The translations under genes and the position numbers were made by a program. Shown piece after piece: positions 1-64,000 of a stretch of 64,000 nt of DNA (positions are counted from its first letter, which is position 1; each line of letters starts with the position of its first letter). Below the pieces are notes generated by a model that was not told where the DNA came from, did not search any database, and saw only the letters and a program-made list of their open reading frames with translations. The stretch comes from Pseudomonas sp. R5-89-07 (GTDB lineage: Bacteria > Pseudomonadota > Gammaproteobacteria > Pseudomonadales > Pseudomonadaceae): NCBI RefSeq assembly GCF_003851685.1, contig NZ_CP027727.1, positions 310,001 through 374,000 of the forward strand, written 5' to 3'.

Positions 1-1059
1 GACGGTGGCGTGGTCCAGCAGCTTGCCGGTGGCGTCGACCACCGCGACCTTGCAACCGGTGCGCAGGCCCGGGTCCAGGCCCAGGGTCGCCCGTGGGCCG
101 GCCGGTGCAGCCAGCAACAGGTCATGCAGGTTGTGGGCGAACACGTTGATCGCTTCGGTTTCGGCGCCATCACGCAGCTCGCCGAGCAGGTCGGTTTCCA
201 GGTGGGTGTAGAGCTTGACCTTCCAGGTCCAGCGCACGACTTCACCGAGCCACTTGTCCGCAGGACGATTCTGATTCTGGATGCCGAATTGTTGACCGAT
301 CATGCCCTCGCACGGGTGCATGGTGCCTGGCAGCTCGTCACCGACTTTCAGCGCGGAGCTGAGAATGCCCTCGTTGCGGCCGCGGAAAATCGCCAGGGCG
401 CGGTGGGATGGCATGCTTTTGAGCGGTTCGTCGTGTTCGAAGTAATCGCGGAACTTGGCGCCTTCTTCCTCTTTGCCGGCGATCACGCGGGCGCTGAGGA
501 TGGCTTCCTGTTTCAAGTAGGTACGCAGCTTTTCGAGCAGGCTGGCGTTTTCCGCGAAGCGCTCCATCAGGATGTACTTGGCGCCTTCAAGGGCGGCCTT
601 GATATCGGCGACGCCTTTTTCTGCGTCGACAAAACGCGCGGCTTCGGTTTCCGGGTTCAGCGACGGGTCATTGAACAGGCCGTCGGCCAAGTCGCCCAGG
701 CCAGCTTCCAGGGCGATCTGGCCCTTTGTACGACGTTTCTGTTTATACGGCAGATAAAGGTCTTCGAGGCGGGTCTTGGTGTCGGCGAGCTTGATGTCGC
801 GTTCCAATTGCGGGGTCAACTTGCCCTGTTCTTCGATGCTGGCAAGGATGCTGATACGCCGCTCGTCGAGTTCTCGCAGGTAGCGCAGGCGTTCTTCCAG
901 GTGTCGCAGCTGGATATCGTCAAGGCTGCCTGTTACTTCTTTTCGGTAACGGGCGATGAAAGGCACCGTGGAGCCTTCATCCAGTAGCGCGACGGCCGCT
1001 TCGACCTGTTGTGGGCGTACACCGAGTTCCTCGGCGATGCGGCTGTTGATGCTGTCCAT
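1..1059 (-). CDS. tex: Tex, S1-domain transcription accessory protein (N-terminal part; gene runs off the window)
   Basis: The minus strand is open from an ATG at 1059 to the window edge and gives 353 residues starting [18 protein letters not shown]. The stretch [12 protein letters not shown] is the hallmark of the Tex N-terminal helical region. Tex is a nucleic-acid-binding protein of about 770 residues that affects transcription and RNA turnover, so the YqgF-like, helix-hairpin-helix and S1 parts lie outside the window. The 325-codon plus-strand frame over the same bases is its antisense shadow. It is transcribed divergently from ompR. Confidence 0.95.
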
Positions 1060-1415
1060 AAAACCACCTGAAATTCTGAAAAGCAGCTCGCACGCCCGGA
1101 AAACAAGGCCTTGCGAGGCTGGTTGAGCGGCCCGACTGGCGCCGCTGCCTGGGTCAAGAGGCAGCCTATTGACCCTCGAAATCGAAAAAACACGATAAGC
1201 CGGTAAAAAAAAGCCCGGCAGTAAACAGTAACGATCTGACGTTGCCCTGCACGAAGGCGCCGCATTATAACCAGCGTTCTGCCCTTGGGGGCTACTGCGC
1301 CAGAGGTTGTTGGGCGGGGCTTGGCTGGCGGTAGACGAAAAATCTGCTAACAATGCACACGGTGCGTATAACGGCAGCTAGGCCATAATGCGCGCCGAGA
1401 TAAGAGGAGCATCTA

Positions 1416-2156
1416 ATGAGCAGCACTGCACAAACTGCTGAAGGCGAAAAAATTCTCATCGTTGATGACGATCCGGGGCTGAGCAGCCTGCTGGAGCGCT
1501 TCTTCAACTCCAAAGGCTATCGGGCGCGCGCGGTGCCGAACACCGAGCAGATGGACCGCCTGCTGGGCCGTGAAGTGTTCAATCTGGTCGTGCTTGACCT
1601 GATGCTGCCCGGCGAAGACGGCCTGACCGCCTGCAAGCGTCTGCGCGGCGCGAACAACCAGATCCCGATCATCATGCTCACCGCCAAGGGCGATGAGCTG
1701 AGTCGCATCAAGGGCCTCGAACTGGGCGCTGATGACTACCTGGCCAAGCCGTTCAACCCTGACGAATTGATGGCGCGGGTCAAGGCCGTACTGCGTCGCC
1801 AGGCACCTTCGGTACCGGGCGCGCCGGGCAGCGAAGACGAAAGCGTGACCTTTGGCGACTACGAGTTGTCCCTGGCAACCCGCGAGCTCAAGCGTGGCGA
1901 CGAAGTGCACATGCTCACCACCGGCGAATTCGCAGTGCTCAAGGCCCTGGTGATGAATGCTCGCCAGCCGCTGACCCGCGACAAGCTGATGAACCTGGCC
2001 CGTGGCCGAGAATGGGACGCCCTGGAGCGCTCCATCGACGTGCAGATCTCCCGATTGCGCCGGATGATCGAGCCGGACCCGTCCAAGCCGCGGTATATCC
2101 AGACGGTGTGGGGTGTGGGTTATGTGTTTGTGCCGGATGGCACCGCAACCAAGTGA
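1416..2156 (+). CDS. ompR: OmpR, osmotic-stress response regulator
   Basis: The 246-residue product has a receiver domain with the acidic pair in ILIVDDDPG, the phospho-acceptor Asp in VVLDLMLPGEDG, and Lys in YLAKPFNPDELMARV. A C-terminal winged-helix DNA-binding domain ends in RYIQTVWGVGYVF. It acts in the cytoplasm and is phosphorylated by EnvZ, encoded 116 bp downstream. The start is preceded by a good Shine-Dalgarno sequence (AAGAGGAG). In pseudomonads the pair is a conserved osmo-responsive two-component system, but its targets cannot be read from this window. Confidence 0.95.
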   Translation: MSSTAQTAEGEKILIVDDDPGLSSLLERFFNSKGYRARAVPNTEQMDRLLGREVFNLVVLDLMLPGEDGLTACKRLRGANNQIPIIMLTAKGDELSRIKGLELGADDYLAKPFNPDELMARVKAVLRRQAPSVPGAPGSEDESVTFGDYELSLATRELKRGDEVHMLTTGEFAVLKALVMNARQPLTRDKLMNLARGREWDALERSIDVQISRLRRMIEPDPSKPRYIQTVWGVGYVFVPDGTATK

Positions 2157-2272
2157 CCGATGATTTGCAGGGGCGGGCATCCGGCGTTTGATTCCATGGG
2201 GATCGACGGGGTGTCCGGCGTCTGCAATTCTGCGAGCGCCGCTCGTTCCTGCAAGGTGTCTAGCTGTCTCCT

Positions 2273-3586
2273 ATGAAAACCCCGCTGTGGTTCCCGCAAA
2301 GTTTCTTCTCCCGCACCCTTTGGCTGGTGCTGATCGTCGTTCTGTTTTCGAAAGCCCTCACGCTGGTTTATCTGTTGATGAACGAGGACGTGCTGGTGGA
2401 TCGGCAGTACAGCCATGGTGTCGCCTTGACGTTGCGTGCCTACTGGGCCGTAGATCCCGAGAACCGTGAAAAGGTAGCCAAGGCCTCAACGCTGATCCGG
2501 GTTGATGGTGCCGGCGTGCCTGAGGGCGAGCAGCATTGGCCCTACAGTGAGATCTACCAGCGCCAGATGCAGGCGGAGCTGGGCGAGGACACCGAAGTGC
2601 GGCTGCGCATGCATGTTTCGCCTGCGCTGTGGGTGAGGGCGCCAAGTCTGGGCGATGCCTGGATCAAGGTTCCGCTGTATCCGCACCCGTTGCGCGGGCA
2701 GAAAATCTGGAACGTATTGGGCTGGTTCCTTGCCATCGGCCTGCTTTCGACGGCGTCGGCGTGGATCTTCGTGCGCCAGCTCAATCAGCCGCTCAAACGC
2801 CTGGTGTTCGCAGCCCGCCAGTTGGGCCAGGGCCGCAGTGTGCGCCTGCCGGTCAGCGATACGCCCAGTGAGATGACCGAGGTGTACGGCGCATTCAACC
2901 AGATGGCGGAGGATGTCGAGCAGGCCGGGCGCGAGCGCGAGCTGATGCTGGCGGGGGTGTCCCATGACCTGCGCACGCCGTTGACGCGCTTGCGCTTGTC
3001 CCTGGAGTTGATGGGCGACCATACCGACCTCACCGATGACATGGTGCGCGACATCGAGGATATGGACGCGATTCTCGACCAGTTCCTGGCGTTCATCCGT
3101 GACGGGCGTGATGAAGTCGTGGAGGAGGTAGACCTGACTGATCTGGTCCGTGAAGTGGTCGCGCCCTATAACCAGAGCGGCGAGCAGGTGCGCATGCGCC
3201 TGGAACCGATCCAGCCGTTTGCTTTACGCAGGGTGTCGATGAAGCGCCTGCTCAACAACCTGATCGGCAATGCTTTGCATCATGCCGGTTCGGATGTGGA
3301 AGTGGCGGCCTACGTGTCCGGCGACAGCGCTGCGCCCTATGTGGTGCTGAGCGTGATGGACCGTGGTACTGGTATCGACCCGGCTGAACTGGAAGCCATT
3401 TTCAACCCGTTCACCCGTGGCGACCGCGCCCGGGGCGGTAAAGGTACCGGTTTGGGGCTGGCGATCGTGCGGCGGATTGCGTCGATGCATGGCGGCAATG
3501 TTGAGCTGCGCAACCGTGAAGAGGGCGGCCTGGAAGCACGGGTGCGCTTGCCGCTCGGGTTGATGTTGCCCAGGGATGCGGTATAG
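2273..3586 (+). CDS. envZ: EnvZ, osmosensor histidine kinase
   Basis: This 437-residue inner-membrane kinase has a first membrane segment at about residues 15-36, a periplasmic segment, and a second membrane segment at about 145-165. A HAMP linker follows, then the H-box SHDLRTPLTRLRL with the phosphorylated His near residue 231. The N-box is NNLIGNALHHA and the G-box is GKGTGLGLAIV. It lies directly behind ompR in the same direction, the usual ompB arrangement. EnvZ phosphorylates and dephosphorylates OmpR. The length is normal for the family. Confidence 0.95.
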   Translation: MKTPLWFPQSFFSRTLWLVLIVVLFSKALTLVYLLMNEDVLVDRQYSHGVALTLRAYWAVDPENREKVAKASTLIRVDGAGVPEGEQHWPYSEIYQRQMQAELGEDTEVRLRMHVSPALWVRAPSLGDAWIKVPLYPHPLRGQKIWNVLGWFLAIGLLSTASAWIFVRQLNQPLKRLVFAARQLGQGRSVRLPVSDTPSEMTEVYGAFNQMAEDVEQAGRERELMLAGVSHDLRTPLTRLRLSLELMGDHTDLTDDMVRDIEDMDAILDQFLAFIRDGRDEVVEEVDLTDLVREVVAPYNQSGEQVRMRLEPIQPFALRRVSMKRLLNNLIGNALHHAGSDVEVAAYVSGDSAAPYVVLSVMDRGTGIDPAELEAIFNPFTRGDRARGGKGTGLGLAIVRRIASMHGGNVELRNREEGGLEARVRLPLGLMLPRDAV

Positions 3587-3591
3587 GAACA

Positions 3592-3680
3592 GCGGCAAGC
3601 TTCAAGCTTGAAGCCGCAAGAGAAAGGCAGGCAGCTTTTGCTCTTTCTTGCAGCTTATAGCTTGAAGCTGACAGCTGCGC
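3592..3680. repeat. AAGCTT-rich interspersed repeat between envZ and rimK
   Basis: The short gap between the convergent envZ and rimK genes is made of overlapping variants of CAAGCTTCAAGCTTG and AGCTTGAAGCTGACAGCTG. These can fold on either strand. Similar CAAGCTTCAAGCTGCAAGC tracts occur between genes in many fluorescent pseudomonads. It may help end transcription from both sides, but no clean U-tract terminator is visible. Confidence 0.5.
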
Positions 3681-3682
3681 CC

Positions 3683-4588
3683 CTAGCCCTTGCCCTTGGT
3701 GCGAGTCATGTTCGGCCCGCCATTCTTTTCCAGATGCTGAATGATGATTCCCGCCACATCCTTGCCGGTGGTGGTCTCGATCCCCTCCAGGCCCGGCGAT
3801 GAGTTCACCTCCATCACCAACGGCCCATGGTTGGAGCGCAGAATATCCACGCCGGCCACGGCCAGCCCCATGACCTTGGCCGCACGCAGTGCGGTCATGC
3901 GCTCCTCCGGGGTGATCTTGATCAGGCTGGCGCTGCCGCCACGGTGCAGGTTGGAGCGGAACTCACCCGGCTTGGCCTGGCGCTTCATCGCGGCAATGAC
4001 CTTGTCGCCCACCACGAAGCAGCGGATATCCGCACCGCCCGCTTCCTTGATGTACTCCTGCACCATGATGTTCTGCTTGAGGCCCATGAACGCCTCGATC
4101 ACCGACTCCGCTGCCGTTGCGGTTTCGCACAACACCACGCCGATGCCCTGGGTGCCTTCCAGCACCTTGATCACCAGCGGCGCGCCATTGACCATTTCGA
4201 TCAGGTCGGGGATGTCATCCGGGGAGTGGGCAAAGCCGGTGACTGGCAGGCCAATACCCCGGCGCGACAGCAGCTGCAGGGAGCGCAGCTTGTCTCGCGA
4301 GCGTGCGATGGCCACGGATTCGTTCAGCGGGAAGACCCCCATCATCTCGAACTGGCGCAGCACCGCGCAGCCGTAGAACGTCACCGAGGCGCCGATGCGC
4401 GGGATCACCGCATCAAAACCTTCCAACGGCTTGCCACGGTAGTGGATCTGCGGCTTGTGGCTGGCAATATTCATATAGGCCCGCAACGTATCGATCACCA
4501 CCATTTCATGGCCACGCTCAGTGCCGGCCTCGACCAGGCGACGGGTGGAATACAGACGCGGGTTTCGCGACAGCACAGCAATCTTCAT
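3683..4588 (-). CDS. rimK: RimK, ribosomal protein S6 glutamate ligase
   Basis: This 301-residue ATP-grasp ligase starts [21 protein letters not shown]. It carries the ATP-grasp stretches [15 protein letters not shown] and [14 protein letters not shown]. RimK adds glutamate residues to the C-terminus of ribosomal protein S6 and so changes the proteome. Its start overlaps the end of rimB by four bases (ATGA), so the two are probably translationally coupled. In P. fluorescens the rimABK genes link c-di-GMP, S6 modification and plant colonisation, as reported by Little and colleagues. Confidence 0.95.
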
Positions 4589-5067
4589 GCAGCACCTGGG
4601 GCAGAAATAGTGGAGACCGGGAACACCGGCTTGTCTTGAACGTACTTGACGCCTGGGCTGACCACCAACTGGCCGTCAACCAGCGCCTTGGAGCCCAGCA
4701 GCAGGCGATAGCGCATGGCTTTGCGGCAAGCGAGGGTGAATTCCACCCGCCATACCCGATCACCCAGCGCCAGGGTGGTGCTGATCACATAGCGCACCTG
4801 CGCATGGCCGTTGGAGCTCTTGATGGTTTTCATCGTTACCAGGGGCGCTTCGCAGCGGCGGTGGCGCAGTTGCACCACGCTGCCCAGGTGCGCGGTAAAC
4901 CGCACCCACTTCTCGCCATCACGCTCGAACGGCTCGATGTCGGTGGCGTGCAAGCTCGAGGTGCTGGCACCGGTGTCGATCTTGGCGCGCAGGCCAGCCA
5001 CTCCCAAGTCGGGAAGCGCCACCCATTCACGCAGACCCACAACGGTCAAATGGTCAAATGTCTTCAA
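4585..5067 (-). CDS. rimB: RimB, retropepsin-like protease acting with RimK
   Basis: The 160-residue protein starts [22 protein letters not shown]. Its motif [14 protein letters not shown] carries the D-T-G-A core of the retropepsin-like 'ATP-dependent zinc protease' family (DUF785). It sits between rimA and rimK and overlaps rimK by four bases. Published work on the P. fluorescens rim operon assigns RimB a regulatory role on RimK activity. That role is taken from the family literature; the sequence itself supports the fold and the operon position. Confidence 0.88.
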
Positions 5068-5079
5068 TATGGGTACCGG

Positions 5080-5859
5080 TCAATGTGCCCAGGCGTGAGG
5101 GGAAACCTTGGCCAGGGCATTGAATGCAGGCTTGGCGAACCAGTAACCCTGCATCAGAAATATTCCACAGTCGGAGAGGAAATCCCGCTCGCCGGCACTT
5201 TCGATGCCCTCGGCGATGACAGTAACCCCCAACTGCTCACAGATTGTGACAACCCCCCGGACGATCACCTGTCGGACACGGTCTTGATCGACATCGCGAA
5301 TCAGCGCCATGTCGAGTTTGATCAGATCAGGTTGGAAATCGGCCAGCAGATTCAGCCCCGAATAGCCCGCGCCGAAATCGTCGATGGCGGTCTTGAAGCC
5401 GAAGTCGCGGTATTCACGCAGAATATTCGTCAAATGGCGATAGTTATCTACGTGCTCGCTTTCCAGGGTCTCGAAAATCAGGCGATCCAGCGGAAAGTTG
5501 TGCGCGCGGGCCGCTTCCAGGGTGCTGCGGATACACAGTTCCGGACGGTATACCGCGTTGGGCATGAAGTTGATGGACAGGTGAGTCTGCATGCCCAGGG
5601 CGGCAGCGCCGGCAATTGCCTGGGTGCGGCAGCGCTGGTCGAAGCGGTAGCGATTGGTTGCGTTGACGTTGGCCAGCACTGACAACGCGCCTTCACCCTG
5701 GGTGCCGCGCACCAAGGCTTCGTTGGCGAATATCGATTGGTCGCGCAGGTCTACGATAGGCTGGTAGGCGAAAGCAAAATCGAACCCAAGAGGCTCGCTT
5801 TGCTGGCAACCCACGCAACGCTGGTTGGGCGAGGTGAGTGAAAGGGGAAAGTCGGTCAC
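5080..5859 (-). CDS. rimA: RimA, EAL-domain c-di-GMP phosphodiesterase
   Basis: This 259-residue cytoplasmic protein is a stand-alone EAL domain with no membrane segment. Visible motifs are FANEALVRG (the EAL signature), FETLESEHV, IDDFGAGYSGL and LIKLDMALIRDV. It is the first gene of the minus-strand rim operon, and its stop lies 12 bp before the rimB start. c-di-GMP hydrolysis by RimA is thought to tune RimK. An N-terminal RCVGCQQSE segment precedes the EAL fold. Confidence 0.92.
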   Translation of the reverse strand: MTDFPLSLTSPNQRCVGCQQSEPLGFDFAFAYQPIVDLRDQSIFANEALVRGTQGEGALSVLANVNATNRYRFDQRCRTQAIAGAAALGMQTHLSINFMPNAVYRPELCIRSTLEAARAHNFPLDRLIFETLESEHVDNYRHLTNILREYRDFGFKTAIDDFGAGYSGLNLLADFQPDLIKLDMALIRDVDQDRVRQVIVRGVVTICEQLGVTVIAEGIESAGERDFLSDCGIFLMQGYWFAKPAFNALAKVSPHAWAH

Positions 5860-5975
5860 GGCGTATCCTCGCGAAAACAGAGTGCTACCTGGCGTATCTT
5901 AGGTGAGCCTTGGGGTTTATGCGTCGAAGCGCATCAACAGTAAGGTTGCGACATTTTTCAGAGCGAGGAATTCAA

Positions 5976-6383
5976 GTGGCTCAAAAACACGAAGAGGAAG
6001 AAAAGGTCCGTTTGGACAAGTGGTTGTGGGCCGCGCGGTTCTACAAAACCCGTGCCCTGGCCAAAGCCGCCATTGAGAGCGGCAAAGTGCACCATCGCGG
6101 TGAGCGCTGCAAGCCGGGGAAGGAGCCGCGTGTCGGCGACGAGTTTCAGATTCGTACAGGGTTCGATGAAAAGACCGTCGTGGTTCAAGCGCTTTCTGCC
6201 GTACGCCGTGGTGCGCCTGAAGCGCAGACGCTGTATGCGGAGACCGAAGCCAGCATTGCCAAGCGCGAGAACGCGGCGGCGATGCGCAAGGCGGGGGCTT
6301 CGGGTTTGACCACCGACGGCAAGCCGAGCAAGAAGCAGCGGCGTGATTTGTTCAAGTTTCGCGGCAGTGGCAATGACGATTGA
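5976..6383 (+). CDS. hslR: Hsp15, ribosome-associated heat-shock RNA-binding protein
   Basis: I place the start at GTG 5976 because a GAGCGAGGA ribosome-binding site lies just upstream and the product (MAQKHEEEEKVRLDKWL, 135 aa) matches the Hsp15 length. An upstream in-frame ATG would only add an unlikely basic leader. The S4 RNA-binding domain covers RLDKWLWAARFYKTRALA. Hsp15 binds free 50S subunits that carry a stalled nascent chain and frees the peptidyl-tRNA. The C-terminus is lysine- and arginine-rich, as usual. Confidence 0.92.
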   Translation: MAQKHEEEEKVRLDKWLWAARFYKTRALAKAAIESGKVHHRGERCKPGKEPRVGDEFQIRTGFDEKTVVVQALSAVRRGAPEAQTLYAETEASIAKRENAAAMRKAGASGLTTDGKPSKKQRRDLFKFRGSGNDD

Positions 6384-6415
6384 TTACGCCAGTCTCCAGT
6401 ACAAAGAAGATCAAA

Positions 6416-6507
6416 ATGTGGGAGGGGGTTTGCCCCCGATAGCGCTGGATCAGTCAGCTTATATGTAGCTGACTTACCGCAATCGGGAGCAAGCCCCCCC
6501 CCACATT
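6416..6507. repeat. REPIN (paired inverted REP elements)
   Basis: ATGTGGGAGGGGGTTTGCCC at the left edge and its near inverse at the right edge form a long imperfect palindrome. The middle carries a second small inverted pair (TCAGCT / AGCTGA). This is the group-I REPIN of the P. fluorescens group. It lies between the convergent hslR and PAP2-family genes. Confidence 0.9.
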
Positions 6508-6519
6508 TAGCCTGCGGTG

Positions 6520-7323
6520 TTAAGGGTTTGTGCGCATCACACTCAGTCGCCCGATTACCGGCAATCTGCCGAGCAACCCGAAGACCGGCGCTGTTACTCG
6601 CAACAGCAACCCCGACACCTTCGCCGCAAACGGTGTGTAATAACCCCAGCCCAATGCCAACAGCGCCAGCAAGACCCCGCCGATGTAATCGTCCTGCCCC
6701 CAATGCGCGCCTGCTACCAGGCGCGGCATCATGAACAGCAGCGCCAGGCCCCAAATCACCAGCGCCTGGCCGATGCGCTTGGTGAAGACGGTCATGAACA
6801 TCGCCCAGATCAACAAAACCGAAGCATGATCACCAGGGAAGCTCTGGCTCGAACGGTCTTTCAATTCCCAGGTTTTCTCCAGCCCAGGGAAAAAATCACT
6901 CATCTGAACCGCGCCACCGATCACCATGGACGGGCTGCTGTGCTGCCAACCCATCTGCGCCGCGAGCTTGGAAAACAGCATGCGGATAAACAGCAGCAAC
7001 AGGAGAATGCCGAGGAAGCCAAAAAACGCCTGGCGCACCTGCACGGCCTTGAAGACCCAGTCGCCGCGTATCAACAGTGCCAGCAGAATTATCCCGACAA
7101 CGGCATCAAACGGCCGCAGGCTCGCCACGGCCCATACATGCAACCAGGTGGAGCTGCTCGCCAGCGGGTCATTGAGCAGATGGAACAGCCACTCGTCGAA
7201 AATCACACACAGCATCTGGCCCGTGGGCCACAGCCAAAAACACAGCAGCCCGATGGCGAGTAGATTGCAAAGAGCCCATCGCCGGAGGTTCCAGTTCGCT
7301 TGGAACAAACCCGGATTGTTCAT
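6520..7323 (-). CDS. LpxT-like PAP2-family membrane phosphotransferase/phosphatase
   Basis: The 267-residue integral membrane protein has several hydrophobic segments. The PAP2 catalytic motifs are recognisable as SFPGDHAS (the PSGH variant also seen in LpxT) and PRLVAGAHWGQDD (SRxxxxxHxxxD). Segment order and motif spacing resemble E. coli LpxT (YeiU), which transfers phosphate from undecaprenyl diphosphate to lipid A on the periplasmic face. A lipid-phosphate phosphatase is the alternative. It starts behind a GAGGAAC ribosome-binding site and is monocistronic. Confidence 0.75.
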   Translation of the reverse strand: MNNPGLFQANWNLRRWALCNLLAIGLLCFWLWPTGQMLCVIFDEWLFHLLNDPLASSSTWLHVWAVASLRPFDAVVGIILLALLIRGDWVFKAVQVRQAFFGFLGILLLLLFIRMLFSKLAAQMGWQHSSPSMVIGGAVQMSDFFPGLEKTWELKDRSSQSFPGDHASVLLIWAMFMTVFTKRIGQALVIWGLALLFMMPRLVAGAHWGQDDYIGGVLLALLALGWGYYTPFAAKVSGLLLRVTAPVFGLLGRLPVIGRLSVMRTNP

Positions 7324-7445
7324 AAACTGTTCCTCATCGCTCTATTAACTCCTTGTTTCAGGAGAAACCGCACCAATATGGTGCTAAAGCGTTTAATTTT
7401 ATAAACGTTGTAATCATTTTGTCATCACTTCAGATACCCAGACCT

Positions 7446-8348
7446 ATGACTGATCTACCGGATACCGACTTCACCCAACGCTTTATCTTTGACGAGAACG
7501 ACGCCCGCGGCGAACTGGTTTCGTTGGAGCTCAGCTATGCCGAAGTCCTGGCCAAACACGCGTATCCAGAGCCGGTCGCGCAATTGCTCGGTGAGTTGAT
7601 GGCGGCGGCTGCGCTGCTGGTGGGCACGATGAAATTCGATGGCTTGCTGATCCTGCAGGCGCGTTCCGAAGGTCCGATCCCGATGCTGATGATCGAGTGT
7701 TCCAGCGAGCGTGAAATTCGTGGCCTGGCCCGTTATGACGTCGAGCGGATTACACCGGACGCCACATTTTCCGAGCTGATGGCCGATGGCGTGTTGGCGA
7801 TTACCGTTGACCCCACTGAGGGCCAGCGCTACCAGGGTATCGTTGACCTCGACGGTGAGACCTTGGCGGACTGCTTTACCAACTATTTCGTAATGTCCCA
7901 GCAAGTCGGCACCAAGTTCTGGCTCAATGCTGACGGCAAGCGCGCGCGCGGCCTGTTGTTGCAGCAATTGCCGGCCGACCGAATCAAGGATGAGGATGAA
8001 CGCACTGATAGCTGGCGCAAGCTGACCGCCCTGGCTGGCACCTTGACCGCTGAAGAATTGCTGGCCCTGAACAACGAGACCATTTTGCACCGCTTGTACC
8101 ACGAAGAAGCCGTGCGCCTGTTCGACGAACAGTCCCTGCGCTTCAATTGCAGCTGCTCCCGCGAGCGCTCAGCTAACGCCCTGGTGAGCCTGGGCCTGGA
8201 GGATGCGCAAAATCTGGTGGTGGAACACGGCGGTCATATCGAGATCGATTGCCAGTTCTGTAACGAGCGTTATCTGTTCGATGCTGCCGATGTCGCTCAA
8301 TTATTCGCCGGCGCAGGCATTGACACCCCTTCCGACACCCGCCACTAA
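7446..8348 (+). CDS. hslO: Hsp33, redox-regulated holdase chaperone
   Basis: From ATG 7446 the product is 300 residues ([16 protein letters not shown]), the normal Hsp33 length; upstream in-frame codons would add an unlikely leader. The C-terminal redox switch has the four zinc-binding cysteines in FNCSCSRE and DCQFCNERY (C-x-C and C-x2-C). Under oxidative stress the zinc is lost, disulfides form, and the dimer holds unfolding proteins in the cytoplasm. It lies 180 bp upstream of pckA in the same direction. Confidence 0.95.
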
Positions 8349-8527
8349 AACGTTTAAGCACAGGTAAATCACCTGACAAATGCCGAGATAGCGCTGTTCT
8401 GACGGGAGGGCCCTACTCTTTTTGGGCTTTTCTGGCATAATCCGGGCCACTTTTTTCGCGGTAGTAGTGCGCAACTTTCTACTACAAAACGTTTGGAGCA
8501 CTCGGCCATAGGCCGACGGGGAACCTC

Positions 8528-10069
8528 ATGACGCAAGCCAATAACGCCGTATACACCGATCTGAGTGTTGACGATCTGGTCAAAGAAGCCCTGCAGCGCG
8601 GTGAAGGCGTGCTTGCCGATACTGGCGCGCTGGTCGTAGAAACCGGTCACCGCACCGGTCGTTCGCCGGTCGATCGTTTCATCGTTGAAGAGCCGACCAC
8701 CCAGGCCGCAATCGCCTGGGGCCCGATCAACCGCAAGTTCCCGGCCGACAAGTTCGATGCCCTCTGGGCTCGCGTCGAGGCTTTCAACAACGCGCAGGAA
8801 CACTTCGTTTCCCACGTTCACGTAGGGGCTGCCGAAGACCACTACCTGGCCGTGAAAATGACCACCCAGACTGCCTGGCAGAACCTGTTCGGTCGTTGCC
8901 TGTTCATCAACCCGGCCCAGTACAACCCGGCCGGTCGTGAAGAGTGGCAAGTGCTCAACGTGGCCAACTTCGAGTGCGTGCCAGAGCGTGACGGCACCAA
9001 CTCCGACGGTTGCGTGATCCTCAACTTCGCCCAGAAAAAAGTGCTGATCGCCGGCATGCGTTACGCCGGTGAAATGAAGAAAGCCATGTTCTCGGTGCAG
9101 AACTTCCTGCTGCCGGCCGCCGACGTGTTGCCGATGCACTGCGCCGCCAACATTGGTGAAGCAGGCGATGTAACCCTGTTCTTCGGCCTGTCCGGCACCG
9201 GCAAGACCACCCTGTCCGCCGACGAAAGCCGTTACCTGATCGGTGACGACGAGCACGGTTGGGGCGAAGGCGTGGTGTTCAATATCGAAGGCGGTTGCTA
9301 TGCCAAGTGCATCGACCTGTCCGAGAAGAACGAGCCGGTTATCTGGAAAGCCATCAAGCACGGCGCCGTGCTGGAAAACGTCGTTATCGACGAGGCCAAG
9401 CATGCCGACTACGCCGATGTCAGCCTGACCCAGAACAGCCGCGCCGCCTACCCGCTGGAGCACGTCGCCAAACGTTCCGAGAAGAACCTGGGCGGCGAAC
9501 CCAACGCGGTGATCTTCCTGACCTGCGACCTGACCGGCGTACTGCCGCCCGTGTCGATCCTCAGCGAAGAACAAGCGGCCTACCACTTCCTGTCCGGCTA
9601 CACCGCCCTGGTGGGTTCGACCGAAATGGGCTCGGGCAGCGGCATCAAGTCGACCTTCTCCACCTGCTTCGGCGCACCGTTCTTCCCGCGCCCTGCCGGT
9701 GAATACGCTGAGCTGTTGATCAAGCGCATCCGCGGCTTCGGCTCCAAGGTTTACCTGGTCAACACCGGCTGGACCGGCGGCGGCTACGGCGTCGGCAAAC
9801 GCTTCAACATTCCGACCACTCGCGGCGTGATCGCAGCGATCCAGAGCGGCGCGTTGATCGGTGCCGAAACCGAACACCTGGACACCATCAACCTCGACGT
9901 GCCATTGGCTGTACCGGGCGTTGAGACCGGCCTGTTGAACCCACGTAACACCTGGGCTGACAAGGCTGCCTACGATGAAGCGGCGAAGGCGTTGGCCGGG
10001 CTGTTCATCGAGAACTTCAAGAAGTTTGAAGTGAGCGATGCGATCAAGGCTGCGGGTCCTAAGTTGTAA
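8528..10069 (+). CDS. pckA: Phosphoenolpyruvate carboxykinase (ATP)
   Basis: This 513-residue enzyme of gluconeogenesis converts oxaloacetate plus ATP to PEP, CO2 and ADP. The kinase-type P-loop is [15 protein letters not shown] and the following metal site is [12 protein letters not shown]. Other PckA motifs are [14 protein letters not shown] and [14 protein letters not shown]. The leader from 8349 is long and holds inverted repeats (GTAGTAG 8461 / CTACTAC 8479, and CGGCC / GGCCG near 8504), so mRNA-level control is possible. A strong terminator follows the gene. Confidence 0.97.
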
Positions 10070-10085
10070 GATTCAATTGCAGTGA

Positions 10086-10114
10086 AAAAGCCGCCTCCAG
10101 TAGGCGGCTTTTTT
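10086..10114 (+). terminator. Rho-independent terminator of pckA
   Basis: AAGCCGCC and GGCGGCTT form an eight-base-pair stem with a seven-base loop, followed by a run of T. It starts 17 bp after the pckA stop. Confidence 0.9.
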
Positions 10115-10192
10115 GTGTGCGGTGTCCGGCTTTGCTCAGGGTGAAAACCATGGACAGCCCGTTATACAGCTCGCCGGATTTGCGCAGAGCTA

Positions 10193-10285
10193 ATGTGGGA
10201 GGGGGCTTGCCCCCGATTGCGGTTTTAAGGCCAAAAATTCGCTGGCTGACACACTGCTATCGGGGACAAGCCCCCTCCCACATTT
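10193..10285. repeat. REPIN
   Basis: This is a group-I REPIN with ATGTGGGAGGGGGCTTGCCC on the left and GCCCCCTCCCACAT on the right. It lies between the convergent pckA and DUF1493 genes. Confidence 0.92.
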
Positions 10286-10305
10286 GAACCTCAGCGTTCT
10301 TCAGG

Positions 10306-10776
10306 TCAGCTCAGGTTTTCCAGCGTCTGCGTGTCCCAGCTGTGGGTCTTGATCGCCAGGTAGAGCATGCCGATGGTCAGCGGGACCTTGTCGCCACGGC
10401 CCTTGGCCCTGCGTTTGAGAAACACATCAAACACTGGCGGGCTGAAGTAACGATAAGTGTCGAAGTCGCCCAGGTCGAGAGCGAACTCCTGCTCCAGCGC
10501 TTCCATGAGTTGCTTGGCCTCACTGCCGTCACAGCCCAGGTCGAAATTGAGTGAGGTTTGCAGGCGGATGGTCTTGTGTTTTGGCAGGCCGATTTCTTCG
10601 TGCAGCAGTTGCAGGAGTTGCTGCATGACCGGGTCTTCGGGGAAGTTGTGGGCGAGGTTCATGGTGGGCGCGCGCTGGAGTGGGTGACGGGGCTGGTTGC
10701 GTTGGAGGCGGTATTTTTTTCGAGTGATGAATAGCGCCAAGCCTATCAAGAATACAAAGACAGGTAGAAGAGGCAT
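10306..10776 (-). CDS. DUF1493 acyl-carrier-like protein with an N-terminal membrane segment
   Basis: From ATG 10776 the product is about 156 residues. A hydrophobic segment (LLPVFVFLIGLALFI) is followed by a basic stretch and a DUF1493 domain. The helix-2 region reads FDLGCDGSEAKQLMEAL, which resembles acyl carrier proteins but has Gly where the phosphopantetheine serine would sit, so classical ACP activity is unlikely. An earlier TTG at 10815 or a later ATG at 10662, which would drop the membrane segment, are possible starts. The function is unknown. Confidence 0.6.
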   Translation of the reverse strand: MPLLPVFVFLIGLALFITRKKYRLQRNQPRHPLQRAPTMNLAHNFPEDPVMQQLLQLLHEEIGLPKHKTIRLQTSLNFDLGCDGSEAKQLMEALEQEFALDLGDFDTYRYFSPPVFDVFLKRRAKGRGDKVPLTIGMLYLAIKTHSWDTQTLENLS

Positions 10777-10968
10777 GCTAAGGATCACCGCTAAGTAGGG
10801 CAGTAGGAATGTCAAAATACGGGTGTCTACCGAGAAAGTTGAGGCCGCGCTATTTTCATTCAGCTACGGGTAACTTCTGTAGAGGGTTAAGCGGGTATTT
10901 GGAGCAGTTTGGGATGGGGATGTCGTAGTGTTTGGCGATTTCCTACACCCGTTTCCGGCGTCTGCGCA

Positions 10969-11139
10969 TCAGCGTGAGGTGTTGCGGTACTTGGCAAGCA
11001 CGGCTTCGCGGGTCGGCATCGGCTTGTCGACGTCGGCCGGTTGGGTCTAGAACCCCTCCAGGTGCAGGCTGGCCAGGTAGTTGGAACGGCGGATCTTGTA
11101 GTAGTGATCCTGTTTTTGCTCAAACGTCAGTTCGCTCAT
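10969..11139 (-). pseudogene. yhfG: yhfG (Fic-partner antitoxin family) interrupted by an amber codon
   Basis: ATG 11139 opens MSELTFEQKQDHYYKIRRSN and continues through LASLHLEGF, a typical YhfG N-terminus. A TAG stop at 11047-11049 follows. The same frame then reads TQPADVDKPMPTREAVLAKY and ends at TGA 10969, giving a normal 55-residue YhfG apart from one nonsense codon. YhfG normally pairs with a Fic AMP-transferase toxin. No fic gene follows; the 110 bp downstream hold only a short frame broken by another TAG. A sequencing error in this one codon is the alternative. Confidence 0.7.
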
Positions 11140-11314
11140 CGCAGCGTCCTCCTGGGTAGCAAGGCTTGATTGTAGCGCAATGCGTCTTCGGGTAGGCGTG
11201 ATAAAAACCACGTCACATTTTGTATAAATACTCCGCCAGCAGGCTGAATTCAGCGTATGTTTCACCGCAAAATATTGTAGGGCGATTCCGCCCACTACTT
11301 AAAGGGAGTTAAGC

Positions 11315-12490
11315 ATGGGTTTGCTTCGTGTCGCGTCGGCGATGTCATTGTGTGCGGTGGCTTTTTCTGTCCAGGCCGAGCAGTTGCCGATCGAGGTGCT
11401 GAGTGCGGTGGTCAAGGACCAGAAAATCGCCGACGCCGAGGTGCTGCTGCAACGCAACGGTGCGCAGAACGTGGTGGGCCGCACCAACGCTCAAGGGCAG
11501 GTGACGCTGACCAGCGAGGCGGCTGACGACGCCAGCAATCTTTTGATCATCAAAAAACCGGGGTATTCCAACCTGGTGGTGAAGTGCCCGTGCAAGGGCA
11601 TGACCTACGCTATCAGCCCGGTAATGGAAAACCTTGACGGCCTGCGCGTGGTGTTGACCTGGGGCCAGACACCGGACGATCTTGACTCCCATATGATCTT
11701 CCCCGGCAACAATATCTACTTCGAGAACAAGACCGGCACCGACGCCGAGCTGGACGTGGATGACACCGACAGCTACGGCCCGGAAACCATCACCCTGCAG
11801 AAGAAGCACTATGGCGAAAGCTACGTTTACGCCGTGCATGACTACAGCAACGGCGGCAAGCCAGGTTCGCGACAGTTATCCAACAGTGAAGCCAAGGTGT
11901 TCGTGTACATGGGCCAATCGCTGGTGCGCACCTACTACGTGCCGAAAAACCGCAGCGGTAACCTGTGGACCGTGTTCCGCATGACCGGCAGTGGCGACTT
12001 CCAGGACATCAACACCTTCAGCGGCGTGACCGTGAATGCCGCAAATGTGCTGAACGAAGTCAAGCCGTTGCTGGATGACAGCGTTGCCGTCACCGCAGTG
12101 GTTGTCACCTCTTCCGCACAGGCTGATGCGAAGCGTCTGAACCTGCAGGGTGAAGCGGCCTACCAAGCTGGTAATCTGGATCAGGCGATTGAGCTGTTCC
12201 GTCAGGCCATTGAGCTGGATAACGGCTTCGGTAAAGCTTACGGCAACCTCGGCCTGGCGTATCAAAAGGCTGGCAGCACGGCCGAGTCGATCTGGGCCAA
12301 CCGCAAAGCTATCGCCTTGGCCACGGGCGCCAATGCAGCAACCGTACGTGCGGGTGCCTACTACAACATTGCGCGGATCTACGAAGCGGCAGGGCAGTTT
12401 GCCGATGCGCTGCGTCACTACCAGTTGGCCAAGGAGCAGAAGGCCAATCCGGTGTATGACACGGCGATTGAGCGAGTGCGCAATCGCTGA
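11315..12490 (+). CDS. Exported DUF2135 / tetratricopeptide-repeat protein (YfaP-like)
   Basis: The 391-residue product starts with a signal peptide (MGLLRVASAMSLCAVAFSVQA) and is probably periplasmic. Residues of about 35-80 look like a carboxypeptidase-regulatory-type beta domain. A DUF2135/YfaP-like domain follows (LRVVLTWGQTPDDLDSHMIF, then YAVHDYSNGG). The C-terminal 130 residues are TPR-like (GEAAYQAGNLDQAIELFRQA). Its role is unknown. It is monocistronic, with a good terminator behind it. Confidence 0.75.
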   Translation: MGLLRVASAMSLCAVAFSVQAEQLPIEVLSAVVKDQKIADAEVLLQRNGAQNVVGRTNAQGQVTLTSEAADDASNLLIIKKPGYSNLVVKCPCKGMTYAISPVMENLDGLRVVLTWGQTPDDLDSHMIFPGNNIYFENKTGTDAELDVDDTDSYGPETITLQKKHYGESYVYAVHDYSNGGKPGSRQLSNSEAKVFVYMGQSLVRTYYVPKNRSGNLWTVFRMTGSGDFQDINTFSGVTVNAANVLNEVKPLLDDSVAVTAVVVTSSAQADAKRLNLQGEAAYQAGNLDQAIELFRQAIELDNGFGKAYGNLGLAYQKAGSTAESIWANRKAIALATGANAATVRAGAYYNIARIYEAAGQFADALRHYQLAKEQKANPVYDTAIERVRNR

Positions 12491-12514
12491 TCAGCAGCGA
12501 CAAGCCTTCCTCCG

Positions 12515-12547
12515 ACAACGCGCCCCAGTGGCGCGTTGTTTTTGTTT
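12515..12547 (+). terminator. Rho-independent terminator of the DUF2135/TPR gene
   Basis: ACAACGCGCC and GGCGCGTTGT form a perfect ten-base-pair stem with loop CCAGT, followed by TTTTTG. It separates the convergent subtilase gene. Confidence 0.85.
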
Positions 12548-12556
12548 GGGTGATGG

Positions 12557-13618
12557 CTACAGGCGGGAGGCTGCATCCAGGTCCATCAGCCCCCGGCCAT
12601 AGGCTTCGCTGTTGGCGTAGATGCCTGTTCGATTCGCTGTACTGAGCAGACGCTCACGAATTTGTTGCGGCGTCATTTCCGGAAAGCGGCTTTGCAAGGC
12701 CGCCAGGGCGCCACTGACCAAGGCGGCGGCCGGCGACGTGCCAGCGGTTGGTCCGTAGCTGCCGTCCTTGTTGGTGGTCAGTAGCCCTGCGCCACCGTCG
12801 CCCCCTGGCACCGCGATGCACCAGCGCGCGGCCAGACCGCAATAGTTGGATTTGAGATTGATCGCCGTGCCGTCGTTCTTGAGTGCCATGACGGCTATCC
12901 AGCCCTTCTCCAGCTCCGGCACCAACGCAGGCAGGCCAGGCTCGGCCAGCGGCTCACGCTTGACCTCGTTACCCGTTGAAAAAACAAACACGGCGCCTTC
13001 GGCCACCAGTTTTTTCGCCATGCCCAACGACTCACCCATCAGGCGTTCATAGATGGGAACCTCGTTGGTGTTGGCTTCGATGGGATTAGCCCATGAGTTG
13101 CTGAAAATGCGTGCGCCCTTGGTATAAGCGAGGTCCCAGGCCTGGGCTATTTCACTGTCAAAGTAGAACGGCTCTTTGTCATCACCGAATCGCATGGGGA
13201 TCAGCTGGGCGTTGAAGGCAATGCCATGGATCCCCTGGTCATTCTTGTTTGCGGCGAGAATACCGGCCATCTGAGTGCCGTGGCCTTTAACATCGATGAC
13301 GCCAGGCTGGTGTCGCACGAAGTCATAACCCGGGTCGTAGACGCGCCCGTAGAACTCGGGCAATTCAAGGTTGAGGCCTGAGTCGATCAGCGCAACCCTC
13401 ACTCCCTGACCGGTGCCTCCCCGTGCGTAGAGCGAGGACGCCTTGACGATAGGCAGGGCTTTTTGCGCAAGGTATTCGGAGGATTCAAAGGGGCGGGTGT
13501 CCGGTTCGGCGGGCATCGGGGCGGGAGTGGACATGCAGCCCAGCAGCCACATGGGCAATGTGAACAAGATAAGGTGGTGCAGTGAGAACAGCGGCTTGGT
13601 GGGGTGGAATACTGGCAT
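12557..13618 (-). CDS. Subtilase (S8) family serine protease lipoprotein
   Basis: From ATG 13618, preceded by AAGGAGTCGAGA, the product is 353 residues. Its N-terminus (MPVFHPTKPLF, hydrophobic core, lipobox LLGC) marks a lipoprotein. The catalytic triad is visible as Asp in VALIDSGLNLELPEFYG, His in DVKGHGTQMAGI, and Ser in GPTAGTSPAAALVSG. It should sit in the cell envelope facing the periplasm. It has no propeptide or autotransporter domain and no operon partner. The substrate is unknown. Confidence 0.88.
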   Translation of the reverse strand: MPVFHPTKPLFSLHHLILFTLPMWLLGCMSTPAPMPAEPDTRPFESSEYLAQKALPIVKASSLYARGGTGQGVRVALIDSGLNLELPEFYGRVYDPGYDFVRHQPGVIDVKGHGTQMAGILAANKNDQGIHGIAFNAQLIPMRFGDDKEPFYFDSEIAQAWDLAYTKGARIFSNSWANPIEANTNEVPIYERLMGESLGMAKKLVAEGAVFVFSTGNEVKREPLAEPGLPALVPELEKGWIAVMALKNDGTAINLKSNYCGLAARWCIAVPGGDGGAGLLTTNKDGSYGPTAGTSPAAALVSGALAALQSRFPEMTPQQIRERLLSTANRTGIYANSEAYGRGLMDLDAASRL

Positions 13619-13781
13619 TCTCGACTCCTTGTCGGGGAAGGTGATCAAGCGTGCTACTGTCTGCGTTTTTGCGCGGGCTTGCTGGTTTTCTCTGTATCAG
13701 TTTGTAGCGTTTATCCCTGACCTATTCGCGATCGCTGATCTATGTTTTTTATTCTTTCAGCGGTCAATGGAGTGACAGCCT

Positions 13782-15719
13782 ATGCACGACACCCTCCAGC
13801 AGGTCTTTGGTTATCCACAGTTTCGTTTGGGCCAGGAAGAAACGGTCAGCGCCGTGTTGGCCGGTCGTTCGGCGGCCGCTATTTTCCCCACCGGGTCGGG
13901 CAAGTCTCTGTGTTATCAGCTGTCAGCCGTACTGCTGCCGCACCTGACGCTGGTGGTGTCGCCGCTGTTGGCGCTGATGCAGGACCAACTGAGTTTCTTG
14001 CAGCGTCACGGCATCTCGGCGGGCAGTATCGATTCGGCTCAGAGCCGCGAGGACGCCAATGACGTGATGGCTCGCGCACGTTCGGGCGAATTGAAAATCC
14101 TGATGATTTCCGTGGAGCGTTTGAAAAACGAGCGTTTTCGCAACTTCCTACAAAGTGTGCAGATCTCGCTGTTGGTGGTGGATGAAGCGCACTGCATTTC
14201 CGAATGGGGCCACAACTTCCGTCCAGACTATCTGAAGCTGCCCGACTATCAGCGTCAGTTCCAGATCCCACAAGCGCTGCTGCTGACGGCTACGGCCACG
14301 CCCAAAGTGATTGCCGATATGCAGGCCAAATTTGCCATTGCGCCGCAGGATGTGATTACCACGGGCTTTTACCGGCCCAACCTCAACTTGCTGGTGGAAC
14401 CGGTGAGTGGTGCTGACAAACGCCAGCGTCTCGTGCAATGGATGAGTGAGCGAGCCAACCAACCGAGCATCGTCTACGTCACCTTGCAAAAAACCGCCGA
14501 GCAGATCGCCGAGCACCTGAACCGCAACGGCATCCAGGCTGAGGCGTATCACGCCGGTTTGCCCCACGACAAACGCCAGGGCATCCAGCAGCGTTTCATG
14601 GGTGGGCGCTCCAATTGCATCGTTGCCACTATCGCGTTTGGCATGGGCATCGACAAAAGTGATATCCGTAACGTCGTACACTTCGACCTGCCCAAATCCA
14701 TCGAAAACTATAGCCAGGAAATCGGCCGCGCCGGTCGTGACGGGCAGCCCTCCGACTGTCTGGTACTGGCCAATCGCGACAGTCTCAACGTGCTGGAAAA
14801 CTTCGTGTACGGCGATACGCCAGAGCAGCAGGGCATTCGCCGCGTACTGGAAGAATTGCAGGCGGCGCGAGGCGAGGGGCAGTGGGAGTTCCTGCTGAGG
14901 TCGCTGTCGGACCACAGCAATATCCGTGAGTTGCCGCTCAAGACGCTGCTGGTGCAACTGGAACTCAAGGGTGTGATCGCGCCGCGCTACGCGTTCTATG
15001 CCGAGTACCGCTTCAAGTACCTGATCGAACCCGATGCCCTGCTGGCACGGTTTTCCGGAGAGCGGCAACAGTTTGTCGCGGCAATCATCCAGGTGTGCAA
15101 GCGTGCCAAGACCTGGGCGACCGTGGATTTCGATGCGCTCTACCAGCAGCAGAACGCCGAGCGCAGTCGTGTGGTGAAGGCTTTGGATTACTTCCAGGAG
15201 CAGGGCCTGATCGAACTGGAAAGCAAGCAGATGACCGAGGTCTACAGCTTGCTGAACACCGATTTCGACCCGCAGGTGTTGAGCGCCGAGTTATACACAG
15301 GCTTCAAGCAGCACGAGATGACGGAAGTGGCGCGGATTCACGCCATGCTCGACCTGTTCGCCACCGAGCAGTGCCTGGGGCAGCGCCTGGCGCGCTATTT
15401 CGGCGATGAAAATGCCCCCTTGCGCTGCGGGCATTGCTCGGTATGCCATGGGCAGGTTGCGCATCTGCCGGCGCCGCCGAGTTTGCCGGCGCTTGTGGAT
15501 AAAAACTTCATGGGACTGTGCGGTGATTTTATCCACAGGCATTATGAGCACACCGGGCAATTGCCAGGGGCCGAACGGCTCACGCGCTTTCTGGGTGGGA
15601 TCAGCGTGCCGCTGTTCACCAAGCTGAAGGCGCGAGGTATTCCCGGTTTCGCTGCGCTGGAGGATTACCCCTACACCGAGGTTTGTGAGTGGGCGGAAGT
15701 CCATTTGAATGACCTGTAA
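13782..15719 (+). CDS. recQ: RecQ-family ATP-dependent DNA helicase
   Basis: The 645-residue protein has all SF2 motifs: Q-like motif FGYPQFRLGQEE, Walker A FPTGSGKSLCYQL, DEAH in LLVVDEAHCISEWGH, LTATATP, and motif VI EIGRAGRDGQPS. The zinc-binding region appears near the C-terminus as LRCGHCSVCHG. It unwinds DNA 3'-5' in recombination and repair. The C-terminal part lacks an obvious HRDC domain, so this may be a shorter RecQ paralogue. DnaA-box-like TGTGGATAA and TTATCCACA occur inside the coding sequence near 15496-15537. Confidence 0.9.
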   Translation: MHDTLQQVFGYPQFRLGQEETVSAVLAGRSAAAIFPTGSGKSLCYQLSAVLLPHLTLVVSPLLALMQDQLSFLQRHGISAGSIDSAQSREDANDVMARARSGELKILMISVERLKNERFRNFLQSVQISLLVVDEAHCISEWGHNFRPDYLKLPDYQRQFQIPQALLLTATATPKVIADMQAKFAIAPQDVITTGFYRPNLNLLVEPVSGADKRQRLVQWMSERANQPSIVYVTLQKTAEQIAEHLNRNGIQAEAYHAGLPHDKRQGIQQRFMGGRSNCIVATIAFGMGIDKSDIRNVVHFDLPKSIENYSQEIGRAGRDGQPSDCLVLANRDSLNVLENFVYGDTPEQQGIRRVLEELQAARGEGQWEFLLRSLSDHSNIRELPLKTLLVQLELKGVIAPRYAFYAEYRFKYLIEPDALLARFSGERQQFVAAIIQVCKRAKTWATVDFDALYQQQNAERSRVVKALDYFQEQGLIELESKQMTEVYSLLNTDFDPQVLSAELYTGFKQHEMTEVARIHAMLDLFATEQCLGQRLARYFGDENAPLRCGHCSVCHGQVAHLPAPPSLPALVDKNFMGLCGDFIHRHYEHTGQLPGAERLTRFLGGISVPLFTKLKARGIPGFAALEDYPYTEVCEWAEVHLNDL

Positions 15720-15741
15720 ATTCTTTTCATAAGAGGTATTC

Positions 15742-16173
15742 ATGCCTGACTCAGTGCCACAACGTGCCGAATACGCTCACTTCCAGACGATCATTACGCG
15801 CTGGCACGACAATGATGTGTATGGCCATGTGAACAACGTCACCTACTACAGCTTCTTCGACACGGCGGTGAATACCTACCTGATCGAACAGGGCGGGTTG
15901 GATATTCATGACGGGGCGGTGGTCGGGTTTGTAGTGAGCTCGGCCTGTGATTACTTCGCGTCGATTGCCTTTCCCGAACGCATTGAAATCGGCCTGCGGG
16001 TGGGCAAGTTGGGCAACAGTTCGGTGCAGTATGAGCTGGCGGTGTTCAAGGCGGGGGAAGACGAGGCCTGTGCGGCAGGGCGCTTTGTGCATGTGTTTGT
16101 GGACAGAGGGTCGAACCAGCCCGTGCCGATTCCCGGACAGCTTCGCGAAGCATTGCAGCGGTTGGTGATTTGA
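15742..16173 (+). CDS. Hotdog-fold acyl-CoA thioesterase (4HBT/YbgC type)
   Basis: The 143-residue protein has the 4-hydroxybenzoyl-CoA-thioesterase signature RWHDNDVYGHVNNVTYYSFF, with the catalytic Asp in the first helix-strand turn. It would hydrolyse acyl-CoA esters in the cytoplasm. It lies 22 bp behind recQ in the same direction, so the two are probably co-transcribed. The substrate cannot be told from sequence. Confidence 0.85.
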   Translation: MPDSVPQRAEYAHFQTIITRWHDNDVYGHVNNVTYYSFFDTAVNTYLIEQGGLDIHDGAVVGFVVSSACDYFASIAFPERIEIGLRVGKLGNSSVQYELAVFKAGEDEACAAGRFVHVFVDRGSNQPVPIPGQLREALQRLVI

Positions 16174-16203
16174 CTGCGCACGAGAAGCAGCAGCCCAAAG
16201 TAA

Positions 16204-16302
16204 CCTGTGGCGAGGGAGCTTGCTCCCGTTGGACTGCGCAGCAGTCCCATCGTTTGGGGCCGCTTCGCGGCCCTACGGGGAGCAAGCTCCCTCGCCACAG
16301 GT
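16204..16302. repeat. REPIN of a second sequence class
   Basis: CCTGTGGCGAGGGAGCTTGC on the left is matched by GCAAGCTCCCTCGCCACAGG on the right, about 60 bp apart. The middle carries further small palindromes. The core differs from the six group-I REPINs in this window, so it belongs to another REP family of the P. fluorescens group. Confidence 0.85.
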
Positions 16303-16378
16303 TCGGTGTTCGCCGTTAGCTGACTGGCATTATGGCCAGCCTGGCTACCACATTGCTGTGTTCAACAGCTCGCGTATA

Positions 16379-16861
16379 TCAGTCGCGGTAACGATGCTTG
16401 TTCTTGCGATGCCCATAGGCATGGCCGCGGCCTGGGTGGCCATCGCGGTAGTAGCGACGGTCATCACGGTCACGCCCACGATAACGACGGTCATCGTCAT
16501 CGCTCTTGTTGCCCATGTAGTTGCCCAGTGCGCCACCTGCGCCACCGCCGGCCGCTGAGCCGATCAGTGCGCCAGTGCTGCCGCCGACACTGCGGCCAAC
16601 CACGTTGCCGCCGGCTGCGCCCAGTGCGCCGCCAATGGCTGCTTCGCCACGGCTGCGCTTGTCGGCGCCGACTGCACTACCGCCCGCGCCACCCAGCGCT
16701 GCGCCGATGGTCGAACCGGTGTTGCCGCCCAACTGCTGGCCGACAACCGAGCCTAGAACCCCGCCCAATGCGCCGCCCACACCGGCTTCGGTGGTGCCAC
16801 CGGCCATGGCTGCGCCACTGACCAGGCCCAGGGACAACAAGAGAATCGAGGAGAACTTCAT
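16379..16861 (-). CDS. Exported glycine-zipper protein
   Basis: The 160-residue product has a signal peptide (MKFSSILLLSLGLVSGAAMA). Residues of about 25-115 are glycine- and alanine-rich with repeated glycine-zipper turns (VGGALGGVLGSVVGQQLGG, GGALGAAGGNVVGRSVGG), which suggest membrane-spanning helix pairs. The C-terminal 45 residues are very rich in Arg, Asp, His and Tyr (DDDRRYRGRDRDDRRYYRD). Such proteins sit in the outer membrane or periplasm and often respond to envelope stress. No enzymatic role is visible. Confidence 0.8.
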   Translation of the reverse strand: MKFSSILLLSLGLVSGAAMAGGTTEAGVGGALGGVLGSVVGQQLGGNTGSTIGAALGGAGGSAVGADKRSRGEAAIGGALGAAGGNVVGRSVGGSTGALIGSAAGGGAGGALGNYMGNKSDDDDRRYRGRDRDDRRYYRDGHPGRGHAYGHRKNKHRYRD

Positions 16862-17021
16862 TCAGGGAAACCTCAAGGGGATGACGGCGCGATCCTGAGG
16901 TTGTATCGAGGCGCTGACAATCGAAATCCGACCGGCGGCAGGGGTTGTATACAATTTGCTAAGTTACTGTTTTGTATGGGGAACTTAAGTTGTTTTTACG
17001 GGTCTTTAGCTACTTCGGGAC

Positions 17022-17052
17022 GGCCGCTTTTAGGTAAAAGCGGCCTTTTTTG
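17022..17052 (+). terminator. Strong plus-strand terminator with no gene upstream
   Basis: GGCCGCTTTT and AAAAGCGGCC form a stem with a short loop and are followed by six T on the plus strand. The nearest plus-strand gene ends before 16200, and the flanking genes are both on the minus strand, which has no U-run after the hairpin. The terminator therefore may end an unannotated small RNA starting between about 16900 and 17000. No convincing promoter could be picked by eye. Confidence 0.75.
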
Positions 17053-17082
17053 TGCCTGCAGAATGTCTAGTGATAATGCGGG

Positions 17083-17142
17083 CCTCTTCGCGGGCAAGCC
17101 CGCTCCCACATTTTAAATGCGTTTCAAATGTGGGAGCCGCGG
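17083..17142. repeat. REP-type inverted repeat
   Basis: CGCGGGCAAGCCCGCTCCCA is followed by ACATTTTAAATGCGTTTCAA and then TGTGGGAGC, so a REP unit faces a partial inverse copy. It lies just behind the stop of the molybdenum oxidoreductase gene. Confidence 0.7.
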
Positions 17143-17160
17143 CAGTTCAGCAGACATAAG

Positions 17161-19509
17161 TCAGGCCGAGCGCGCCATGATCAATCCATTGTCACTCGCC
17201 GCTTCCAGACGAATCGCGACGAACTTCGACGTCGGCGTATGGCTACCGTCGCCGGTGCTTTCCAAGGGCACCAGAGGGTTCACTTCCGGATAGTAAGCAG
17301 CGGCCTGTCCAGCCGGAATATCGAACGCCAACAGAGTAAAGCCTTTGACGCGCCGCTCACGGCCGTCTTCCCACAGCGACACAATATCCGCCTTCTGCCC
17401 CGGCTTGAAGCCCAGGCGGATGATGTCGGCTTCATTGACGAACAGCACATCCCGTTGCCCTTTGACCCCGCGATAACGGTCGTCCAGGCCATAGATCGTG
17501 GTGTTGTACTGATCGTGGGAACGCATCGACTGCATGATCAGGTCCGGCACACGGCCTGTGGCGTGTGTGCGTTCGTGGATCAAGTCTTTGGGCAACACGT
17601 TCGGACGGAAGTTGGCGCGCCCCGACGGGGTGTTCCAGCGGCGCGCACCGGCGGAATTGCCTAGATAGAAGCCGCCGGGGTGTTTGATCTTCTCGTTGAA
17701 GTCCTTGAAGCCAGGAATGGTGTCGGCGATCAGGTCGCGGATGCGTCCGTAGTCGGCGATCAACCAGTTCCAATCCACGGGTTTGCTGCCCAGGGTCGCC
17801 GCGGCGATGCCCGCAAGGATTGCAGGCTCGGATTTCATCAGCGACGACAGCGGTTGCAGCTGGCCGTTGGAGCCGTGGACCATGCTGAACGAGTCTTCCA
17901 CCGTCACGGCTTGCGGGCCGTCGGCCTGGATATCGATGTCGGTACGGCCCAGGCACGGCAGGATCAATGCATCTTTACCGTGCATCAGGTGGCTGCGGTT
18001 GAGCTTGGTGCTGATCTGCACGGTCAGGTCGCAGTTACGCAACGCTTCGAAGGTGCGGGTACTGTCCGGCGTGGCTTGGGCGAAGTTGCCGCCCAGGCCG
18101 ATAAATACCTTGGAGCGGCCTTCGAGCATGGCGTGGATGGCTTCGACCACGTTGTGCCCATTGGTACGCGGCACCTGGAATTGGAAGCGGCGCTCCAGTG
18201 AGTCGAGGAACGCCACCGGTGGGCGTTCGTTGATACCCATGGTGCGGTCGCCCTGCACGTTACTGTGGCCGCGCACCGGACACAGGCCTGCACCTGGGCG
18301 GCCGATATTGCCGCGCAGCAGCATCAGGTTGGCGATTTCCTGGATGGTCGGCACCGAATGACGGTGTTGAGTGATGCCCATCGCCCAGCACATGATCACG
18401 TTCTTGCCTTTGGCGTACATGCGCGCGGCTTGTTCGATCTCCACCAGCGTCAGGCCGGACTGCTCGACGATTTCGTCCCACGAGGTGTCGTCGATCTGGC
18501 CCAGATAGTCCAGTACGTTAACGGTGTGTTCGTTGAGGAAGTCGTGATCGAACACTGCTTCCTTGCCTTCGGCCAGGGCCTGACGCTCCCACAGCAGCAG
18601 GAACTTGGCCATGCCGCGCAGGATGGCCATGTCGCCGCCCAGCGCCGGGCGAAAGTACGCGGTGTTGGTTGGCTTGTCGCCGTTGGTGAGCATTTCCAGC
18701 GGATGTTGCGGGTGCTGGAAGCGTTCCAGGCCACGTTCTTTCAGAGGGTTGATACACACCACCTGAGCGCCGCGCTTCACGGCTTCGCGCAGCGGCTCGA
18801 GCATGCGCGGGTGGTTGGTACCGGGGTTCTGGCCCCAGACGAAAATCGCGTCGGCATGTTCGAAGTCATCAAAGGTTACGGTGCCTTTGCCCACGCCCAC
18901 ACTCTGCGCCAGGGCCACGCCGCTGGCTTCGTGGCACATGTTCGAGCAGTCCGGGAAGTTGTTGGTGCCGTAGGCGCGCACGAACAGTTGATACAGGTAC
19001 GCAGCTTCGTTGCTGGCGCGACCCGAGGTGTAGAACTCGGCCATGTCCGGGCTGGGCAGGGCATTGAGGTGCTTGCCGATCAGGTCGAACGCGGCTTCCC
19101 AACTGATGGACTGATAGCGGTCGGTCTCGGCGTTGTAGCGCATGGGCTCGGTGAGGCGGCCCTGGTACTCCAACCAGTAGTCGCTTTGTTCCAGCAGCGC
19201 GGTGACGCTGTGCTTGGCGAAGAACGCGGCGTCCACGCGGCGTTTGGTGGCTTCCCAGTTGACCGCCTTGGCGCCGTTTTCGCAGAACTTGACCATGCCG
19301 CTTTCCGGCGAGTCGCCCCAGGCGCAGCCCGGGCAGTCAAAGCCGCCGTTCTGGTTGGTCTTGAGCATCATGCGCAGGTTTTTCAGCGCGTTGTCGCTGG
19401 TCAGCCAGGCTTGCGCCACGCTGATCAACGCACCCCAGCCGCCTGCCGGGCCTTTGTAGGGCTTGTAGCGCGGGGTTGGGGTTTGGTCGGCTTGGTGGTG
19501 AAGGCTCAT
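17161..19509 (-). CDS. FdhF/YdeP-family molybdopterin oxidoreductase
   Basis: The 782-residue protein matches the YdeP branch of formate-dehydrogenase-like molybdoenzymes. Cysteines appear in GGFDCPGCAWGDSPE. The molybdopterin-binding stretches include FVWGQNPGTNHPRM and GRPGAGLCPVRGHSNVQGDR, and the C-terminus has the aspartate-decarboxylase-like fold. There is no Tat signal peptide, so it is cytoplasmic. It overlaps fdhD by four bases, which fits a need for sulfuration by FdhD. The YdeP substrate is not established; acid-resistance and formate roles have been proposed for relatives. Confidence 0.88.
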   Translation of the reverse strand: MSLHHQADQTPTPRYKPYKGPAGGWGALISVAQAWLTSDNALKNLRMMLKTNQNGGFDCPGCAWGDSPESGMVKFCENGAKAVNWEATKRRVDAAFFAKHSVTALLEQSDYWLEYQGRLTEPMRYNAETDRYQSISWEAAFDLIGKHLNALPSPDMAEFYTSGRASNEAAYLYQLFVRAYGTNNFPDCSNMCHEASGVALAQSVGVGKGTVTFDDFEHADAIFVWGQNPGTNHPRMLEPLREAVKRGAQVVCINPLKERGLERFQHPQHPLEMLTNGDKPTNTAYFRPALGGDMAILRGMAKFLLLWERQALAEGKEAVFDHDFLNEHTVNVLDYLGQIDDTSWDEIVEQSGLTLVEIEQAARMYAKGKNVIMCWAMGITQHRHSVPTIQEIANLMLLRGNIGRPGAGLCPVRGHSNVQGDRTMGINERPPVAFLDSLERRFQFQVPRTNGHNVVEAIHAMLEGRSKVFIGLGGNFAQATPDSTRTFEALRNCDLTVQISTKLNRSHLMHGKDALILPCLGRTDIDIQADGPQAVTVEDSFSMVHGSNGQLQPLSSLMKSEPAILAGIAAATLGSKPVDWNWLIADYGRIRDLIADTIPGFKDFNEKIKHPGGFYLGNSAGARRWNTPSGRANFRPNVLPKDLIHERTHATGRVPDLIMQSMRSHDQYNTTIYGLDDRYRGVKGQRDVLFVNEADIIRLGFKPGQKADIVSLWEDGRERRVKGFTLLAFDIPAGQAAAYYPEVNPLVPLESTGDGSHTPTSKFVAIRLEAASDNGLIMARSA

Positions 19510-20345
19510 GGCTGGTACTCCATCGCAGGGCTGTAGACCCGCGGCGCGCTTTTCTGCGGCAGGTGGATGAGATTGAGGTTATGCCGACGTGCCCATTGCA
19601 GGGCAAGGCCGGTAGGCGACGACAGGCTGACCAGGGTCTGGATGCCTGCACGCAGGACTTTCTGGATCAATTCGAGGCTGCAGCGGCTGGTGACAATTGC
19701 CACGCCTCCGTCGGTCGGAATCTTTTGGCGGATCAGTGCGCCAATCAATTTATCCAGGGCGTTATGCCGGCCGATGTCTTCCCGGCCCATCACTAATTCG
19801 CCCTGGTCGTTCATGAACACCGCCGCATGCACCGCGCCGCTGTGTTGGCCCAAGGGCTGGAATGCACCGATGCGCTGGCGCAGGCCATCGAGCCATTCGG
19901 CGGGTGGCAAGGGTGCGCCGGGCAGCACCTGAAGGTCAGGCAACGCCTGCTCTACAGCCTCGACACCGCACAGGCCGCAGCCGCTGGTGCCCGCCAATTG
20001 GCGGCGCTGTTGCTTGAGGTTCCAGAATGCGCGGCTGGAAATTTGTACTTGCGCATACTGGGCGGAGCCTGAACCGCTGAGCTTCAGATCATAGATGTCG
20101 CTAACGTCGGTGATAATGCCGCTGCCCAGGCTGAAGCCGACGATGAAGTCTTCCAGGTCGGTCGGCGTCACCAGCATGACTGCCTGGCTGATGTCGTTAT
20201 AGGCAATCGCCAACGCCACCTCTTCGGCCAGCGCAGTGCTGCCGACGTCGGTGTGTTCGAGGTTGCTGTATTGATAGCTGTGGCTGGCGGCGGGCGCGGG
20301 CGTTTCAAGGGCGGGCGCCGCGCAGGTTGGGCGCTTGGCGTTCAT
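19506..20345 (-). CDS. fdhD: FdhD, sulfur carrier for molybdenum-enzyme maturation
   Basis: The 279-residue protein carries the persulfide-transfer motif in TSGCGLCGVEA (C-x2-C) and the family stretch MGREDIGRHNALDKLIG. FdhD passes sulfur from IscS to the molybdenum cofactor of formate-dehydrogenase-type enzymes. Its stop overlaps the start of the downstream oxidoreductase, so the pair forms a two-gene operon on the minus strand. The N-terminal 40 residues are poorly conserved in the family. Confidence 0.93.
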   Translation of the reverse strand: MNAKRPTCAAPALETPAPAASHSYQYSNLEHTDVGSTALAEEVALAIAYNDISQAVMLVTPTDLEDFIVGFSLGSGIITDVSDIYDLKLSGSGSAQYAQVQISSRAFWNLKQQRRQLAGTSGCGLCGVEAVEQALPDLQVLPGAPLPPAEWLDGLRQRIGAFQPLGQHSGAVHAAVFMNDQGELVMGREDIGRHNALDKLIGALIRQKIPTDGGVAIVTSRCSLELIQKVLRAGIQTLVSLSSPTGLALQWARRHNLNLIHLPQKSAPRVYSPAMEYQP

Positions 20346-20543
20346 GGGGCAGTTACCACCGGCGGATTGATCAGTGTTCAGACTAGGCGCGACAAAGGGT
20401 CGCGTCTAATTGCCAGTATTGATCTATTGATAGATGGCGTCGATCAAGGTCCGGTTTTACGAAGTCAGGGGGTGCCGGAACCCAAATCCCTGGGACTGGT
20501 CTAGTCTTGGGCATCAGGAACTTAAACCCAAGGAGAGCGCACT

Positions 20544-20984
20544 ATGAGTATTTTCAGCTTTATCAAAGAGGCCGGCGAAAAGATTGTCGACCTGTTGACG
20601 CCGGGTAACGCTAACGCGAGTGAGCAGTTGAAGGAGCATGTGAGCAAGGTGGGCCTGGGTAATCCAAACGTGCAGACCACGGTGGATGGCGACAAGGTCA
20701 CTGTGACCGGTGAAGTGGCCACGCAGGAAGAGAAAGAGAAAATTCTGCTGGCATTGGGCAACATCGCCGGTGTGGCAAGCGTGGATGACCAGATCACCGT
20801 AACCGGCCCGGCAGTTACCGCTGCGCGTTTCGTTGTGGTGAAAAAGGGCGATACCCTCAGCGCGATTTCCCTGGCTGTGTACGGTAACGCCAACCAGTAC
20901 AACAAGATTTTCGAAGCGAACAAGCCGCTGTTGTCGCACCCGGACAAAATCTACCCAGGCCAGACCCTGCGTATCCCTGAGTAA
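20544..20984 (+). CDS. kbp: Kbp, BON-LysM potassium-binding protein
   Basis: The 146-residue protein matches E. coli Kbp (YgaU) along its full length. The N-terminus is MSIFSFIKEAGEKIVDLLTP, a BON domain covers about residues 25-85, and a C-terminal LysM domain begins VVKKGDTLSAISLAVYGNAN. There is no signal peptide. E. coli Kbp binds K+ and supports growth at high potassium. A strong AAGGAGAG ribosome-binding site precedes the start. The gene is divergent from fdhD. Confidence 0.9.
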   Translation: MSIFSFIKEAGEKIVDLLTPGNANASEQLKEHVSKVGLGNPNVQTTVDGDKVTVTGEVATQEEKEKILLALGNIAGVASVDDQITVTGPAVTAARFVVVKKGDTLSAISLAVYGNANQYNKIFEANKPLLSHPDKIYPGQTLRIPE

Positions 20985-20997
20985 TCCTCAGAACGAA

Positions 20998-21083
20998 ATG
21001 TGGGGGGGCTTGCCCCCGATAGCGCTGGTCCAGTCGCTGATACTTGGCTGATCACCGCTATCGGGAGCAAGACCCCTCCCACG
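20998..21083. repeat. REPIN (slightly degenerate)
   Basis: ATGTGGGGGGGCTTGCCCCC is on the left and GGGAGCAAGACCCCTCCCAC on the right. Single changes in both arms mark it as an older copy. It lies between the convergent kbp and yrfG genes. Confidence 0.88.
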
Positions 21084-21088
21084 TGGGT

Positions 21089-21751
21089 TTAGAGTCCGGC
21101 AATGAGCTCTCGGTAATCCTCGACTGCCGCAAATTCAGCCGTGTCTTTCGGGCCCTTCTTACTGTCCGGCTCTTTCACTGCGAGCAAATGCCCCACACCG
21201 AAATCCCTGGCACTGCGCAGGATCGGCAAGGTGTCGTCGATAAACAGGCTACGGGCCGGGTCGAAGTGGATATCCGCTTGCAGCGCTTCCCAGAACTGCC
21301 GGTTTTCCTTGGGGAAACCGTAATCGTGGGAGCTGATCAGTTGCTCGAAGTACGGCGCCAACTCGATGCGCTCCAATTTCAATGACAAAGAATCACGATG
21401 TGCATTGGTGATCAGGATCACGCGCTTGCCGGCCTGTTTGATCGCCGCCAGAAAAGTATCGGCGTCCGGGCGCAGGGCGATCAGGTGGGCGGTCTCCAGC
21501 TTGAGTTCGCGCACCGGGATCTTCAGTTCGGTGCTCCAGAAATCCAGGCAATACCATTGCAGCTGTCCGGCGTTACGCTCGAACAGGGGCTGCAGTTCCA
21601 TTTGCGCCATGGCGAGGCTCACGCCGTGCAGCTCGGCGTAGCGTTGCGGCAGGTGCTCCATCCAGAAGTGGTTGTCGTAGTGCAGGTCGAGCAAGGTGCC
21701 GTCCATGTCCAGCAGGACGGTGTCGATGGCGTGCCAGGGCAAAGAGGGCAT
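21089..21751 (-). CDS. yrfG: GMP/IMP nucleotidase of the HAD family
   Basis: The 220-residue HAD hydrolase has motif I VLLDMDGTLLDLHYDN, motif II LITNAH, and motif III/IV around FPKENRQFW and LFIDDTLPIL. The order and the WYCLDFWS segment match E. coli YrfG, which dephosphorylates GMP and IMP. It is divergent from nudE. The two often lie together in gamma-proteobacteria, which fits nucleotide clean-up. Confidence 0.9.
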   Translation of the reverse strand: MPSLPWHAIDTVLLDMDGTLLDLHYDNHFWMEHLPQRYAELHGVSLAMAQMELQPLFERNAGQLQWYCLDFWSTELKIPVRELKLETAHLIALRPDADTFLAAIKQAGKRVILITNAHRDSLSLKLERIELAPYFEQLISSHDYGFPKENRQFWEALQADIHFDPARSLFIDDTLPILRSARDFGVGHLLAVKEPDSKKGPKDTAEFAAVEDYRELIAGL

Positions 21752-21838
21752 GGGGCGTTCTCATGTAAGTAAAGATATCCGACACAGACAATCGGAAAAG
21801 CCACGGTATAGTAACCCGATCACGCCAAGGAGCCGTTT

Positions 21839-22405
21839 ATGCGCCAGAAACCCACCGTCCTCGCCCGCGAAATAGTCGCCAGTAGCCGTTTGTTCCGCGT
21901 GGAGGAGGTGCAATTGCGCTTTTCCAATGGCGTTGAACGTACCTACGAGCGCCTGGTGGGCCGTGGTGCCGGTTACGGCGCAGTGATGATTGTCGCGATG
22001 ATCGATGAAGACCATGCGTTGCTGGTGGAAGAGTACTGCGGTGGTACCGACGAGTATGAGTTGTCCTTGCCTAAAGGCTTGATCGAGCCCGGCGAGGATG
22101 TGCTGGCGGCGGCCGATCGCGAACTCAAGGAGGAAGCCGGCTATGGCGCACGCCAGTTGGAACACATCACCGAGCTTTCGCTGTCTCCCGGCTATATGAG
22201 CCAGAAAATCCAGGTGGTGCTGGCCACCGAGCTTTATGAAGAACGCCTGGAAGGCGATGAGCCCGAGCCCATGCGCGTGGAGCGGGTCAACTTGCGTGAG
22301 CTGTCGGCATTGGCGCAAAACGAACAGTTCAGTGAGGGCCGGGCGCTGGCCGCGCTGTATCTGGTGCGGGACCTGCTGACCCAGCGTGGAGTGTTTACCT
22401 TATGA
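21839..22405 (+). CDS. nudE: NudE, ADP-compounds hydrolase
   Basis: The 188-residue Nudix protein has the Nudix box GLIEPGEDVLAAADRELKEE followed by AGYG. It matches E. coli NudE along its length, including SNGVERTYERL and LEGDEPEPM. NudE hydrolyses Ap3A, ADP-ribose and NADH. Its stop overlaps the cysQ start by four bases, so nudE and cysQ are probably translated together. Confidence 0.93.
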   Translation: MRQKPTVLAREIVASSRLFRVEEVQLRFSNGVERTYERLVGRGAGYGAVMIVAMIDEDHALLVEEYCGGTDEYELSLPKGLIEPGEDVLAAADRELKEEAGYGARQLEHITELSLSPGYMSQKIQVVLATELYEERLEGDEPEPMRVERVNLRELSALAQNEQFSEGRALAALYLVRDLLTQRGVFTL

Positions 22406-23238
22406 GCGAACTGTTTCTGGGCCACCCCTTTATCGCGCCTGTCATTGAGTTGGCTCGCCAGGCAGGTGAAGTCATCCTGCCTTACTGGCGTGCCGATGTA
22501 GCGGTGACCTCCAAAGCGGATGATTCGCCAGTGACGGCCGCCGATCTGGCCGCACATCATCTGATTCTCGCTGGCCTTACTGCGCTGGACCCGAGCATTG
22601 CGGTGCTGTCTGAAGAAGACGCCGATATCGACCAGAGCGTGCGTGCCGGGTGGCAGCGTTGGTGGCTGGTGGACCCGCTGGATGGCACCAAGGAATTCAT
22701 TGCCGGCAGTGAAGAATTCACTGTCAATATTGCCTTGATCGAACAGGGTCGCGTGGTGTTCGGCGTGGTGTCGATGCCCACCAGTGGACGTTGCTACTTC
22801 GGCGGAGCGGGCCTGGGGGCTTGGCGTTCGGATGTGAATGCCGCGCCCAGGCAGATCCAGGTGCGCCAGACCCCGGCAGCGGGTGAAGCCTTTACTGTGG
22901 TTGCCAGCCGCCGTCATACCAGCCCGGAGCAAGAGCGTTTGCTGGAGGGGCTGAGCCAGGGCTTGGGCGAGCTGAAACTGGCGAATATTGGCAGTTCCTT
23001 GAAATTCTGCCTGTTGGCCGAGGGCAGTGCCGATTGCTATCCGCGCCTGGCGCCGACCTCGCAGTGGGATACTGCGGCGGCGCAGGGTGTGCTGGAAGGG
23101 GCGGGAGGCGCGGTGCTGGAGTTGAACGGCAAGCCGTTCAGCTACCCGGCGCGGGAATCGTTGCTGAACCCGTACTTTCTGGCATTGCCGGCGAAGGCGG
23201 CGTGGCGTGAACGGTTGTTGAGCCTGGCCAGGTCTTAA
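22402..23238 (+). CDS. cysQ: CysQ, 3'(2'),5'-bisphosphate nucleotidase
   Basis: The 278-residue protein belongs to the inositol-monophosphatase fold. Metal-binding motifs are AVLSEEDADID and WLVDPLDGTKEFIAG, and a late WDTAAAQGVLEGAGG completes the site. CysQ removes the 3' phosphate from PAP, a by-product of sulfate assimilation. It follows nudE with an ATGA overlap, so the operon pairs two enzymes that clear toxic nucleotides. Confidence 0.94.
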   Translation: MSELFLGHPFIAPVIELARQAGEVILPYWRADVAVTSKADDSPVTAADLAAHHLILAGLTALDPSIAVLSEEDADIDQSVRAGWQRWWLVDPLDGTKEFIAGSEEFTVNIALIEQGRVVFGVVSMPTSGRCYFGGAGLGAWRSDVNAAPRQIQVRQTPAAGEAFTVVASRRHTSPEQERLLEGLSQGLGELKLANIGSSLKFCLLAEGSADCYPRLAPTSQWDTAAAQGVLEGAGGAVLELNGKPFSYPARESLLNPYFLALPAKAAWRERLLSLARS

Positions 23239-23255
23239 GACCACAGCAAAACAAA

Positions 23256-23347
23256 ATGTGGGAGGGGGCTTGCCCCCGATTGCGGTGTAACAGTCAGAAG
23301 CTGGTTGCCTGATACACTGCTATCGAGGGCAAGCCCCCTCCCACATT
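23256..23347. repeat. REPIN
   Basis: Both arms match the group-I consensus (ATGTGGGAGGGGGCTTGCCC on the left and GGGCAAGCCCCCTCCCACAT on the right). It lies between the convergent cysQ and thioesterase genes. Confidence 0.93.
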
Positions 23348-23364
23348 GGTTTGGATAATGGCCG

Positions 23365-23850
23365 CTAGCGGTGCAGGACGTACTGGCCGGTGAAGGCTAC
23401 TGCCCTTTCGTCACTGCCTTCATTCACAATCCACGTTTCCAGCGTCAACCGCGCCCGCCCATAGCGCTTGTACGTTGCCACAAAGCGTTTCCACACCTTC
23501 TCCTCTGGCGCCCCGCAAATCGCCGTCGCATCCTGCGTCACCGGCAACGGATAGCTGATCTGCCCTTCCTGGATCACGATATGCCCGTCTTCGATGCCCT
23601 CTTCGCGCAGTTTGAGGTGCAACCAGCCCCAACCGGCCAGCACGGCGCCACAGTAGAGGCTGCCGCCAAACATGGTGCTCTTGTGGTTGATGTTGGCCTG
23701 CAAGGGGAGATGCAGTTGCAGTTGGCCGTGTTGCCAATCGAGCACCTTGAGGCCCATTTCCCGGGTGAGGGGGATGTCGTGGTGGAGGACGGATTCCAGG
23801 TAACGGCTGTCGCGGCTCATGGCGGCCTCATGGCGGGTAGGCAGGGTCAT
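23365..23850 (-). CDS. YiiD C-terminal-type thioesterase
   Basis: The 161-residue protein has the hotdog features of the YiiD_C family (NHKSTMFGGSLYCGAVLAGW, then RYGRARLTLETWI). I keep the ATG at 23850 because it overlaps the dctD stop (ATGA); ATG 23820 is the alternative. The acetyltransferase half that is fused to this domain in E. coli YiiD is absent. A link to C4-dicarboxylate regulation is suggested only by position. Confidence 0.75.
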   Translation of the reverse strand: MTLPTRHEAAMSRDSRYLESVLHHDIPLTREMGLKVLDWQHGQLQLHLPLQANINHKSTMFGGSLYCGAVLAGWGWLHLKLREEGIEDGHIVIQEGQISYPLPVTQDATAICGAPEEKVWKRFVATYKRYGRARLTLETWIVNEGSDERAVAFTGQYVLHR

Positions 23851-25232
23851 TCGTCATCTGCGCTGTGGTTGGCGCTATCGGCGAAGTTCAGGCCGTGCTT
23901 GCGCAGTTTGTCATGCAGGGTCTTGCGGGGCACGCCGAGGGCTTCGGCGAGGCTGCGCAGGGAGCTGTGGGGGCGGGCCAGTTCGGCGGCGATCAGGCTT
24001 TTTTCGAATTGTTCGACTTGCTCGCTCAAGCCACCAGGCGTGGAGGTCAGTGTGCCGGCGGATGGATTGTCCGGCGTACTGTCCAGGGCCAGTTCCAGGC
24101 CCAGGGCAAAGCGTTCGGCGGCGTTCTGCAACTCGCGCACATTGCCTGGCCAGCTGTGGCGTAGCAGCAGCGCGCGCTGGCCCGGTTGCAGCTCATGCAG
24201 GGGTAGTCCGTGGCGGCTGCTGGCTTCGTCGGCGAAATGCTGGAACAGCATCAGCGCATCTTCACCGCGCTCGCGCAGTGGCGGAATGCGCAGCGGCGCG
24301 ACATTGAGACGGTAATACAAGTCGGCCCGGAAGCGCCCCTGGTCGGCAGACTGGCGCAGGTCTTCCTTGGTGGCGGCGATGATGCGGATATCCAGCGCAA
24401 TCAGCTGATTGCCACCCAGGCGTTCCACGACGCGTTCCTGCAGCAGGCGCAACAGCTTGACCTGCACATCCAGGCTCATGCTTTCGATTTCATCGAGAAA
24501 CAGCGTGCCGCCATTGGCGAATTCGAACTTGCCGATACGGCGCTTTTGCGCGCCGGTAAACGCGCCTGGTTCATGGCCGAACAGTTCGCTTTCCACCACC
24601 GACTCGGCCAGCGCCCCGGCGTTGATCGCCACGAACGGGCCGCTGCGGCGGCTCGACAGGTCGTGCAAAGCGCGGGCGACCACCTCCTTGCCGGCTCCGG
24701 TTTCGCCGAGAATCAGCACGTCGGCCCTGGTCGCCGCCAATGCGCCGATTTGCTCGCGCAGGCGCAGCATCTGCGGCGAATGCCCCACCAGGCGTGTGCT
24801 CAGTTGTTGCCGATCACTGAGGGCCAGGCGCAGGCTGCGGTTGTCCAGCACCAGTCGGCGCAGGGCCAGGGCGCGGCGCACGCTGTCGAGCAAGGCGTCG
24901 CTGGCGAAAGGCTTTTCGAGGAAGTCATAGGCGCCGGCCCGCATGGCCTGCACCGCCAGCGGCACGTCGCCGTGGCCGGTGATCAGCAACACGGGCAGGT
25001 CCGGGTCCTGGCCGTGGAGTTCGGCAAGCAGCTCCAGGCCGTCCATGCCGGGCATGCGGATATCGCTGACCACCACGCCCGGCCAGTCTCGCGACAAGCG
25101 CGCGGTGAGGCCGCTGGCTTCGCCCAGGGGCAACACTTTCAGCCCGGCCAGGTCCAGGGTCTGGCACAGCGCCTGACGCAGGTGGGGATCGTCGTCGATC
25201 AGCACCACCTGAATCTGGTTATCGATACTCAT
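23847..25232 (-). CDS. dctD: DctD, sigma-54-dependent response regulator for C4-dicarboxylate transport
   Basis: The 461-residue protein has a receiver domain (phospho-acceptor Asp57 in VVVSDIRMPGMDG), an AAA+ domain and a Fis-type helix-turn-helix at the C-terminus. The AAA+ domain shows Walker A LGETGAGKEVVAR, the sigma-54 contact motif GAFTGA, and Walker B TLFLDEIESM. DctD activates dctA-type transporter genes with RpoN. It overlaps dctB by four bases. No dctA gene is in the window. Confidence 0.93.
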   Translation of the reverse strand: MSIDNQIQVVLIDDDPHLRQALCQTLDLAGLKVLPLGEASGLTARLSRDWPGVVVSDIRMPGMDGLELLAELHGQDPDLPVLLITGHGDVPLAVQAMRAGAYDFLEKPFASDALLDSVRRALALRRLVLDNRSLRLALSDRQQLSTRLVGHSPQMLRLREQIGALAATRADVLILGETGAGKEVVARALHDLSSRRSGPFVAINAGALAESVVESELFGHEPGAFTGAQKRRIGKFEFANGGTLFLDEIESMSLDVQVKLLRLLQERVVERLGGNQLIALDIRIIAATKEDLRQSADQGRFRADLYYRLNVAPLRIPPLRERGEDALMLFQHFADEASSRHGLPLHELQPGQRALLLRHSWPGNVRELQNAAERFALGLELALDSTPDNPSAGTLTSTPGGLSEQVEQFEKSLIAAELARPHSSLRSLAEALGVPRKTLHDKLRKHGLNFADSANHSADDE

Positions 25233-27037
25233 ACACTGCGGTCCTCGGACGGTTGCACACTGACGCCCGGCGAGCCGGCACGCAATTTCAAGGTTAACAG
25301 CGCGCCGCCTTCCTTGTGGTTGGCGAACAGCAGTTCGCCGCCGAAGGCACGCATCAGGGTGTCACAGATGGCCAAGCCCAGGCCCAGGCCCTGGGTGCGT
25401 GTCTTGGTGGTGTAGAACGGCTCGCTGGCGCGGCCCAACGCTTCCATGCAAAAGCCCGGGCCGTTGTCGCGAATGTACAGGTTGACGCCCTGCTCTGTGG
25501 TCTGGGCACTCAGCCAGAGTTTGCGTGGCGGGCCTTTTTCGGTGAGGGCATCAAGGGCGTTGGCCAGCAGGTTGCCCAGCACCTGGCGCAGACGGGTCTC
25601 ACCGGCTTGTACCCATAACGTCGCCTCGGGTAAGTCGCGGATCAACTCCACTTCCATCGAGCGTCGTCGCTTGGCCAGCAAGGCCAGGGCATCGTCCAGC
25701 GCCGGTTGCAGCGCCACGCTTTCCGGCGCGTGGCGGTCGCGGCGGGCGAAAGCGCGCAAGTGGGCAATGATCGATGCCATGCGTCCGGTCAGTTCGCTGA
25801 TCAGCTTGAGGTTGCCGCGCGCATCGGTGGTGCGTTCATGGTCGAGCAGGATCTCAGCGTTTTCCGCGTAGCTGCGGATCGCTGCCAGGGGTTGGTTCAG
25901 CTCATGGCTGATACTGGCCGACATGGTGCCCAGCGCCGAGAGTTTACCGGCTTGTACCAGGTCGTCCTGGGCCCGCACCAGTTCCTGCTGGGCGTGTTCG
26001 CGCTCCAGTACTTCCTGTTTCAGGCGCCGGTTCAGGCCCTCCAGGTCGCTGGTCCGCTCGGCCACGCGCATTTCCAGCTCGCGACGGGCCTTGGCTTCGA
26101 AGGCGATGCGCTCCAGATAATGCCGACGGCGCTGCATCATCAAGCCGAGCAGCAGCATCAGCACCAGCAACGTCGCGCCGCCGACGGCCACCACGGTACG
26201 CACCGGGCGGTTGATCAGCGATTGGGGAGCGAGGATTTCCACATTCCAGCCCGTCTCGGCGATGGCGGTGGATTGGCGCAGCCAGGCGCTGCTGCTCAGG
26301 TTCAGCGGCTGAGGGTCGCGGGTTGGGTAAGGCTGAATGGCAATAATGGCCTGACGCTCTTCGGCGGTCAGCGGCCGAGTCGCGCGGAACCGCCATTGCG
26401 GGCGCGAAGTGAGGATCACCACGCCGTTGTGGTCGGTGACCAGGAGTTGTTCCGGAGTATTGCCCCACAGGCTTTCGGTGTGGTCCAGGTCCACCTTGAC
26501 CACCAGCACGCCGATGATTTTCTCATCATCGCGCACGGCGGCGGCGAAGAAGTAGCCGCGCTTGGCCGACGTGGTACCCAGCCCGAAAAAGCGCCCCAGG
26601 CGCCCGGCCATGGCTTCGCTGAAATAGGGGCGAAAGGAAAAATTGCGCCCGACAAAGCTGTCTTGTTTGTCCCAGTTGGACGCGGCGAGCGTCTTGCCGG
26701 TGGTGTCCATCAAATACATCACCTCCACCCCGGCCTGGGCGGCGACGTCTTTGAGCAGCAGGTTGGCGTTGACCAGGTTGGTACTGACGTGGGGCGCATC
26801 CAGCGCGGTGCGCAGGGCCGGCAGGTCACCGAGGATCTGCGGCAGCACCTCATAGCGGTGCAGGGTGCCCAACAGGTTGGCGACATACAGGTCGAGGGTC
26901 TGGCGGTTCTGCCCGGCCAGCTCGCTGCGGTAGTAGCGCTCGGCCAAGTGCTCCAGCGGCCACAACAGTGGCGCCAGGCACAACGCCAGCAGGGCGAGGC
27001 TGCGCCAGCGGGGTCTTCGCGGAAGGGGTGGAGTCAT
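25229..27037 (-). CDS. dctB: DctB, C4-dicarboxylate sensor histidine kinase
   Basis: The 602-residue inner-membrane kinase has a membrane segment at about residues 15-30, a large periplasmic double-PAS/Cache sensor domain, and a second membrane segment near residue 280. A coiled-coil linker and the kinase core follow. The H-box is SASISHELNQPLAAIRSYAE and the G-box is TQGLGLGLAIC. DctB senses succinate, fumarate and malate and phosphorylates DctD. Its start is 36 bp downstream of the rfbD stop, so some read-through from the rfb operon is possible. Confidence 0.93.
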   Translation of the reverse strand: MTPPLPRRPRWRSLALLALCLAPLLWPLEHLAERYYRSELAGQNRQTLDLYVANLLGTLHRYEVLPQILGDLPALRTALDAPHVSTNLVNANLLLKDVAAQAGVEVMYLMDTTGKTLAASNWDKQDSFVGRNFSFRPYFSEAMAGRLGRFFGLGTTSAKRGYFFAAAVRDDEKIIGVLVVKVDLDHTESLWGNTPEQLLVTDHNGVVILTSRPQWRFRATRPLTAEERQAIIAIQPYPTRDPQPLNLSSSAWLRQSTAIAETGWNVEILAPQSLINRPVRTVVAVGGATLLVLMLLLGLMMQRRRHYLERIAFEAKARRELEMRVAERTSDLEGLNRRLKQEVLEREHAQQELVRAQDDLVQAGKLSALGTMSASISHELNQPLAAIRSYAENAEILLDHERTTDARGNLKLISELTGRMASIIAHLRAFARRDRHAPESVALQPALDDALALLAKRRRSMEVELIRDLPEATLWVQAGETRLRQVLGNLLANALDALTEKGPPRKLWLSAQTTEQGVNLYIRDNGPGFCMEALGRASEPFYTTKTRTQGLGLGLAICDTLMRAFGGELLFANHKEGGALLTLKLRAGSPGVSVQPSEDRSV

Positions 27038-27073
27038 GGGAATCGTGCGCCTGTGGGTACAAGCGCATTATGC

Positions 27074-27943
27074 CTAGTGCTGCTCGGCAAGACACTCGTG
27101 CAATGCGTCTTGCCATTGCGGCTGGCTGACCTGCCATTGCTGTTGCAGGCGGCTGCAATCCAGGCGCGAGTTCAGCGGGCGCTTGGCGGGGGTTGGATAG
27201 GCGCTGGACGGAATCGCTTCCAGTTCGGCGCAGGGTTTGCCCGCGTCGCGAAGCGCGTCGCCAATGGCCTCGGCAAAGCCGAACCACGACGTTTCGCCCT
27301 GGGCAGTAAGGTGGTAGACACCCCAATCCCCGGCATTGCCGGCCTGCCAGCGCTCGATCAGTGCGCGCGTACTGTTGGCGATGGTCCCGGCCCAGGTTGG
27401 CGCGCCGATCTGGTCGCCAACGATGCGCATCTGCGGTTTTTCCTGCAGCAGACGCTGCATGGTCAGCAGGAAGTTCTTGCCGTGGCTCGAATACACCCAG
27501 CTGGTGCGCAGAATCAGGTATTGGCCGCCTACCGCCGCGATCGCCTGTTCACCCGCCAGTTTGCTTTGACCGTAGATACCCAGTGGGGCGGGTGTGTCAT
27601 TTTCGGTGTACGGGGCCGTTTTGCTGCCGTCGAACACGTAGTCGGTCGAGTAGTGAATCAGCGGGATGCCCAGGGCTTTGGCTTCTTCGGCGAGGATGCC
27701 GGGGGCGATGGCGTTGATGGCGAAGGCTGCGTCCGGCTCGCTTTCGGCCAGATCGACTGCAGTGTGCGCTGCGGCGTTGATGATCAGGTCGGGGCAGTGC
27801 GCACGCACCTGCTCGCGGATGAGCGGTGCGTTGGCAAGGTCCAATTGGTCACGGCCCAGGACGATGAGTTCGCCCAGGCCGTGGAGCCGCTGTTGCAGCT
27901 CTTGGGAGACTTGGCCGTGTTGGCCGGTGATCAGTATTCTCAT
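27074..27943 (-). CDS. rfbD: dTDP-4-dehydrorhamnose reductase
   Basis: The 289-residue SDR-type reductase has the nucleotide-binding motif [16 protein letters not shown] and the catalytic Tyr-Lys in IYGQSKLAGEQA. It makes the last step to dTDP-L-rhamnose, used for O-antigen, rhamnolipid or exopolysaccharide. It is the last gene of the rfbBACD operon and overlaps rfbC by four bases. Confidence 0.95.
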   Translation of the reverse strand: MRILITGQHGQVSQELQQRLHGLGELIVLGRDQLDLANAPLIREQVRAHCPDLIINAAAHTAVDLAESEPDAAFAINAIAPGILAEEAKALGIPLIHYSTDYVFDGSKTAPYTENDTPAPLGIYGQSKLAGEQAIAAVGGQYLILRTSWVYSSHGKNFLLTMQRLLQEKPQMRIVGDQIGAPTWAGTIANSTRALIERWQAGNAGDWGVYHLTAQGETSWFGFAEAIGDALRDAGKPCAELEAIPSSAYPTPAKRPLNSRLDCSRLQQQWQVSQPQWQDALHECLAEQH

Positions 27944-28485
27944 GGGAAAAGGTCGGCTTCCGTCAGTAATTTACCGACCTGGTCCTTGGCGGACAGTTGT
28001 GGCGGCTCGGACAGCTCCCAGTCGATAGCCAGCGTCGGGTCATTCCAGAGAATGCTGCGTTCGGCGCTGGGTTGATAGTAGTCGGTGGTTTTGTACAGAA
28101 ACTCGGCGTAGTCGCTCAGCACCACAAACCCATGGGCGAAACCTTCCGGCACCCACAGTTGACGATGATTCTGCGCCGATAAGCGGACACCCACCCACTG
28201 GCCGAAGTGCGGTGAGCTGCGACGGATATCGACGGCAACATCCAGCACTTCGCCGTGAGTCACACGCACCAGTTTTCCTTGAGTGTGTTCAAGCTGATAA
28301 TGCAGCCCGCGCAGCACGCCTTTCTGTGAACGTGAGTGGTTGTCTTGCACGAAGTCACGCTTGAGTCCGGTGGCGGCTTCAAAAGCGCGCGCGTTGAAGC
28401 TTTCATAGAAAAAGCCGCGTTCATCACCGAATACTTTGGGCTCGAGAATCAGTACCCCGGGTAACGAAGTTTCAACAACCTTCAC
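27940..28485 (-). CDS. rfbC: dTDP-4-dehydrorhamnose 3,5-epimerase
   Basis: The 181-residue cupin epimerase shows [20 protein letters not shown], with the active-site His, and [15 protein letters not shown]. It overlaps both neighbours by four bases. The length is normal. Confidence 0.95.
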
Positions 28486-29357
28486 TTGGTTTCTCCGGCG
28501 AGCGAGTAGAGGTATTGACCGTAACCGGTTTTGCCGAAATATTTGGCGCGTTCCAGCAGATAGTCACGATCAATCCAGCCGTTTTCGTAAGCGATCTCTT
28601 CCAGGCAAGCTACCTTCAGGCCCTGGCGATGCTCGATGGTCTGCACATAGGTCGATGCTTCCAGCAAGCTGTCATGGGTACCCGTGTCGAGCCAGGCGAA
28701 ACCGCGGCCGAAACGCTCAACGTGCAGGTCACCACGCTTGAGGTAGGCGTTGTTGACATCGGTGATCTCCAACTCGCCGCGTGGCGAAGGCTGGACGGCC
28801 TTGGCGATCTTGATCACGTCGTTGTCGTAGAAATACAGGCCGGTCACGGCATAGCTGGATTTGGGCTTCGCCGGTTTTTCTTCGATCGACAGGGCGCGGC
28901 CTTCTTTGTCGAAATCGATCACGCCGAAACGCTCCGGGTCTTTTACCCAGTAGCCGAACACCGTGGCGCCGGATGGACGTTGAGCTGCGTTGCGCAACTG
29001 ATCACCGAAATGCTGGCCGTGGAAGATGTTGTCACCCAGAATCAGGCACACAGGATCATCGCCAATGAACTCTTCGCCAATGATGAAGGCTTGTGCCAAA
29101 CCATCGGGCGAAGGTTGTTCCGCATAGCTGAAACGCACGCCGAACTGGCTGCCATCACCCAGCAGGTTACGGTATTGCGGCAGGTCCACCGGCGTGGAGA
29201 TCACCAGGATGTCCTTGATCCCCGCCAGCATCAGCACCGAGATCGGGTAGTAGATCATCGGCTTGTCATACACCGGCAACAGTTGTTTGGACACACCCAG
29301 GGTGATGGGGTGCAAACGGGTGCCGGAACCGCCGGCCAATACAATTCCCTTCATCAT
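28482..29357 (-). CDS. rfbA: Glucose-1-phosphate thymidylyltransferase
   Basis: The 291-residue nucleotidyltransferase begins [20 protein letters not shown], the classical GGxGTRL substrate loop, and also shows [11 protein letters not shown]. It makes dTDP-glucose from glucose-1-phosphate and dTTP, the entry step of the pathway. It overlaps rfbB and rfbC by four bases each. Confidence 0.95.
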
Positions 29358-30436
29358 GCGATCAAATCCTTTACGTCAGTATTGCCAAGTCGTTCACCTT
29401 GATAACTGCCATCCTGGACCCTGCGGCACCATTCAAGGTTATCGAGGTACCACTGCACGGTCTTGCGCAGGCCGGTTTCAAAGGTTTCTTCCGGGACCCA
29501 GCCCAGTTCGCGCTCGATTTTGCTGGCGTCGATCGCATACCGCTGGTCGTGGCCCGGACGGTCCTTGACGAAAGTGATCAGGTCGGTGAATTGTTCCACG
29601 CCGGCTGGACGTTGCGGCGCCAGCTCTTCCAGCAGGGCGCAAATACCGCGGACTACGTCGATATTCTTCTGCTCGTTGTGGCCACCGATGTTATAGGTCT
29701 CGCCTACGACCCCAGTAGTCACCACCTTGAGCAGTGCACGGGCGTGATCCTCAACGAACAACCAGTCGCGCACCTGCAAGCCATCGCCATAGACCGGCAG
29801 CGGCTTGCCCGCGAGGGCGTTGAGGATGACCAGTGGAATCAACTTTTCAGGGAAATGGAACGGCCCATAGTTGTTCGAACAGTTGGTCAACAGCACCGGC
29901 AGGCCATAGGTACGTTGCCAGGCGCGGACCAAGTGGTCGGAAGCTGCCTTGCTTGCAGAGTAAGGCGAGCTGGGAGCGTATGGCGTGGTTTCGGTGAAAA
30001 GATCGTCCACGCCGTGCAGGTCGCCGTACACCTCATCGGTAGAGATGTGGTGGAAACGGAACGCGCTTTTGGCCGGTTCTGCCAGCTTCTGCCAATACGC
30101 CCGGGTGGCTTCCAGCAGGCTGTAGGTGCCGACAATGTTGGTCTGGATAAAATCCGACGGGCCGTCGATGGAGCGGTCCACATGGGACTCGGCCGCCAGA
30201 TGCATGATCGCTTCGGGTTGGAAGCGCGCCAGTAAGGCGCTGACGGTGGCCTGGTCGATGATATCGGCCTGGACGAACTCATAGCGGCTATTAGGCGCAA
30301 TGCTGGCCAGCGACTCAAGGTTGCCGGCGTAAGTGAGCTTGTCCAGGTTGAGCACTTCGTGCTCAGTGTGCTGGATCAAATGCCGGATCAGGGCCGAGCC
30401 AATAAATCCGGCACCGCCGGTAATGAGAATACGCAT
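29354..30436 (-). CDS. rfbB: dTDP-glucose 4,6-dehydratase
   Basis: The 360-residue extended SDR has the N-terminal motif [30 protein letters not shown], and the Tyr-Lys in [13 protein letters not shown]. It converts dTDP-glucose to dTDP-4-keto-6-deoxyglucose. It is the first gene of the rfbB-A-C-D operon, in which every junction is an ATGA overlap. The promoter should lie in the 150 bp shared with the divergent fusion gene at 30588. Confidence 0.95.
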
Positions 30437-30587
30437 GTCGAGGGCCTTTTCCTTAGACGGACATTAAGCGAAAGAAGCATAGCTTGAGTTGTGAATCGGG
30501 CGGGCGCAAGCACGGCGAGCAAGAGGGGTTGATTAACACCCCGGAACAATGGCGATATAGACGCCTTATAAAACCGAGGTCGTCACA

Positions 30588-33497
30588 ATGTTGCTTGCTA
30601 CCTTGATCCATCGCGCCAGTTTGCCCTGCCCCCAGTTGAGCCTTGGGCAGGCGGCCGATTTGCTTGAGCAACATTATGGCCTTGGTGGCACATTGCAGTC
30701 GCTGGGCAGTCAACAGGATCTCAACTACAGGATTGACAGCGCCGTGGGCCGCTTCGTTCTGAAAATATGCCGGGGTGACTACGCCGCAAATGAATTACTG
30801 GCCCAACACGCAGCCCTCAACCAGCTCCAGGGACACGCACAGCTGCGCGTGCCCAAGGTCATCAAGGCCCTCAACGGCGATGAGCTGCTGACCGTCAGCG
30901 TCGACGGGCAAACCCTGCACCTGCGTCTATTGGATTACATCGACGGCCAGCCCCTGACCCATTTGCCTCACCTGGGCCGCGATGTGATCGCAGGGTTCGG
31001 CGATTTGTGCGGGCGAATGAGCCTGGCGCTGGCAACGTTCACCCACCCCGGACTGGACCGCACCCTGCAGTGGGACCCACGCCACGCGCTCGAGCTGATC
31101 TCCCATCTAGTGACCACGCTGCCCGACCTCGCTCATCGCGCGGCACTTGAGCAGGTCGCCCGACAGGTCGAAGCGCATCTGCGCCCGTTGGCTGCACACT
31201 TGCCCTGGCAGGCCGTGCACATGGACATCACCGATGACAACGTGGTCTGGCAACGCGACGCGCAGCGACGCTGGCAAGTCCAGGGCGTGATTGATTTCGG
31301 CGACCTGGTGCACACCTGGCGCATCGCTGATCTGTCGGTGACGTGCGCAGCGCTGCTGCACCACGCCGATGGCGACCCTTTTGCCATCCTGCCGGCGATC
31401 CAGGCCTGTCACGCGGTAACGCCGTTGCAGCGCGAAGAGTTGCAGGTGCTGTGGCCGTTGATCGTCGCCCGTGCGGCGGTGTTGGTGCTGAGCAGTGAAC
31501 AGCAGCAACGCCTGGACCCTGATAACGCCTACCTGTTGAAAAATGCCGAGCACGAGTGGGAGATCTTCCACGTCGCGACATCGGTGCCGTTCGAATTGAT
31601 GGAAGCGGCGATCCTGAGTTGCGTCGGCGAAACGTTGCCAGCCTTGGCCAGCCAGGAGTTCGCCCCCTTGCTCCCGGGGCTGGTCGGGCGGGAGTTCGCG
31701 CTGATTGACCTGGGAGTGCTCAGCCCGCATTTCGAGGCGGGTAATTGGGAAACGCCTGGTATAGATCGGCGCCTGCTGGACGAAGCCGCGGCGGTGCATG
31801 GGCTGGCGGCCAGCCGGTATGGGCAATATCGGTTGTCGCGTACCCGCCCGGACAGCGGGGGCGAGCCGGATACTTTTGCCCTTCACGCCGAGTTACGCCT
31901 GCCCCATGGCACAGTGCTCGAAGCGCCTTTTGCGGGAACCCTGCGCGAAGGGGCTGACGGCTTGCTGTGCTTGTGCGCAGAGCGACTGAACCTGCGCCTA
32001 TGGGGCGTGAAAACGCTGCTCAGCCCCGGAGCAGGGGTTGTGAAAGGGCAAATGCTGGGTGAGGTGCACGGGCCGTTGATCGTGCAGCTGTGCCGTGCCG
32101 ACCTTGAGCCACCGCTGTTCTGTGTCCCCGCCAGGGCGCCGGCATGGCAGGCGTTGTGCCCGTCGCCGGCTGTGCTGCTCGGGCTGGCCTGCGATGCCGA
32201 GCCGGAGCTGGATCCCGAGGCCCTGCTGGCCCGGCGCGACGCCAGCTTCGCCCGCTCGCAGAAGCATTACTACGTCGACCCGCCCCGTATCGAGCGGGGC
32301 TGGCGCAATCACCTGATCGACATGCAAGGCCGCTCCTACCTGGACATGCTCAACAACGTGGCGGTGCTGGGCCACGGTCATCCACGCATGGCGGCGGTGG
32401 CAGCGCGGCAATGGTCGCTGCTCAACACCAATTCACGTTTTCATTACGCGGCGATTGCGGAATTTTCCGAACGCCTGCTGGCGCTCGCGCCAAAGGGCAT
32501 GGACCGGGTGTTCCTGGTCAACAGTGGCACCGAAGCCAATGACCTGGCGATCCGCCTGGCCTGGGCCTACAGCGGTGGGCGCGACATGCTCAGTGTGCTG
32601 GAGGCCTATCACGGCTGGTCGGTGGCGGCGGACGCGGTGTCTACCTCGATTGCCGATAACCCCCAGGCGTTGAGCAGCCGCCCCGACTGGGTGCACCCGG
32701 TGATGGCGCCGAATACCTATCGAGGTGAGTTTCGCGGGCCAGACAGCGCGCCAGACTATGTAAGAAGCGTGGAACATAACCTGGCGAAAGTCGCCGCTAG
32801 CCAACGTCAACTGGCGGGATTCATCTGCGAACCGGTGTATGGCAATGCCGGTGGCATTTCGTTGCCGCCAGGCTATCTGCAGCAGGTCTATGGGCTGGTC
32901 CGCGCCCAGGGCGGTGTGTGTATCGCCGATGAGGTGCAGGTGGGTTATGGCCGCATGGGGCATTTTTTCTGGGGTTTTGAAGAGCAGGGCGTCGTGCCGG
33001 ACATCATTACCATGGCCAAGGGTATGGGCAACGGCCAGCCTTTGGGTGCGGTGATCACCCGTCGAGCAATTGCCGAAGCCCTGGAAGCCGAGGGCTATTT
33101 CTTTTCGTCATCGGGCGGTAGCCCTGTCAGTTGCCGTATCGGCATAGCGGTGCTGGACGTGATGGAGGAAGAAGGGCTGTGGGAAAACGCCCAGGTGGTG
33201 GGCGGATACTTCAAGACACGCCTGCAAGCCTTGATCGAGCACCATCCGCTAGTCGGTGCGGTACACGGTTCCGGCTTCTATCTGGGGCTCGAGCTGGTAC
33301 GTGACCGGCAAACCCTGGAGCCCGCGACGCAGGAAACTGCGCTGTTATGTGATCGTCTACGCGAATTGGGCGTGTTCATGCAGCCGACCGGCGACTACCT
33401 GAACATCCTCAAGATCAAGCCGCCGATGGTCACAACCCGGCGCAGTGTGGATTTCTTCGTCGACATGCTGTCGAAGGTGCTGAATGAGCAGCTGTAG
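30588..33497 (+). CDS. Three-domain fusion: APH-type kinase, M23-like domain, class III aminotransferase (phospholyase type)
   Basis: The 969-residue cytoplasmic protein has three parts. Residues of about 30-300 are a phosphotransferase-like kinase (VHMDITDDNVVW and GVIDFGDLVHTWRI are the Brenner-type motifs). The middle holds a beta-rich segment resembling an M23/biotinyl-like domain (APFAGTLREGADGL) without clear catalytic His. From about residue 555 it is a class III PLP aminotransferase (NSGTEANDLAIRLAWAYSGG, then TMAKGMGNGQPLG with the PLP lysine). In animals the separate partners are hydroxylysine kinase and a phosphohydroxylysine phospholyase. The fusion may phosphorylate an amino alcohol and then eliminate phosphate, but the substrate is inferred. 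Confidence 0.8.
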   Translation: MLLATLIHRASLPCPQLSLGQAADLLEQHYGLGGTLQSLGSQQDLNYRIDSAVGRFVLKICRGDYAANELLAQHAALNQLQGHAQLRVPKVIKALNGDELLTVSVDGQTLHLRLLDYIDGQPLTHLPHLGRDVIAGFGDLCGRMSLALATFTHPGLDRTLQWDPRHALELISHLVTTLPDLAHRAALEQVARQVEAHLRPLAAHLPWQAVHMDITDDNVVWQRDAQRRWQVQGVIDFGDLVHTWRIADLSVTCAALLHHADGDPFAILPAIQACHAVTPLQREELQVLWPLIVARAAVLVLSSEQQQRLDPDNAYLLKNAEHEWEIFHVATSVPFELMEAAILSCVGETLPALASQEFAPLLPGLVGREFALIDLGVLSPHFEAGNWETPGIDRRLLDEAAAVHGLAASRYGQYRLSRTRPDSGGEPDTFALHAELRLPHGTVLEAPFAGTLREGADGLLCLCAERLNLRLWGVKTLLSPGAGVVKGQMLGEVHGPLIVQLCRADLEPPLFCVPARAPAWQALCPSPAVLLGLACDAEPELDPEALLARRDASFARSQKHYYVDPPRIERGWRNHLIDMQGRSYLDMLNNVAVLGHGHPRMAAVAARQWSLLNTNSRFHYAAIAEFSERLLALAPKGMDRVFLVNSGTEANDLAIRLAWAYSGGRDMLSVLEAYHGWSVAADAVSTSIADNPQALSSRPDWVHPVMAPNTYRGEFRGPDSAPDYVRSVEHNLAKVAASQRQLAGFICEPVYGNAGGISLPPGYLQQVYGLVRAQGGVCIADEVQVGYGRMGHFFWGFEEQGVVPDIITMAKGMGNGQPLGAVITRRAIAEALEAEGYFFSSSGGSPVSCRIGIAVLDVMEEEGLWENAQVVGGYFKTRLQALIEHHPLVGAVHGSGFYLGLELVRDRQTLEPATQETALLCDRLRELGVFMQPTGDYLNILKIKPPMVTTRRSVDFFVDMLSKVLNEQL

Positions 33498-33617
33498 TAA
33501 ATCGATTGTTATCGGTTAACGTTCGTCATATTTATTTCCTGTTATCTTTAATCTCTATTAAAGCCGATATTTATCCATTATAAAGTCGGTTTTCACCTAT
33601 TCGGAGCCTTGATCTTC

Positions 33618-34724
33618 ATGACCACCCTGCACAGCACGCCACGCGCCGATGGCTTCCATATGCCCGCCGAATGGGCGCCACAGACCCAAACCTGGATGAT
33701 CTGGCCCGAGCGTCCGGACAACTGGCGCCTGGGCGGCAAGCCGGCGCAGGCGGCCCATGTGGCGGTGGCCAAGGCCATCGCACGGTTTGAGCCTGTGACC
33801 GTCGCGGTTTCTGCCGGCCAGTACGAAAATGCCCGTAGCCGTCTGGATGTGCCGAATATCCGCGTGGTGGAAATGTCCAGCGACGACGCCTGGGTCCGAG
33901 ACACCGGGCCGACCTTCGTGATCAACGACAGTGGCGAAGTACGCGGTGTGAACTGGGACTTCAACGCCTGGGGCGGTTTTGATGGCGGCCTGTATGCGCC
34001 GTGGAACCGTGACGCACAGGTGGGCGGCAAGATTCTGGAGATCGAGCGTGCATCGCGTTACCGCACCGAAGGTTTTGTGCTGGAGGGTGGTTCGATCCAC
34101 GTCGACGGCGAGGGCACTCTGATTACCACCGAAGAGTGCCTGCTGAACCGCAATCGCAATCCGCACTTGGATCGTGCCGCCATCGAAGCGGTGCTCAGCG
34201 CCAATCTGGCGGTGGACAAGATCATCTGGCTGCCGGATGGCCTGTTCAACGACGAAACCGACGGCCATGTGGATAACTTCTGCTGCTATGTGCGTCCAGG
34301 TGAAGTGTTGCTGGCCTGGACCGATGACCCGCAAGACCCGAACTACTCGCGCTGCCACGCTGCCATGGACGTGCTGCAAAGCAGCACCGACGCCCAGGGC
34401 CGCTCGTTCACGGTGCATAAGATGCCCATCCCGGGGCCGCTCTATGCCACCGAAGAAGAATGTGCCGGTGTCGATCCGGTAGACGGCAGCCAGGAACGTA
34501 ACCCGAGCGTGCGGTTGGCCGGTTCTTACGTCAATTTCCTGATCGTCAACGGCGGCATCATTGCGCCGAGCTTCGACGACCCGTTGGATCACCAGGCCAA
34601 GCAGATCCTTCAGAACCTGTTCCCACAACACGAAGTGGTGATGGTGCCAGGCCGCGAACTGTTACTGGGGGGCGGCAATATCCATTGCCTGACCCAACAG
34701 CAGCCAGCCCCGCAGAGAAATTGA
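33618..34724 (+). CDS. aguA: Agmatine deiminase
   Basis: From ATG 33618 the product is 368 residues. It is chosen over TTG 33609 because the CGGAG site at about 33602 is correctly spaced only for 33618. Motifs include [20 protein letters not shown], the catalytic [11 protein letters not shown] and [13 protein letters not shown], and the cysteine in [16 protein letters not shown]. AguA makes N-carbamoylputrescine from agmatine. aguB is not adjacent here, unlike P. aeruginosa. The aguA-OprD porin neighbourhood resembles PA0291-PA0292. Confidence 0.94.
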
Positions 34725-34755
34725 GTGCGGTTGTAACAGCGCTTTGATGGCGAGC

Positions 34756-34818
34756 GAGCACTGCATGAGTGCAGTGCTCTAGGCAAGCCCGCGGCCCAGC
34801 ACGGTCGCGGGCTTTTTT
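34756..34818 (+). terminator. Tandem hairpins ending aguA transcription
   Basis: A perfect ten-base-pair hairpin (GAGCACTGCA, loop TGAG, TGCAGTGCTC) at 34756-34779 is followed by AAGCCCGCG and CGCGGGCTT at 34785-34813 with a T-run. The second is a normal Rho-independent terminator. The first may be part of a degenerate REP element. Confidence 0.8.
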
Positions 34819-34901
34819 GTGCCTGAATGCCTGTGAGTACGGGATATTGGCATAGCTCTTGTATCGGCAAACAAACGACAGAGCGCCAAGGTGATGACTG
34901 C

Positions 34902-35177
34902 ATGGTTCTGTCACAAACCTTGAGTAAGTTAGCCGCTCACGCAGCAGGAGAGAGCGCTGAAATGAACGCCGAAATCAACTCGATACACGCGCGCATGTTC
35001 CACCCGGTGCGGGTCGACGGCGACGCGATCCACGCGCTGGCGCTCTGGTTGAAGGAGAACGGCTCGCGACAGCTCAGGCAACAACCTGATTTGCTCAGCC
35101 TGATGAGTGAACGCTACCCGGCGGGGCTGTTCACGGAGGATGAGGTGAAGGTGTTGTACGAACTGGAAAACAACTGA
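34902..35177 (+). CDS. Small hypothetical protein
   Basis: From ATG 34902, with AAGGTGATG just upstream, the product is 91 residues (MVLSQTLSKLAAHAAGESAE to KVLYELENN). It is mixed in charge with no signal peptide or membrane segment. An upstream in-frame ATG at 34827 would overlap the leader without a ribosome-binding site. I do not recognise a family. It lies between the aguA terminator and a REPIN, so it is probably monocistronic. Confidence 0.6.
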   Translation: MVLSQTLSKLAAHAAGESAEMNAEINSIHARMFHPVRVDGDAIHALALWLKENGSRQLRQQPDLLSLMSERYPAGLFTEDEVKVLYELENN

Positions 35178-35193
35178 AGAACACCGAAGAATA

Positions 35194-35287
35194 AGTGTGG
35201 GAGTGGGCTTGCCCCCGATAGTGGTGGGTCAGTCATTATTTCGTTGGCTGGCACACCGCAATCGGGGGCAAGCCCCCTCCCACATTG
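35194..35287. repeat. REPIN
   Basis: GTGTGGGAGTGGGCTTGCCC faces GGGGCAAGCCCCCTCCCACA. The left arm has one change from the consensus. It lies between the small hypothetical gene and the convergent TonB receptor gene. Confidence 0.92.
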
Positions 35288-35309
35288 GTTGCGTCTGGCC
35301 TGATGGAAT

Positions 35310-37397
35310 CTAGAAGCTGTAAGTGCCAGTCACCACCAGGCTACGTGGTTCGCCTGGCTGGATTTGCGCGACGCTAGTGGCTGAGGCGTAATAGTGTTTG
35401 TCGGCGATATTGTTCAGCGCCGCGCTGACGTCCCACGCCTTCTGACGGAACCCGGCCAGCGCGTCCCAGCGACCATATCCCGGTAACACCACGGTGTTGA
35501 GGTTGTCGGCATAACGATCACCGACCAGGGTCAGCCCGGTTTCCGCATACCAGCCCATCTCCGGTTTCCAGGTGATGAACAAACTGGCATTGCGCTTGGC
35601 CACGTCGCTGATGCGCTTGCCTTCGAAACCATTGTTGTCCTCATCGACCTTGGCATCCTGCAAGCCGATACCGCCACGCACGTACCAATTGCCGATGACC
35701 TTACCGGTGGCCGTCAGCTCGATACCGCGTGAAGTCTGCTTACCTGTCAGCAGGGTGATCGTGCGGTCCAGAGGGTCGCTGGTGCGACGGTTATAGAGTT
35801 CGAGTTCGTACACGGCCAGGGTGGTGCTCAAGCGGTCATCGAGCCAATCGCTTTTGACCCCGATTTCCTTCTGCTTGGTCAGCTCGGGGCTCAGGTCGTT
35901 GACGCTGCCGGCCGCATTCGGCGTGATGCCGATCAAGCCGCCGCCTGCCGGGGAGAAGGTTTTGCTCCACGAGGCATAGAACGAGTGATGCTCCAGCGGC
36001 GTCCACACCAGGCCCAAACGTGGGCTGGTGCTGTGGCTTTTCACGTCCTGCCGGGTGTTGAGCAGTTTGTTGGTGGTGTCCACTTCGAAGCGGTCATAAC
36101 GCAGCCCGCCCAGCAGTTGCCACTGATCGTTCAGGCGCAGTTGATCCTGTACGTACAACGCGCGGCTTTCGACTTCAGTGTGGTTGTCGCTCGACAGGCT
36201 CATGCGTCCGGTATGGCGCAGATTACGATTGGGCCGGTTGAGGTCCAGGCTCGGCACGGCCTGGCCGCCCCGATTGGCTGCGGTGGCGGAGTAGAGTTTC
36301 GGATCGCGGCGCTGGCTGCCCAGTTCGATACCGGTGAGCAGGCGGTGCTCTAGCCCGAAGGTATCGAAACCACCTTCCACTTCGAGGTTGTTGAACACAT
36401 TGCGGGTGGTCAGGTCCTGTTGCCAATGCTGGCGGCTGACGGTGTTGGTTTTCGCGTCGTAGCCGGTCTGGTAGGTGTTGTCGAAATCGCTGTCGAGCTT
36501 GAACACGCCCAGGGTGTGGCGCAGTTGCCAGTTGTCGTTGAGCTCATAGGCGAGCCTGGAGCGCAGGGACTGGGAGGTGTCATCGATGTAATCGCCACTG
36601 GAGAAGTAGGTGGTGCTACGACTCACATCGGCTGGGCGCCCGTTGACGCCAGGAATGCCACGGTCCGGCGTGCGGTTGTAGCGGCTGTATTCGTACTGCA
36701 CCAACCAGTTCAGCTCGGGTGTGAGCTGCCAGCTCATCGACGGCGCGAACAACTGGCGGTTGCCACTGACGCCGTCGCGAAAGCTGTTGTTGTCCTGGTT
36801 GCCCATGTTCAGGCGCAGGCTGATGTCATCGCTGGGGTCGGTACTCAGGTCGGCATACAAGCTGCGCAAATCGTTGCTGCCGCCCTGGGCTTCGATGCTG
36901 GATTCGCGGCCGGGGGTTGGCAGCTTGCTCACACGGTTGACGATCCCGCCCTGGCCGCCGCGCCCGTAGAGCACTGCCGCCGGCCCCTTGAGCACTTCGA
37001 TGCGCTCGATGTTGTGCAGGTCGCGCACGTATTGGCTGTCGTCGCGAATGCCGTCCAGGTAGAAGTCATTGCTCGCGTCGAAACCGCGGATACGCAGGCT
37101 GTCGAAACGTGTGTCGGCGCCGCTGCTGACGTTGGGAATACCGCTCAACGCCTGGCCCAGATCGTTAGTGCCATAGGCGCGCAGGTTTTCGGTTTTCACC
37201 GAATCGATGGCCTGGGGCACATAACGCACGGCAGTCGCAGTGCGCGTGGCGGTGTTGCTCTGCTTGACGCGTGGGTCGTCTTCGTCGACTTCGGCGTTGA
37301 TCGAAGTGGCGGGCAAGACGGTGGTTGCACAGGCGAAACCGGCAGACAGCACTACAGAAAGCCCGAGGGAAAGGGGTGTCAGGCGAGGCGCAAGCAT
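35310..37397 (-). CDS. TonB-dependent siderophore receptor
   Basis: From ATG 37397 the product is about 695 residues with a signal peptide (MLAPRLTPLSLGLSVVLSAG). The plug domain follows (YVPQAIDSVKTENLRAYG, IRGFDASNDFYLDGIRDD, VLKGPAAVLYGRGGQGGIVN). The C-terminal 22-strand barrel ends in SLVVTGTYSF with the usual terminal Phe. The more distal start at 37478 would precede the signal peptide. The likely cargo is a ferric catecholate or hydroxamate siderophore of foreign origin, because no synthesis genes are near. Confidence 0.9.
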   Translation of the reverse strand: MLAPRLTPLSLGLSVVLSAGFACATTVLPATSINAEVDEDDPRVKQSNTATRTATAVRYVPQAIDSVKTENLRAYGTNDLGQALSGIPNVSSGADTRFDSLRIRGFDASNDFYLDGIRDDSQYVRDLHNIERIEVLKGPAAVLYGRGGQGGIVNRVSKLPTPGRESSIEAQGGSNDLRSLYADLSTDPSDDISLRLNMGNQDNNSFRDGVSGNRQLFAPSMSWQLTPELNWLVQYEYSRYNRTPDRGIPGVNGRPADVSRSTTYFSSGDYIDDTSQSLRSRLAYELNDNWQLRHTLGVFKLDSDFDNTYQTGYDAKTNTVSRQHWQQDLTTRNVFNNLEVEGGFDTFGLEHRLLTGIELGSQRRDPKLYSATAANRGGQAVPSLDLNRPNRNLRHTGRMSLSSDNHTEVESRALYVQDQLRLNDQWQLLGGLRYDRFEVDTTNKLLNTRQDVKSHSTSPRLGLVWTPLEHHSFYASWSKTFSPAGGGLIGITPNAAGSVNDLSPELTKQKEIGVKSDWLDDRLSTTLAVYELELYNRRTSDPLDRTITLLTGKQTSRGIELTATGKVIGNWYVRGGIGLQDAKVDEDNNGFEGKRISDVAKRNASLFITWKPEMGWYAETGLTLVGDRYADNLNTVVLPGYGRWDALAGFRQKAWDVSAALNNIADKHYYASATSVAQIQPGEPRSLVVTGTYSF

Positions 37398-37607
37398 GGG
37401 GAAAAGTGTCCGAATTGTCAGAATGGAAAAGTGCGCGAATGGTAATGCTTTGCATTTGCTCGCGTGATCTATTCCCAAACGTACCGGCTGCTAATTTGTT
37501 ACTTAATATGTTTTACAGGGGGAGAACAGGAATTTTCAGACCCTTCGCCGGGGCGCAATGGGTCTTTGCTTAGAATTATTTAGCCTAAATCCAAGTGGTT
37601 CACGAAA
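37398..37607. other. Intergenic region upstream of the TonB receptor
   Basis: This 210-bp stretch should hold the TonB-receptor promoter. An imperfect AT-rich dyad (GAATGGTAATGC / GCATTTGCTCGC) near 37436-37467 is a weak Fur-box candidate. Its match to the GATAAT hexamer pattern is poor, so Fur control is an inference from the gene's role. No coding frame is convincing. Confidence 0.3.
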
Positions 37608-37637
37608 TTGACACATAGTTCAACGCGCGCATAGGAT
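37608..37637 (+). promoter_or_regulatory. Sigma-70-type promoter upstream of a terminator hairpin
   Basis: TTGACA at 37608-37613 and TAGGAT at 37632-37637 are separated by 18 bp. A transcript would start near 37644 and meet the hairpin at 37684-37725 after roughly 80 nt. Confidence 0.5.
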
Positions 37638-37643
37638 TGCGTC

Positions 37644-37725
37644 CAACGCCTGTGGCTAACAGCCATGACTCATCCAATAAGAAAAGGCCCGCGGCAGTTC
37701 AGTCGTCCGCGGGCTTTGTTTTTTC
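37644..37725 (+). ncRNA. Candidate small RNA or transcription attenuator upstream of the OprD-family porin gene
   Basis: A promoter-like pair at 37608-37637 is followed by a hairpin CTGTGGCTAACAGCCATG near 37650. An A-rich stretch (CAATAAGAAAAGG) comes next, then a terminator with stem GCCCGCGG / CCGCGGGC and a T-rich tail ending near 37725. No plus-strand gene precedes it. The element is either an independent small RNA of about 80 nt or a leader attenuator for the porin, whose ATG is 81 bp beyond. I do not recognise it as a named RNA. Confidence 0.4.
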
Positions 37726-37805
37726 TGGAGAAAGTCGACATCAGAAAGCGATACGGGGCCTGGTGTCATAGCGCGTACTCAACCAGTAATAAGGAATATA
37801 AGAAC

Positions 37806-39092
37806 ATGTTGAAGCAACGGATGAGTCTGATCGCTCTGGGGATTTTGAGCGCATCGACAGCCATGGCGAACGACCAGGAGCAATCCAAGGGTTTCGTTGA
37901 AGACAGCCACCTGAACATCGCAGCACGTAACGCCTACATCAGCCGTGACTACAAGAACGGCAAGCAGGACAAGGCCGAGTGGGGCCAAGGCTTTATCGGC
38001 AAGTTCGAGTCCGGCTTCACCCAGGGCACTGTGGGCGTGGGTGTGGACGTTATCGGCCAATACGCGATTCGTCTGGACGGCGGCAAGGGTCGCAGCGGTG
38101 CGGGCGGTATCGACTTCTTCAAGCAAGGCGATAGCGGCGAAGCTGCCAACGATCTGGCCAAAGGCGGCGCAGCCGTCAAGGCGCGTATTTCCAACACCGT
38201 GATCAAATACGGTCAGCAGATGCCAGCCGTGCCTGTGTTGCAGTACGACAATTCGCGTTTGTTGTCGGAAACCTACGAGGGCACCTCGATTGTTTCCAAG
38301 GAAATCGCCGGTCTGCAACTGGACGCCGGTCATTTCACCAAGGAAGCACGCAAGAGCGCCGAAGGTAGCGACAGCGGCCGTCTGAAAAGCATCAACTACA
38401 TCGGTGGTAGCTACAAATTCACCGAAAGCCTGTCGGCTGCGTTGTATGCCTCCGACATGCAGGACGTGCTGAAGAAGCAGTACGTCAACGTCAACTACGT
38501 GCTGGCGCTGCCAGAGAAACAGTCGCTGACCTTTGACTTCAATGGCTACAAAACCAAGCTGGACCGCAGTTTCGCCCTGGAAAACCAAGGTGATGCGGAC
38601 GCCCGCGACAACAAGATCTGGAGCTTGGGCGCTACCTGGGCCGTTGGCGCTCACAGCTTCACCCTCGCTCACCAGCGCAGCACCGGTGACACCGGCTACC
38701 TGTACGGCGGCTACCGCAACGCTGGCGGCATCGGCGACGGCGGCAATACCATCCTGCTGGCCAACTCCTACTGGTCCGACTTCAACGGCAAGGACGAGCG
38801 CTCCTGGCAGGCAGGCTACGGCATCGACTTCGCCACCTTCGGCGTACCGGGCCTGACCTACAACATCGCCTATGTACGCGGTACCAATATCGACGACGGC
38901 ACTGGCCGTGGCGATGGTACCGAGCGTGAAATCTGGAACCAGTTCAAGTACGTGGTACAGAGCGGCCCGGCCAAAGACCTGAGCCTGCGTGCTCGCGCCT
39001 CGTGGTTGCGCGTTTCCAACAACGCCAGTAACTACAACGTAGGCGGTAACGAAATCCGCCTGTTCGCCGACTACCCGATCAACGTTTTCTAA
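37806..39092 (+). CDS. OprD-family outer-membrane porin
   Basis: From ATG 37806, with AAGGAATATAAG just upstream, the product is 428 residues. It has a signal peptide (MLKQRMSLIALGILSASTAMA) and the OprD-family start GFVEDSHLNIAARNAYISRD. The family repeats FESGFTQGTVGVGVDVIGQY and KDLSLRARASWLRVSN are also visible, and the last residues are DYPINVF. It should be an 18-strand barrel for uptake of a small organic acid, amino acid or peptide. The position beside aguA resembles oprE of P. aeruginosa, but substrate and name are not certain. Confidence 0.88.
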   Translation: MLKQRMSLIALGILSASTAMANDQEQSKGFVEDSHLNIAARNAYISRDYKNGKQDKAEWGQGFIGKFESGFTQGTVGVGVDVIGQYAIRLDGGKGRSGAGGIDFFKQGDSGEAANDLAKGGAAVKARISNTVIKYGQQMPAVPVLQYDNSRLLSETYEGTSIVSKEIAGLQLDAGHFTKEARKSAEGSDSGRLKSINYIGGSYKFTESLSAALYASDMQDVLKKQYVNVNYVLALPEKQSLTFDFNGYKTKLDRSFALENQGDADARDNKIWSLGATWAVGAHSFTLAHQRSTGDTGYLYGGYRNAGGIGDGGNTILLANSYWSDFNGKDERSWQAGYGIDFATFGVPGLTYNIAYVRGTNIDDGTGRGDGTEREIWNQFKYVVQSGPAKDLSLRARASWLRVSNNASNYNVGGNEIRLFADYPINVF

Positions 39093-39124
39093 TTGATCGC
39101 AGGTCGCGCCTGATACCCGGCGAT

Positions 39125-39153
39125 AAAAAACCCCGACTGGTTCGGGGTTTTTT
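39125..39153 (+). terminator. Rho-independent terminator of the porin gene
   Basis: AAAACCCCG and CGGGGTTTT form a stem around ACTGGTT and are followed by a long T-run. Its A-rich left side could also serve the convergent MDR gene on the minus strand. Confidence 0.92.
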
Positions 39154-39208
39154 TTATGTCTGAAGTTGACCGCGCCAGGCCTTGAGAGCCGCTCCGACAA
39201 TAAAAATC

Positions 39209-40207
39209 CTATCGGAGTGCGATGGTGACCTTGCCTTTTGCTCTGCCCTGTTCGACGTACCGCAACGCCTCTGCAGTCGATGCAAAAGGGAAGGAACGGT
39301 CAACAACCGGTTTGATGACGCCAGCCTCAATCAGCGAGGTGATTTTCTGCAGCTGCATCCCGTCGGCATGCATGAACAAAAACGTATAGCTCACCCCCTG
39401 TTTGCGGGCTTTTCTGCGAATACCGCTGCTCAGCAGGCGCATGACCTGCCCCAGCACCCAAGGCAAGCCCTGCGCTTGGGCAAACTGCGCGGTCGGTGGC
39501 CCCGACAGAGAAATAAGCTGCCCGCCCGGCTTTAGTACCTTGACCGACTTCTCCAGTACATCAGTGCCGAGGCTGTTCAACACCACGTCGAAATCGCGCA
39601 ACTCGTCGGCAAAATCCTGCTGCTTGTAATCGATGACCACATCCGCCCCGAGTGTTTTCACCCAATCCACGTTCGCCGTGCTGGTGGTGGTAGCAACGAA
39701 CGCACCGAGGTGTTTGGCGAGTTGGATGGCAAGCGTGCCGACACCGCCGGATCCGGCATGAATCAGCACCTTCTGGCCTTTTTTCAGCCGGGCGGTTTCA
39801 ACCAGCGCCTGCCAGGCCGTCAAGGCAGCCAAGGGGATGGACGCCGCTTCGGTCATGTCCAGGTTCGAGGGTTTGTGCGCCAGCGCGTTTTCGTCCACGG
39901 CGATCAGTTCAGCAAAGGCTCCGATCCGTGCCTCGGGAGGACGCGCGTAGACTTCGTCTCCCGGCTTGAATCGCGTCACCGCCGCACCCGTGCGAACGAC
40001 CACTCCGGCCAGGTCATTGCCCAATATCAACGGAAAGGTATAGGGCAGAATCAGTTTGAACTCGCCGGTTCTGATCTTTGAATCCAACGGGTTCACGCTC
40101 GTTGCGTGCACCTGGACCAGAACGTCATGCACACCGACCGCAGGGTCAGGCACTTCGCCAATCCTTCCGTTCTGTTTGCCGTAGCGGTCGATAAAAAATG
40201 CCTTCAT
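39209..40207 (-). CDS. MDR-superfamily NADPH:quinone/enone oxidoreductase
   Basis: The 332-residue protein has no structural-zinc cysteines and matches the quinone-oxidoreductase branch. Typical parts are DVLVQVHATSVNPLDSKIRT, GNDLAGVVV, and the NADPH-binding HAGSGGVGTLAIQLAKHLGA. It is the third gene of a minus-strand set with an SDR and an old yellow enzyme. It likely reduces reactive quinones or enones in the cytoplasm. Confidence 0.85.
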   Translation of the reverse strand: MKAFFIDRYGKQNGRIGEVPDPAVGVHDVLVQVHATSVNPLDSKIRTGEFKLILPYTFPLILGNDLAGVVVRTGAAVTRFKPGDEVYARPPEARIGAFAELIAVDENALAHKPSNLDMTEAASIPLAALTAWQALVETARLKKGQKVLIHAGSGGVGTLAIQLAKHLGAFVATTTSTANVDWVKTLGADVVIDYKQQDFADELRDFDVVLNSLGTDVLEKSVKVLKPGGQLISLSGPPTAQFAQAQGLPWVLGQVMRLLSSGIRRKARKQGVSYTFLFMHADGMQLQKITSLIEAGVIKPVVDRSFPFASTAEALRYVEQGRAKGKVTIALR

Positions 40208-40241
40208 GTTGCGACTGCTCTTGTCGGTGGAATAAGAGACG

Positions 40242-40281
40242 CGGCCCCGGCAGCCTTGAGGTGTTCAGGCTGCCGGGGCCG
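40242..40281 (-). promoter_or_regulatory. Perfect 15-bp intra-operon hairpin
   Basis: CGGCCCCGGCAGCCT and its exact inverse AGGCTGCCGGGGCCG flank a ten-base loop between the SDR and MDR genes. No U-run follows on the minus strand, so it is not a standard terminator. It may protect the upstream mRNA or set the ratio of SDR to MDR product. Confidence 0.6.
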
Positions 40282-40288
40282 AGCTGGA

Positions 40289-41077
40289 TCAGGCTTGAGT
40301 CAGATAGCGTGGCGCCACGGTAGACTGCTTGATCTGCGCCAAAAGCCCCCCACGCGCGGCTTGCAGTGCATCCCAGCGCTCGCCTTCCTGCAGCGCAGGA
40401 ATGGTCACCCGTTCGCGACGGTCGAAACCCAACAGGGCGGCATCCACCAGATCACCCACTTCCATGATTTCGCTCAAGGTGTTGATGTCGATACCGGCGC
40501 GATCCCAAATCTCTGTGCGGGTGGCAGCAGGCAGCACGGCTTGTACATAAACACCCTGAGGCGAAAGCTCCAGGTCCAGGCCCTGGGAGAGGAACAGCAC
40601 GAATGCCTTGGTCGCCCCATACACCGACATGCCGAACTCAGGCGCCAGCCCCACCACCGAACCGATGTTGATGATCGCGCCTTCACCTGCCTTGGCCAGG
40701 CGGGGTGCGATAGCGCTCGCAAGCCGCACCAGCGCGGTGGTGTTGAGGGCCACCAGATGCGCAACGCTTTCAGTGCTTTGCTCGATAAAGCTTCCAGACT
40801 GTGCGGCGCCGGCATTGTTGACCAGAATGCCGATGTGCGCGTCATCGCGCAGGCGGGCTTCAACGGTGTGCAGATCGCTGAGCTGCGTCAGGTCGGCCTG
40901 AAGCACTTCAACGGCGACGTTATGGGTGTCACGCAACGCCGTGGCAAGCGTTTCCAGGCGCGTGTGGTCGCGGGCGACCAACACCAGGTCATGCCCGCGT
41001 TGGGCGAAACGCTCGGCGTAAACCGCGCCGATGCCAGTGGAAGCGCCAGTGATGAGAACGGTAGGGCGAGTAGTCAT
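40289..41077 (-). CDS. Short-chain dehydrogenase/reductase
   Basis: The 262-residue SDR has the cofactor motif VLITGASTGIGAVYAERFAQ, the NNAG motif in ILVNNAGAAQSG, and the catalytic Ser and Tyr-x3-Lys in GSVVGLAPEFGMSVYGATKA. It lies between the MDR and old-yellow-enzyme genes in the same direction. The substrate is unknown; a role in carbonyl detoxification fits its neighbours. Confidence 0.87.
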   Translation of the reverse strand: MTTRPTVLITGASTGIGAVYAERFAQRGHDLVLVARDHTRLETLATALRDTHNVAVEVLQADLTQLSDLHTVEARLRDDAHIGILVNNAGAAQSGSFIEQSTESVAHLVALNTTALVRLASAIAPRLAKAGEGAIINIGSVVGLAPEFGMSVYGATKAFVLFLSQGLDLELSPQGVYVQAVLPAATRTEIWDRAGIDINTLSEIMEVGDLVDAALLGFDRRERVTIPALQEGERWDALQAARGGLLAQIKQSTVAPRYLTQA

Positions 41078-41148
41078 GATGTCAGCTCTTTATCAGGAAC
41101 AACGATTGGGATTGATGCACGAGTAAAACCAGGCTCGATCAGCCGTTA

Positions 41149-42249
41149 CTAGTTCGCAGCAGCGCTCGATTCGGCAAGGGTCGGGTAATCGATATAGCCC
41201 GCTGCGCCGCCGCCGTAGAGCGTGGCCGGGTTGAAGGCGGACAATGGCGCGCCCGTCTTGAGGCGCTCCACCAGATCAGGGTTGCCGATAAATGGGCGGC
41301 CAAAGGCAACCAGGTCGGCCTTGTCATGGGCCAGGCGTGCCTCGGCCAGGTCCAGGTCATAGCCGTTGTTGGCGATGTAGGTGTTCTTGAAGCGCTGGCG
41401 CAAGGCCTCGAAATCAAACGGCGCCACGTCGCGTGGGCCACCGGTCGCGCCTTCGACGACATGCAGATAAGCGATGTCCATGGCGTTGAGCTGATCGACG
41501 ATGTAATCGAACTGAGCCTGTGGGTCGCTGCTCGACACACCATTGGCTGGCGAGACAGGCGACAGGCGAATGCCGGTGCGATCAGCCCCCACCTCGGCGG
41601 CCACAGCAGCCGTCACTTCCAGCAACAGGCGCGCACGGTTTGCGATCGAACCGCCGTAGGCATCAGTGCGCTGGTTGGCGCCGTCCTTGATGAACTGATC
41701 GAGCAAATAGCCGTTTGCACCGTGGATTTCCACGCCATCGAAGCCTGCCGCAATCGCGTTCACCGCCGCCTGGCGGAAATCGTTAACGATGCCCGGCAGT
41801 TCGTCAGCCTCCAGTGCGCGCGGCTCGGAGACGTCCTCGAAGCGATTGTTGACGAACACCTTGGTCGCGGCACGAAGCGCCGAAGGGCCGACCGGCGCCG
41901 CGCCTTGGGGTTGCAGATCCACGTGGGACACGCGGCCTACATGCCACAGCTGCAGGAACATTTTCCCACCCTTGGCGTGCACCGCATCCGTCACCTTGCG
42001 CCATCCGTCTATCTGCGCCTGGGTGTAAATGCCCGGCGTGTCTTGATAGCCCTGGCCCTGCTGCGAGATCTGCGAGGCTTCGGAAATCAGCAAGCCCGCG
42101 CTGGCTCGCTGGCTGTAATAGGCCGCAGCAAACTCACTCGGCACAAAACCCTCGCCTGCGCGATTGCGCGTCAGCGGCGCCAGAACCACACGGTTCGACA
42201 GCGCCAGGGCGCCAAGTGTGTAAGGGGTAAACAGATTCAGATCGCTCAT
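41149..42249 (-). CDS. Old yellow enzyme-type alkene reductase (NemA family)
   Basis: From ATG 42249 the product is 366 residues (MSDLNLFTPYTLGALALSNR). It is an FMN TIM barrel with the OYE marks VVLAPLTRNRAGEGFVPSEF, LQLWHVGRVSH and HGANGYLLDQFIKDGANQRT. It reduces activated C=C bonds such as N-ethylmaleimide or quinones with NAD(P)H. It is the first gene of the three-gene operon and is divergent from a TetR gene, which probably represses it. Confidence 0.9.
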   Translation of the reverse strand: MSDLNLFTPYTLGALALSNRVVLAPLTRNRAGEGFVPSEFAAAYYSQRASAGLLISEASQISQQGQGYQDTPGIYTQAQIDGWRKVTDAVHAKGGKMFLQLWHVGRVSHVDLQPQGAAPVGPSALRAATKVFVNNRFEDVSEPRALEADELPGIVNDFRQAAVNAIAAGFDGVEIHGANGYLLDQFIKDGANQRTDAYGGSIANRARLLLEVTAAVAAEVGADRTGIRLSPVSPANGVSSSDPQAQFDYIVDQLNAMDIAYLHVVEGATGGPRDVAPFDFEALRQRFKNTYIANNGYDLDLAEARLAHDKADLVAFGRPFIGNPDLVERLKTGAPLSAFNPATLYGGGAAGYIDYPTLAESSAAAN

Positions 42250-42340
42250 GGGTGCTTGTTCCGTGCCCGTGGGTAAAGGGTCATATCGCCTGCCATTAGG
42301 ATGATGATCGAAATCTAAACTGTCAACGGTTTTGATTATG

Positions 42341-42360
42341 AATGACATCTATGTATCATT
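42341..42360. promoter_or_regulatory. Candidate TetR-family operator
   Basis: AATGACATCTATGTATCATT is a 20-bp imperfect palindrome in which seven of ten position pairs are complementary. It lies in the 144-bp divergent region between the old-yellow-enzyme gene and the tetR gene, so one bound dimer could control both. Confidence 0.5.
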
Positions 42361-42393
42361 AGGCGATGAATTCAGCGGTAGAGAGGCTCGAAC

Positions 42394-42969
42394 ATGCGCG
42401 TATCCAAGGCCCAGGCCCAGGCAAACCGGGAACACATCGTCGAAACAGCCTCAGTGGTGTTTCGCGAGCGTGGTTTTGACGGCGTCGGCGTGGCCGACCT
42501 GATGGCCGCCGCCGGCTTCACCCATGGCGGCTTCTACAAACATTTTGGCTCCAAGGCCGACCTGATGGCCGAAGCCTCAGCCAACAGCCTTGCGCAGTCA
42601 CTGGCCGGCGCCGAACGGTTGAGCGTGCAGGACTTCATCGACGTCTACGTATCCAGAGACCACCGCGACGGCCGCGCCACGGGCTGCACCATGGCAGCGT
42701 TATGTGGCGACGCGGCGCGTCAATCGGATGATTTGAAAGCGGCCTTCGCTGAAGGCATCGAGCGCCTGCTGCAAACCCTCGGCGAAAAATACCCGACCGG
42801 CCCGGATGCTGCGCCGGATGAAGCGAGGGCGAAAATGATCGACCTGCTGGCGCGGGGGGTTGGTGCCATTATGTTGTCCCGTGCGTGTCCTGATGATTCG
42901 GCGTTGGCGGATGAGATATTGGCGGTGTGTCATGGGGGGATGACGGAGTCGTTGTTGGGTGAGGCGTAG
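42394..42969 (+). CDS. TetR/AcrR-family repressor
   Basis: The 191-residue protein has an N-terminal helix-turn-helix (REHIVETASVVFRERGFDGV, then MAAAGFTHGGFYKHFGSKAD). The ligand domain has a cysteine (GRATGCTMAALCGD) of the kind seen in reactive-electrophile sensors such as NemR, though its role here is only a guess. It is divergent from the OYE-SDR-MDR operon and is its likely regulator. Confidence 0.9.
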   Translation: MRVSKAQAQANREHIVETASVVFRERGFDGVGVADLMAAAGFTHGGFYKHFGSKADLMAEASANSLAQSLAGAERLSVQDFIDVYVSRDHRDGRATGCTMAALCGDAARQSDDLKAAFAEGIERLLQTLGEKYPTGPDAAPDEARAKMIDLLARGVGAIMLSRACPDDSALADEILAVCHGGMTESLLGEA

Positions 42970-43164
42970 AGGAAGAGTCGCGGGGTTATTACTTGTCATG
43001 TCACTCATGTTTGAAACAAGGCCCAGGACCATTCATTTCCAACATACGGGTGTTTACTCGGAAAAGAGCCGAAACACAGTCGATTCGTAATCGGAGGGAG
43101 TGAAGTGTTGGCTGATCACACTTGGCAGAGGCCCGATGGTCGTATCGGGCACCGGCCATGCTGC

Positions 43165-43455
43165 TTATAGCGGGTGTGGCCCGCCTGGCTGCAACGTCAG
43201 AAGCAGGTCATCAATGATGGCCTTGCCCATTTCGCCCAGGTAGTGCGAGGCGAACGCAAACTTCTCTGCTCTAGGATCCATGGCGGCTTCGAGCGAGAGC
43301 ATTTTTGCGTAGTAGAGGACATGCGAGGCGTGCTCAAGGGCTTCCAGAATGGGGACCCCTGCGTTGACGCGGAAGAGCTTCAGATGGCTTTTGTTCTCTC
43401 CGCAGTCTGCGAAGGTAACGGAACCGATGGTTTCGACTGAGGTAGGTTTGCTCAT
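43165..43455 (-). CDS. DUF3077-family protein
   Basis: The 96-residue product contains the pattern VNAGVPILEALEHASHVLYY, then FASHYLGEMGKAIIDDLL, typical of the Pseudomonas DUF3077 family. There is no signal peptide or membrane segment. The function of the family is unknown; it often occurs in several copies per genome. Its start codon overlaps the stop of a 21-residue leader peptide, and its ribosome-binding site lies in a hairpin, so translation is probably regulated. Confidence 0.75.
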   Translation of the reverse strand: MSKPTSVETIGSVTFADCGENKSHLKLFRVNAGVPILEALEHASHVLYYAKMLSLEAAMDPRAEKFAFASHYLGEMGKAIIDDLLLTLQPGGPHPL

Positions 43456-43517
43456 TGATGCCTCCCGAGAAAAGTGGGGGAGGTACTGGTACAGACGGCC
43501 CTACGGTAATCATGCAT
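43452..43517 (-). CDS. Leader peptide coupled to the DUF3077 gene
   Basis: ATG 43517 is preceded by AGAGAGG with seven-base spacing and encodes 21 residues, MHDYRRAVCTSTSPTFLGRH followed by Gln. Its TGA overlaps the ATG of the DUF3077 gene (ATGA at 43452-43455). Ribosomes translating it must pass the hairpin that hides the downstream ribosome-binding site. It is too short to be judged by composition; start signal and coupling geometry are the evidence. Confidence 0.5.
   Translation of the reverse strand: MHDYRRAVCTSTSPTFLGRHQ
43461..43483 (-). promoter_or_regulatory. Shine-Dalgarno-sequestering hairpin
   Basis: On the mRNA, CCTCCC pairs with GGGAGG across an 11-base loop. GGGAGG is the ribosome-binding site of the DUF3077 gene, five bases before its ATG. 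The hairpin lies inside the leader-peptide frame. Confidence 0.55.
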
Positions 43518-43876
43518 GGTGTGAACCTCTCTGATGACCAATTGAGACGACCACACATCGTTTCCAGGCGATGGGTGGCAGCCGTGCGCAGGCTGGAAAC
43601 CGAGACAGAGACAACTCGGCAGACACGAATGTCTCCCACACACGGCCGCCAAAAAGCACAAACGGCAGGCATAAAAAAAGCGTCTGCTGATTGTTTGACG
43701 ACGCGGCGTGCGTCTCGGTAACGGGTTTCCAGGCCCGGTCGCTGATGAGCAGCGACGTGAAGGAGGTTAACGCGATGATCTATGGGTCGCAACCCGCAAA
43801 GAAGGTAAGATCCTTCCGTAGAGTAATGGTGAAATAACATTCCTTTTTCAGCTGGCACGGAAAACAAGGGGTGTTG
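43518..43876. other. Structured non-coding leader region upstream of the DUF3077 gene
   Basis: About 360 bp hold no credible gene but several inverted repeats, including GTTTCCAG (43560-43567) with CTGGAAAC (43593-43600), and further TTTCCAG copies near 43726. A 269-codon minus frame crosses the region but is cysteine- and arginine-rich nonsense. From memory, a similar block precedes other small Pseudomonas genes, which suggests a conserved 5' UTR. Confidence 0.4.
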
Positions 43877-44020
43877 ATGCGACCCAACCTCAGCTTTACC
43901 GATGTGGTGCGCGAAATCCTGCGGACGCATCCAGCCGGGCTCACCCCCCAAGCGATTAGGTAGATCATTAAGGCGCAATACTCGGCTATTACCGTACCGA
44001 GTCGCCCATACGGAACTTAA
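43877..44020 (+). pseudogene. Remnant of a small winged-helix (HARE-HTH-like) gene
   Basis: ATG 43877 opens MRPNLSFTDVVREILRTHPA, then GLTPQAIR, followed by an in-frame TAG at 43961 and a further 18 codons (IIKAQYSAITVPSRPYGT) to TAA. The pattern resembles the start of HARE-HTH winged-helix domains found in restriction-linked proteins. The gene is broken and truncated. The family call is tentative. Confidence 0.35.
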
Positions 44021-44054
44021 AGAGCGGGAATTCCAAGGGGTATTAGCAGCTATC

Positions 44055-44315
44055 TCAGCTACATTGTTGCTCATAAAGAGCAATGAGATGGCTGCGACTT
44101 GTGCCATCGACTGGCCAAGGGGCATGAATCTCGAGCAGGTCAAATTCAGTTTGTTCAGACTTGGCTAGCTCAACGATTTCTTCGTCTGAAAGCTCTGCGT
44201 ATTCGGGCCATTGGTCGATGAGCTCCCGCGCATTTGCTACAGTACTTTCCTCAGTCTCGCCAATGAAGAGTTCTTCGATTTGAGCCGTCCCGTAGGTAAT
44301 CATGTAGAAACTCAT
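44055..44315 (-). CDS. Small acidic hypothetical protein
   Basis: The 86-residue product (MSFYMITYGTAQIEELFIGE and on) is rich in Glu and Asp and lacks a signal peptide. Its start follows GGAGAACC at good spacing. It covers the only open frame in this stretch with a normal composition. No family is recognised. Location at the left edge of the accessory region suggests recent gain. Confidence 0.5.
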   Translation of the reverse strand: MSFYMITYGTAQIEELFIGETEESTVANARELIDQWPEYAELSDEEIVELAKSEQTEFDLLEIHAPWPVDGTSRSHLIALYEQQCS

Positions 44316-44965
44316 TGGTTCTCCAACTGTAGCTGTCCGATGGGTAGAAAGTAGTCATTTCCTTGTTCCGAGACTCCGAATCAAGGCGAGGGTTACCTTT
44401 TATCAAAAATTTCAGGCGGTTAGAAGTGTTGGCCTAAAATGCGAGACATCTGGAAAAACAACAAGGCCTACCTTTCGGTGAGCCTTTACGTTACTGCGTA
44501 TGGTGCGGCACCAGACGAACGGTAGATTGCAGCGAGGCTATGTTTTCTGCGGATCTGGAATTCGGTGGAAAATTTGGCGTACCCCAACTAGTAACTATAA
44601 ATAATCAGCTATTTATGGCGTTCGGTGGAATCGAATCCGGGATCTACGAGGTGTCGGCGCGTTGTCGATCTGCACGTAGTTCACCCCAGAGCAGCGCTCC
44701 GCATGGTAAACCTCATGAGCTCGAACGCTGCCGACGACTTGCCGGCTTAGGTAATTGGCAGGGTTCGGCTGCGGTTGAACTCGCAGCCCGAGGAGACTGC
44801 GTGGTGTGAAGGGGATATGATGCATCGATGGAAGGCAGTGGATATGTGGTGAAACTGGCATTGGAAACCAAAGACTCATAGACTCGCGGCCGCCCGCTTG
44901 AGCAGTCGGGCTCAGCGTTAATTTGAATCAGGCAGATTTTAAAAAGATGAAGGGAATCCTCCTAC
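44316..44965. other. Gene-free stretch at the island's left side
   Basis: This 650-bp stretch shows no gene I can support. TTCGGTGGAA occurs twice, near 44562 and 44624. Around 44630-44660 the bases GGAATCGAATCCGGGATCTAC resemble, at 17 of 20 positions, part of the tRNA-Thr 3' half at 54561-54581. This is a weak candidate for an old attachment-site copy. Confidence 0.3.
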
Positions 44966-46024
44966 ATGCAAGCTGAAATTTTGTGGTCTGCTATTTTGGT
45001 GCCGCCCCTACTTGTTGTCGCCATTATCATGCTGACGATCGTCATAAAGGCAGATAAAGCCCCATCGCTTCTAGCGATGGTTACATTGAACTCGAAAAAG
45101 AGCCTTGCCCATCAGCCGTTGCTCTGGTTTAGTCTTTGCTTACCCTTGACCTATTTTTTTTCCTTTGGCGCTATCGTTTGGGGGCAGTCCAGTTTGGATC
45201 TTAGTGATAAGGGCTTTGAAAATTTTATAAAAATAAGTACCTTGCCATTGCTTCTACTATCTCTGGCGCTACCGTTTTCTCTGTTGATATGGCGGTTTCA
45301 CGCAACTTTACAGACGGCGGAACAAATCGAGCTTGCCTCATATAAAAACAATATTGATACTTACTACGCGCACAAGAAGGCGCTGATTGATCATTTCGGC
45401 GGGATTCCTGCGCGTACGTATGAAGGTGGCATTAAAGCGGTGTTTGCATTGCATCCTAGGCTACATTTGAAGTTTTTCAAAAATACACCTCCGAATGAAG
45501 GCATTCCGGATATCAATACTGCGTGTTTTGAAGAAGCAATCAATTTTCTTAGGACTGCTCGGCATGCCATATATGTAACGCTGACCACTGCGGATGATGT
45601 CGAGCGCGTTCAGAATTACATAGTTGCCTGCGATGAAGTCTATCAATTAGGCAGTCTTTTGGTGCTTGAGCCCATTTTTGGGCCGCTATATGAGAAGAGT
45701 TTAAAGCGAAAGTATCCGGACTGTATAAAAACATCCGAAGATGGACGTAAGGCATTTACGCCGTTGGGTGATAATAGCGATGAGTTGATAGGCGCTTACC
45801 GCTATTGCCGATCATTCATGAGACTTTTGTGTGAGTTCGCAGGCTATGACATTAAGTTTTTCGAACGCGATGGACGGTACGACTTTGTCGACAAAGGTCG
45901 GCACTACCTCCCTAAATCGAAAGAACGTAGAGTTGAAGCCATCCTATCCGTACTGGAGCCATACATTTATAACAGCGATGCCTTTGTTGAGACCCCATCA
46001 GTGGAACAACCGACTAAAGCCTGA
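44966..46024 (+). CDS. Unrecognised membrane-anchored protein
   Basis: The 352-residue product has three hydrophobic segments in its first 120 residues (about 9-29, 52-74, 92-112). A cytoplasmic domain of about 230 residues follows with many charged and aromatic residues. No known motif or catalytic signature is visible. Base composition is lower in GC than the core genes, and it sits beside an Mrr-like endonuclease and IS fragments, so an accessory or defence role is possible but not shown. Confidence 0.6.
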   Translation: MQAEILWSAILVPPLLVVAIIMLTIVIKADKAPSLLAMVTLNSKKSLAHQPLLWFSLCLPLTYFFSFGAIVWGQSSLDLSDKGFENFIKISTLPLLLLSLALPFSLLIWRFHATLQTAEQIELASYKNNIDTYYAHKKALIDHFGGIPARTYEGGIKAVFALHPRLHLKFFKNTPPNEGIPDINTACFEEAINFLRTARHAIYVTLTTADDVERVQNYIVACDEVYQLGSLLVLEPIFGPLYEKSLKRKYPDCIKTSEDGRKAFTPLGDNSDELIGAYRYCRSFMRLLCEFAGYDIKFFERDGRYDFVDKGRHYLPKSKERRVEAILSVLEPYIYNSDAFVETPSVEQPTKA

Positions 46025-46427
46025 TGCCATGTCCAGGATATTAGGCCTGGCCATGTAGTAGTCAGTTGGTGGTCAACTAATCCCGCTCACGACGTTAGGT
46101 TTTTTCTGGCCTGAACTGGCACCAACACACCGTTGAATTGATGGGGTCGAATCCAGTTGTACCGATGTGGCAGATAATAGCTGATGTTTCGGTACTCTTC
46201 TTGGGCTGTCTCATCGGACAAGTTGAACAGCAGCTAAAGAACTGGTAACCGTGTCGTCAGTTCCTTTGGGTAACGTGACCGACCGACTTTGCCCCGGCTG
46301 AGTCAGGGAACCCGGCGGTCGATTCAGGCAGAGATGGCAGCAAGCCCACATGCTTGTTAAGCAGAGCCAATAGATCCCTCAAACTATCTAGTTTCGCTTC
46401 ACGTTCTTGGTCGGCAAATTAGCAATG
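46025..46427. other. Gap holding an IS3-family fragment
   Basis: About 400 bp between the membrane-protein gene and the Mrr-like gene carry the transposase 3' remnant listed separately. The rest shows no gene. Confidence 0.4.
46073..46240 (-). pseudogene. 3' remnant of an IS3-family transposase OrfB
   Basis: The minus strand reads LFNLSDETAQEEYRNISYYL, then YNWIRPHQFNG, the C-terminal signature of IS3-group integrase-type transposases. A one-base frameshift in the A-run near 46106 restores the usual end NVVSGIS followed by TGA at 46073. Only the last 55 or so codons remain. Confidence 0.6.
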
Positions 46428-47411
46428 TCATTGTTGCAGACCTTTATAAGCTTTTCCTATTCGTAGCAGGAGGGCTTGGACATCGTTACCAAATAAAACT
46501 GTGATGCCGTCTTGGTTTTCGGCGAGGTGTCGGTTCTGCTCCGCATGAGCTTTGGTCACGATCAAGATCTTGTCGATTAAACGAACTTTCGGATCGTCAC
46601 TCCAGTAAGCATCGGCCTTGTTGAGTTGTTTAAGCGGTGCTTCTGAGACTTTGCCGATGTAGTGCTTTACTTGAATAGCGATGAGGTAACTGTAATCGGT
46701 CAGTCCTGGGATCGTGATGGAGATATCGGTACCGTGATGCACTTCTTCAGGGCCACCGCGACGTGTCACTTTGCAAGGGGTAGGGTACAGGCGCTTGAGT
46801 CCTTCAACCAAGGCAAACTCCCATTCCGCGTTGGAGAAGCCGTTGGCAATCTTTTCGTATAGCGAGGTGGTGAATTTTTGCTCATCAAAGGCGGCTGCAA
46901 AGCTATCTTGGACCGTATCGGCAAAGCGATCGGTAAAGCTTTGGCTGCTGCGCATGGCGTTGTCATCTAAAGCAATTAGCACTTCAATTTCTTTGGCGCA
47001 GGCGTCTAGGCTCCAGAACCTTGATCTAGAACCCAGTGCAGCACGGATCTTGCCAGGCACATTGGCATTCTTGCGGGTGAACTGTTTGAGTTGTTTGACC
47101 GGGAAGCTGTGGCCATAGTCCTTGAACACCGGATCAGGCGCATAGGAATAGCCAAGGTTGAAGTCTTCCGTTGCTTCCACGAGGGCCACCTCATGGTGGT
47201 TGGGCAGCCTTGGGACCAGAAGGATGTCGCCCTTTTTCACCTTGTTGTAGATTGGCAGGTTGCGTTTAGCGCCACCGCTAAGGTCCGGGTGAGTCAGCTC
47301 CTGATCTGGAGTTTCCCCCCAGCCTTGGTGGAGCCGTCCTTTCTCTAATTTTTGCCGGAAAAACGCAATATTGCGTTTGTCGATGCGGTAACCCCAGTAA
47401 TTCCTTGACAT
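46428..47411 (-). CDS. Mrr-like PD-(D/E)XK restriction endonuclease
   Basis: From ATG 47411 the product is 327 residues. The C-terminal half has the Mrr_cat pattern: a Glu in NAEWEFALVEGLKRLYP, Asp229 in HHGTDISI, and Q-V-K (residues 247-249) in YLIAIQVKHYIGKV. The N-terminal half (YWGYRIDKRNIAFFRQKLEK, KKGDILLVPRLPNHHEVALV) looks like a small beta-rich reader domain, possibly EVE- or PUA-like. A reader joined to Mrr_cat suggests cleavage of modified phage DNA. No methylase gene is adjacent, which fits a type IV-like enzyme. Confidence 0.65.
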   Translation of the reverse strand: MSRNYWGYRIDKRNIAFFRQKLEKGRLHQGWGETPDQELTHPDLSGGAKRNLPIYNKVKKGDILLVPRLPNHHEVALVEATEDFNLGYSYAPDPVFKDYGHSFPVKQLKQFTRKNANVPGKIRAALGSRSRFWSLDACAKEIEVLIALDDNAMRSSQSFTDRFADTVQDSFAAAFDEQKFTTSLYEKIANGFSNAEWEFALVEGLKRLYPTPCKVTRRGGPEEVHHGTDISITIPGLTDYSYLIAIQVKHYIGKVSEAPLKQLNKADAYWSDDPKVRLIDKILIVTKAHAEQNRHLAENQDGITVLFGNDVQALLLRIGKAYKGLQQ

Positions 47412-47867
47412 CAATTTCTTCCAAGTTAATCAGTAGTTGACCATGATTTTCGGCAACAACACCATAATAATGGCATTTGATTGATCTTAGGTTTCGAATT
47501 GCACAATTATCCCTTCCACATGGCACAAGAGGAATTGAGTTAAGGCCATGATTTTTTCACCCTGAGCAAAAGGGGGCGGTTTTATTTTTCCTTAGATCCA
47601 TCACCCCATGATGATCTGATAGAAAATGAATGCGTTCCCTTTTACTGACGTCTATATTAAAACGTTAATCATGAGGTGAGTAAGCAAAGGTCAGTGTTGA
47701 AGTTCTTTAAGCGCTCAATTAACGTTGGCTGCCCCATCTTTGTGAGCGTTCGAGATCGGAGCTCGATTTTATATTCCTCATGGCGAAAAGGGGACTGATT
47801 TATTTTTTCTCTCTGTCCCGTCCTGAATAAGATTTACACCTTCTGATCTGTTTTTCAGGAGGACGTA
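47412..47867. other. Gap with AT-rich, IS-end-like sequence
   Basis: The region between the Mrr-like gene and the IS3 fragment holds two similar patches, AGGGGGCGGTTTTATTTTTC near 47572 and AAAGGGGACTGATTTATTTT near 47787. They resemble ends of mobile elements. No gene is supported. Confidence 0.35.
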
Positions 47868-47990
47868 ATGGAGTCAGCAAAAAGGCGGAGTCAGCGCGAC
47901 TACACGCTGACCTTTAAATTATCGGTCGTTGATCAGGTCGAAAAAGGCGAGCTGAGTTATAAAGAGACTCTGTACGACACCCTGAAATGA
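47868..47990 (+). pseudogene. 5' remnant of an IS3-family transposase OrfA
   Basis: ATG 47868, preceded by CAGGAGGACGTA, opens MESAKRRSQRDYTLTFKLSV, then VDQVEKGELSYKE. This is a normal IS3-group OrfA start with the first part of the helix-turn-helix. After codon 33 the sequence diverges (TLYDTLK) and stops at 47990. The break marks the junction with the AT-rich helicase module. Confidence 0.65.
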
Positions 47991-48078
47991 TCATAGTCAC
48001 CCGTAGCAATTGGGCCTCCAATTAAAAATTAGCAGGGACGACTTGAGAGAATTATTGCATTCAAATAAAAATAAACCC

Positions 48079-50547
48079 CTATTGGATGTCTATGTATTTT
48101 CTTATTTCAAACTGAACAAGGTCATCTTGCGAGTTTACATAGTCAGCGAATTCGCTATTGAATCTAACCTCTCCAAGCTCACTTATTGAAATATTGCCTG
48201 TCTGCTTGTCACGCTCCAATTTATTAACCAAAGACCCACTAATGCCCATCTTGACGAATTCGGCATTTATTTTTTTGTTAGTTCCGTAAATATGTAGATT
48301 GTACTCGTTCTCAGTAAGTAGTCTCAAGTCATGAAGGGCTTTCACGTATTCATTGAGTCTATAAGAGACAAAGTCACTTTCTATCTTAATTTTCACTAGC
48401 GCCAAGTTTACTAACTCTTTGTCTGTTTTTTTTGATAGATCTATGTATACATTGCTGCCATGTACGCCGTCGGCCCTGTTTTTGGCTATCTCGCCATAGG
48501 AACTTCCAATGAAAAATTCTTTTCCACTATCGGTAAGTTTAATGCTGTGGAAATACTTCACTGTGTCTGATAAGTGATCTTTAAGATTTAGGCGATGGAG
48601 GTTTCTTGTGAAAAGTTTGTAGAAATCTCTAGCTTTTTGGTGCTGAAGGCGAAGAAACGCGGCATCTGAAATCTGATTTTCAAGAGACTTGATAAAATAT
48701 AAATACACTTTGTCAATTACGTCGGATGTTATCCATTCCTCACTTGAGGAAATTGTACCTAAGCGCCTTTCAAGTAAGCCAAAGACTCCCTCAGGATTAT
48801 AGTACACAGAAGAAATTCCTGACTCCATAAGCGTGTGCTTTACTTTGCTAGACTCGTCCCCATCACTGTGTATCAAGAAATCCTCTTTGCTCTGGATGTA
48901 TTCAAATTGATTAACTTTCCTCTCTAGAGTCTCTATACCATCCTGATCTATATTTTCGCGCGCTATGTCTAAATTTTTAATGACCTGGCTCAAGTCGAAA
49001 TTCAGAAGTAGAGGGTTTTCTATGTTATCTTTAAATATTCCATTTTTTAGAAGTCTTATTTTATTTTCCATCTTTCCACCCTTCCGATTAAACTGGTCTG
49101 AGTTTACAAAGTGTATAGGTGGAAGAAGTTTGTCGAGAGATTTTCTGCTGTCATCGAACACATCGTTAAGTCTATTTACCCTGCCAATCAAGTTGGTTAA
49201 TGATTTTCCATCCAGATCGTAAGTGTTTAGAATAAATAGGTTGTCGATCGGCAGGTTAACTCCCTCTAGAATTACTGAGTTCGCAATCAGGTATTTTAGT
49301 TCTTTGGTTTGTGCAAACTTGTGTTCCAAATATTCTTTTACTAAGTCCGGGAGCTTTCCATGCAAATAAATCATCCCCTTTTTTATATGCTCTACGCAAT
49401 AGAAGTCACTGTGAACGTTGTTTGAAATGGTCTGAGATAAATCGCCGAGCACACTTGAGCTAATATATGGTAGCTCCTTGCTTATAAGCATGGAAAGCTC
49501 TTCAACTTTCTTCGGTGCTCTGAGGTATAGGAAGTTCTTCTCTTTCTTATTTTTTATTATGTAGTCTACGAAACTCGACTCATTCCCTAAGCGATAAAAC
49601 TCATTCATGAATCTATTATAGGTGTGCTGTTCTCCATTGGATTTAAATTCATAGATTTCTGGTTCTTTAATATTGCTTGCTATGCGCCGTTCAAAAAATC
49701 TCTGATTTTCATCAGTTTTAAGATTTTCTGTTTCAGATACCAAAGGTGATAAATAATAGTTTGTCGACTCCGGATTTCTAAGTCTATTCCTACGTATTAG
49801 CCTTGTTAGCAGAATACTTCTTGCATCCATTTCAAATAAGTTCTGGGCTTCATCAATTATCAGAAGTTCAAAAGATATATCTTTGTTTTTTAAGAGCCTG
49901 AGAGCACGCTCTTGAGTGAATATGGAAATAAAATCTCCTGCCCCATCATACATTTCATCATGAAATATAATGTGGCGGAGCGGGAAATTAGCTTTGATTA
50001 ACTTGTAAGTTTGTGTAAGGAGTGATTTGGTTGGTACGATGATTGCGGTTTTCTTGGGATTTTTTGCTTTTATTATATCTATAATTAATGTGCTTTTTCC
50101 AAAAGAGGTCGGCGCGATGTAACAGTTCTCCTTGCTACCGCTATTAATTATTTGCTCTCGATATTTTTTTTGCTCGTAAGTTTCAGTTATATGTTTGTTT
50201 AGAAATTTTTCTAACTGGTACTCTAAAGTGAAGTTTGTGCTTGTTGAACTCTCGGTTAATTTATTTTTTGATATGTACTGCGCTACCGGGTAGATCCCAA
50301 AATTTGAACTTGCATCTAGTAGTGGTTGATAATAGTTGTTATTGATTGCGCACTTTAAGGTTATGTAGTATGCAATCTCAAAGTAGGGGGATCTTCTCTT
50401 GTCGCCACTGTATTCGTTAAAAAATACAATTGCACAGCTTAGGATGAACTCCAGCTCTCTATTATCAAGCTGAATATTTAGAGAGGTCTTCCTCATAACT
50501 TCTGAAAATAATTTATTGCTTTTGAGCCAAGTCAGGCTAATTGCCAT
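48079..50547 (-). CDS. SF2 helicase of a Hachiman-like defence pair (HamB-like)
   Basis: From ATG 50547, one base after the upstream stop and behind GGAGAAG, the product is 822 residues. The N-terminal 130 residues are helical. Helicase motifs are Walker A IAPTSFGKSTL (Lys151), DEAQ at residues 232-235 (LLIIDEAQNLF), motif V VILEGVNLP, and motif VI LIGRVNRLN (455-459). The last 350 residues match nothing I recognise. The gene is strikingly AT-rich. With the PD-(D/E)XK gene just upstream it fits HamB of Hachiman; AbpB-type helicases are the alternative. Confidence 0.68.
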   Translation of the reverse strand: MAISLTWLKSNKLFSEVMRKTSLNIQLDNRELEFILSCAIVFFNEYSGDKRRSPYFEIAYYITLKCAINNNYYQPLLDASSNFGIYPVAQYISKNKLTESSTSTNFTLEYQLEKFLNKHITETYEQKKYREQIINSGSKENCYIAPTSFGKSTLIIDIIKAKNPKKTAIIVPTKSLLTQTYKLIKANFPLRHIIFHDEMYDGAGDFISIFTQERALRLLKNKDISFELLIIDEAQNLFEMDARSILLTRLIRRNRLRNPESTNYYLSPLVSETENLKTDENQRFFERRIASNIKEPEIYEFKSNGEQHTYNRFMNEFYRLGNESSFVDYIIKNKKEKNFLYLRAPKKVEELSMLISKELPYISSSVLGDLSQTISNNVHSDFYCVEHIKKGMIYLHGKLPDLVKEYLEHKFAQTKELKYLIANSVILEGVNLPIDNLFILNTYDLDGKSLTNLIGRVNRLNDVFDDSRKSLDKLLPPIHFVNSDQFNRKGGKMENKIRLLKNGIFKDNIENPLLLNFDLSQVIKNLDIARENIDQDGIETLERKVNQFEYIQSKEDFLIHSDGDESSKVKHTLMESGISSVYYNPEGVFGLLERRLGTISSSEEWITSDVIDKVYLYFIKSLENQISDAAFLRLQHQKARDFYKLFTRNLHRLNLKDHLSDTVKYFHSIKLTDSGKEFFIGSSYGEIAKNRADGVHGSNVYIDLSKKTDKELVNLALVKIKIESDFVSYRLNEYVKALHDLRLLTENEYNLHIYGTNKKINAEFVKMGISGSLVNKLERDKQTGNISISELGEVRFNSEFADYVNSQDDLVQFEIRKYIDIQ

Positions 50548-50548
50548 T

Positions 50549-51307
50549 TTACTTCTCCAGGTATTCAACAAAGCTATTTAGGCTAGATTTTGTCAAGCAC
50601 ATAGCTTTAATCGTTTTTCCGTCAAAGCTTAATACGAAGCTGTTATCATTTAAGATTTCAGTACTTGCTGTTGAGTCCCACGCGCCATTTAGGAATATCG
50701 TTGAACATGTGATGATATTGAATTCGGTTATCTTGTTAAAGGTTCCTTGGTCAAACATATCCTGAAGATTTTTAATCTTCTTTCTGATTGATTTTTCCGT
50801 TCCTACATCTATATGGGAGGCATGGTTGTAGGCATTCTTCCATGGGTTGTTTTTACCTTTTTCACTTTTTCCAGAAACATACTTTTCTAAATCGGAGTAG
50901 GCGTGTTTAAGCTTATCTTTGTGGCTGATTCTTTTACTGGATATAGAGCCGGATTTACTTTCAAGTAGATAGGTTTCAGCATCTTTAGAGAAAAAACCAT
51001 CAAACCCTTTTTTTATTGATCCTTCTTCTAGATTAAAGAATAGGAATTCCTGTTTGTAACCAATCATTCTTAAGTATAAATGAGCAAAAAGCTCCGCGGC
51101 TGCTCCCATTCGAGTATTGGTATCTTTATCTTCCAGAAATTTTCTCAGCCTTATTTTAACAAGGTCTAGCTCGCTATCAGAGCTGCCTTCACATATCGAT
51201 ACCAAAAAATCATCAAGATATTTAGTTATTTTGGTATCTAACGATTCTATATTGATGACATGTAGTTCGTGTGTGGAAGATATTAGCTTTATTTCAACTG
51301 GAAGCAT
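50549..51307 (-). CDS. PD-(D/E)XK nuclease of a Hachiman-like defence pair (HamA-like, DUF1837-like)
   Basis: From ATG 51307 the product is 252 residues. A longer start at 51373 would lie in NERD-gene sequence and is rejected. Candidate catalytic residues are Glu72 in GAAAELFAHLYLR, Asp103 in IKKGFDGFFS, and E-x-K at 116-118 in LLESKSGS. This order (E, then K-G-F-D, then E-x-K) is the DUF1837/HamA pattern. In Hachiman, HamA cuts DNA when HamB senses loss of genome integrity. The helicase gene follows with one base between stop and start, so the two are coupled. Confidence 0.65.
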   Translation of the reverse strand: MLPVEIKLISSTHELHVINIESLDTKITKYLDDFLVSICEGSSDSELDLVKIRLRKFLEDKDTNTRMGAAAELFAHLYLRMIGYKQEFLFFNLEEGSIKKGFDGFFSKDAETYLLESKSGSISSKRISHKDKLKHAYSDLEKYVSGKSEKGKNNPWKNAYNHASHIDVGTEKSIRKKIKNLQDMFDQGTFNKITEFNIITCSTIFLNGAWDSTASTEILNDNSFVLSFDGKTIKAMCLTKSSLNSFVEYLEK

Positions 51308-51375
51308 TTTTATAGTCCAGGTTTTTTCGCTTGGTAATAGGGGGACGCTGCCATGGCCAGACCTCTTCAACAAAT

Positions 51376-51590
51376 CGGTGGATCTGCGTCGTGCCGCCTA
51401 ACGTATTTAGAGTGAGATTGTGCAGCTGGAGATAGATGTGCTTGCCCGCCTTCCGGGCGAGGAGTCGCACCGAAAGTTCACCGTGATAGCCTTGGCCTAG
51501 CTGCCGCTTGAGCCGAGCGAGAAAAAATGCGCCCGGAAAAATCCAGTTCGGTATGCCCGAGATCTGGGCGATGATAGGGGTGAAGTCCAT
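51376..51590 (-). pseudogene. Truncated NERD-domain gene
   Basis: ATG 51590 opens MDFTPIIAQISGIPNWIFPG, then a basic segment GYHGELSVRLLARKAGKHIY and LHNLTLNTLGGTTQI, matching the first part of Pseudomonas NERD (nuclease-related) proteins. Homology stops after about 70 residues, just where the AT-rich HamA-like gene begins. The expected VVETKNMKGW part is missing. Insertion of the defence module probably removed it. Confidence 0.6.
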
Positions 51591-51938
51591 TTTGCAACCT
51601 TTCCAGAAATCCTTATCCACCCGCATCTTACCGAAATTTCGAGTAATGGCACGTTAGTATTACTCGATGGTGAGAAGGTGTGTGGTCGCGTTTAGATTTA
51701 GCCTGACGCAAGGCCTGTGCCATTGATCTGATACTGGGTGCAACGTGCAACACCAAAGTAATTCAGCTCCATAAGGTCGCTCAGATGGCCAATAGCAGTA
51801 GAAGGGCGCATGTACTGGGCGGCCCTAATGCGTTCCTCAAGCCGCGCTCACGGCCATCAAGCTGGCTGCCGGGTCTTCCGGTCTACAGGACCTAGCATCG
51901 TGTTCGATTAAACCATATAGGTAAGCGGCGTAATCCAA
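51591..51938. other. Gene-free stretch between island fragments
   Basis: About 350 bp contain no frame with a normal composition or start signal. The stretch probably holds degraded mobile-element sequence. Confidence 0.3.
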
Positions 51939-52151
51939 TTAGCTCTGCCGATCAATCTGTCGTGCTTCGTTAAAACCTAGCCCATCCTCCGACCGACACC
52001 ACCGCACAAACACCTGCCAGCGATCACTGTGCGCCTTCACCGTGCGGTAATGCCCATCGCCAAACAGATCCCGTAATGCCTGCGGCCCGGCATAGCTCAA
52101 CTGCCGACCATAGCCAAAATTGCGCCCATCTCGTTTACCGAGCAACGCCAT
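51939..52151 (-). pseudogene. N-terminal fragment of an ICE-type integrase
   Basis: ATG 52151, behind AGAGGAG, opens MALLGKRDGRNFGYGRQLSY, then QALRDLFGDGHYRTVKAHSD and RWQVFVRWCRSEDGLG. This is the N-terminal SAM-like DNA-binding domain of an integrase family carried on Pseudomonas integrative elements. The frame stops after 70 residues and the catalytic domain is missing. Confidence 0.6.
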
Positions 52152-52153
52152 GA

Positions 52154-52426
52154 TCAAACTCCTCTCGAAGCCAAAATCTTTGAAACCTTCCCCGCGTCAT
52201 CCCGCCTAGGATGTTGAGTGTTATCAGGAATCAAGGCCCCTGCGACCTGTGAGGGTTGTCCACTAACGCGGGACTGACGGCTCTTTACGACCGGGAGCTT
52301 GGGCATCTCATGATCTGGCCTCCTGAACACCGATGCCGGTGGGCGGGTGGAGGCTGCATTGGCTGACGAGACCAACGCCGTGAGATCTTGAGTCGGGTGA
52401 AGGCAGGAATGCGATGACCGGGGCAT
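52154..52426 (-). CDS. Doubtful small ORF ahead of the integrase fragment
   Basis: A 90-codon frame ends two bases before the integrase-fragment start. Its N-terminal half is Ser/Pro/Arg-rich and looks like chance coding. The part from ATG 52306 (MPKLPVVKSRQSRVSGQPSQ) is more protein-like but lacks a clear ribosome-binding site. No family is recognised. Confidence 0.25.
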   Translation of the reverse strand: MPRSSHSCLHPTQDLTALVSSANAASTRPPASVFRRPDHEMPKLPVVKSRQSRVSGQPSQVAGALIPDNTQHPRRDDAGKVSKILASRGV

Positions 52427-52578
52427 GCCTGACTGTCAGTCAGGTGCAGTCCATTCCGTAGGCTGCGGCACCATCATCTACATCGCTGTTGCTGGTGACT
52501 TCGGTGTTTGTCACGCCGATTGTCACGAGGGGGAATGCCGCAAAGCCTTGTACGAGTTGGGCTGCAGCAGTGGTAGGA

Positions 52579-52613
52579 GCGCCCGTCTCTTTCCGGGAGA
52601 AAGAGACGGGCGC
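52579..52613. repeat. Perfect 15-bp inverted repeat
   Basis: GCGCCCGTCTCTTTC and GAAAGAGACGGGCGC are exact inverses around the loop CGGGA. There is no T-run on either side, so it is not an ordinary terminator. The surrounding 600 bp (52427-53053) hold no supported gene. Confidence 0.8.
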
Positions 52614-52850
52614 AGGTTGGCGCACGGGAATGACCAAGCGGATAGGTTGCTGCAGGGCAGCTGGGTAGGGGGATGTATTTGCCGCAATGGCAATGATCTG
52701 AAGTAGGCATCCATCACTCGGTGAGTGACCGTGCGAGCTGCCGGACGCTAATCGCACTTTGGGAGAACCACCACGGTGTGGCGTAGCCTTAAAGGTTCTG
52801 GCTACCTGGGTTGCTATCAACGACAGCGCTTGCCCGATCTTTTCTACGCC

Positions 52851-52940
52851 TGTGGATAATTTGGGTCAAGGCTCGAATTTTCGGGAATTCTGCGGCTGTG
52901 GATAAAATTATCCACCGGTGGAAATCCGTGGTTTTCCACA
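52851..52940. promoter_or_regulatory. Cluster of DnaA-box-like sites
   Basis: TGTGGATAA occurs at 52851-52859 and 52897-52905, TTATCCACC at 52908-52916, and TTTTCCACA at 52932-52940. The first two match the DnaA box exactly and the other two differ by one base. The 90-bp cluster sits next to the island integrase gene and could be a replication origin for an excised element. Confidence 0.45.
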
Positions 52941-52973
52941 GACAGTTACGTGGGCTTTAGATTTTTTAAATGA

Positions 52974-53018
52974 GGTCCATCCAAGCAGGGCGGCTTTGCA
53001 GCCCCGCTTGGATGGACC
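52974..53018. repeat. Long inverted repeat downstream of the integrase gene
   Basis: GGTCCATCCAAGC and GCTTGGATGGACC form a 13-bp perfect stem with an inner partial stem (GGC / GCC). It lies 35 bp beyond the integrase stop and may end that transcript, although the following bases are A/T-mixed rather than a clean U-run. Confidence 0.6.
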
Positions 53019-53053
53019 CGCGTGGAAGGGCGGACTGCGGTGATCTTATTGGC

Positions 53054-54382
53054 TTACCCACGTTTGGATGCGCCACGGCTATTTTGTAGGGCGGTAATGT
53101 TGTCGCCGACCGGATGAGCGAATTCGTGGGGCGTCACATGCCCATGGCGGTTGGCGTCGATGTAGTTGCTCCACCACGCCATGATTAGCCTACGCTGTTC
53201 GAGGAATTCAGCCTTGTGGATATACGCGGCGCGCACACGGTTGCGTTCCTTGTGGCTCATTTGTCTTTCGATGGCTGCGTCGGTCCATAACCCGGACTCC
53301 AGGAGGGCGCTACAGGCCATGGTCCTGAAGCCGTGGCCGCATACGTCCTTGCTGGTGTCATAGCCGACGTTGCGGAGCATGGTGTTCACCGTGTTCTCGG
53401 ACATGGGCTTCCAATACTTGTGGTCGCCCGGTAGCACCAACTCTGAAAAGCGACTCAGGCTGCGCAGGCGCTCCAGTATTTCGATGACCTGCGGCGATAG
53501 CGGAACCATTTGAATGTCGCCGTTCATCTTGGTCCCGCGTGTGGAGTTGCGTACCCCTTCAATCGGTGCGCGTGTATCGGGGATTTCCCACATGGCGCGT
53601 TGGAGGTCGAACTCACTCCATCGAGCGAAGCGCAGTTCGCTGGAGCGGACGAATACATGCAACGTCAGCAGGACGGCGAGGCGCGTCAGCTCGCGGCCGT
53701 TGTAGTTGTCGATACGGTGTAGCAGTTCGGGTAGGCGGTTGAGGGAGAGGGCCGGGCGATGGACTGTGCGCGGCGCGTGAATCGAGCCTGCCAGATCCAG
53801 TGCAGGATTCAGGGTGATCTGCCGAGCCCTTTTGGCCCCGCGCATGATGGTGGATAAGTAGTTCTGTACCCTTAACGCCACATCCATAGTGCCGCGTTCC
53901 TTGATGCGCTGGGTGATCTCTAGCAGGTCGTGGGTATCGAGCTCGGCAATGGGCCGTTGGCCGATCTGCGGGAAGACGTGGGTGCGCAGTCGGCTCATTA
54001 CGGTTTTTGCGTGGCCTTCGGTCCAGCGACGGGACATATCGGCGTGCCACTCCAGAGCAACGGTTTCGAAAAGCAGTGCCGCCCGCTGGGCTACGATCTT
54101 GGCCTTCTTCTTTTCTTCCATTGGGTCGAGATTGTCGAGCAGCAATGCCTTGGCCTCGTCTCGCTTACGCCGTGCGACGGAAAGGGTAACGATGGGGTAA
54201 TTGCCGATGATGAGCGTACCTTCCTTGCCGCTGGGCTTGGTGTACTTCAAGCGCCAGGTCTTCACGCCATTGGGTTTGACGAAAAGGTACATGCCGCCGC
54301 CGTCGAACAGTTTGTAGGCGCGTTCGCGGGTTTTGGCCGTGCGGCATTGCAGGTCGCTGAGGGGGATCGCTAGACGTGGCAT
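53054..54382 (-). CDS. P4-type tyrosine integrase
   Basis: From ATG 54382 the product is 442 residues (MPRLAIPLSDLQCRTAKTRE). The N-terminal DUF4102 arm-binding domain includes LFDGGGMYLFVKPNGVKTWR. Catalytic residues are Arg246 in FVRSSELRFARW, His350 and Arg353 in GHGFRTM, His377 in MSHKERN, and Tyr387 in AAYIHKAEF. All are present, so it looks active. It lies directly downstream of the 3' end of tRNA-Thr, the usual place for an island integrase that uses the tRNA 3' end as its site. Confidence 0.9.
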   Translation of the reverse strand: MPRLAIPLSDLQCRTAKTRERAYKLFDGGGMYLFVKPNGVKTWRLKYTKPSGKEGTLIIGNYPIVTLSVARRKRDEAKALLLDNLDPMEEKKKAKIVAQRAALLFETVALEWHADMSRRWTEGHAKTVMSRLRTHVFPQIGQRPIAELDTHDLLEITQRIKERGTMDVALRVQNYLSTIMRGAKRARQITLNPALDLAGSIHAPRTVHRPALSLNRLPELLHRIDNYNGRELTRLAVLLTLHVFVRSSELRFARWSEFDLQRAMWEIPDTRAPIEGVRNSTRGTKMNGDIQMVPLSPQVIEILERLRSLSRFSELVLPGDHKYWKPMSENTVNTMLRNVGYDTSKDVCGHGFRTMACSALLESGLWTDAAIERQMSHKERNRVRAAYIHKAEFLEQRRLIMAWWSNYIDANRHGHVTPHEFAHPVGDNITALQNSRGASKRG

Positions 54383-54546
54383 AGGGGTACGCGCTCCTGA
54401 CCGGGAGATCGCAGTACCCCTAACATACCCTCGGGGAAGGGGGATTTTGTTGGATCCCGACAGAGGGTCCTGGAACGAAAAAACCCGCCAAAGGGCGGGT
54501 TTTCGGGGCTTCCAGAGCACTCGGTGGAATGCAATGGAGCCTAATG

Positions 54547-54622
<76 letters not shown>

Positions 54623-54950
54623 GTGTTAGGGCGACGATTATAGCGATTGAAAAGGTTCTGTAAACCCCTGAATTCTGACTATTTTTGCAAACCCTACGGT
54701 TTTCCCCGATCACCGTGTTTTTGCGCATTGTCACTGCTTGAAAACACTCTCAGAAATACGTTCATAAAATGCCATTTATTTGACTTGTTACCGTTCATCT
54801 AAAAATCAATCCATAAAAACATCAAAATAATGACACTCTCCACCGCTTCCCACAGAATGCCCAAACAAAGGGCGCCTATAAAAAGACCTGCGGTAAGTAC
54901 CCGCGCTTGCCGAGCTTCACGTCTTTAAGCTGCGTCGTGAGGAGCAGGCT
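54623..54950. other. AT-rich gap between tRNA-Thr and the bcsQ-like gene
   Basis: This 328-bp gap holds the tRNA promoter (minus strand) and probably a long leader for the bcsQ-like gene. It is AT-rich from 54640 to 54840. No gene is supported. Confidence 0.4.
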
Positions 54951-55850
54951 ATGAGCCTTAGCAGTGAAATCCTGGCGTTGTTTGGCAAAGACGTCACCCA
55001 TGATGCCGATGGCATCAATGCGCGAATGCACTTTTTCGGCAGTGTCCCTGAAGAATCCCATCACTTTCTCCAACCGCTGGATACGCCTGAGTTGCGCCCA
55101 AAAATAGTGGCGTTGGTGTCTATCAATGGCGGCGTCGGGCGCAGCACGCTGGTTACAGCATTGAGCAGCGGCCTGCAGCGTCATGGCGAGTCGGTGGTGG
55201 CGCTGGATCTGGACCCGCAAAATGCCTTGCACCATCACTTTGGCGTCAGTTCCACCTTGCCGGGTATCGGGCGCACCAGTCTGGAGCATGGGCAATGGGG
55301 GCCGCTGCAGCAGTTGGGGTTTGCCGGTTGCCAGGTGATCACCTTCGGCGATATCGATATCCAGCAGCAGGAGAACCTGGAGCGTTGGCTCAAGCATGAG
55401 CCCGGTTGGCTGGCGCAGCGTCTTGGGTCGTTGGGCCTCAGCGAGCGGCAGACGGTAATTATCGATACTCCCGCCGGTAATAATGTCTATTTTCATCAGG
55501 CGCTGAGCGTCGCCGATGTGGTGCTGGTCATTGTGCAGCCGGACGCTGCGTGCCTGGGCACGCTGGATCATCTGGACACGCTGCTCGCCCCGCATCTTGA
55601 ATGCCCATGCCCCCCTGTGGTGCAGGTGGTGGTCAATCAGGTGGATGAAAGCAATGCCTTCAGCCTGGATATGGTCGAGGCGTTCAAGCATCGGCTTGGC
55701 CAAGACCCGCTGGAGGTGCATAGTGACATGGCGATCAACGAGGCGTTGGCTTTTGCGGCTGACCCGTTGGATAACGTCACGAAGCGGCTTGCCAGTGACG
55801 ACATCAATGCGCTGTGCCTGCTGTTGAAGGCGCCTAAGAAAACCGCGTGA
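54951..55850 (+). CDS. bcsQ: BcsQ-like (WssA/YhjQ) MinD/ParA-family ATPase, orphan
   Basis: The 299-residue protein has an N-terminal extension of about 45 residues and a MinD-type ATPase core. The deviant Walker A reads VSINGGVGRSTLV, so both usual lysines are replaced (Asn and Arg). Other family marks are VALDLDPQN, IDIQQQENLERW and VIIDTPAGNN. BcsQ-type proteins place and support cellulose synthase. No bcsA or bcsB follows; the next gene is on the other strand. The start follows GAGGAGCAGG. Confidence 0.75.
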   Translation: MSLSSEILALFGKDVTHDADGINARMHFFGSVPEESHHFLQPLDTPELRPKIVALVSINGGVGRSTLVTALSSGLQRHGESVVALDLDPQNALHHHFGVSSTLPGIGRTSLEHGQWGPLQQLGFAGCQVITFGDIDIQQQENLERWLKHEPGWLAQRLGSLGLSERQTVIIDTPAGNNVYFHQALSVADVVLVIVQPDAACLGTLDHLDTLLAPHLECPCPPVVQVVVNQVDESNAFSLDMVEAFKHRLGQDPLEVHSDMAINEALAFAADPLDNVTKRLASDDINALCLLLKAPKKTA

Positions 55851-55864
55851 AAGCGCGGTTTATA
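55840..55864 (+). terminator. Short terminator-like hairpin overlapping the bcsQ stop
   Basis: AAACCGCG and CGCGGTTT form an eight-base-pair stem whose loop holds the stop codon. The U-run is short (TTTAT), so the call is tentative. Confidence 0.45.
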
Positions 55865-56091
55865 CGGTTTATGCCTGATGCTTATGCACAATCGGTTGGT
55901 GGGGGTTGTCACGAAACGGCCATTTTGTGGAGCGGTTCTCAACACGCTGCAACTGCCTGTTTTGTGTGCGTTTTATTTTCTGAACAAAAAATGAACAGCA
56001 CCACTTTTGGTCTGTAGCGCTTATAGCTACAGCCTCTGTAAAGAATTCATCAACAGAGTTATCCACAGGCGTCTGTAGGAAATTTTGCCCC

Positions 56092-57279
56092 TTAATCGCG
56101 CTGGGCCAGCACCATCAAGTTGCGCGGTGTGAGGGTCGGCTCGCAAAAGCTGCCTAGCTCGACGTCGTAGCCTTGTTCCATCAGGAATAAAGCCCGGTCC
56201 AGCACCAGCCACATTTCCAGCGGGCGGCGAAACAGGCCTCGGACCAGTTCCAGGTTTCGCACTTCGGCCAGGCGACGCCAGCCGTATGCTTCCAGCGCCC
56301 CCCAATCCTGTTCGCCTGTGGATAAACCCTTGAGGCTTGCCAGCTCTCGGCAATAATCCGCGAAGGGTTTGTCCAGCCACGCGGCGGGCAGGGACGGCGT
56401 GGGCAGGTATTCGTCGCAACCGCGTAACTGTCTTTGCAGCCGGTCGAAACCCAGGCGTCGGGCCATTGAGGTGTCGCGCTGCTGGCGCACGCGGGTGCCG
56501 GCTGTGACGGTTTCGCTCAGCGGCAGGCCCAGGTCATCCACCGACAATTGCAGGGCGGAGGCGCGCGCGGTCGCGGACAGCGCTTGATAGCGGTCGGCGC
56601 CGATGCGGTTGTAGCAGCACGGCGCCAGCGCCAGTTGCTTGCAGCCGGCGGCGCTGGCCAGGTGCAGCAGACGCACGTGCAAGTCGCCGCAGGCATGCAG
56701 GGCGATGGGTGTGTGGTCGGGGCTGATCGCCACATCGGCCATCACGTTTTGCAGGCGATGGGTGACGGGCAGGCCGTGGTGTTCGCTCAAGGCGTTGCCT
56801 GAGGCAATCAGGGTCGGGTCGTATTCCAGGCAGGTCAGTTGCTGGCCGGGTTGCAGCACGCGGCGGCCAAGGTGGCCTTTGCCGGCGCACCAGTCCAGCC
56901 AATGGCTGGGCGTGGTGGCGAAATTCAGGGCGGCGCCGAAGGCTTCGATCTGCTGCCATTTGCGGCCCGGAACGTCGACGTTCAGGCGATGGCGAGCGAG
57001 GGCAAGCGGGTGTGTCGGCAACTTATCCACAGCGCCAAGTTGAAGCGCCTGGGCGGCCAGTTGTGGAAAAGGCGCGGGAGCCGGCAGGTCGTGAGGGTGG
57101 TTGTGACTGGTTTCGGCATCCTCGAGCGAGCGCTGGCGTAACCAGTGCGCCAACGCGGGATGCTCGGCTTCCCAGGGTAATTGCAGATGGGTAAAGGGCC
57201 GTGGTCGCCACAGCCCTTGGTACTCGATCAGAAACGCATCCAGTGCCTGGAAGCGTGCCTCAGCGTCCTTGGCATGCAT
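56092..57279 (-). CDS. SAM-dependent methyltransferase-like protein
   Basis: From ATG 57279 the product is 395 residues. A central class I methyltransferase fold shows the SAM loop DWCAGKGHLGRRVL, CLEYDPTLI, and HACGDLHVRLL. The motif APCCYN is typical of a family of bacterial RNA-methylase-like proteins. It overlaps the upstream permease gene by 20 bp, so it is the last gene of the amino-acid ABC operon. The substrate is unknown. Confidence 0.75.
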   Translation of the reverse strand: MHAKDAEARFQALDAFLIEYQGLWRPRPFTHLQLPWEAEHPALAHWLRQRSLEDAETSHNHPHDLPAPAPFPQLAAQALQLGAVDKLPTHPLALARHRLNVDVPGRKWQQIEAFGAALNFATTPSHWLDWCAGKGHLGRRVLQPGQQLTCLEYDPTLIASGNALSEHHGLPVTHRLQNVMADVAISPDHTPIALHACGDLHVRLLHLASAAGCKQLALAPCCYNRIGADRYQALSATARASALQLSVDDLGLPLSETVTAGTRVRQQRDTSMARRLGFDRLQRQLRGCDEYLPTPSLPAAWLDKPFADYCRELASLKGLSTGEQDWGALEAYGWRRLAEVRNLELVRGLFRRPLEMWLVLDRALFLMEQGYDVELGSFCEPTLTPRNLMVLAQRD

Positions 57280-57991
57280 CGACGCGCAGCCATTTTTCCA
57301 GCAGTTTGAACCCGCGCACCAGCACATAGGCCATCAGCAGGTAGAACAGCCCGGCCGCGAAGAAGATCTCCACCGGCAGGTAGGTGCGCGCGATGATGGT
57401 GCGGGCCATGCCGGTCAGTTCCAGCAAGGTCACGGTGCTGGCCAGGGCGCTGGCCTTGAGCATCAGGATCACTTCGTTGCTGTAGGCCGGCAGGCCGATA
57501 CGCGAGGCGCGGGGCAGGATGATGTAGAACAGCGTCTTGGGTCTGGACATGCCCAGGGCGCGAGCCGCTTCGATCTCGCCCGGGGGAATGGCCTGGATCG
57601 CGCCGCGCAGGATCTCGGCGATATAGGCGGCTGTGTGCAGGGTCATGGTGGCAGTGGCGCACCAGAACGGATCGCGCAGGTACGGCCACATGAAGCTCCC
57701 GCGTACGCTGTCGAACTGCGCCAGGCCGTAATACACCAGGAACAATTGCACCAGCAAGGGCGTGCCGCGGAAGAAGAAGATGTAGGCATAGGGCAGGGCG
57801 CTTACGTACCAGCGGCGCGAAGAGCGTGCGATGCCCAGAGGAATCGCCAGCAGCAGGCCGGCAATTACGGCGATTGCCACCAGTTCCAAGGTCAGTGTTG
57901 CGCCCTGGGCCAGTTTGGGCAGCCACTTGATGATCACGGCCCAGTTCAGGCCCAGGTCAAAATGCGACAGCCAGCTGTAATCACCGCTCAT
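57260..57991 (-). CDS. Polar amino-acid ABC transporter permease (HisM type)
   Basis: From ATG 57991 the product is 243 residues (MSGDYSWLSHFDLGLNWAVI). It has about five membrane segments and the permease EAA loop EIEAARALGMSRPKTLFYII. The start overlaps the stop of the HisQ-type gene by four bases. The frame also extends upstream to 58237, but that part is a shadow of the HisQ gene. Confidence 0.92.
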   Translation of the reverse strand: MSGDYSWLSHFDLGLNWAVIIKWLPKLAQGATLTLELVAIAVIAGLLLAIPLGIARSSRRWYVSALPYAYIFFFRGTPLLVQLFLVYYGLAQFDSVRGSFMWPYLRDPFWCATATMTLHTAAYIAEILRGAIQAIPPGEIEAARALGMSRPKTLFYIILPRASRIGLPAYSNEVILMLKASALASTVTLLELTGMARTIIARTYLPVEIFFAAGLFYLLMAYVLVRGFKLLEKWLRVDACQGR

Positions 57992-58683
57992 TGGGCGCTC
58001 CTTGCAAAGCCGCGGGCGGCGCGTTTTTCCAGCAAGTGCATGCCGGTCATGGCCAGCACGGTCAGGCCCAGGTACATGAAGGCGGCGACCATGAAGAAGG
58101 TGAACGGCTGCTTGGTCACGGTCACGCCGATTTGCGCGTGGCGCATGATTTCTTCCAGGCCGATCACCGATACCAGCGCGGTGTCTTTCATCAGGATCAT
58201 GAACAGATTGCCCAGGCCCGGCAGGGCGATGCGCCACATCTGCGGCATGATCAGCCGCGTGAAGATCCGAAACTTCGACAGCCCCAAGGCTACACCGGCT
58301 TCACGGTGGCCCTTGGGAATCGCGAGGATCGCGCCGCGAAACACTTCCGTGGCGTAGGCGCCAAAGCACAGGCCCAGGGCGATGACGCCGGCGGCGAAGG
58401 CGCTCAGGGACAGGTCGGGGTTACCCACAAACTCGCCAATGGCACGCATCAGGTTGACGGTGCCGAAGTAAATCAACAGCACCCACAGTAATTCGGGGAT
58501 ACCGCGAACGATGGTCGAATAAGCACCGCCCAGCCATTGCAACGGCTTGTACGGTGAGGTCTTGGCCAAAGCTCCGGCCAGGCCCAGCACCAGCCCCAGG
58601 CACAAGGCCGTGAGTGCCAGTTTGACGGTCATCAGCGCGCCAGCAGCGAGGGCCGGGCCGAATCCGTAGAGATCGAAATTCAT
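57988..58683 (-). CDS. Polar amino-acid ABC transporter permease (HisQ type)
   Basis: The 231-residue permease has several membrane segments and the EAA loop GHREAGVALGLSKFRIFTRL. It pairs with the HisM-type permease to form the transmembrane channel. It lies 74 bp behind the binding-protein gene. Confidence 0.92.
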   Translation of the reverse strand: MNFDLYGFGPALAAGALMTVKLALTALCLGLVLGLAGALAKTSPYKPLQWLGGAYSTIVRGIPELLWVLLIYFGTVNLMRAIGEFVGNPDLSLSAFAAGVIALGLCFGAYATEVFRGAILAIPKGHREAGVALGLSKFRIFTRLIMPQMWRIALPGLGNLFMILMKDTALVSVIGLEEIMRHAQIGVTVTKQPFTFFMVAAFMYLGLTVLAMTGMHLLEKRAARGFARSAQ

Positions 58684-58757
58684 GGTGTTTTCATATCGCG
58701 GCAGGCATTGCTAAAAGCCGACGCGCGCCAGGGCGCGCGTCGGGCAGGCCGTTCAGA

Positions 58758-59510
58758 TCATTCGATGCTGAACGGGAAGTACTTGTCGTTGATCTTCTTG
58801 TAGGTGCCGTCTGCCTTGATCTCTGCCAGGGCTTTGTTCAGGCGTTCGCGCAGCGGGTCGCCCTTGCGTACGGCGATACCGATCTTGTCGCTTTCTACAA
58901 CCGGGTCGCCCTTGAATTCATAGGCCGAACCGTCTTTGCTCTTGAGCCATTCGTACTGCACGTACTTGTCGGCCAGGATGCCGTCCAGGCGGCCGGAAGT
59001 CAGGTCGAGGTAGGCGTTTTCCTGGGTGTCGTACAGCTTGGCCTCGGTGTCGGGCAGCTTGTCTTCCAGGTAGGTACCTGCCAGCGTCGCACGTTGTGCA
59101 CCAATCACCTTGCCCTTGAGGTAGGCGGCGTCGGGCTTGAAGTCTGCGGTGGCTTTTGGCGCGATGAACTGCAGCTTGTTGGAGTAGTACGGGTCGGTAA
59201 AGTCGACGGCCTGCTTGCGTTCATCGGTGATGGACAGCGAGGACACCAGGAAGTCGAACTTCTTGGCGTTCAGGGCCGGAATGATGCCGTCCCAGTCGGA
59301 CACATACACTTCGCACTTCTCGACTTTCATCTTGGCGCACAGGGCGTCGCCGATGTCTTTGTCGAATCCGACGACATTGCCGCTGGCGTCTTTATTGTTG
59401 AAGGGCGGGTAGGCCGCTTCGATCCCCATCTTCAAGGTTTCTGCCATGGCCGTGGCGCTGAACGCCATCGAGACGGCCGCGGCCAGGAGGAATTTTTTAT
59501 AGGTCTGCAT
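58758..59510 (-). CDS. Polar amino-acid ABC transporter, periplasmic binding protein
   Basis: From ATG 59510 the product is 250 residues with a signal peptide (MQTYKKFLLAAAVSMAFSAT, cut after AMA). The mature part has the family-3 solute-binding signature GIEAAYPPFNNKDASGNVVG and FDKDIGDALC. It is most like the lysine-arginine-ornithine and histidine group, but the ligand is not certain. Confidence 0.92.
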   Translation of the reverse strand: MQTYKKFLLAAAVSMAFSATAMAETLKMGIEAAYPPFNNKDASGNVVGFDKDIGDALCAKMKVEKCEVYVSDWDGIIPALNAKKFDFLVSSLSITDERKQAVDFTDPYYSNKLQFIAPKATADFKPDAAYLKGKVIGAQRATLAGTYLEDKLPDTEAKLYDTQENAYLDLTSGRLDGILADKYVQYEWLKSKDGSAYEFKGDPVVESDKIGIAVRKGDPLRERLNKALAEIKADGTYKKINDKYFPFSIE

Positions 59511-59523
59511 GCATGTTGCTCCG

Positions 59524-60297
59524 TTAGCGGTTGCTGGACATGAATTGTTTGCAGCGCGCCGAAAGCGGGTTGTCAAACACCTGCTGTGGCGATCCTTGCT
59601 CTTCGACCAGGCCCTGGTGCAGGAACACCACTTCGCTGGACACCTGGCGGGCGAAGCCCATTTCGTGGGTGACCAGCAGCATGGTGCGGCCTTCTTCGGC
59701 CAGCGCGCGGATCACATTAAGTACTTCCTGGACCATTTCCGGGTCAAGCGCCGAGGTCGGTTCATCGAACAGGATGACCTTGGGCTGCATCGCCAGCGTA
59801 CGCGCAATCGCCGCGCGCTGTTGCTGGCCACCGGAGAGCTGGGCGGGGTAGGCGTGGCGCTTGTCGGCGATGCCGACCTTGGCCAGCAGGGCTTCGGCCA
59901 CTTCTATAGCTTCGGCCTTGCTCTGGCCAAGCACGCGGCGGGGCGCCTCGATGATGTTGTCGAGGATGCTCATGTGCGGCCACAGGTTAAAGTTTTGAAA
60001 CACAAAACCGATTTCGCTGCGCAGGCGGTTGATCTGCTTACCGTCGGCAGCCATCAGCTCGCCGTTTTTAGCCGCCTTGAGCTTGAGTTCTTCACCGGCC
60101 ACCAGGATCTGGCCCTGGTGCGGGTTTTCCAGCAGGTTGATGCAGCGCAGGAAGGTGGACTTGCCGGAGCCGGAGGAACCCAGGATCGAGATCACATCGC
60201 CGTCGCGAGCGGTCAGCGAGATACCTTTGAGTACCTCCAGCTCACCGTAGCGTTTGTGCAAGTTGCGGATTTCAAGCGCGGGCGTGGCCTGAGCCAT
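59524..60297 (-). CDS. Polar amino-acid ABC transporter, ATP-binding subunit (HisP type)
   Basis: The 257-residue ATPase shows Walker A ILGSSGSGKSTFLRC, signature AQLSGGQQQRAAIARTLA, and Walker B VILFDEPTSALDPEMV with the H-loop VTHEMGFA. It is the first gene of the operon ATPase, binding protein, HisQ, HisM, methyltransferase. The operon promoter should lie upstream of 60297. Confidence 0.94.
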   Translation of the reverse strand: MAQATPALEIRNLHKRYGELEVLKGISLTARDGDVISILGSSGSGKSTFLRCINLLENPHQGQILVAGEELKLKAAKNGELMAADGKQINRLRSEIGFVFQNFNLWPHMSILDNIIEAPRRVLGQSKAEAIEVAEALLAKVGIADKRHAYPAQLSGGQQQRAAIARTLAMQPKVILFDEPTSALDPEMVQEVLNVIRALAEEGRTMLLVTHEMGFARQVSSEVVFLHQGLVEEQGSPQQVFDNPLSARCKQFMSSNR

Positions 60298-60744
60298 GTG
60301 CGGTCCTCATTGTATTCGTTGCGTTCTGCACTGTTGGGCCGCCTTCCTGGCGAGGCGCCAAGCTAGCATAGCGTTTGGATGACAGCCAACAGCGCTGCGG
60401 ACGGTAAACAGGTGGTCTGCGGCAGGGTGTCGCATCAGCGCAGCGGCGTGTCGCGCCATCAACAACCGAACAGACGTTTGAACCTGAAGAATCCACAGGC
60501 TTCGCGTAAAAAAGGGCGCGATGGTGCCAGCTTTGCGCGGGTGTTGGAAGGGTTAACCGGGTAAACGGCGCGTATCGGCGCCTTTATGGAGCGCCACATG
60601 CTTTTTGTGTGTGATTTTGGTGCACGTGTTCGTTTTAAAGTTGAGTCGCACGGTAACGCTATAGCGGAATGCCATTGTTCTCAAAGACTTGCGATCACTG
60701 TTGAATCGTCCTACAGCCCGCGTCAACTGCGGCTTTGTTACATT
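60298..60744. other. Divergent intergenic region upstream of gabP
   Basis: About 450 bp separate the ABC operon and gabP. Apart from the sigma-54-type site at its right end I see no gene. A long plus-strand frame entering gabP starts at 60689, but it lacks a ribosome-binding site and is not part of GabP. Confidence 0.4.
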
Positions 60745-60760
60745 TTGGCGCAAAACTTGC
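60745..60760 (+). promoter_or_regulatory. Sigma-54-type promoter of gabP
   Basis: TTGGCGCAAAACTTGC has the GG and GC dinucleotides ten bases apart, as required at -24 and -12. The transcript would start near 60772, about 80 bp before the gabP ATG. RpoN control fits nitrogen use from GABA. Confidence 0.5.
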
Positions 60761-60853
60761 GTAAAAAATAAAGAACGCCCTGTTGGTTTCTTTTCACGAG
60801 AAAGCCCGCAGGCCAGGCGAACCGTTTTCGCAATTCCTCGCAAAGGTGTGTCA

Positions 60854-62245
60854 ATGAGTAGTACGCAAAGCTCCAATGACCTCGAACAGGGGCTCAAACC
60901 GCGGCATGTGACCATGCTGTCGATTGCTGGCGTTATCGGTGCCGGTTTGTTCGTCGGCTCCGGCCACGCGATTGCCGCCGCCGGCCCGGCCGTGCTGCTG
61001 GCTTATGCGGCTGCCGGTACGCTGGTGGTCCTGGTGATGCGCATGCTGGCCGAGATGGCGGTTGCGTCGCCGGACACGGGATCGTTCTCCACCTACGCCG
61101 ACCGGGCGATCGGCCACTGGGCCGGGTTCACCATCGGCTGGCTGTACTGGTGGTTCTGGGTGCTGGTGATTCCGTTGGAAGCCAACGCGGCGGCGACCAT
61201 CCTGCATGCCTGGTTCCCCGACGTGGCGATCTGGGCCTTCACCCTGATCATTACCTTGCTGCTGACCGCAACCAACCTGTTCAGTGTGAAGAACTACGGT
61301 GAGTTCGAGTTCTGGTTCGCGCTGATCAAGGTCGTGGCGATTGTGGGCTTCGTCATCCTCGGCCTGGCGGCAATCTTCGGTTTCCTGCCCACCAGCCAGG
61401 TCAGCGGCGTATCGCATCTGTTCGACACCCAGGGCTTTATGCCCAACGGCATGGGCGCGGTGCTGGCGGCGATCCTCACCACCATGTTCTCGTTCATGGG
61501 CACCGAGATCGTGACCATTGCCGCCGCCGAATCGAAGAACCCCGGCCAGCAAATCACCAAAGCCACCAACTCGGTGATCTGGCGGATTGGCTTGTTCTAT
61601 CTGCTGTCGATCTTCATCGTCGTTTCCCTGGTGCCCTGGAATGATCCGACCCTGGCTGCGGTGGGTTCCTACCAGACCGTGCTCGAACGCATGGGCATCC
61701 CGAACGCCAAGCTGATCGTCGACCTGGTGGTATTGGTTGCCGTGACCAGTTGCCTCAACTCCGCGCTGTACACCGCCTCGCGCATGCTCTTCTCCCTGGG
61801 CCGTCGCGGCGATGCTCCGGCCGTGGCCAAACGCACCAATAAAAGCGGCACGCCTTATTGGGCCGTGTTGCTGTCCACGGGTGCTGCGTTCCTGGCGGTA
61901 TTTGCCAACTATGTGGCGCCGGCGGCGGTATTTGAATTTCTGCTGGCCAGCTCGGGCGCCATCGCCTTGCTGGTGTATCTGGTGATTGCAGTGTCGCAAC
62001 TGCGCATGCGTCAGAAGCGTACGGCGGCGGGCGAGAAGATTGTCTTCAAGATGTGGCTGTTCCCTGGCCTGACCTACGCAGTGATGGTGTTTATCGTGGG
62101 GACGTTGACCATCATGCTGTTCCAGGAAGCGCACCGCGTTGAAATCATCGCGACGGGCATTCTGAGCCTGCTGGTGGTATTGGCGGGGTTGTTCGTTGCG
62201 AGCCGTCGCAAGGCCCAGAGAATGGGCGCTGCCGTACTGAACTGA
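60854..62245 (+). CDS. gabP: GABA permease
   Basis: From ATG 60854, behind AAGGTG, the product is 463 residues. It has 12 predicted membrane segments of the APC superfamily. It closely follows E. coli GabP, for example GLKPRHVTMLSIAGVIGAGL, MLAEMAVASPDTGSFSTYAD and TSCLNSALYTASRML. It imports 4-aminobutyrate with protons. The ABC operon for polar amino acids lies divergently upstream. Confidence 0.93.
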   Translation: MSSTQSSNDLEQGLKPRHVTMLSIAGVIGAGLFVGSGHAIAAAGPAVLLAYAAAGTLVVLVMRMLAEMAVASPDTGSFSTYADRAIGHWAGFTIGWLYWWFWVLVIPLEANAAATILHAWFPDVAIWAFTLIITLLLTATNLFSVKNYGEFEFWFALIKVVAIVGFVILGLAAIFGFLPTSQVSGVSHLFDTQGFMPNGMGAVLAAILTTMFSFMGTEIVTIAAAESKNPGQQITKATNSVIWRIGLFYLLSIFIVVSLVPWNDPTLAAVGSYQTVLERMGIPNAKLIVDLVVLVAVTSCLNSALYTASRMLFSLGRRGDAPAVAKRTNKSGTPYWAVLLSTGAAFLAVFANYVAPAAVFEFLLASSGAIALLVYLVIAVSQLRMRQKRTAAGEKIVFKMWLFPGLTYAVMVFIVGTLTIMLFQEAHRVEIIATGILSLLVVLAGLFVASRRKAQRMGAAVLN

Positions 62246-62261
62246 CGAAATGTAGATCAAA

Positions 62262-62355
62262 ATGTGGGAGGGGGCTTGCCCCCGATGGCAGTAGTTCAGT
62301 CAACCATGTAGTGGCTGACATACCGCAATCGGGGGCAAGCCCCCTCCCACATTTT
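62262..62355. repeat. REPIN
   Basis: AATGTGGGAGGGGGCTTGCC faces GGGCAAGCCCCCTCCCACAT. Both arms match the group-I consensus. It lies between convergent gabP and the small hypothetical gene. Confidence 0.93.
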
Positions 62356-62362
62356 GTATGTG

Positions 62363-62776
62363 TCAGTCTGCTGAATTCGTCAGGGACTGGGACGCTGCGA
62401 CATAGTCCGCTTGGAACTGCGGCGATTCGATCCACGCCAGTGCGGCCGCTTCATCATCGCTGTCCGTGGCCCATTGCCGATATTCAATCAGCGCGGCCAG
62501 GATAAAGTCGGTCGCTTCCTCTTCGCCTTCCTGTTCCAGCACCAGCGCCAGCAACGGGTGCGCCAGGAAAGCTGCACACAACGCCTGCTGGCTGGTCTCA
62601 CCCGCAGCACGCATCTCCACGAACAGCTCGGTCAAATCCACCGACTCAAGGTCGATACGGCTGTCATCGCCGGCGAAGGCATCCGGCTTGGTCGCCACGG
62701 CGCGCTGGGTACGGTTTTGCTTGGCCTTGGTCTTGGCGCGCTGGGCGCGTTTTTGCTGTTTGTTCGGCGAGGCCAT
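62363..62776 (-). CDS. Small hypothetical protein with a basic N-terminus
   Basis: From ATG 62776, behind AAGGACG, the product is 137 residues. The first 30 residues are Lys/Arg/Gln-rich (MASPNKQQKRAQRAKTKAKQ), which suggests nucleic-acid contact. The rest is acidic and probably helical. No membrane segment or known motif is present. A longer start at 62842 has no ribosome-binding site. Confidence 0.7.
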   Translation of the reverse strand: MASPNKQQKRAQRAKTKAKQNRTQRAVATKPDAFAGDDSRIDLESVDLTELFVEMRAAGETSQQALCAAFLAHPLLALVLEQEGEEEATDFILAALIEYRQWATDSDDEAAALAWIESPQFQADYVAASQSLTNSAD

Positions 62777-62887
62777 GGGTTGGCGTCCTTGGGGGGCGGA
62801 ATGGGGATGGGGTATTGAAGCGCAGGTTGAGACAAATCCCAAGGGAATCCGGGTAGGCTAGGCCTTTGCAACTTGCCAGAGCGTCTC

Positions 62888-63853
62888 ATGACCCGCGACA
62901 CCCTAGAGCGCAACCAGATTCCCCTCTACTTTGTCGCCATCCTGCTGGCCGCTCTTTGTGGTGCAGTTGCGCCGTCATTCGCCCAAGGCCTCAGCGTATT
63001 GATCACGCCCGCCATCGCGGTGTTGATGTACGCGATGTTCCTGCAAATTCCTTTCCTCGATCTGCGCCGCAGCTGGGGCAACAAACGCTTTATGGTGGCG
63101 CTGCTGCTGGCCAACTTCGTCCTGGTGCCCTTGCTGGTATGGGCGCTGACCCGTGGCTTGTTGGCCCACCCGGCTCTGCTGGTGGGCGCGTTGCTGGTGT
63201 TGCTGACGCCGTGTATCGATTACGTGGTGGTGTTTACCCACATCGGCAAAGGCGACTCGCGGCTGGTGCTGGCGGCCACGCCGTTACTGCTGTTGATGCA
63301 GCTGGCCCTGCTGCCGGTGTACCTGGGGTTGATGCTGGGCGCGCAATCGGAGGTGGTGATCGCCGCCGGGCCGTTTATCGAAGCGTTCCTGTTGCTGATC
63401 GTGGCGCCGATGGTGCTGGCCGCCTTGACCCTGTTGCTTGCGCGCCGCTCAGCGCTTGTCAGCCGGTGGAACAGCGCCTGGGCCTGGCTGCCGGTGCCGG
63501 CGATGGCCCTCGTACTGTTTGTGGTCATCGGCTCGCAGATCCCTTCAGTGGTTCGGGATATCAACGCGCTGCTGCCAGTGCTGCCAGTCTATGCGGGCTT
63601 CGTGCTGCTGGCGCCGCTGATGGGAATGTTGGCCGCGCGGCTGTTTGCGCTGCCGGCGGCAACGGCGCGTGCGGTGACGTTCAGCGCCTCCACGCGCAAT
63701 TCGCTGGTGGTGTTGCCCCTGGCGCTGGCGTTGCCTGAGGGCGTGCGTGGGTTGGCTGCGACGGCGGTCATCCTGCAAACCCTGGTCGAGCTGGTTGCGC
63801 AGCTGGTCTACATCCGCGTGATCCCGGCCCTGGTGTGGCCCGGCAGTCGGTAA
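62888..63853 (+). CDS. Arsenite-resistance/bile-acid:sodium symporter-family transporter
   Basis: From ATG 62888 the product is 321 residues (MTRDTLERNQIPLYFVAILL) with about ten membrane segments. It matches the ACR3/BASS fold, with the conserved LLTPCIDYVVVFTHIGKGDS and TFSASTRNSLVVLPLALALP. Annotated relatives are called arsenic resistance proteins, but no arsR or arsC is nearby, so the ligand is uncertain. An upstream TTG at 62873 is less likely. Confidence 0.82.
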   Translation: MTRDTLERNQIPLYFVAILLAALCGAVAPSFAQGLSVLITPAIAVLMYAMFLQIPFLDLRRSWGNKRFMVALLLANFVLVPLLVWALTRGLLAHPALLVGALLVLLTPCIDYVVVFTHIGKGDSRLVLAATPLLLLMQLALLPVYLGLMLGAQSEVVIAAGPFIEAFLLLIVAPMVLAALTLLLARRSALVSRWNSAWAWLPVPAMALVLFVVIGSQIPSVVRDINALLPVLPVYAGFVLLAPLMGMLAARLFALPAATARAVTFSASTRNSLVVLPLALALPEGVRGLAATAVILQTLVELVAQLVYIRVIPALVWPGSR

Positions 63854-63939
63854 CCGATGAATCTTCAGGTTCGTTCAGGCGCTATTCAGGCAGGCGGTCG
63901 GCACCATAAGCCCGCGCTTCTTACCTGACAGGTCAACCG

Positions 63940-64000
63940 ATGGATCACCGCAGCCGCTTTCGCCTGGAACCACTGGGCATTTTTCTGATTGCCCTATTGC
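63940..64000 (+). CDS. Start of an unknown gene (runs off the window)
   Basis: ATG 63940 opens MDHRSRFRLEPLGIFLIALL to the window edge. The last visible residues are hydrophobic, so the product may be a membrane or exported protein. GACAGGTCAACC upstream could hold the ribosome-binding site. Confidence 0.5.
   Translation, partial: MDHRSRFRLEPLGIFLIALL

Follow-up and report, generated by a model that had tools for sequence, protein, structure and literature searches.

Which kind of system is encoded by two adjoining genes in an AT-rich stretch of the genome of Pseudomonas sp. R5-89-07 is the question that this locus raises. Most of the window (the whole 64,000 nucleotides analyzed) has 55-65% GC, with values of 0.53-0.66 beyond about 44-52 kb; the three kilobases from 48 to 51 kb have only 0.379, 0.358 and 0.355. 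Here we find, on the same strand, a small gene similar to hamA followed by a large one similar to hamB, with one base between the stop of the former and the start of the latter. The preliminary description had pointed to two coupled minus-strand genes, far more AT-rich than their surroundings, and both observations were borne out, the first of them to the base (50549-51307 and 48079-50547). It had also read the pair as the HamA-HamB of Hachiman, a reading that the fold match, the gene order and the PADLOC HamB1 match given below support. We consider, with a probability of about 0.9, that this is a predicted HamAB (Hachiman) defence system belonging to a deep, divergent lineage. The basis is the HamA fold with an intact site, the Ski2-type HamB, the pairing of both genes across phyla and their location in an AT-rich stretch by an integrase and a tRNA-Thr gene. 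The features of the pair are the following.

50549..51307, minus strand: hamA-like gene, 252 aa, predicted effector nuclease of PD-(D/E)XK type, in a divergent clade of HamA; ATG at 51307, TAA ending at 50549
51092..51094, minus strand: codon of Glu72, acidic residue in the preceding helix (63-81 in the model), 54/54 sequences
50999..51034, minus strand: codons 92-103, clade signature loop NLEExSIKKGFD, nearly invariant, leading up to the catalytic Asp
50999..51001, minus strand: codon of Asp103, metal-binding Asp of the D-ExK site, 54/54 sequences
50954..50962, minus strand: codons of Glu116-Ser117-Lys118, ExK of the active site, Glu in 54/54 and Lys in 53/54
48079..50547, minus strand: hamB-like gene, 822 aa, Ski2-type SF2 helicase with an N-terminal helical region and HamB-type C-terminal domains; ATG at 50547
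50092..50115, minus strand: HamB motif I (Walker A), APTSFGKS, residues 145-152, from the alignment
49843..49854, minus strand: HamB motif II, DEAQ, residues 232-235 (DEAH in 49/50 aligned)
49171..49185, minus strand: HamB motif VI, GRVNR, residues 455-459 (50/50 aligned)

Longer open reading frames starting at TTG (274 aa for HamA and 830 aa for HamB) were rejected as gene starts because the sequence begins no earlier than the internal start in 32 of the 39 HamA relatives aligned.

The HamA-like nuclease

The four residues of the PD-(D/E)XK site singled out in the preliminary description, Glu72, Asp103, Glu116 and Lys118, are kept in 54, 54, 54 and 53 of 54 sequences (the window and 53 loci), the only exception for Lys118 being L073, where the hamA gene is broken just after Glu116. 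The predicted D-E(X)K catalytic motif is intact in the window HamA and in its clade. The loop NLEExSIKKGFD is made of columns that were invariant in two HamA alignments (x being variable), with the exception of Leu93, only nearly invariant in one of them. In the structural model, the loop NLEExSIKKGFDG is the least confident part, with pLDDT of about 55 at residues 91-100.

The predicted model matches the HamA nuclease fold, and the structural matches to HamA and AbpA cover model residues 1-252, that is, the whole protein. This agrees with the fold proposed at the outset, though Foldseek alone gave no match for the model at E <= 0.001. When the solved chains were searched with the HamA protein and with its alignment profile no relative was found, and hhalign gave no significant score when alignment A2 was compared with small sets of classical HamA or AbpA; against a mixed set of weak PF08878 matches, including one member of alignment A5 (the sister lineage described below), the probability was 87.

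The profile searches by which the preliminary description had proposed to identify the two proteins succeeded for HamB (PADLOC HamB1 PDLC00190, E 1.5e-43) and not for HamA, which matched neither any PADLOC HamA model nor Pfam PF08878.16. The same was found for all 40 members of alignment A1. In alignment A4, a PADLOC HamA model was reached by 1 of the 50 members, weakly (E 0.0016), and PF08878.16 by 2 of them. Precomputed PF08878.17 is present on 53 and absent from 67 of the 120 HamA homologues listed, a 96% identical protein being among the latter. However, the A4 profile hits the sister-lineage alignment A5 with an E of 1.3e-19, and members of A5 match PF08878.16 (8 of 9) and the PADLOC HamA models (9 of 9). 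By this transitive homology (A4 to A5 to PF08878.16) the window HamA can be placed in the DUF1837/PF08878 family, and we read the missing PF08878.16 match as a limit of that profile. The homologue search gave 557 HamA-like proteins and at least 1556 HamB-like proteins (7995 candidates scored), both at E <= 0.001, and with such numbers the family can hardly be a product of chance. The nearest named homologues point to Pseudomonas as the host. A tblastn search of HamA against phage and plasmid collections gave no match at E 1e-5.

The HamB-like helicase

Helicase motifs I, II, V and VI are all present in the large protein. Those listed in the preliminary description (APTSFGKS, DEAQ and GRVNR) were found again, with the refinement that, of the 50 HamB aligned, only that of the window has Gln in motif II, the other 49 having DEAH. 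P0121, 97% identical to the window HamB, has DEAH, and either DEAHN or DEAHK appears in 119 of the 120 HamB homologues listed, the remaining one (P0239) being a 473-aa partial. The letters DEAQ occur also in P0133, away from motif II. We considered this Gln as a sign of a dead helicase and did not adopt the idea; DEAQ is also found in two classical HamB (L010 and L011).

Hel308, Pol theta and Brr2 folds were among the best results of the structure search with HamB, and chains of these three proteins score by Z as high as HamB and AbpB. HamB residues 5-113 are helical and may correspond to the N-terminal alpha-helical domain (NAH) with which HamB of Hachiman binds HamA; the alignments to 8vx9_B, 8vxy_B and 8zue_B begin at residue 5. 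The Hel308 alignments listed begin at residues 112-115, and some of those to Brr2 at 3-18. Given these Z scores and the N-terminal starts of Brr2, neither the Z score nor the N-terminal span singles out HamB by itself.

Conservation as a pair

When named bacterial genomes were scanned, 53 loci with HamA relatives were retrieved, including Pseudomonadota, Bacillota, Bacteroidota, Campylobacterota and Melainabacteria. A HamB match adjoins HamA in the same orientation in 51 of them, and in the remaining two the contig runs out (L064 ends 141 bases past HamA, and L073, the broken hamA, 119 bases past the match). HamB begins about 2-41 bases past the extrapolated end of HamA in 50 loci. Within the genus, a close copy of the module was found in 3 of 398 genomes, the window genome included, and 14 further genomes hold a distant match; HamB was adjacent in all nine of those fetched.

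Some loci were altered. In Helicobacter sp. 12S02634-8 (L074:6001-8010), HamA as far as its ESK motif is fused in frame with HamB, which starts near residue 237; what normally lies between these two points is missing, as though removed by a deletion. HamB is interrupted by about 1.3 kb rich in stop codons in a Helicobacteraceae MAG (L031:8674-9971), L025 and L071 have frame changes within HamB, and there is a stop inside HamA in L067.

Position of the lineage

An earlier HamB tree contained a very long sequence, L059, probably a wrong open reading frame, and the tree was rebuilt with frames picked by HMM. The new one is unrooted and has 42 sequences, represented by their N-terminal parts. In it the window lineage (17 sequences) forms one group with support 100/99, and its nearest neighbour is a sister lineage of nine sequences, also with support 100/99. 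The branch that sets these two lineages jointly apart from the classical HamB and AbpB sequences measures 1.54 + 0.35 changes per column (it crosses the root of the drawing) and again has support 100/99. The tree carries a warning of long branches meeting (L004 and others) that also touches this main split; because of it, we have used the main split only and not the branching order among classical and AbpB sequences.

The sister lineage, found in the same genus (alignment A5, loci L098-L106), is like that of the window in having HamA with an adjacent HamB and the ExK site. However, its signature is FNMEExxIRKGFD instead of NLEExSIKKGFDG, it is recognised by the HamA profiles, and its HamB forms a separate supported group. 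The window pair is best described as belonging to a Hachiman lineage that is deep and under-annotated, and that newer automatic annotation captures in part. Surveys that require a match to a HamA model may miss this lineage, though it is present in several phyla, and counting it would alter the estimated spread of Hachiman.

Genomic setting

Beside the pair, three features give the context of a genomic island.

51381..51590, minus strand: 5' end of a decayed NERD-domain gene, located upstream of hamA
53054..54520, minus strand: tyrosine integrase (PF00589/PF22022/PF13356) beside the tRNA, island context, outside the pair
54547..54622, minus strand: tRNA-Thr(TGT), likely island insertion site; the site and the integrase family recur in other genomes of the genus

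The island was probably inserted at the tRNA-Thr(TGT) gene. We looked for a directly repeated copy of the tRNA end that would mark the far edge and found none longer than 11 bp, so that the left edge of the island is undefined. The same site is in use elsewhere in the genus. In G002, the tRNA-Thr is followed by a 63% identical integrase and then by a classical HamA-HamB in the same order (L107:6937-10383; HamA with PF08878.16 E 7.5e-48, HamB with PADLOC HamB2 E 0). In G006, a 98.6% identical integrase is followed by other genes, and there L108:6094-9285 codes for a 1063-aa ATPase plus PRTase-CE protein (PADLOC PRTase_III-A, best E 2.4e-33). This tRNA-Thr site, whose cargo is the window pair in one genome of the genus, a classical Hachiman in a second and a PRTase-ATPase gene in a third, is a place for further search.

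The module in Pseudomonas sp. TH15 aligns with window positions 48080-51661 at 77%, and within the 12.8 kb examined there was no match to the window integrase or tRNA. As in the window, the NERD gene of TH15 is reduced to a decayed 5' remnant; Pseudomonas khazarica has it intact, with NERD and zinc-ribbon domains, immediately upstream of hamA (L027:5165-5941). Two other genes share the AT-rich stretch of the window. The one at 46428-47414 (minus strand, 328 aa) has a weak Mrr_cat match below the cut-off (PF04471, E 0.006) and none in PADLOC, and is perhaps a stand-alone restriction nuclease. The other, at 44966-46024 (plus strand, 352 aa), has hydrophobic N-terminal segments by eye and no family match in three libraries.

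Proposed mechanism and alternative explanations

The mechanism proposed here is taken from E. coli Hachiman, as described by Tuck et al. (2024, PMC12278908). By analogy, HamA and HamB would form a 1:1 complex in which HamB restrains HamA while bound to, or scanning, intact DNA. Phage replication or DNA damage would expose a 3' single-stranded end, and its entry into the helicase would set off the hydrolysis of ATP. With a shift of the RecA2 and N-terminal helical domains HamA would then be freed or activated, degrading all the DNA in the cell, phage and host alike. With its DNA destroyed, according to this E. coli-derived proposal, the cell would die without releasing phage. The parts needed for such a mechanism are present in the window, and the behaviour of the pair is inferred from the E. 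coli system. We also put forward, tentatively and with a low probability, that Hachiman has in this lineage a third major form, next to classical HamAB and to AbpAB. In it the NLEExSIKKGFDG loop adjacent to the catalytic Asp might act as a gate on the short HamA, and the loop would perhaps become ordered only on HamB or DNA. If this gating were true, it would represent a different switch for the same DNA-destroying effector.

The pair might instead be functionally distinct, keeping the Hachiman architecture with another target or trigger (e.g., RNA or one phage protein) and no sensing of DNA integrity. The long, well-supported branch that sets both lineages apart in the HamB tree and the nearly invariant, clade-specific loop of HamA are in line with this, as is the fact that Ski2-type helicases are described as working on RNA or DNA (PMC12278908). 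However, the active site, the gene order and the full-length helicase span are all retained, and the same tRNA site holds a classical Hachiman in G002, and we consider this explanation very unlikely.

The preliminary description had left the choice between a divergent subtype and an AbpAB-like relative. The HamB tree favours the former. In a system of the AbpAB type the HamA-like domain would be a scaffold only, cutting being the task of a separate Cap4-type nuclease. In AbpAB of E. coli (PDB 8ZUE; Sasaki et al., 2023), AbpA is described as a 538-aa protein with an N-terminal Cap4 nuclease (PMC10732053), and its HamA-like domain is reported to have lost the active site and to be inactive (Tuck et al., 2024, PMC12278908). 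The small protein of the window has no N-terminal Cap4 domain, its D-ExK site is intact throughout the clade, and the tree does not place the window HamB with the AbpB group. Membership in AbpAB was rejected for these reasons, and this explanation is highly improbable. Finally, a non-defence pair for DNA repair or recombination resembling HamAB by chance has in its favour that Hel308 and Pol theta have the same helicase fold, but its likelihood is negligible given the patchy distribution in the genus, the AT-rich setting with adjacent integrase and tRNA, and the different setting of the module in TH15.

Comparison with known systems

One of the closest known parallels to the predicted Hachiman pair of the window is HamA-HamB of E. 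coli ECOR31 (PDB 8VX9, 8VXA, 8VXC and 8VXY), described in PMC12278908. Both share the two-gene order with HamA first, the HamA fold, the D-ExK motif and a Ski2-type HamB. However, identity is only about 12-15%, the window HamB has 822 residues against 1174 in the ECOR31 chain 8vx9_B, the NLEExSIKKGFDG loop is specific to the window clade, and the window HamA escapes the PADLOC HamA models and PF08878.16. A HamA-HamB pair so small and distant should be useful for finding the essential features of the sensing mechanism. In comparison with AbpAB, the nuclease of the window is a single 252-aa domain, lacking the Cap4 extension and with its site intact, and therefore it most likely works like HamA rather than like AbpA.
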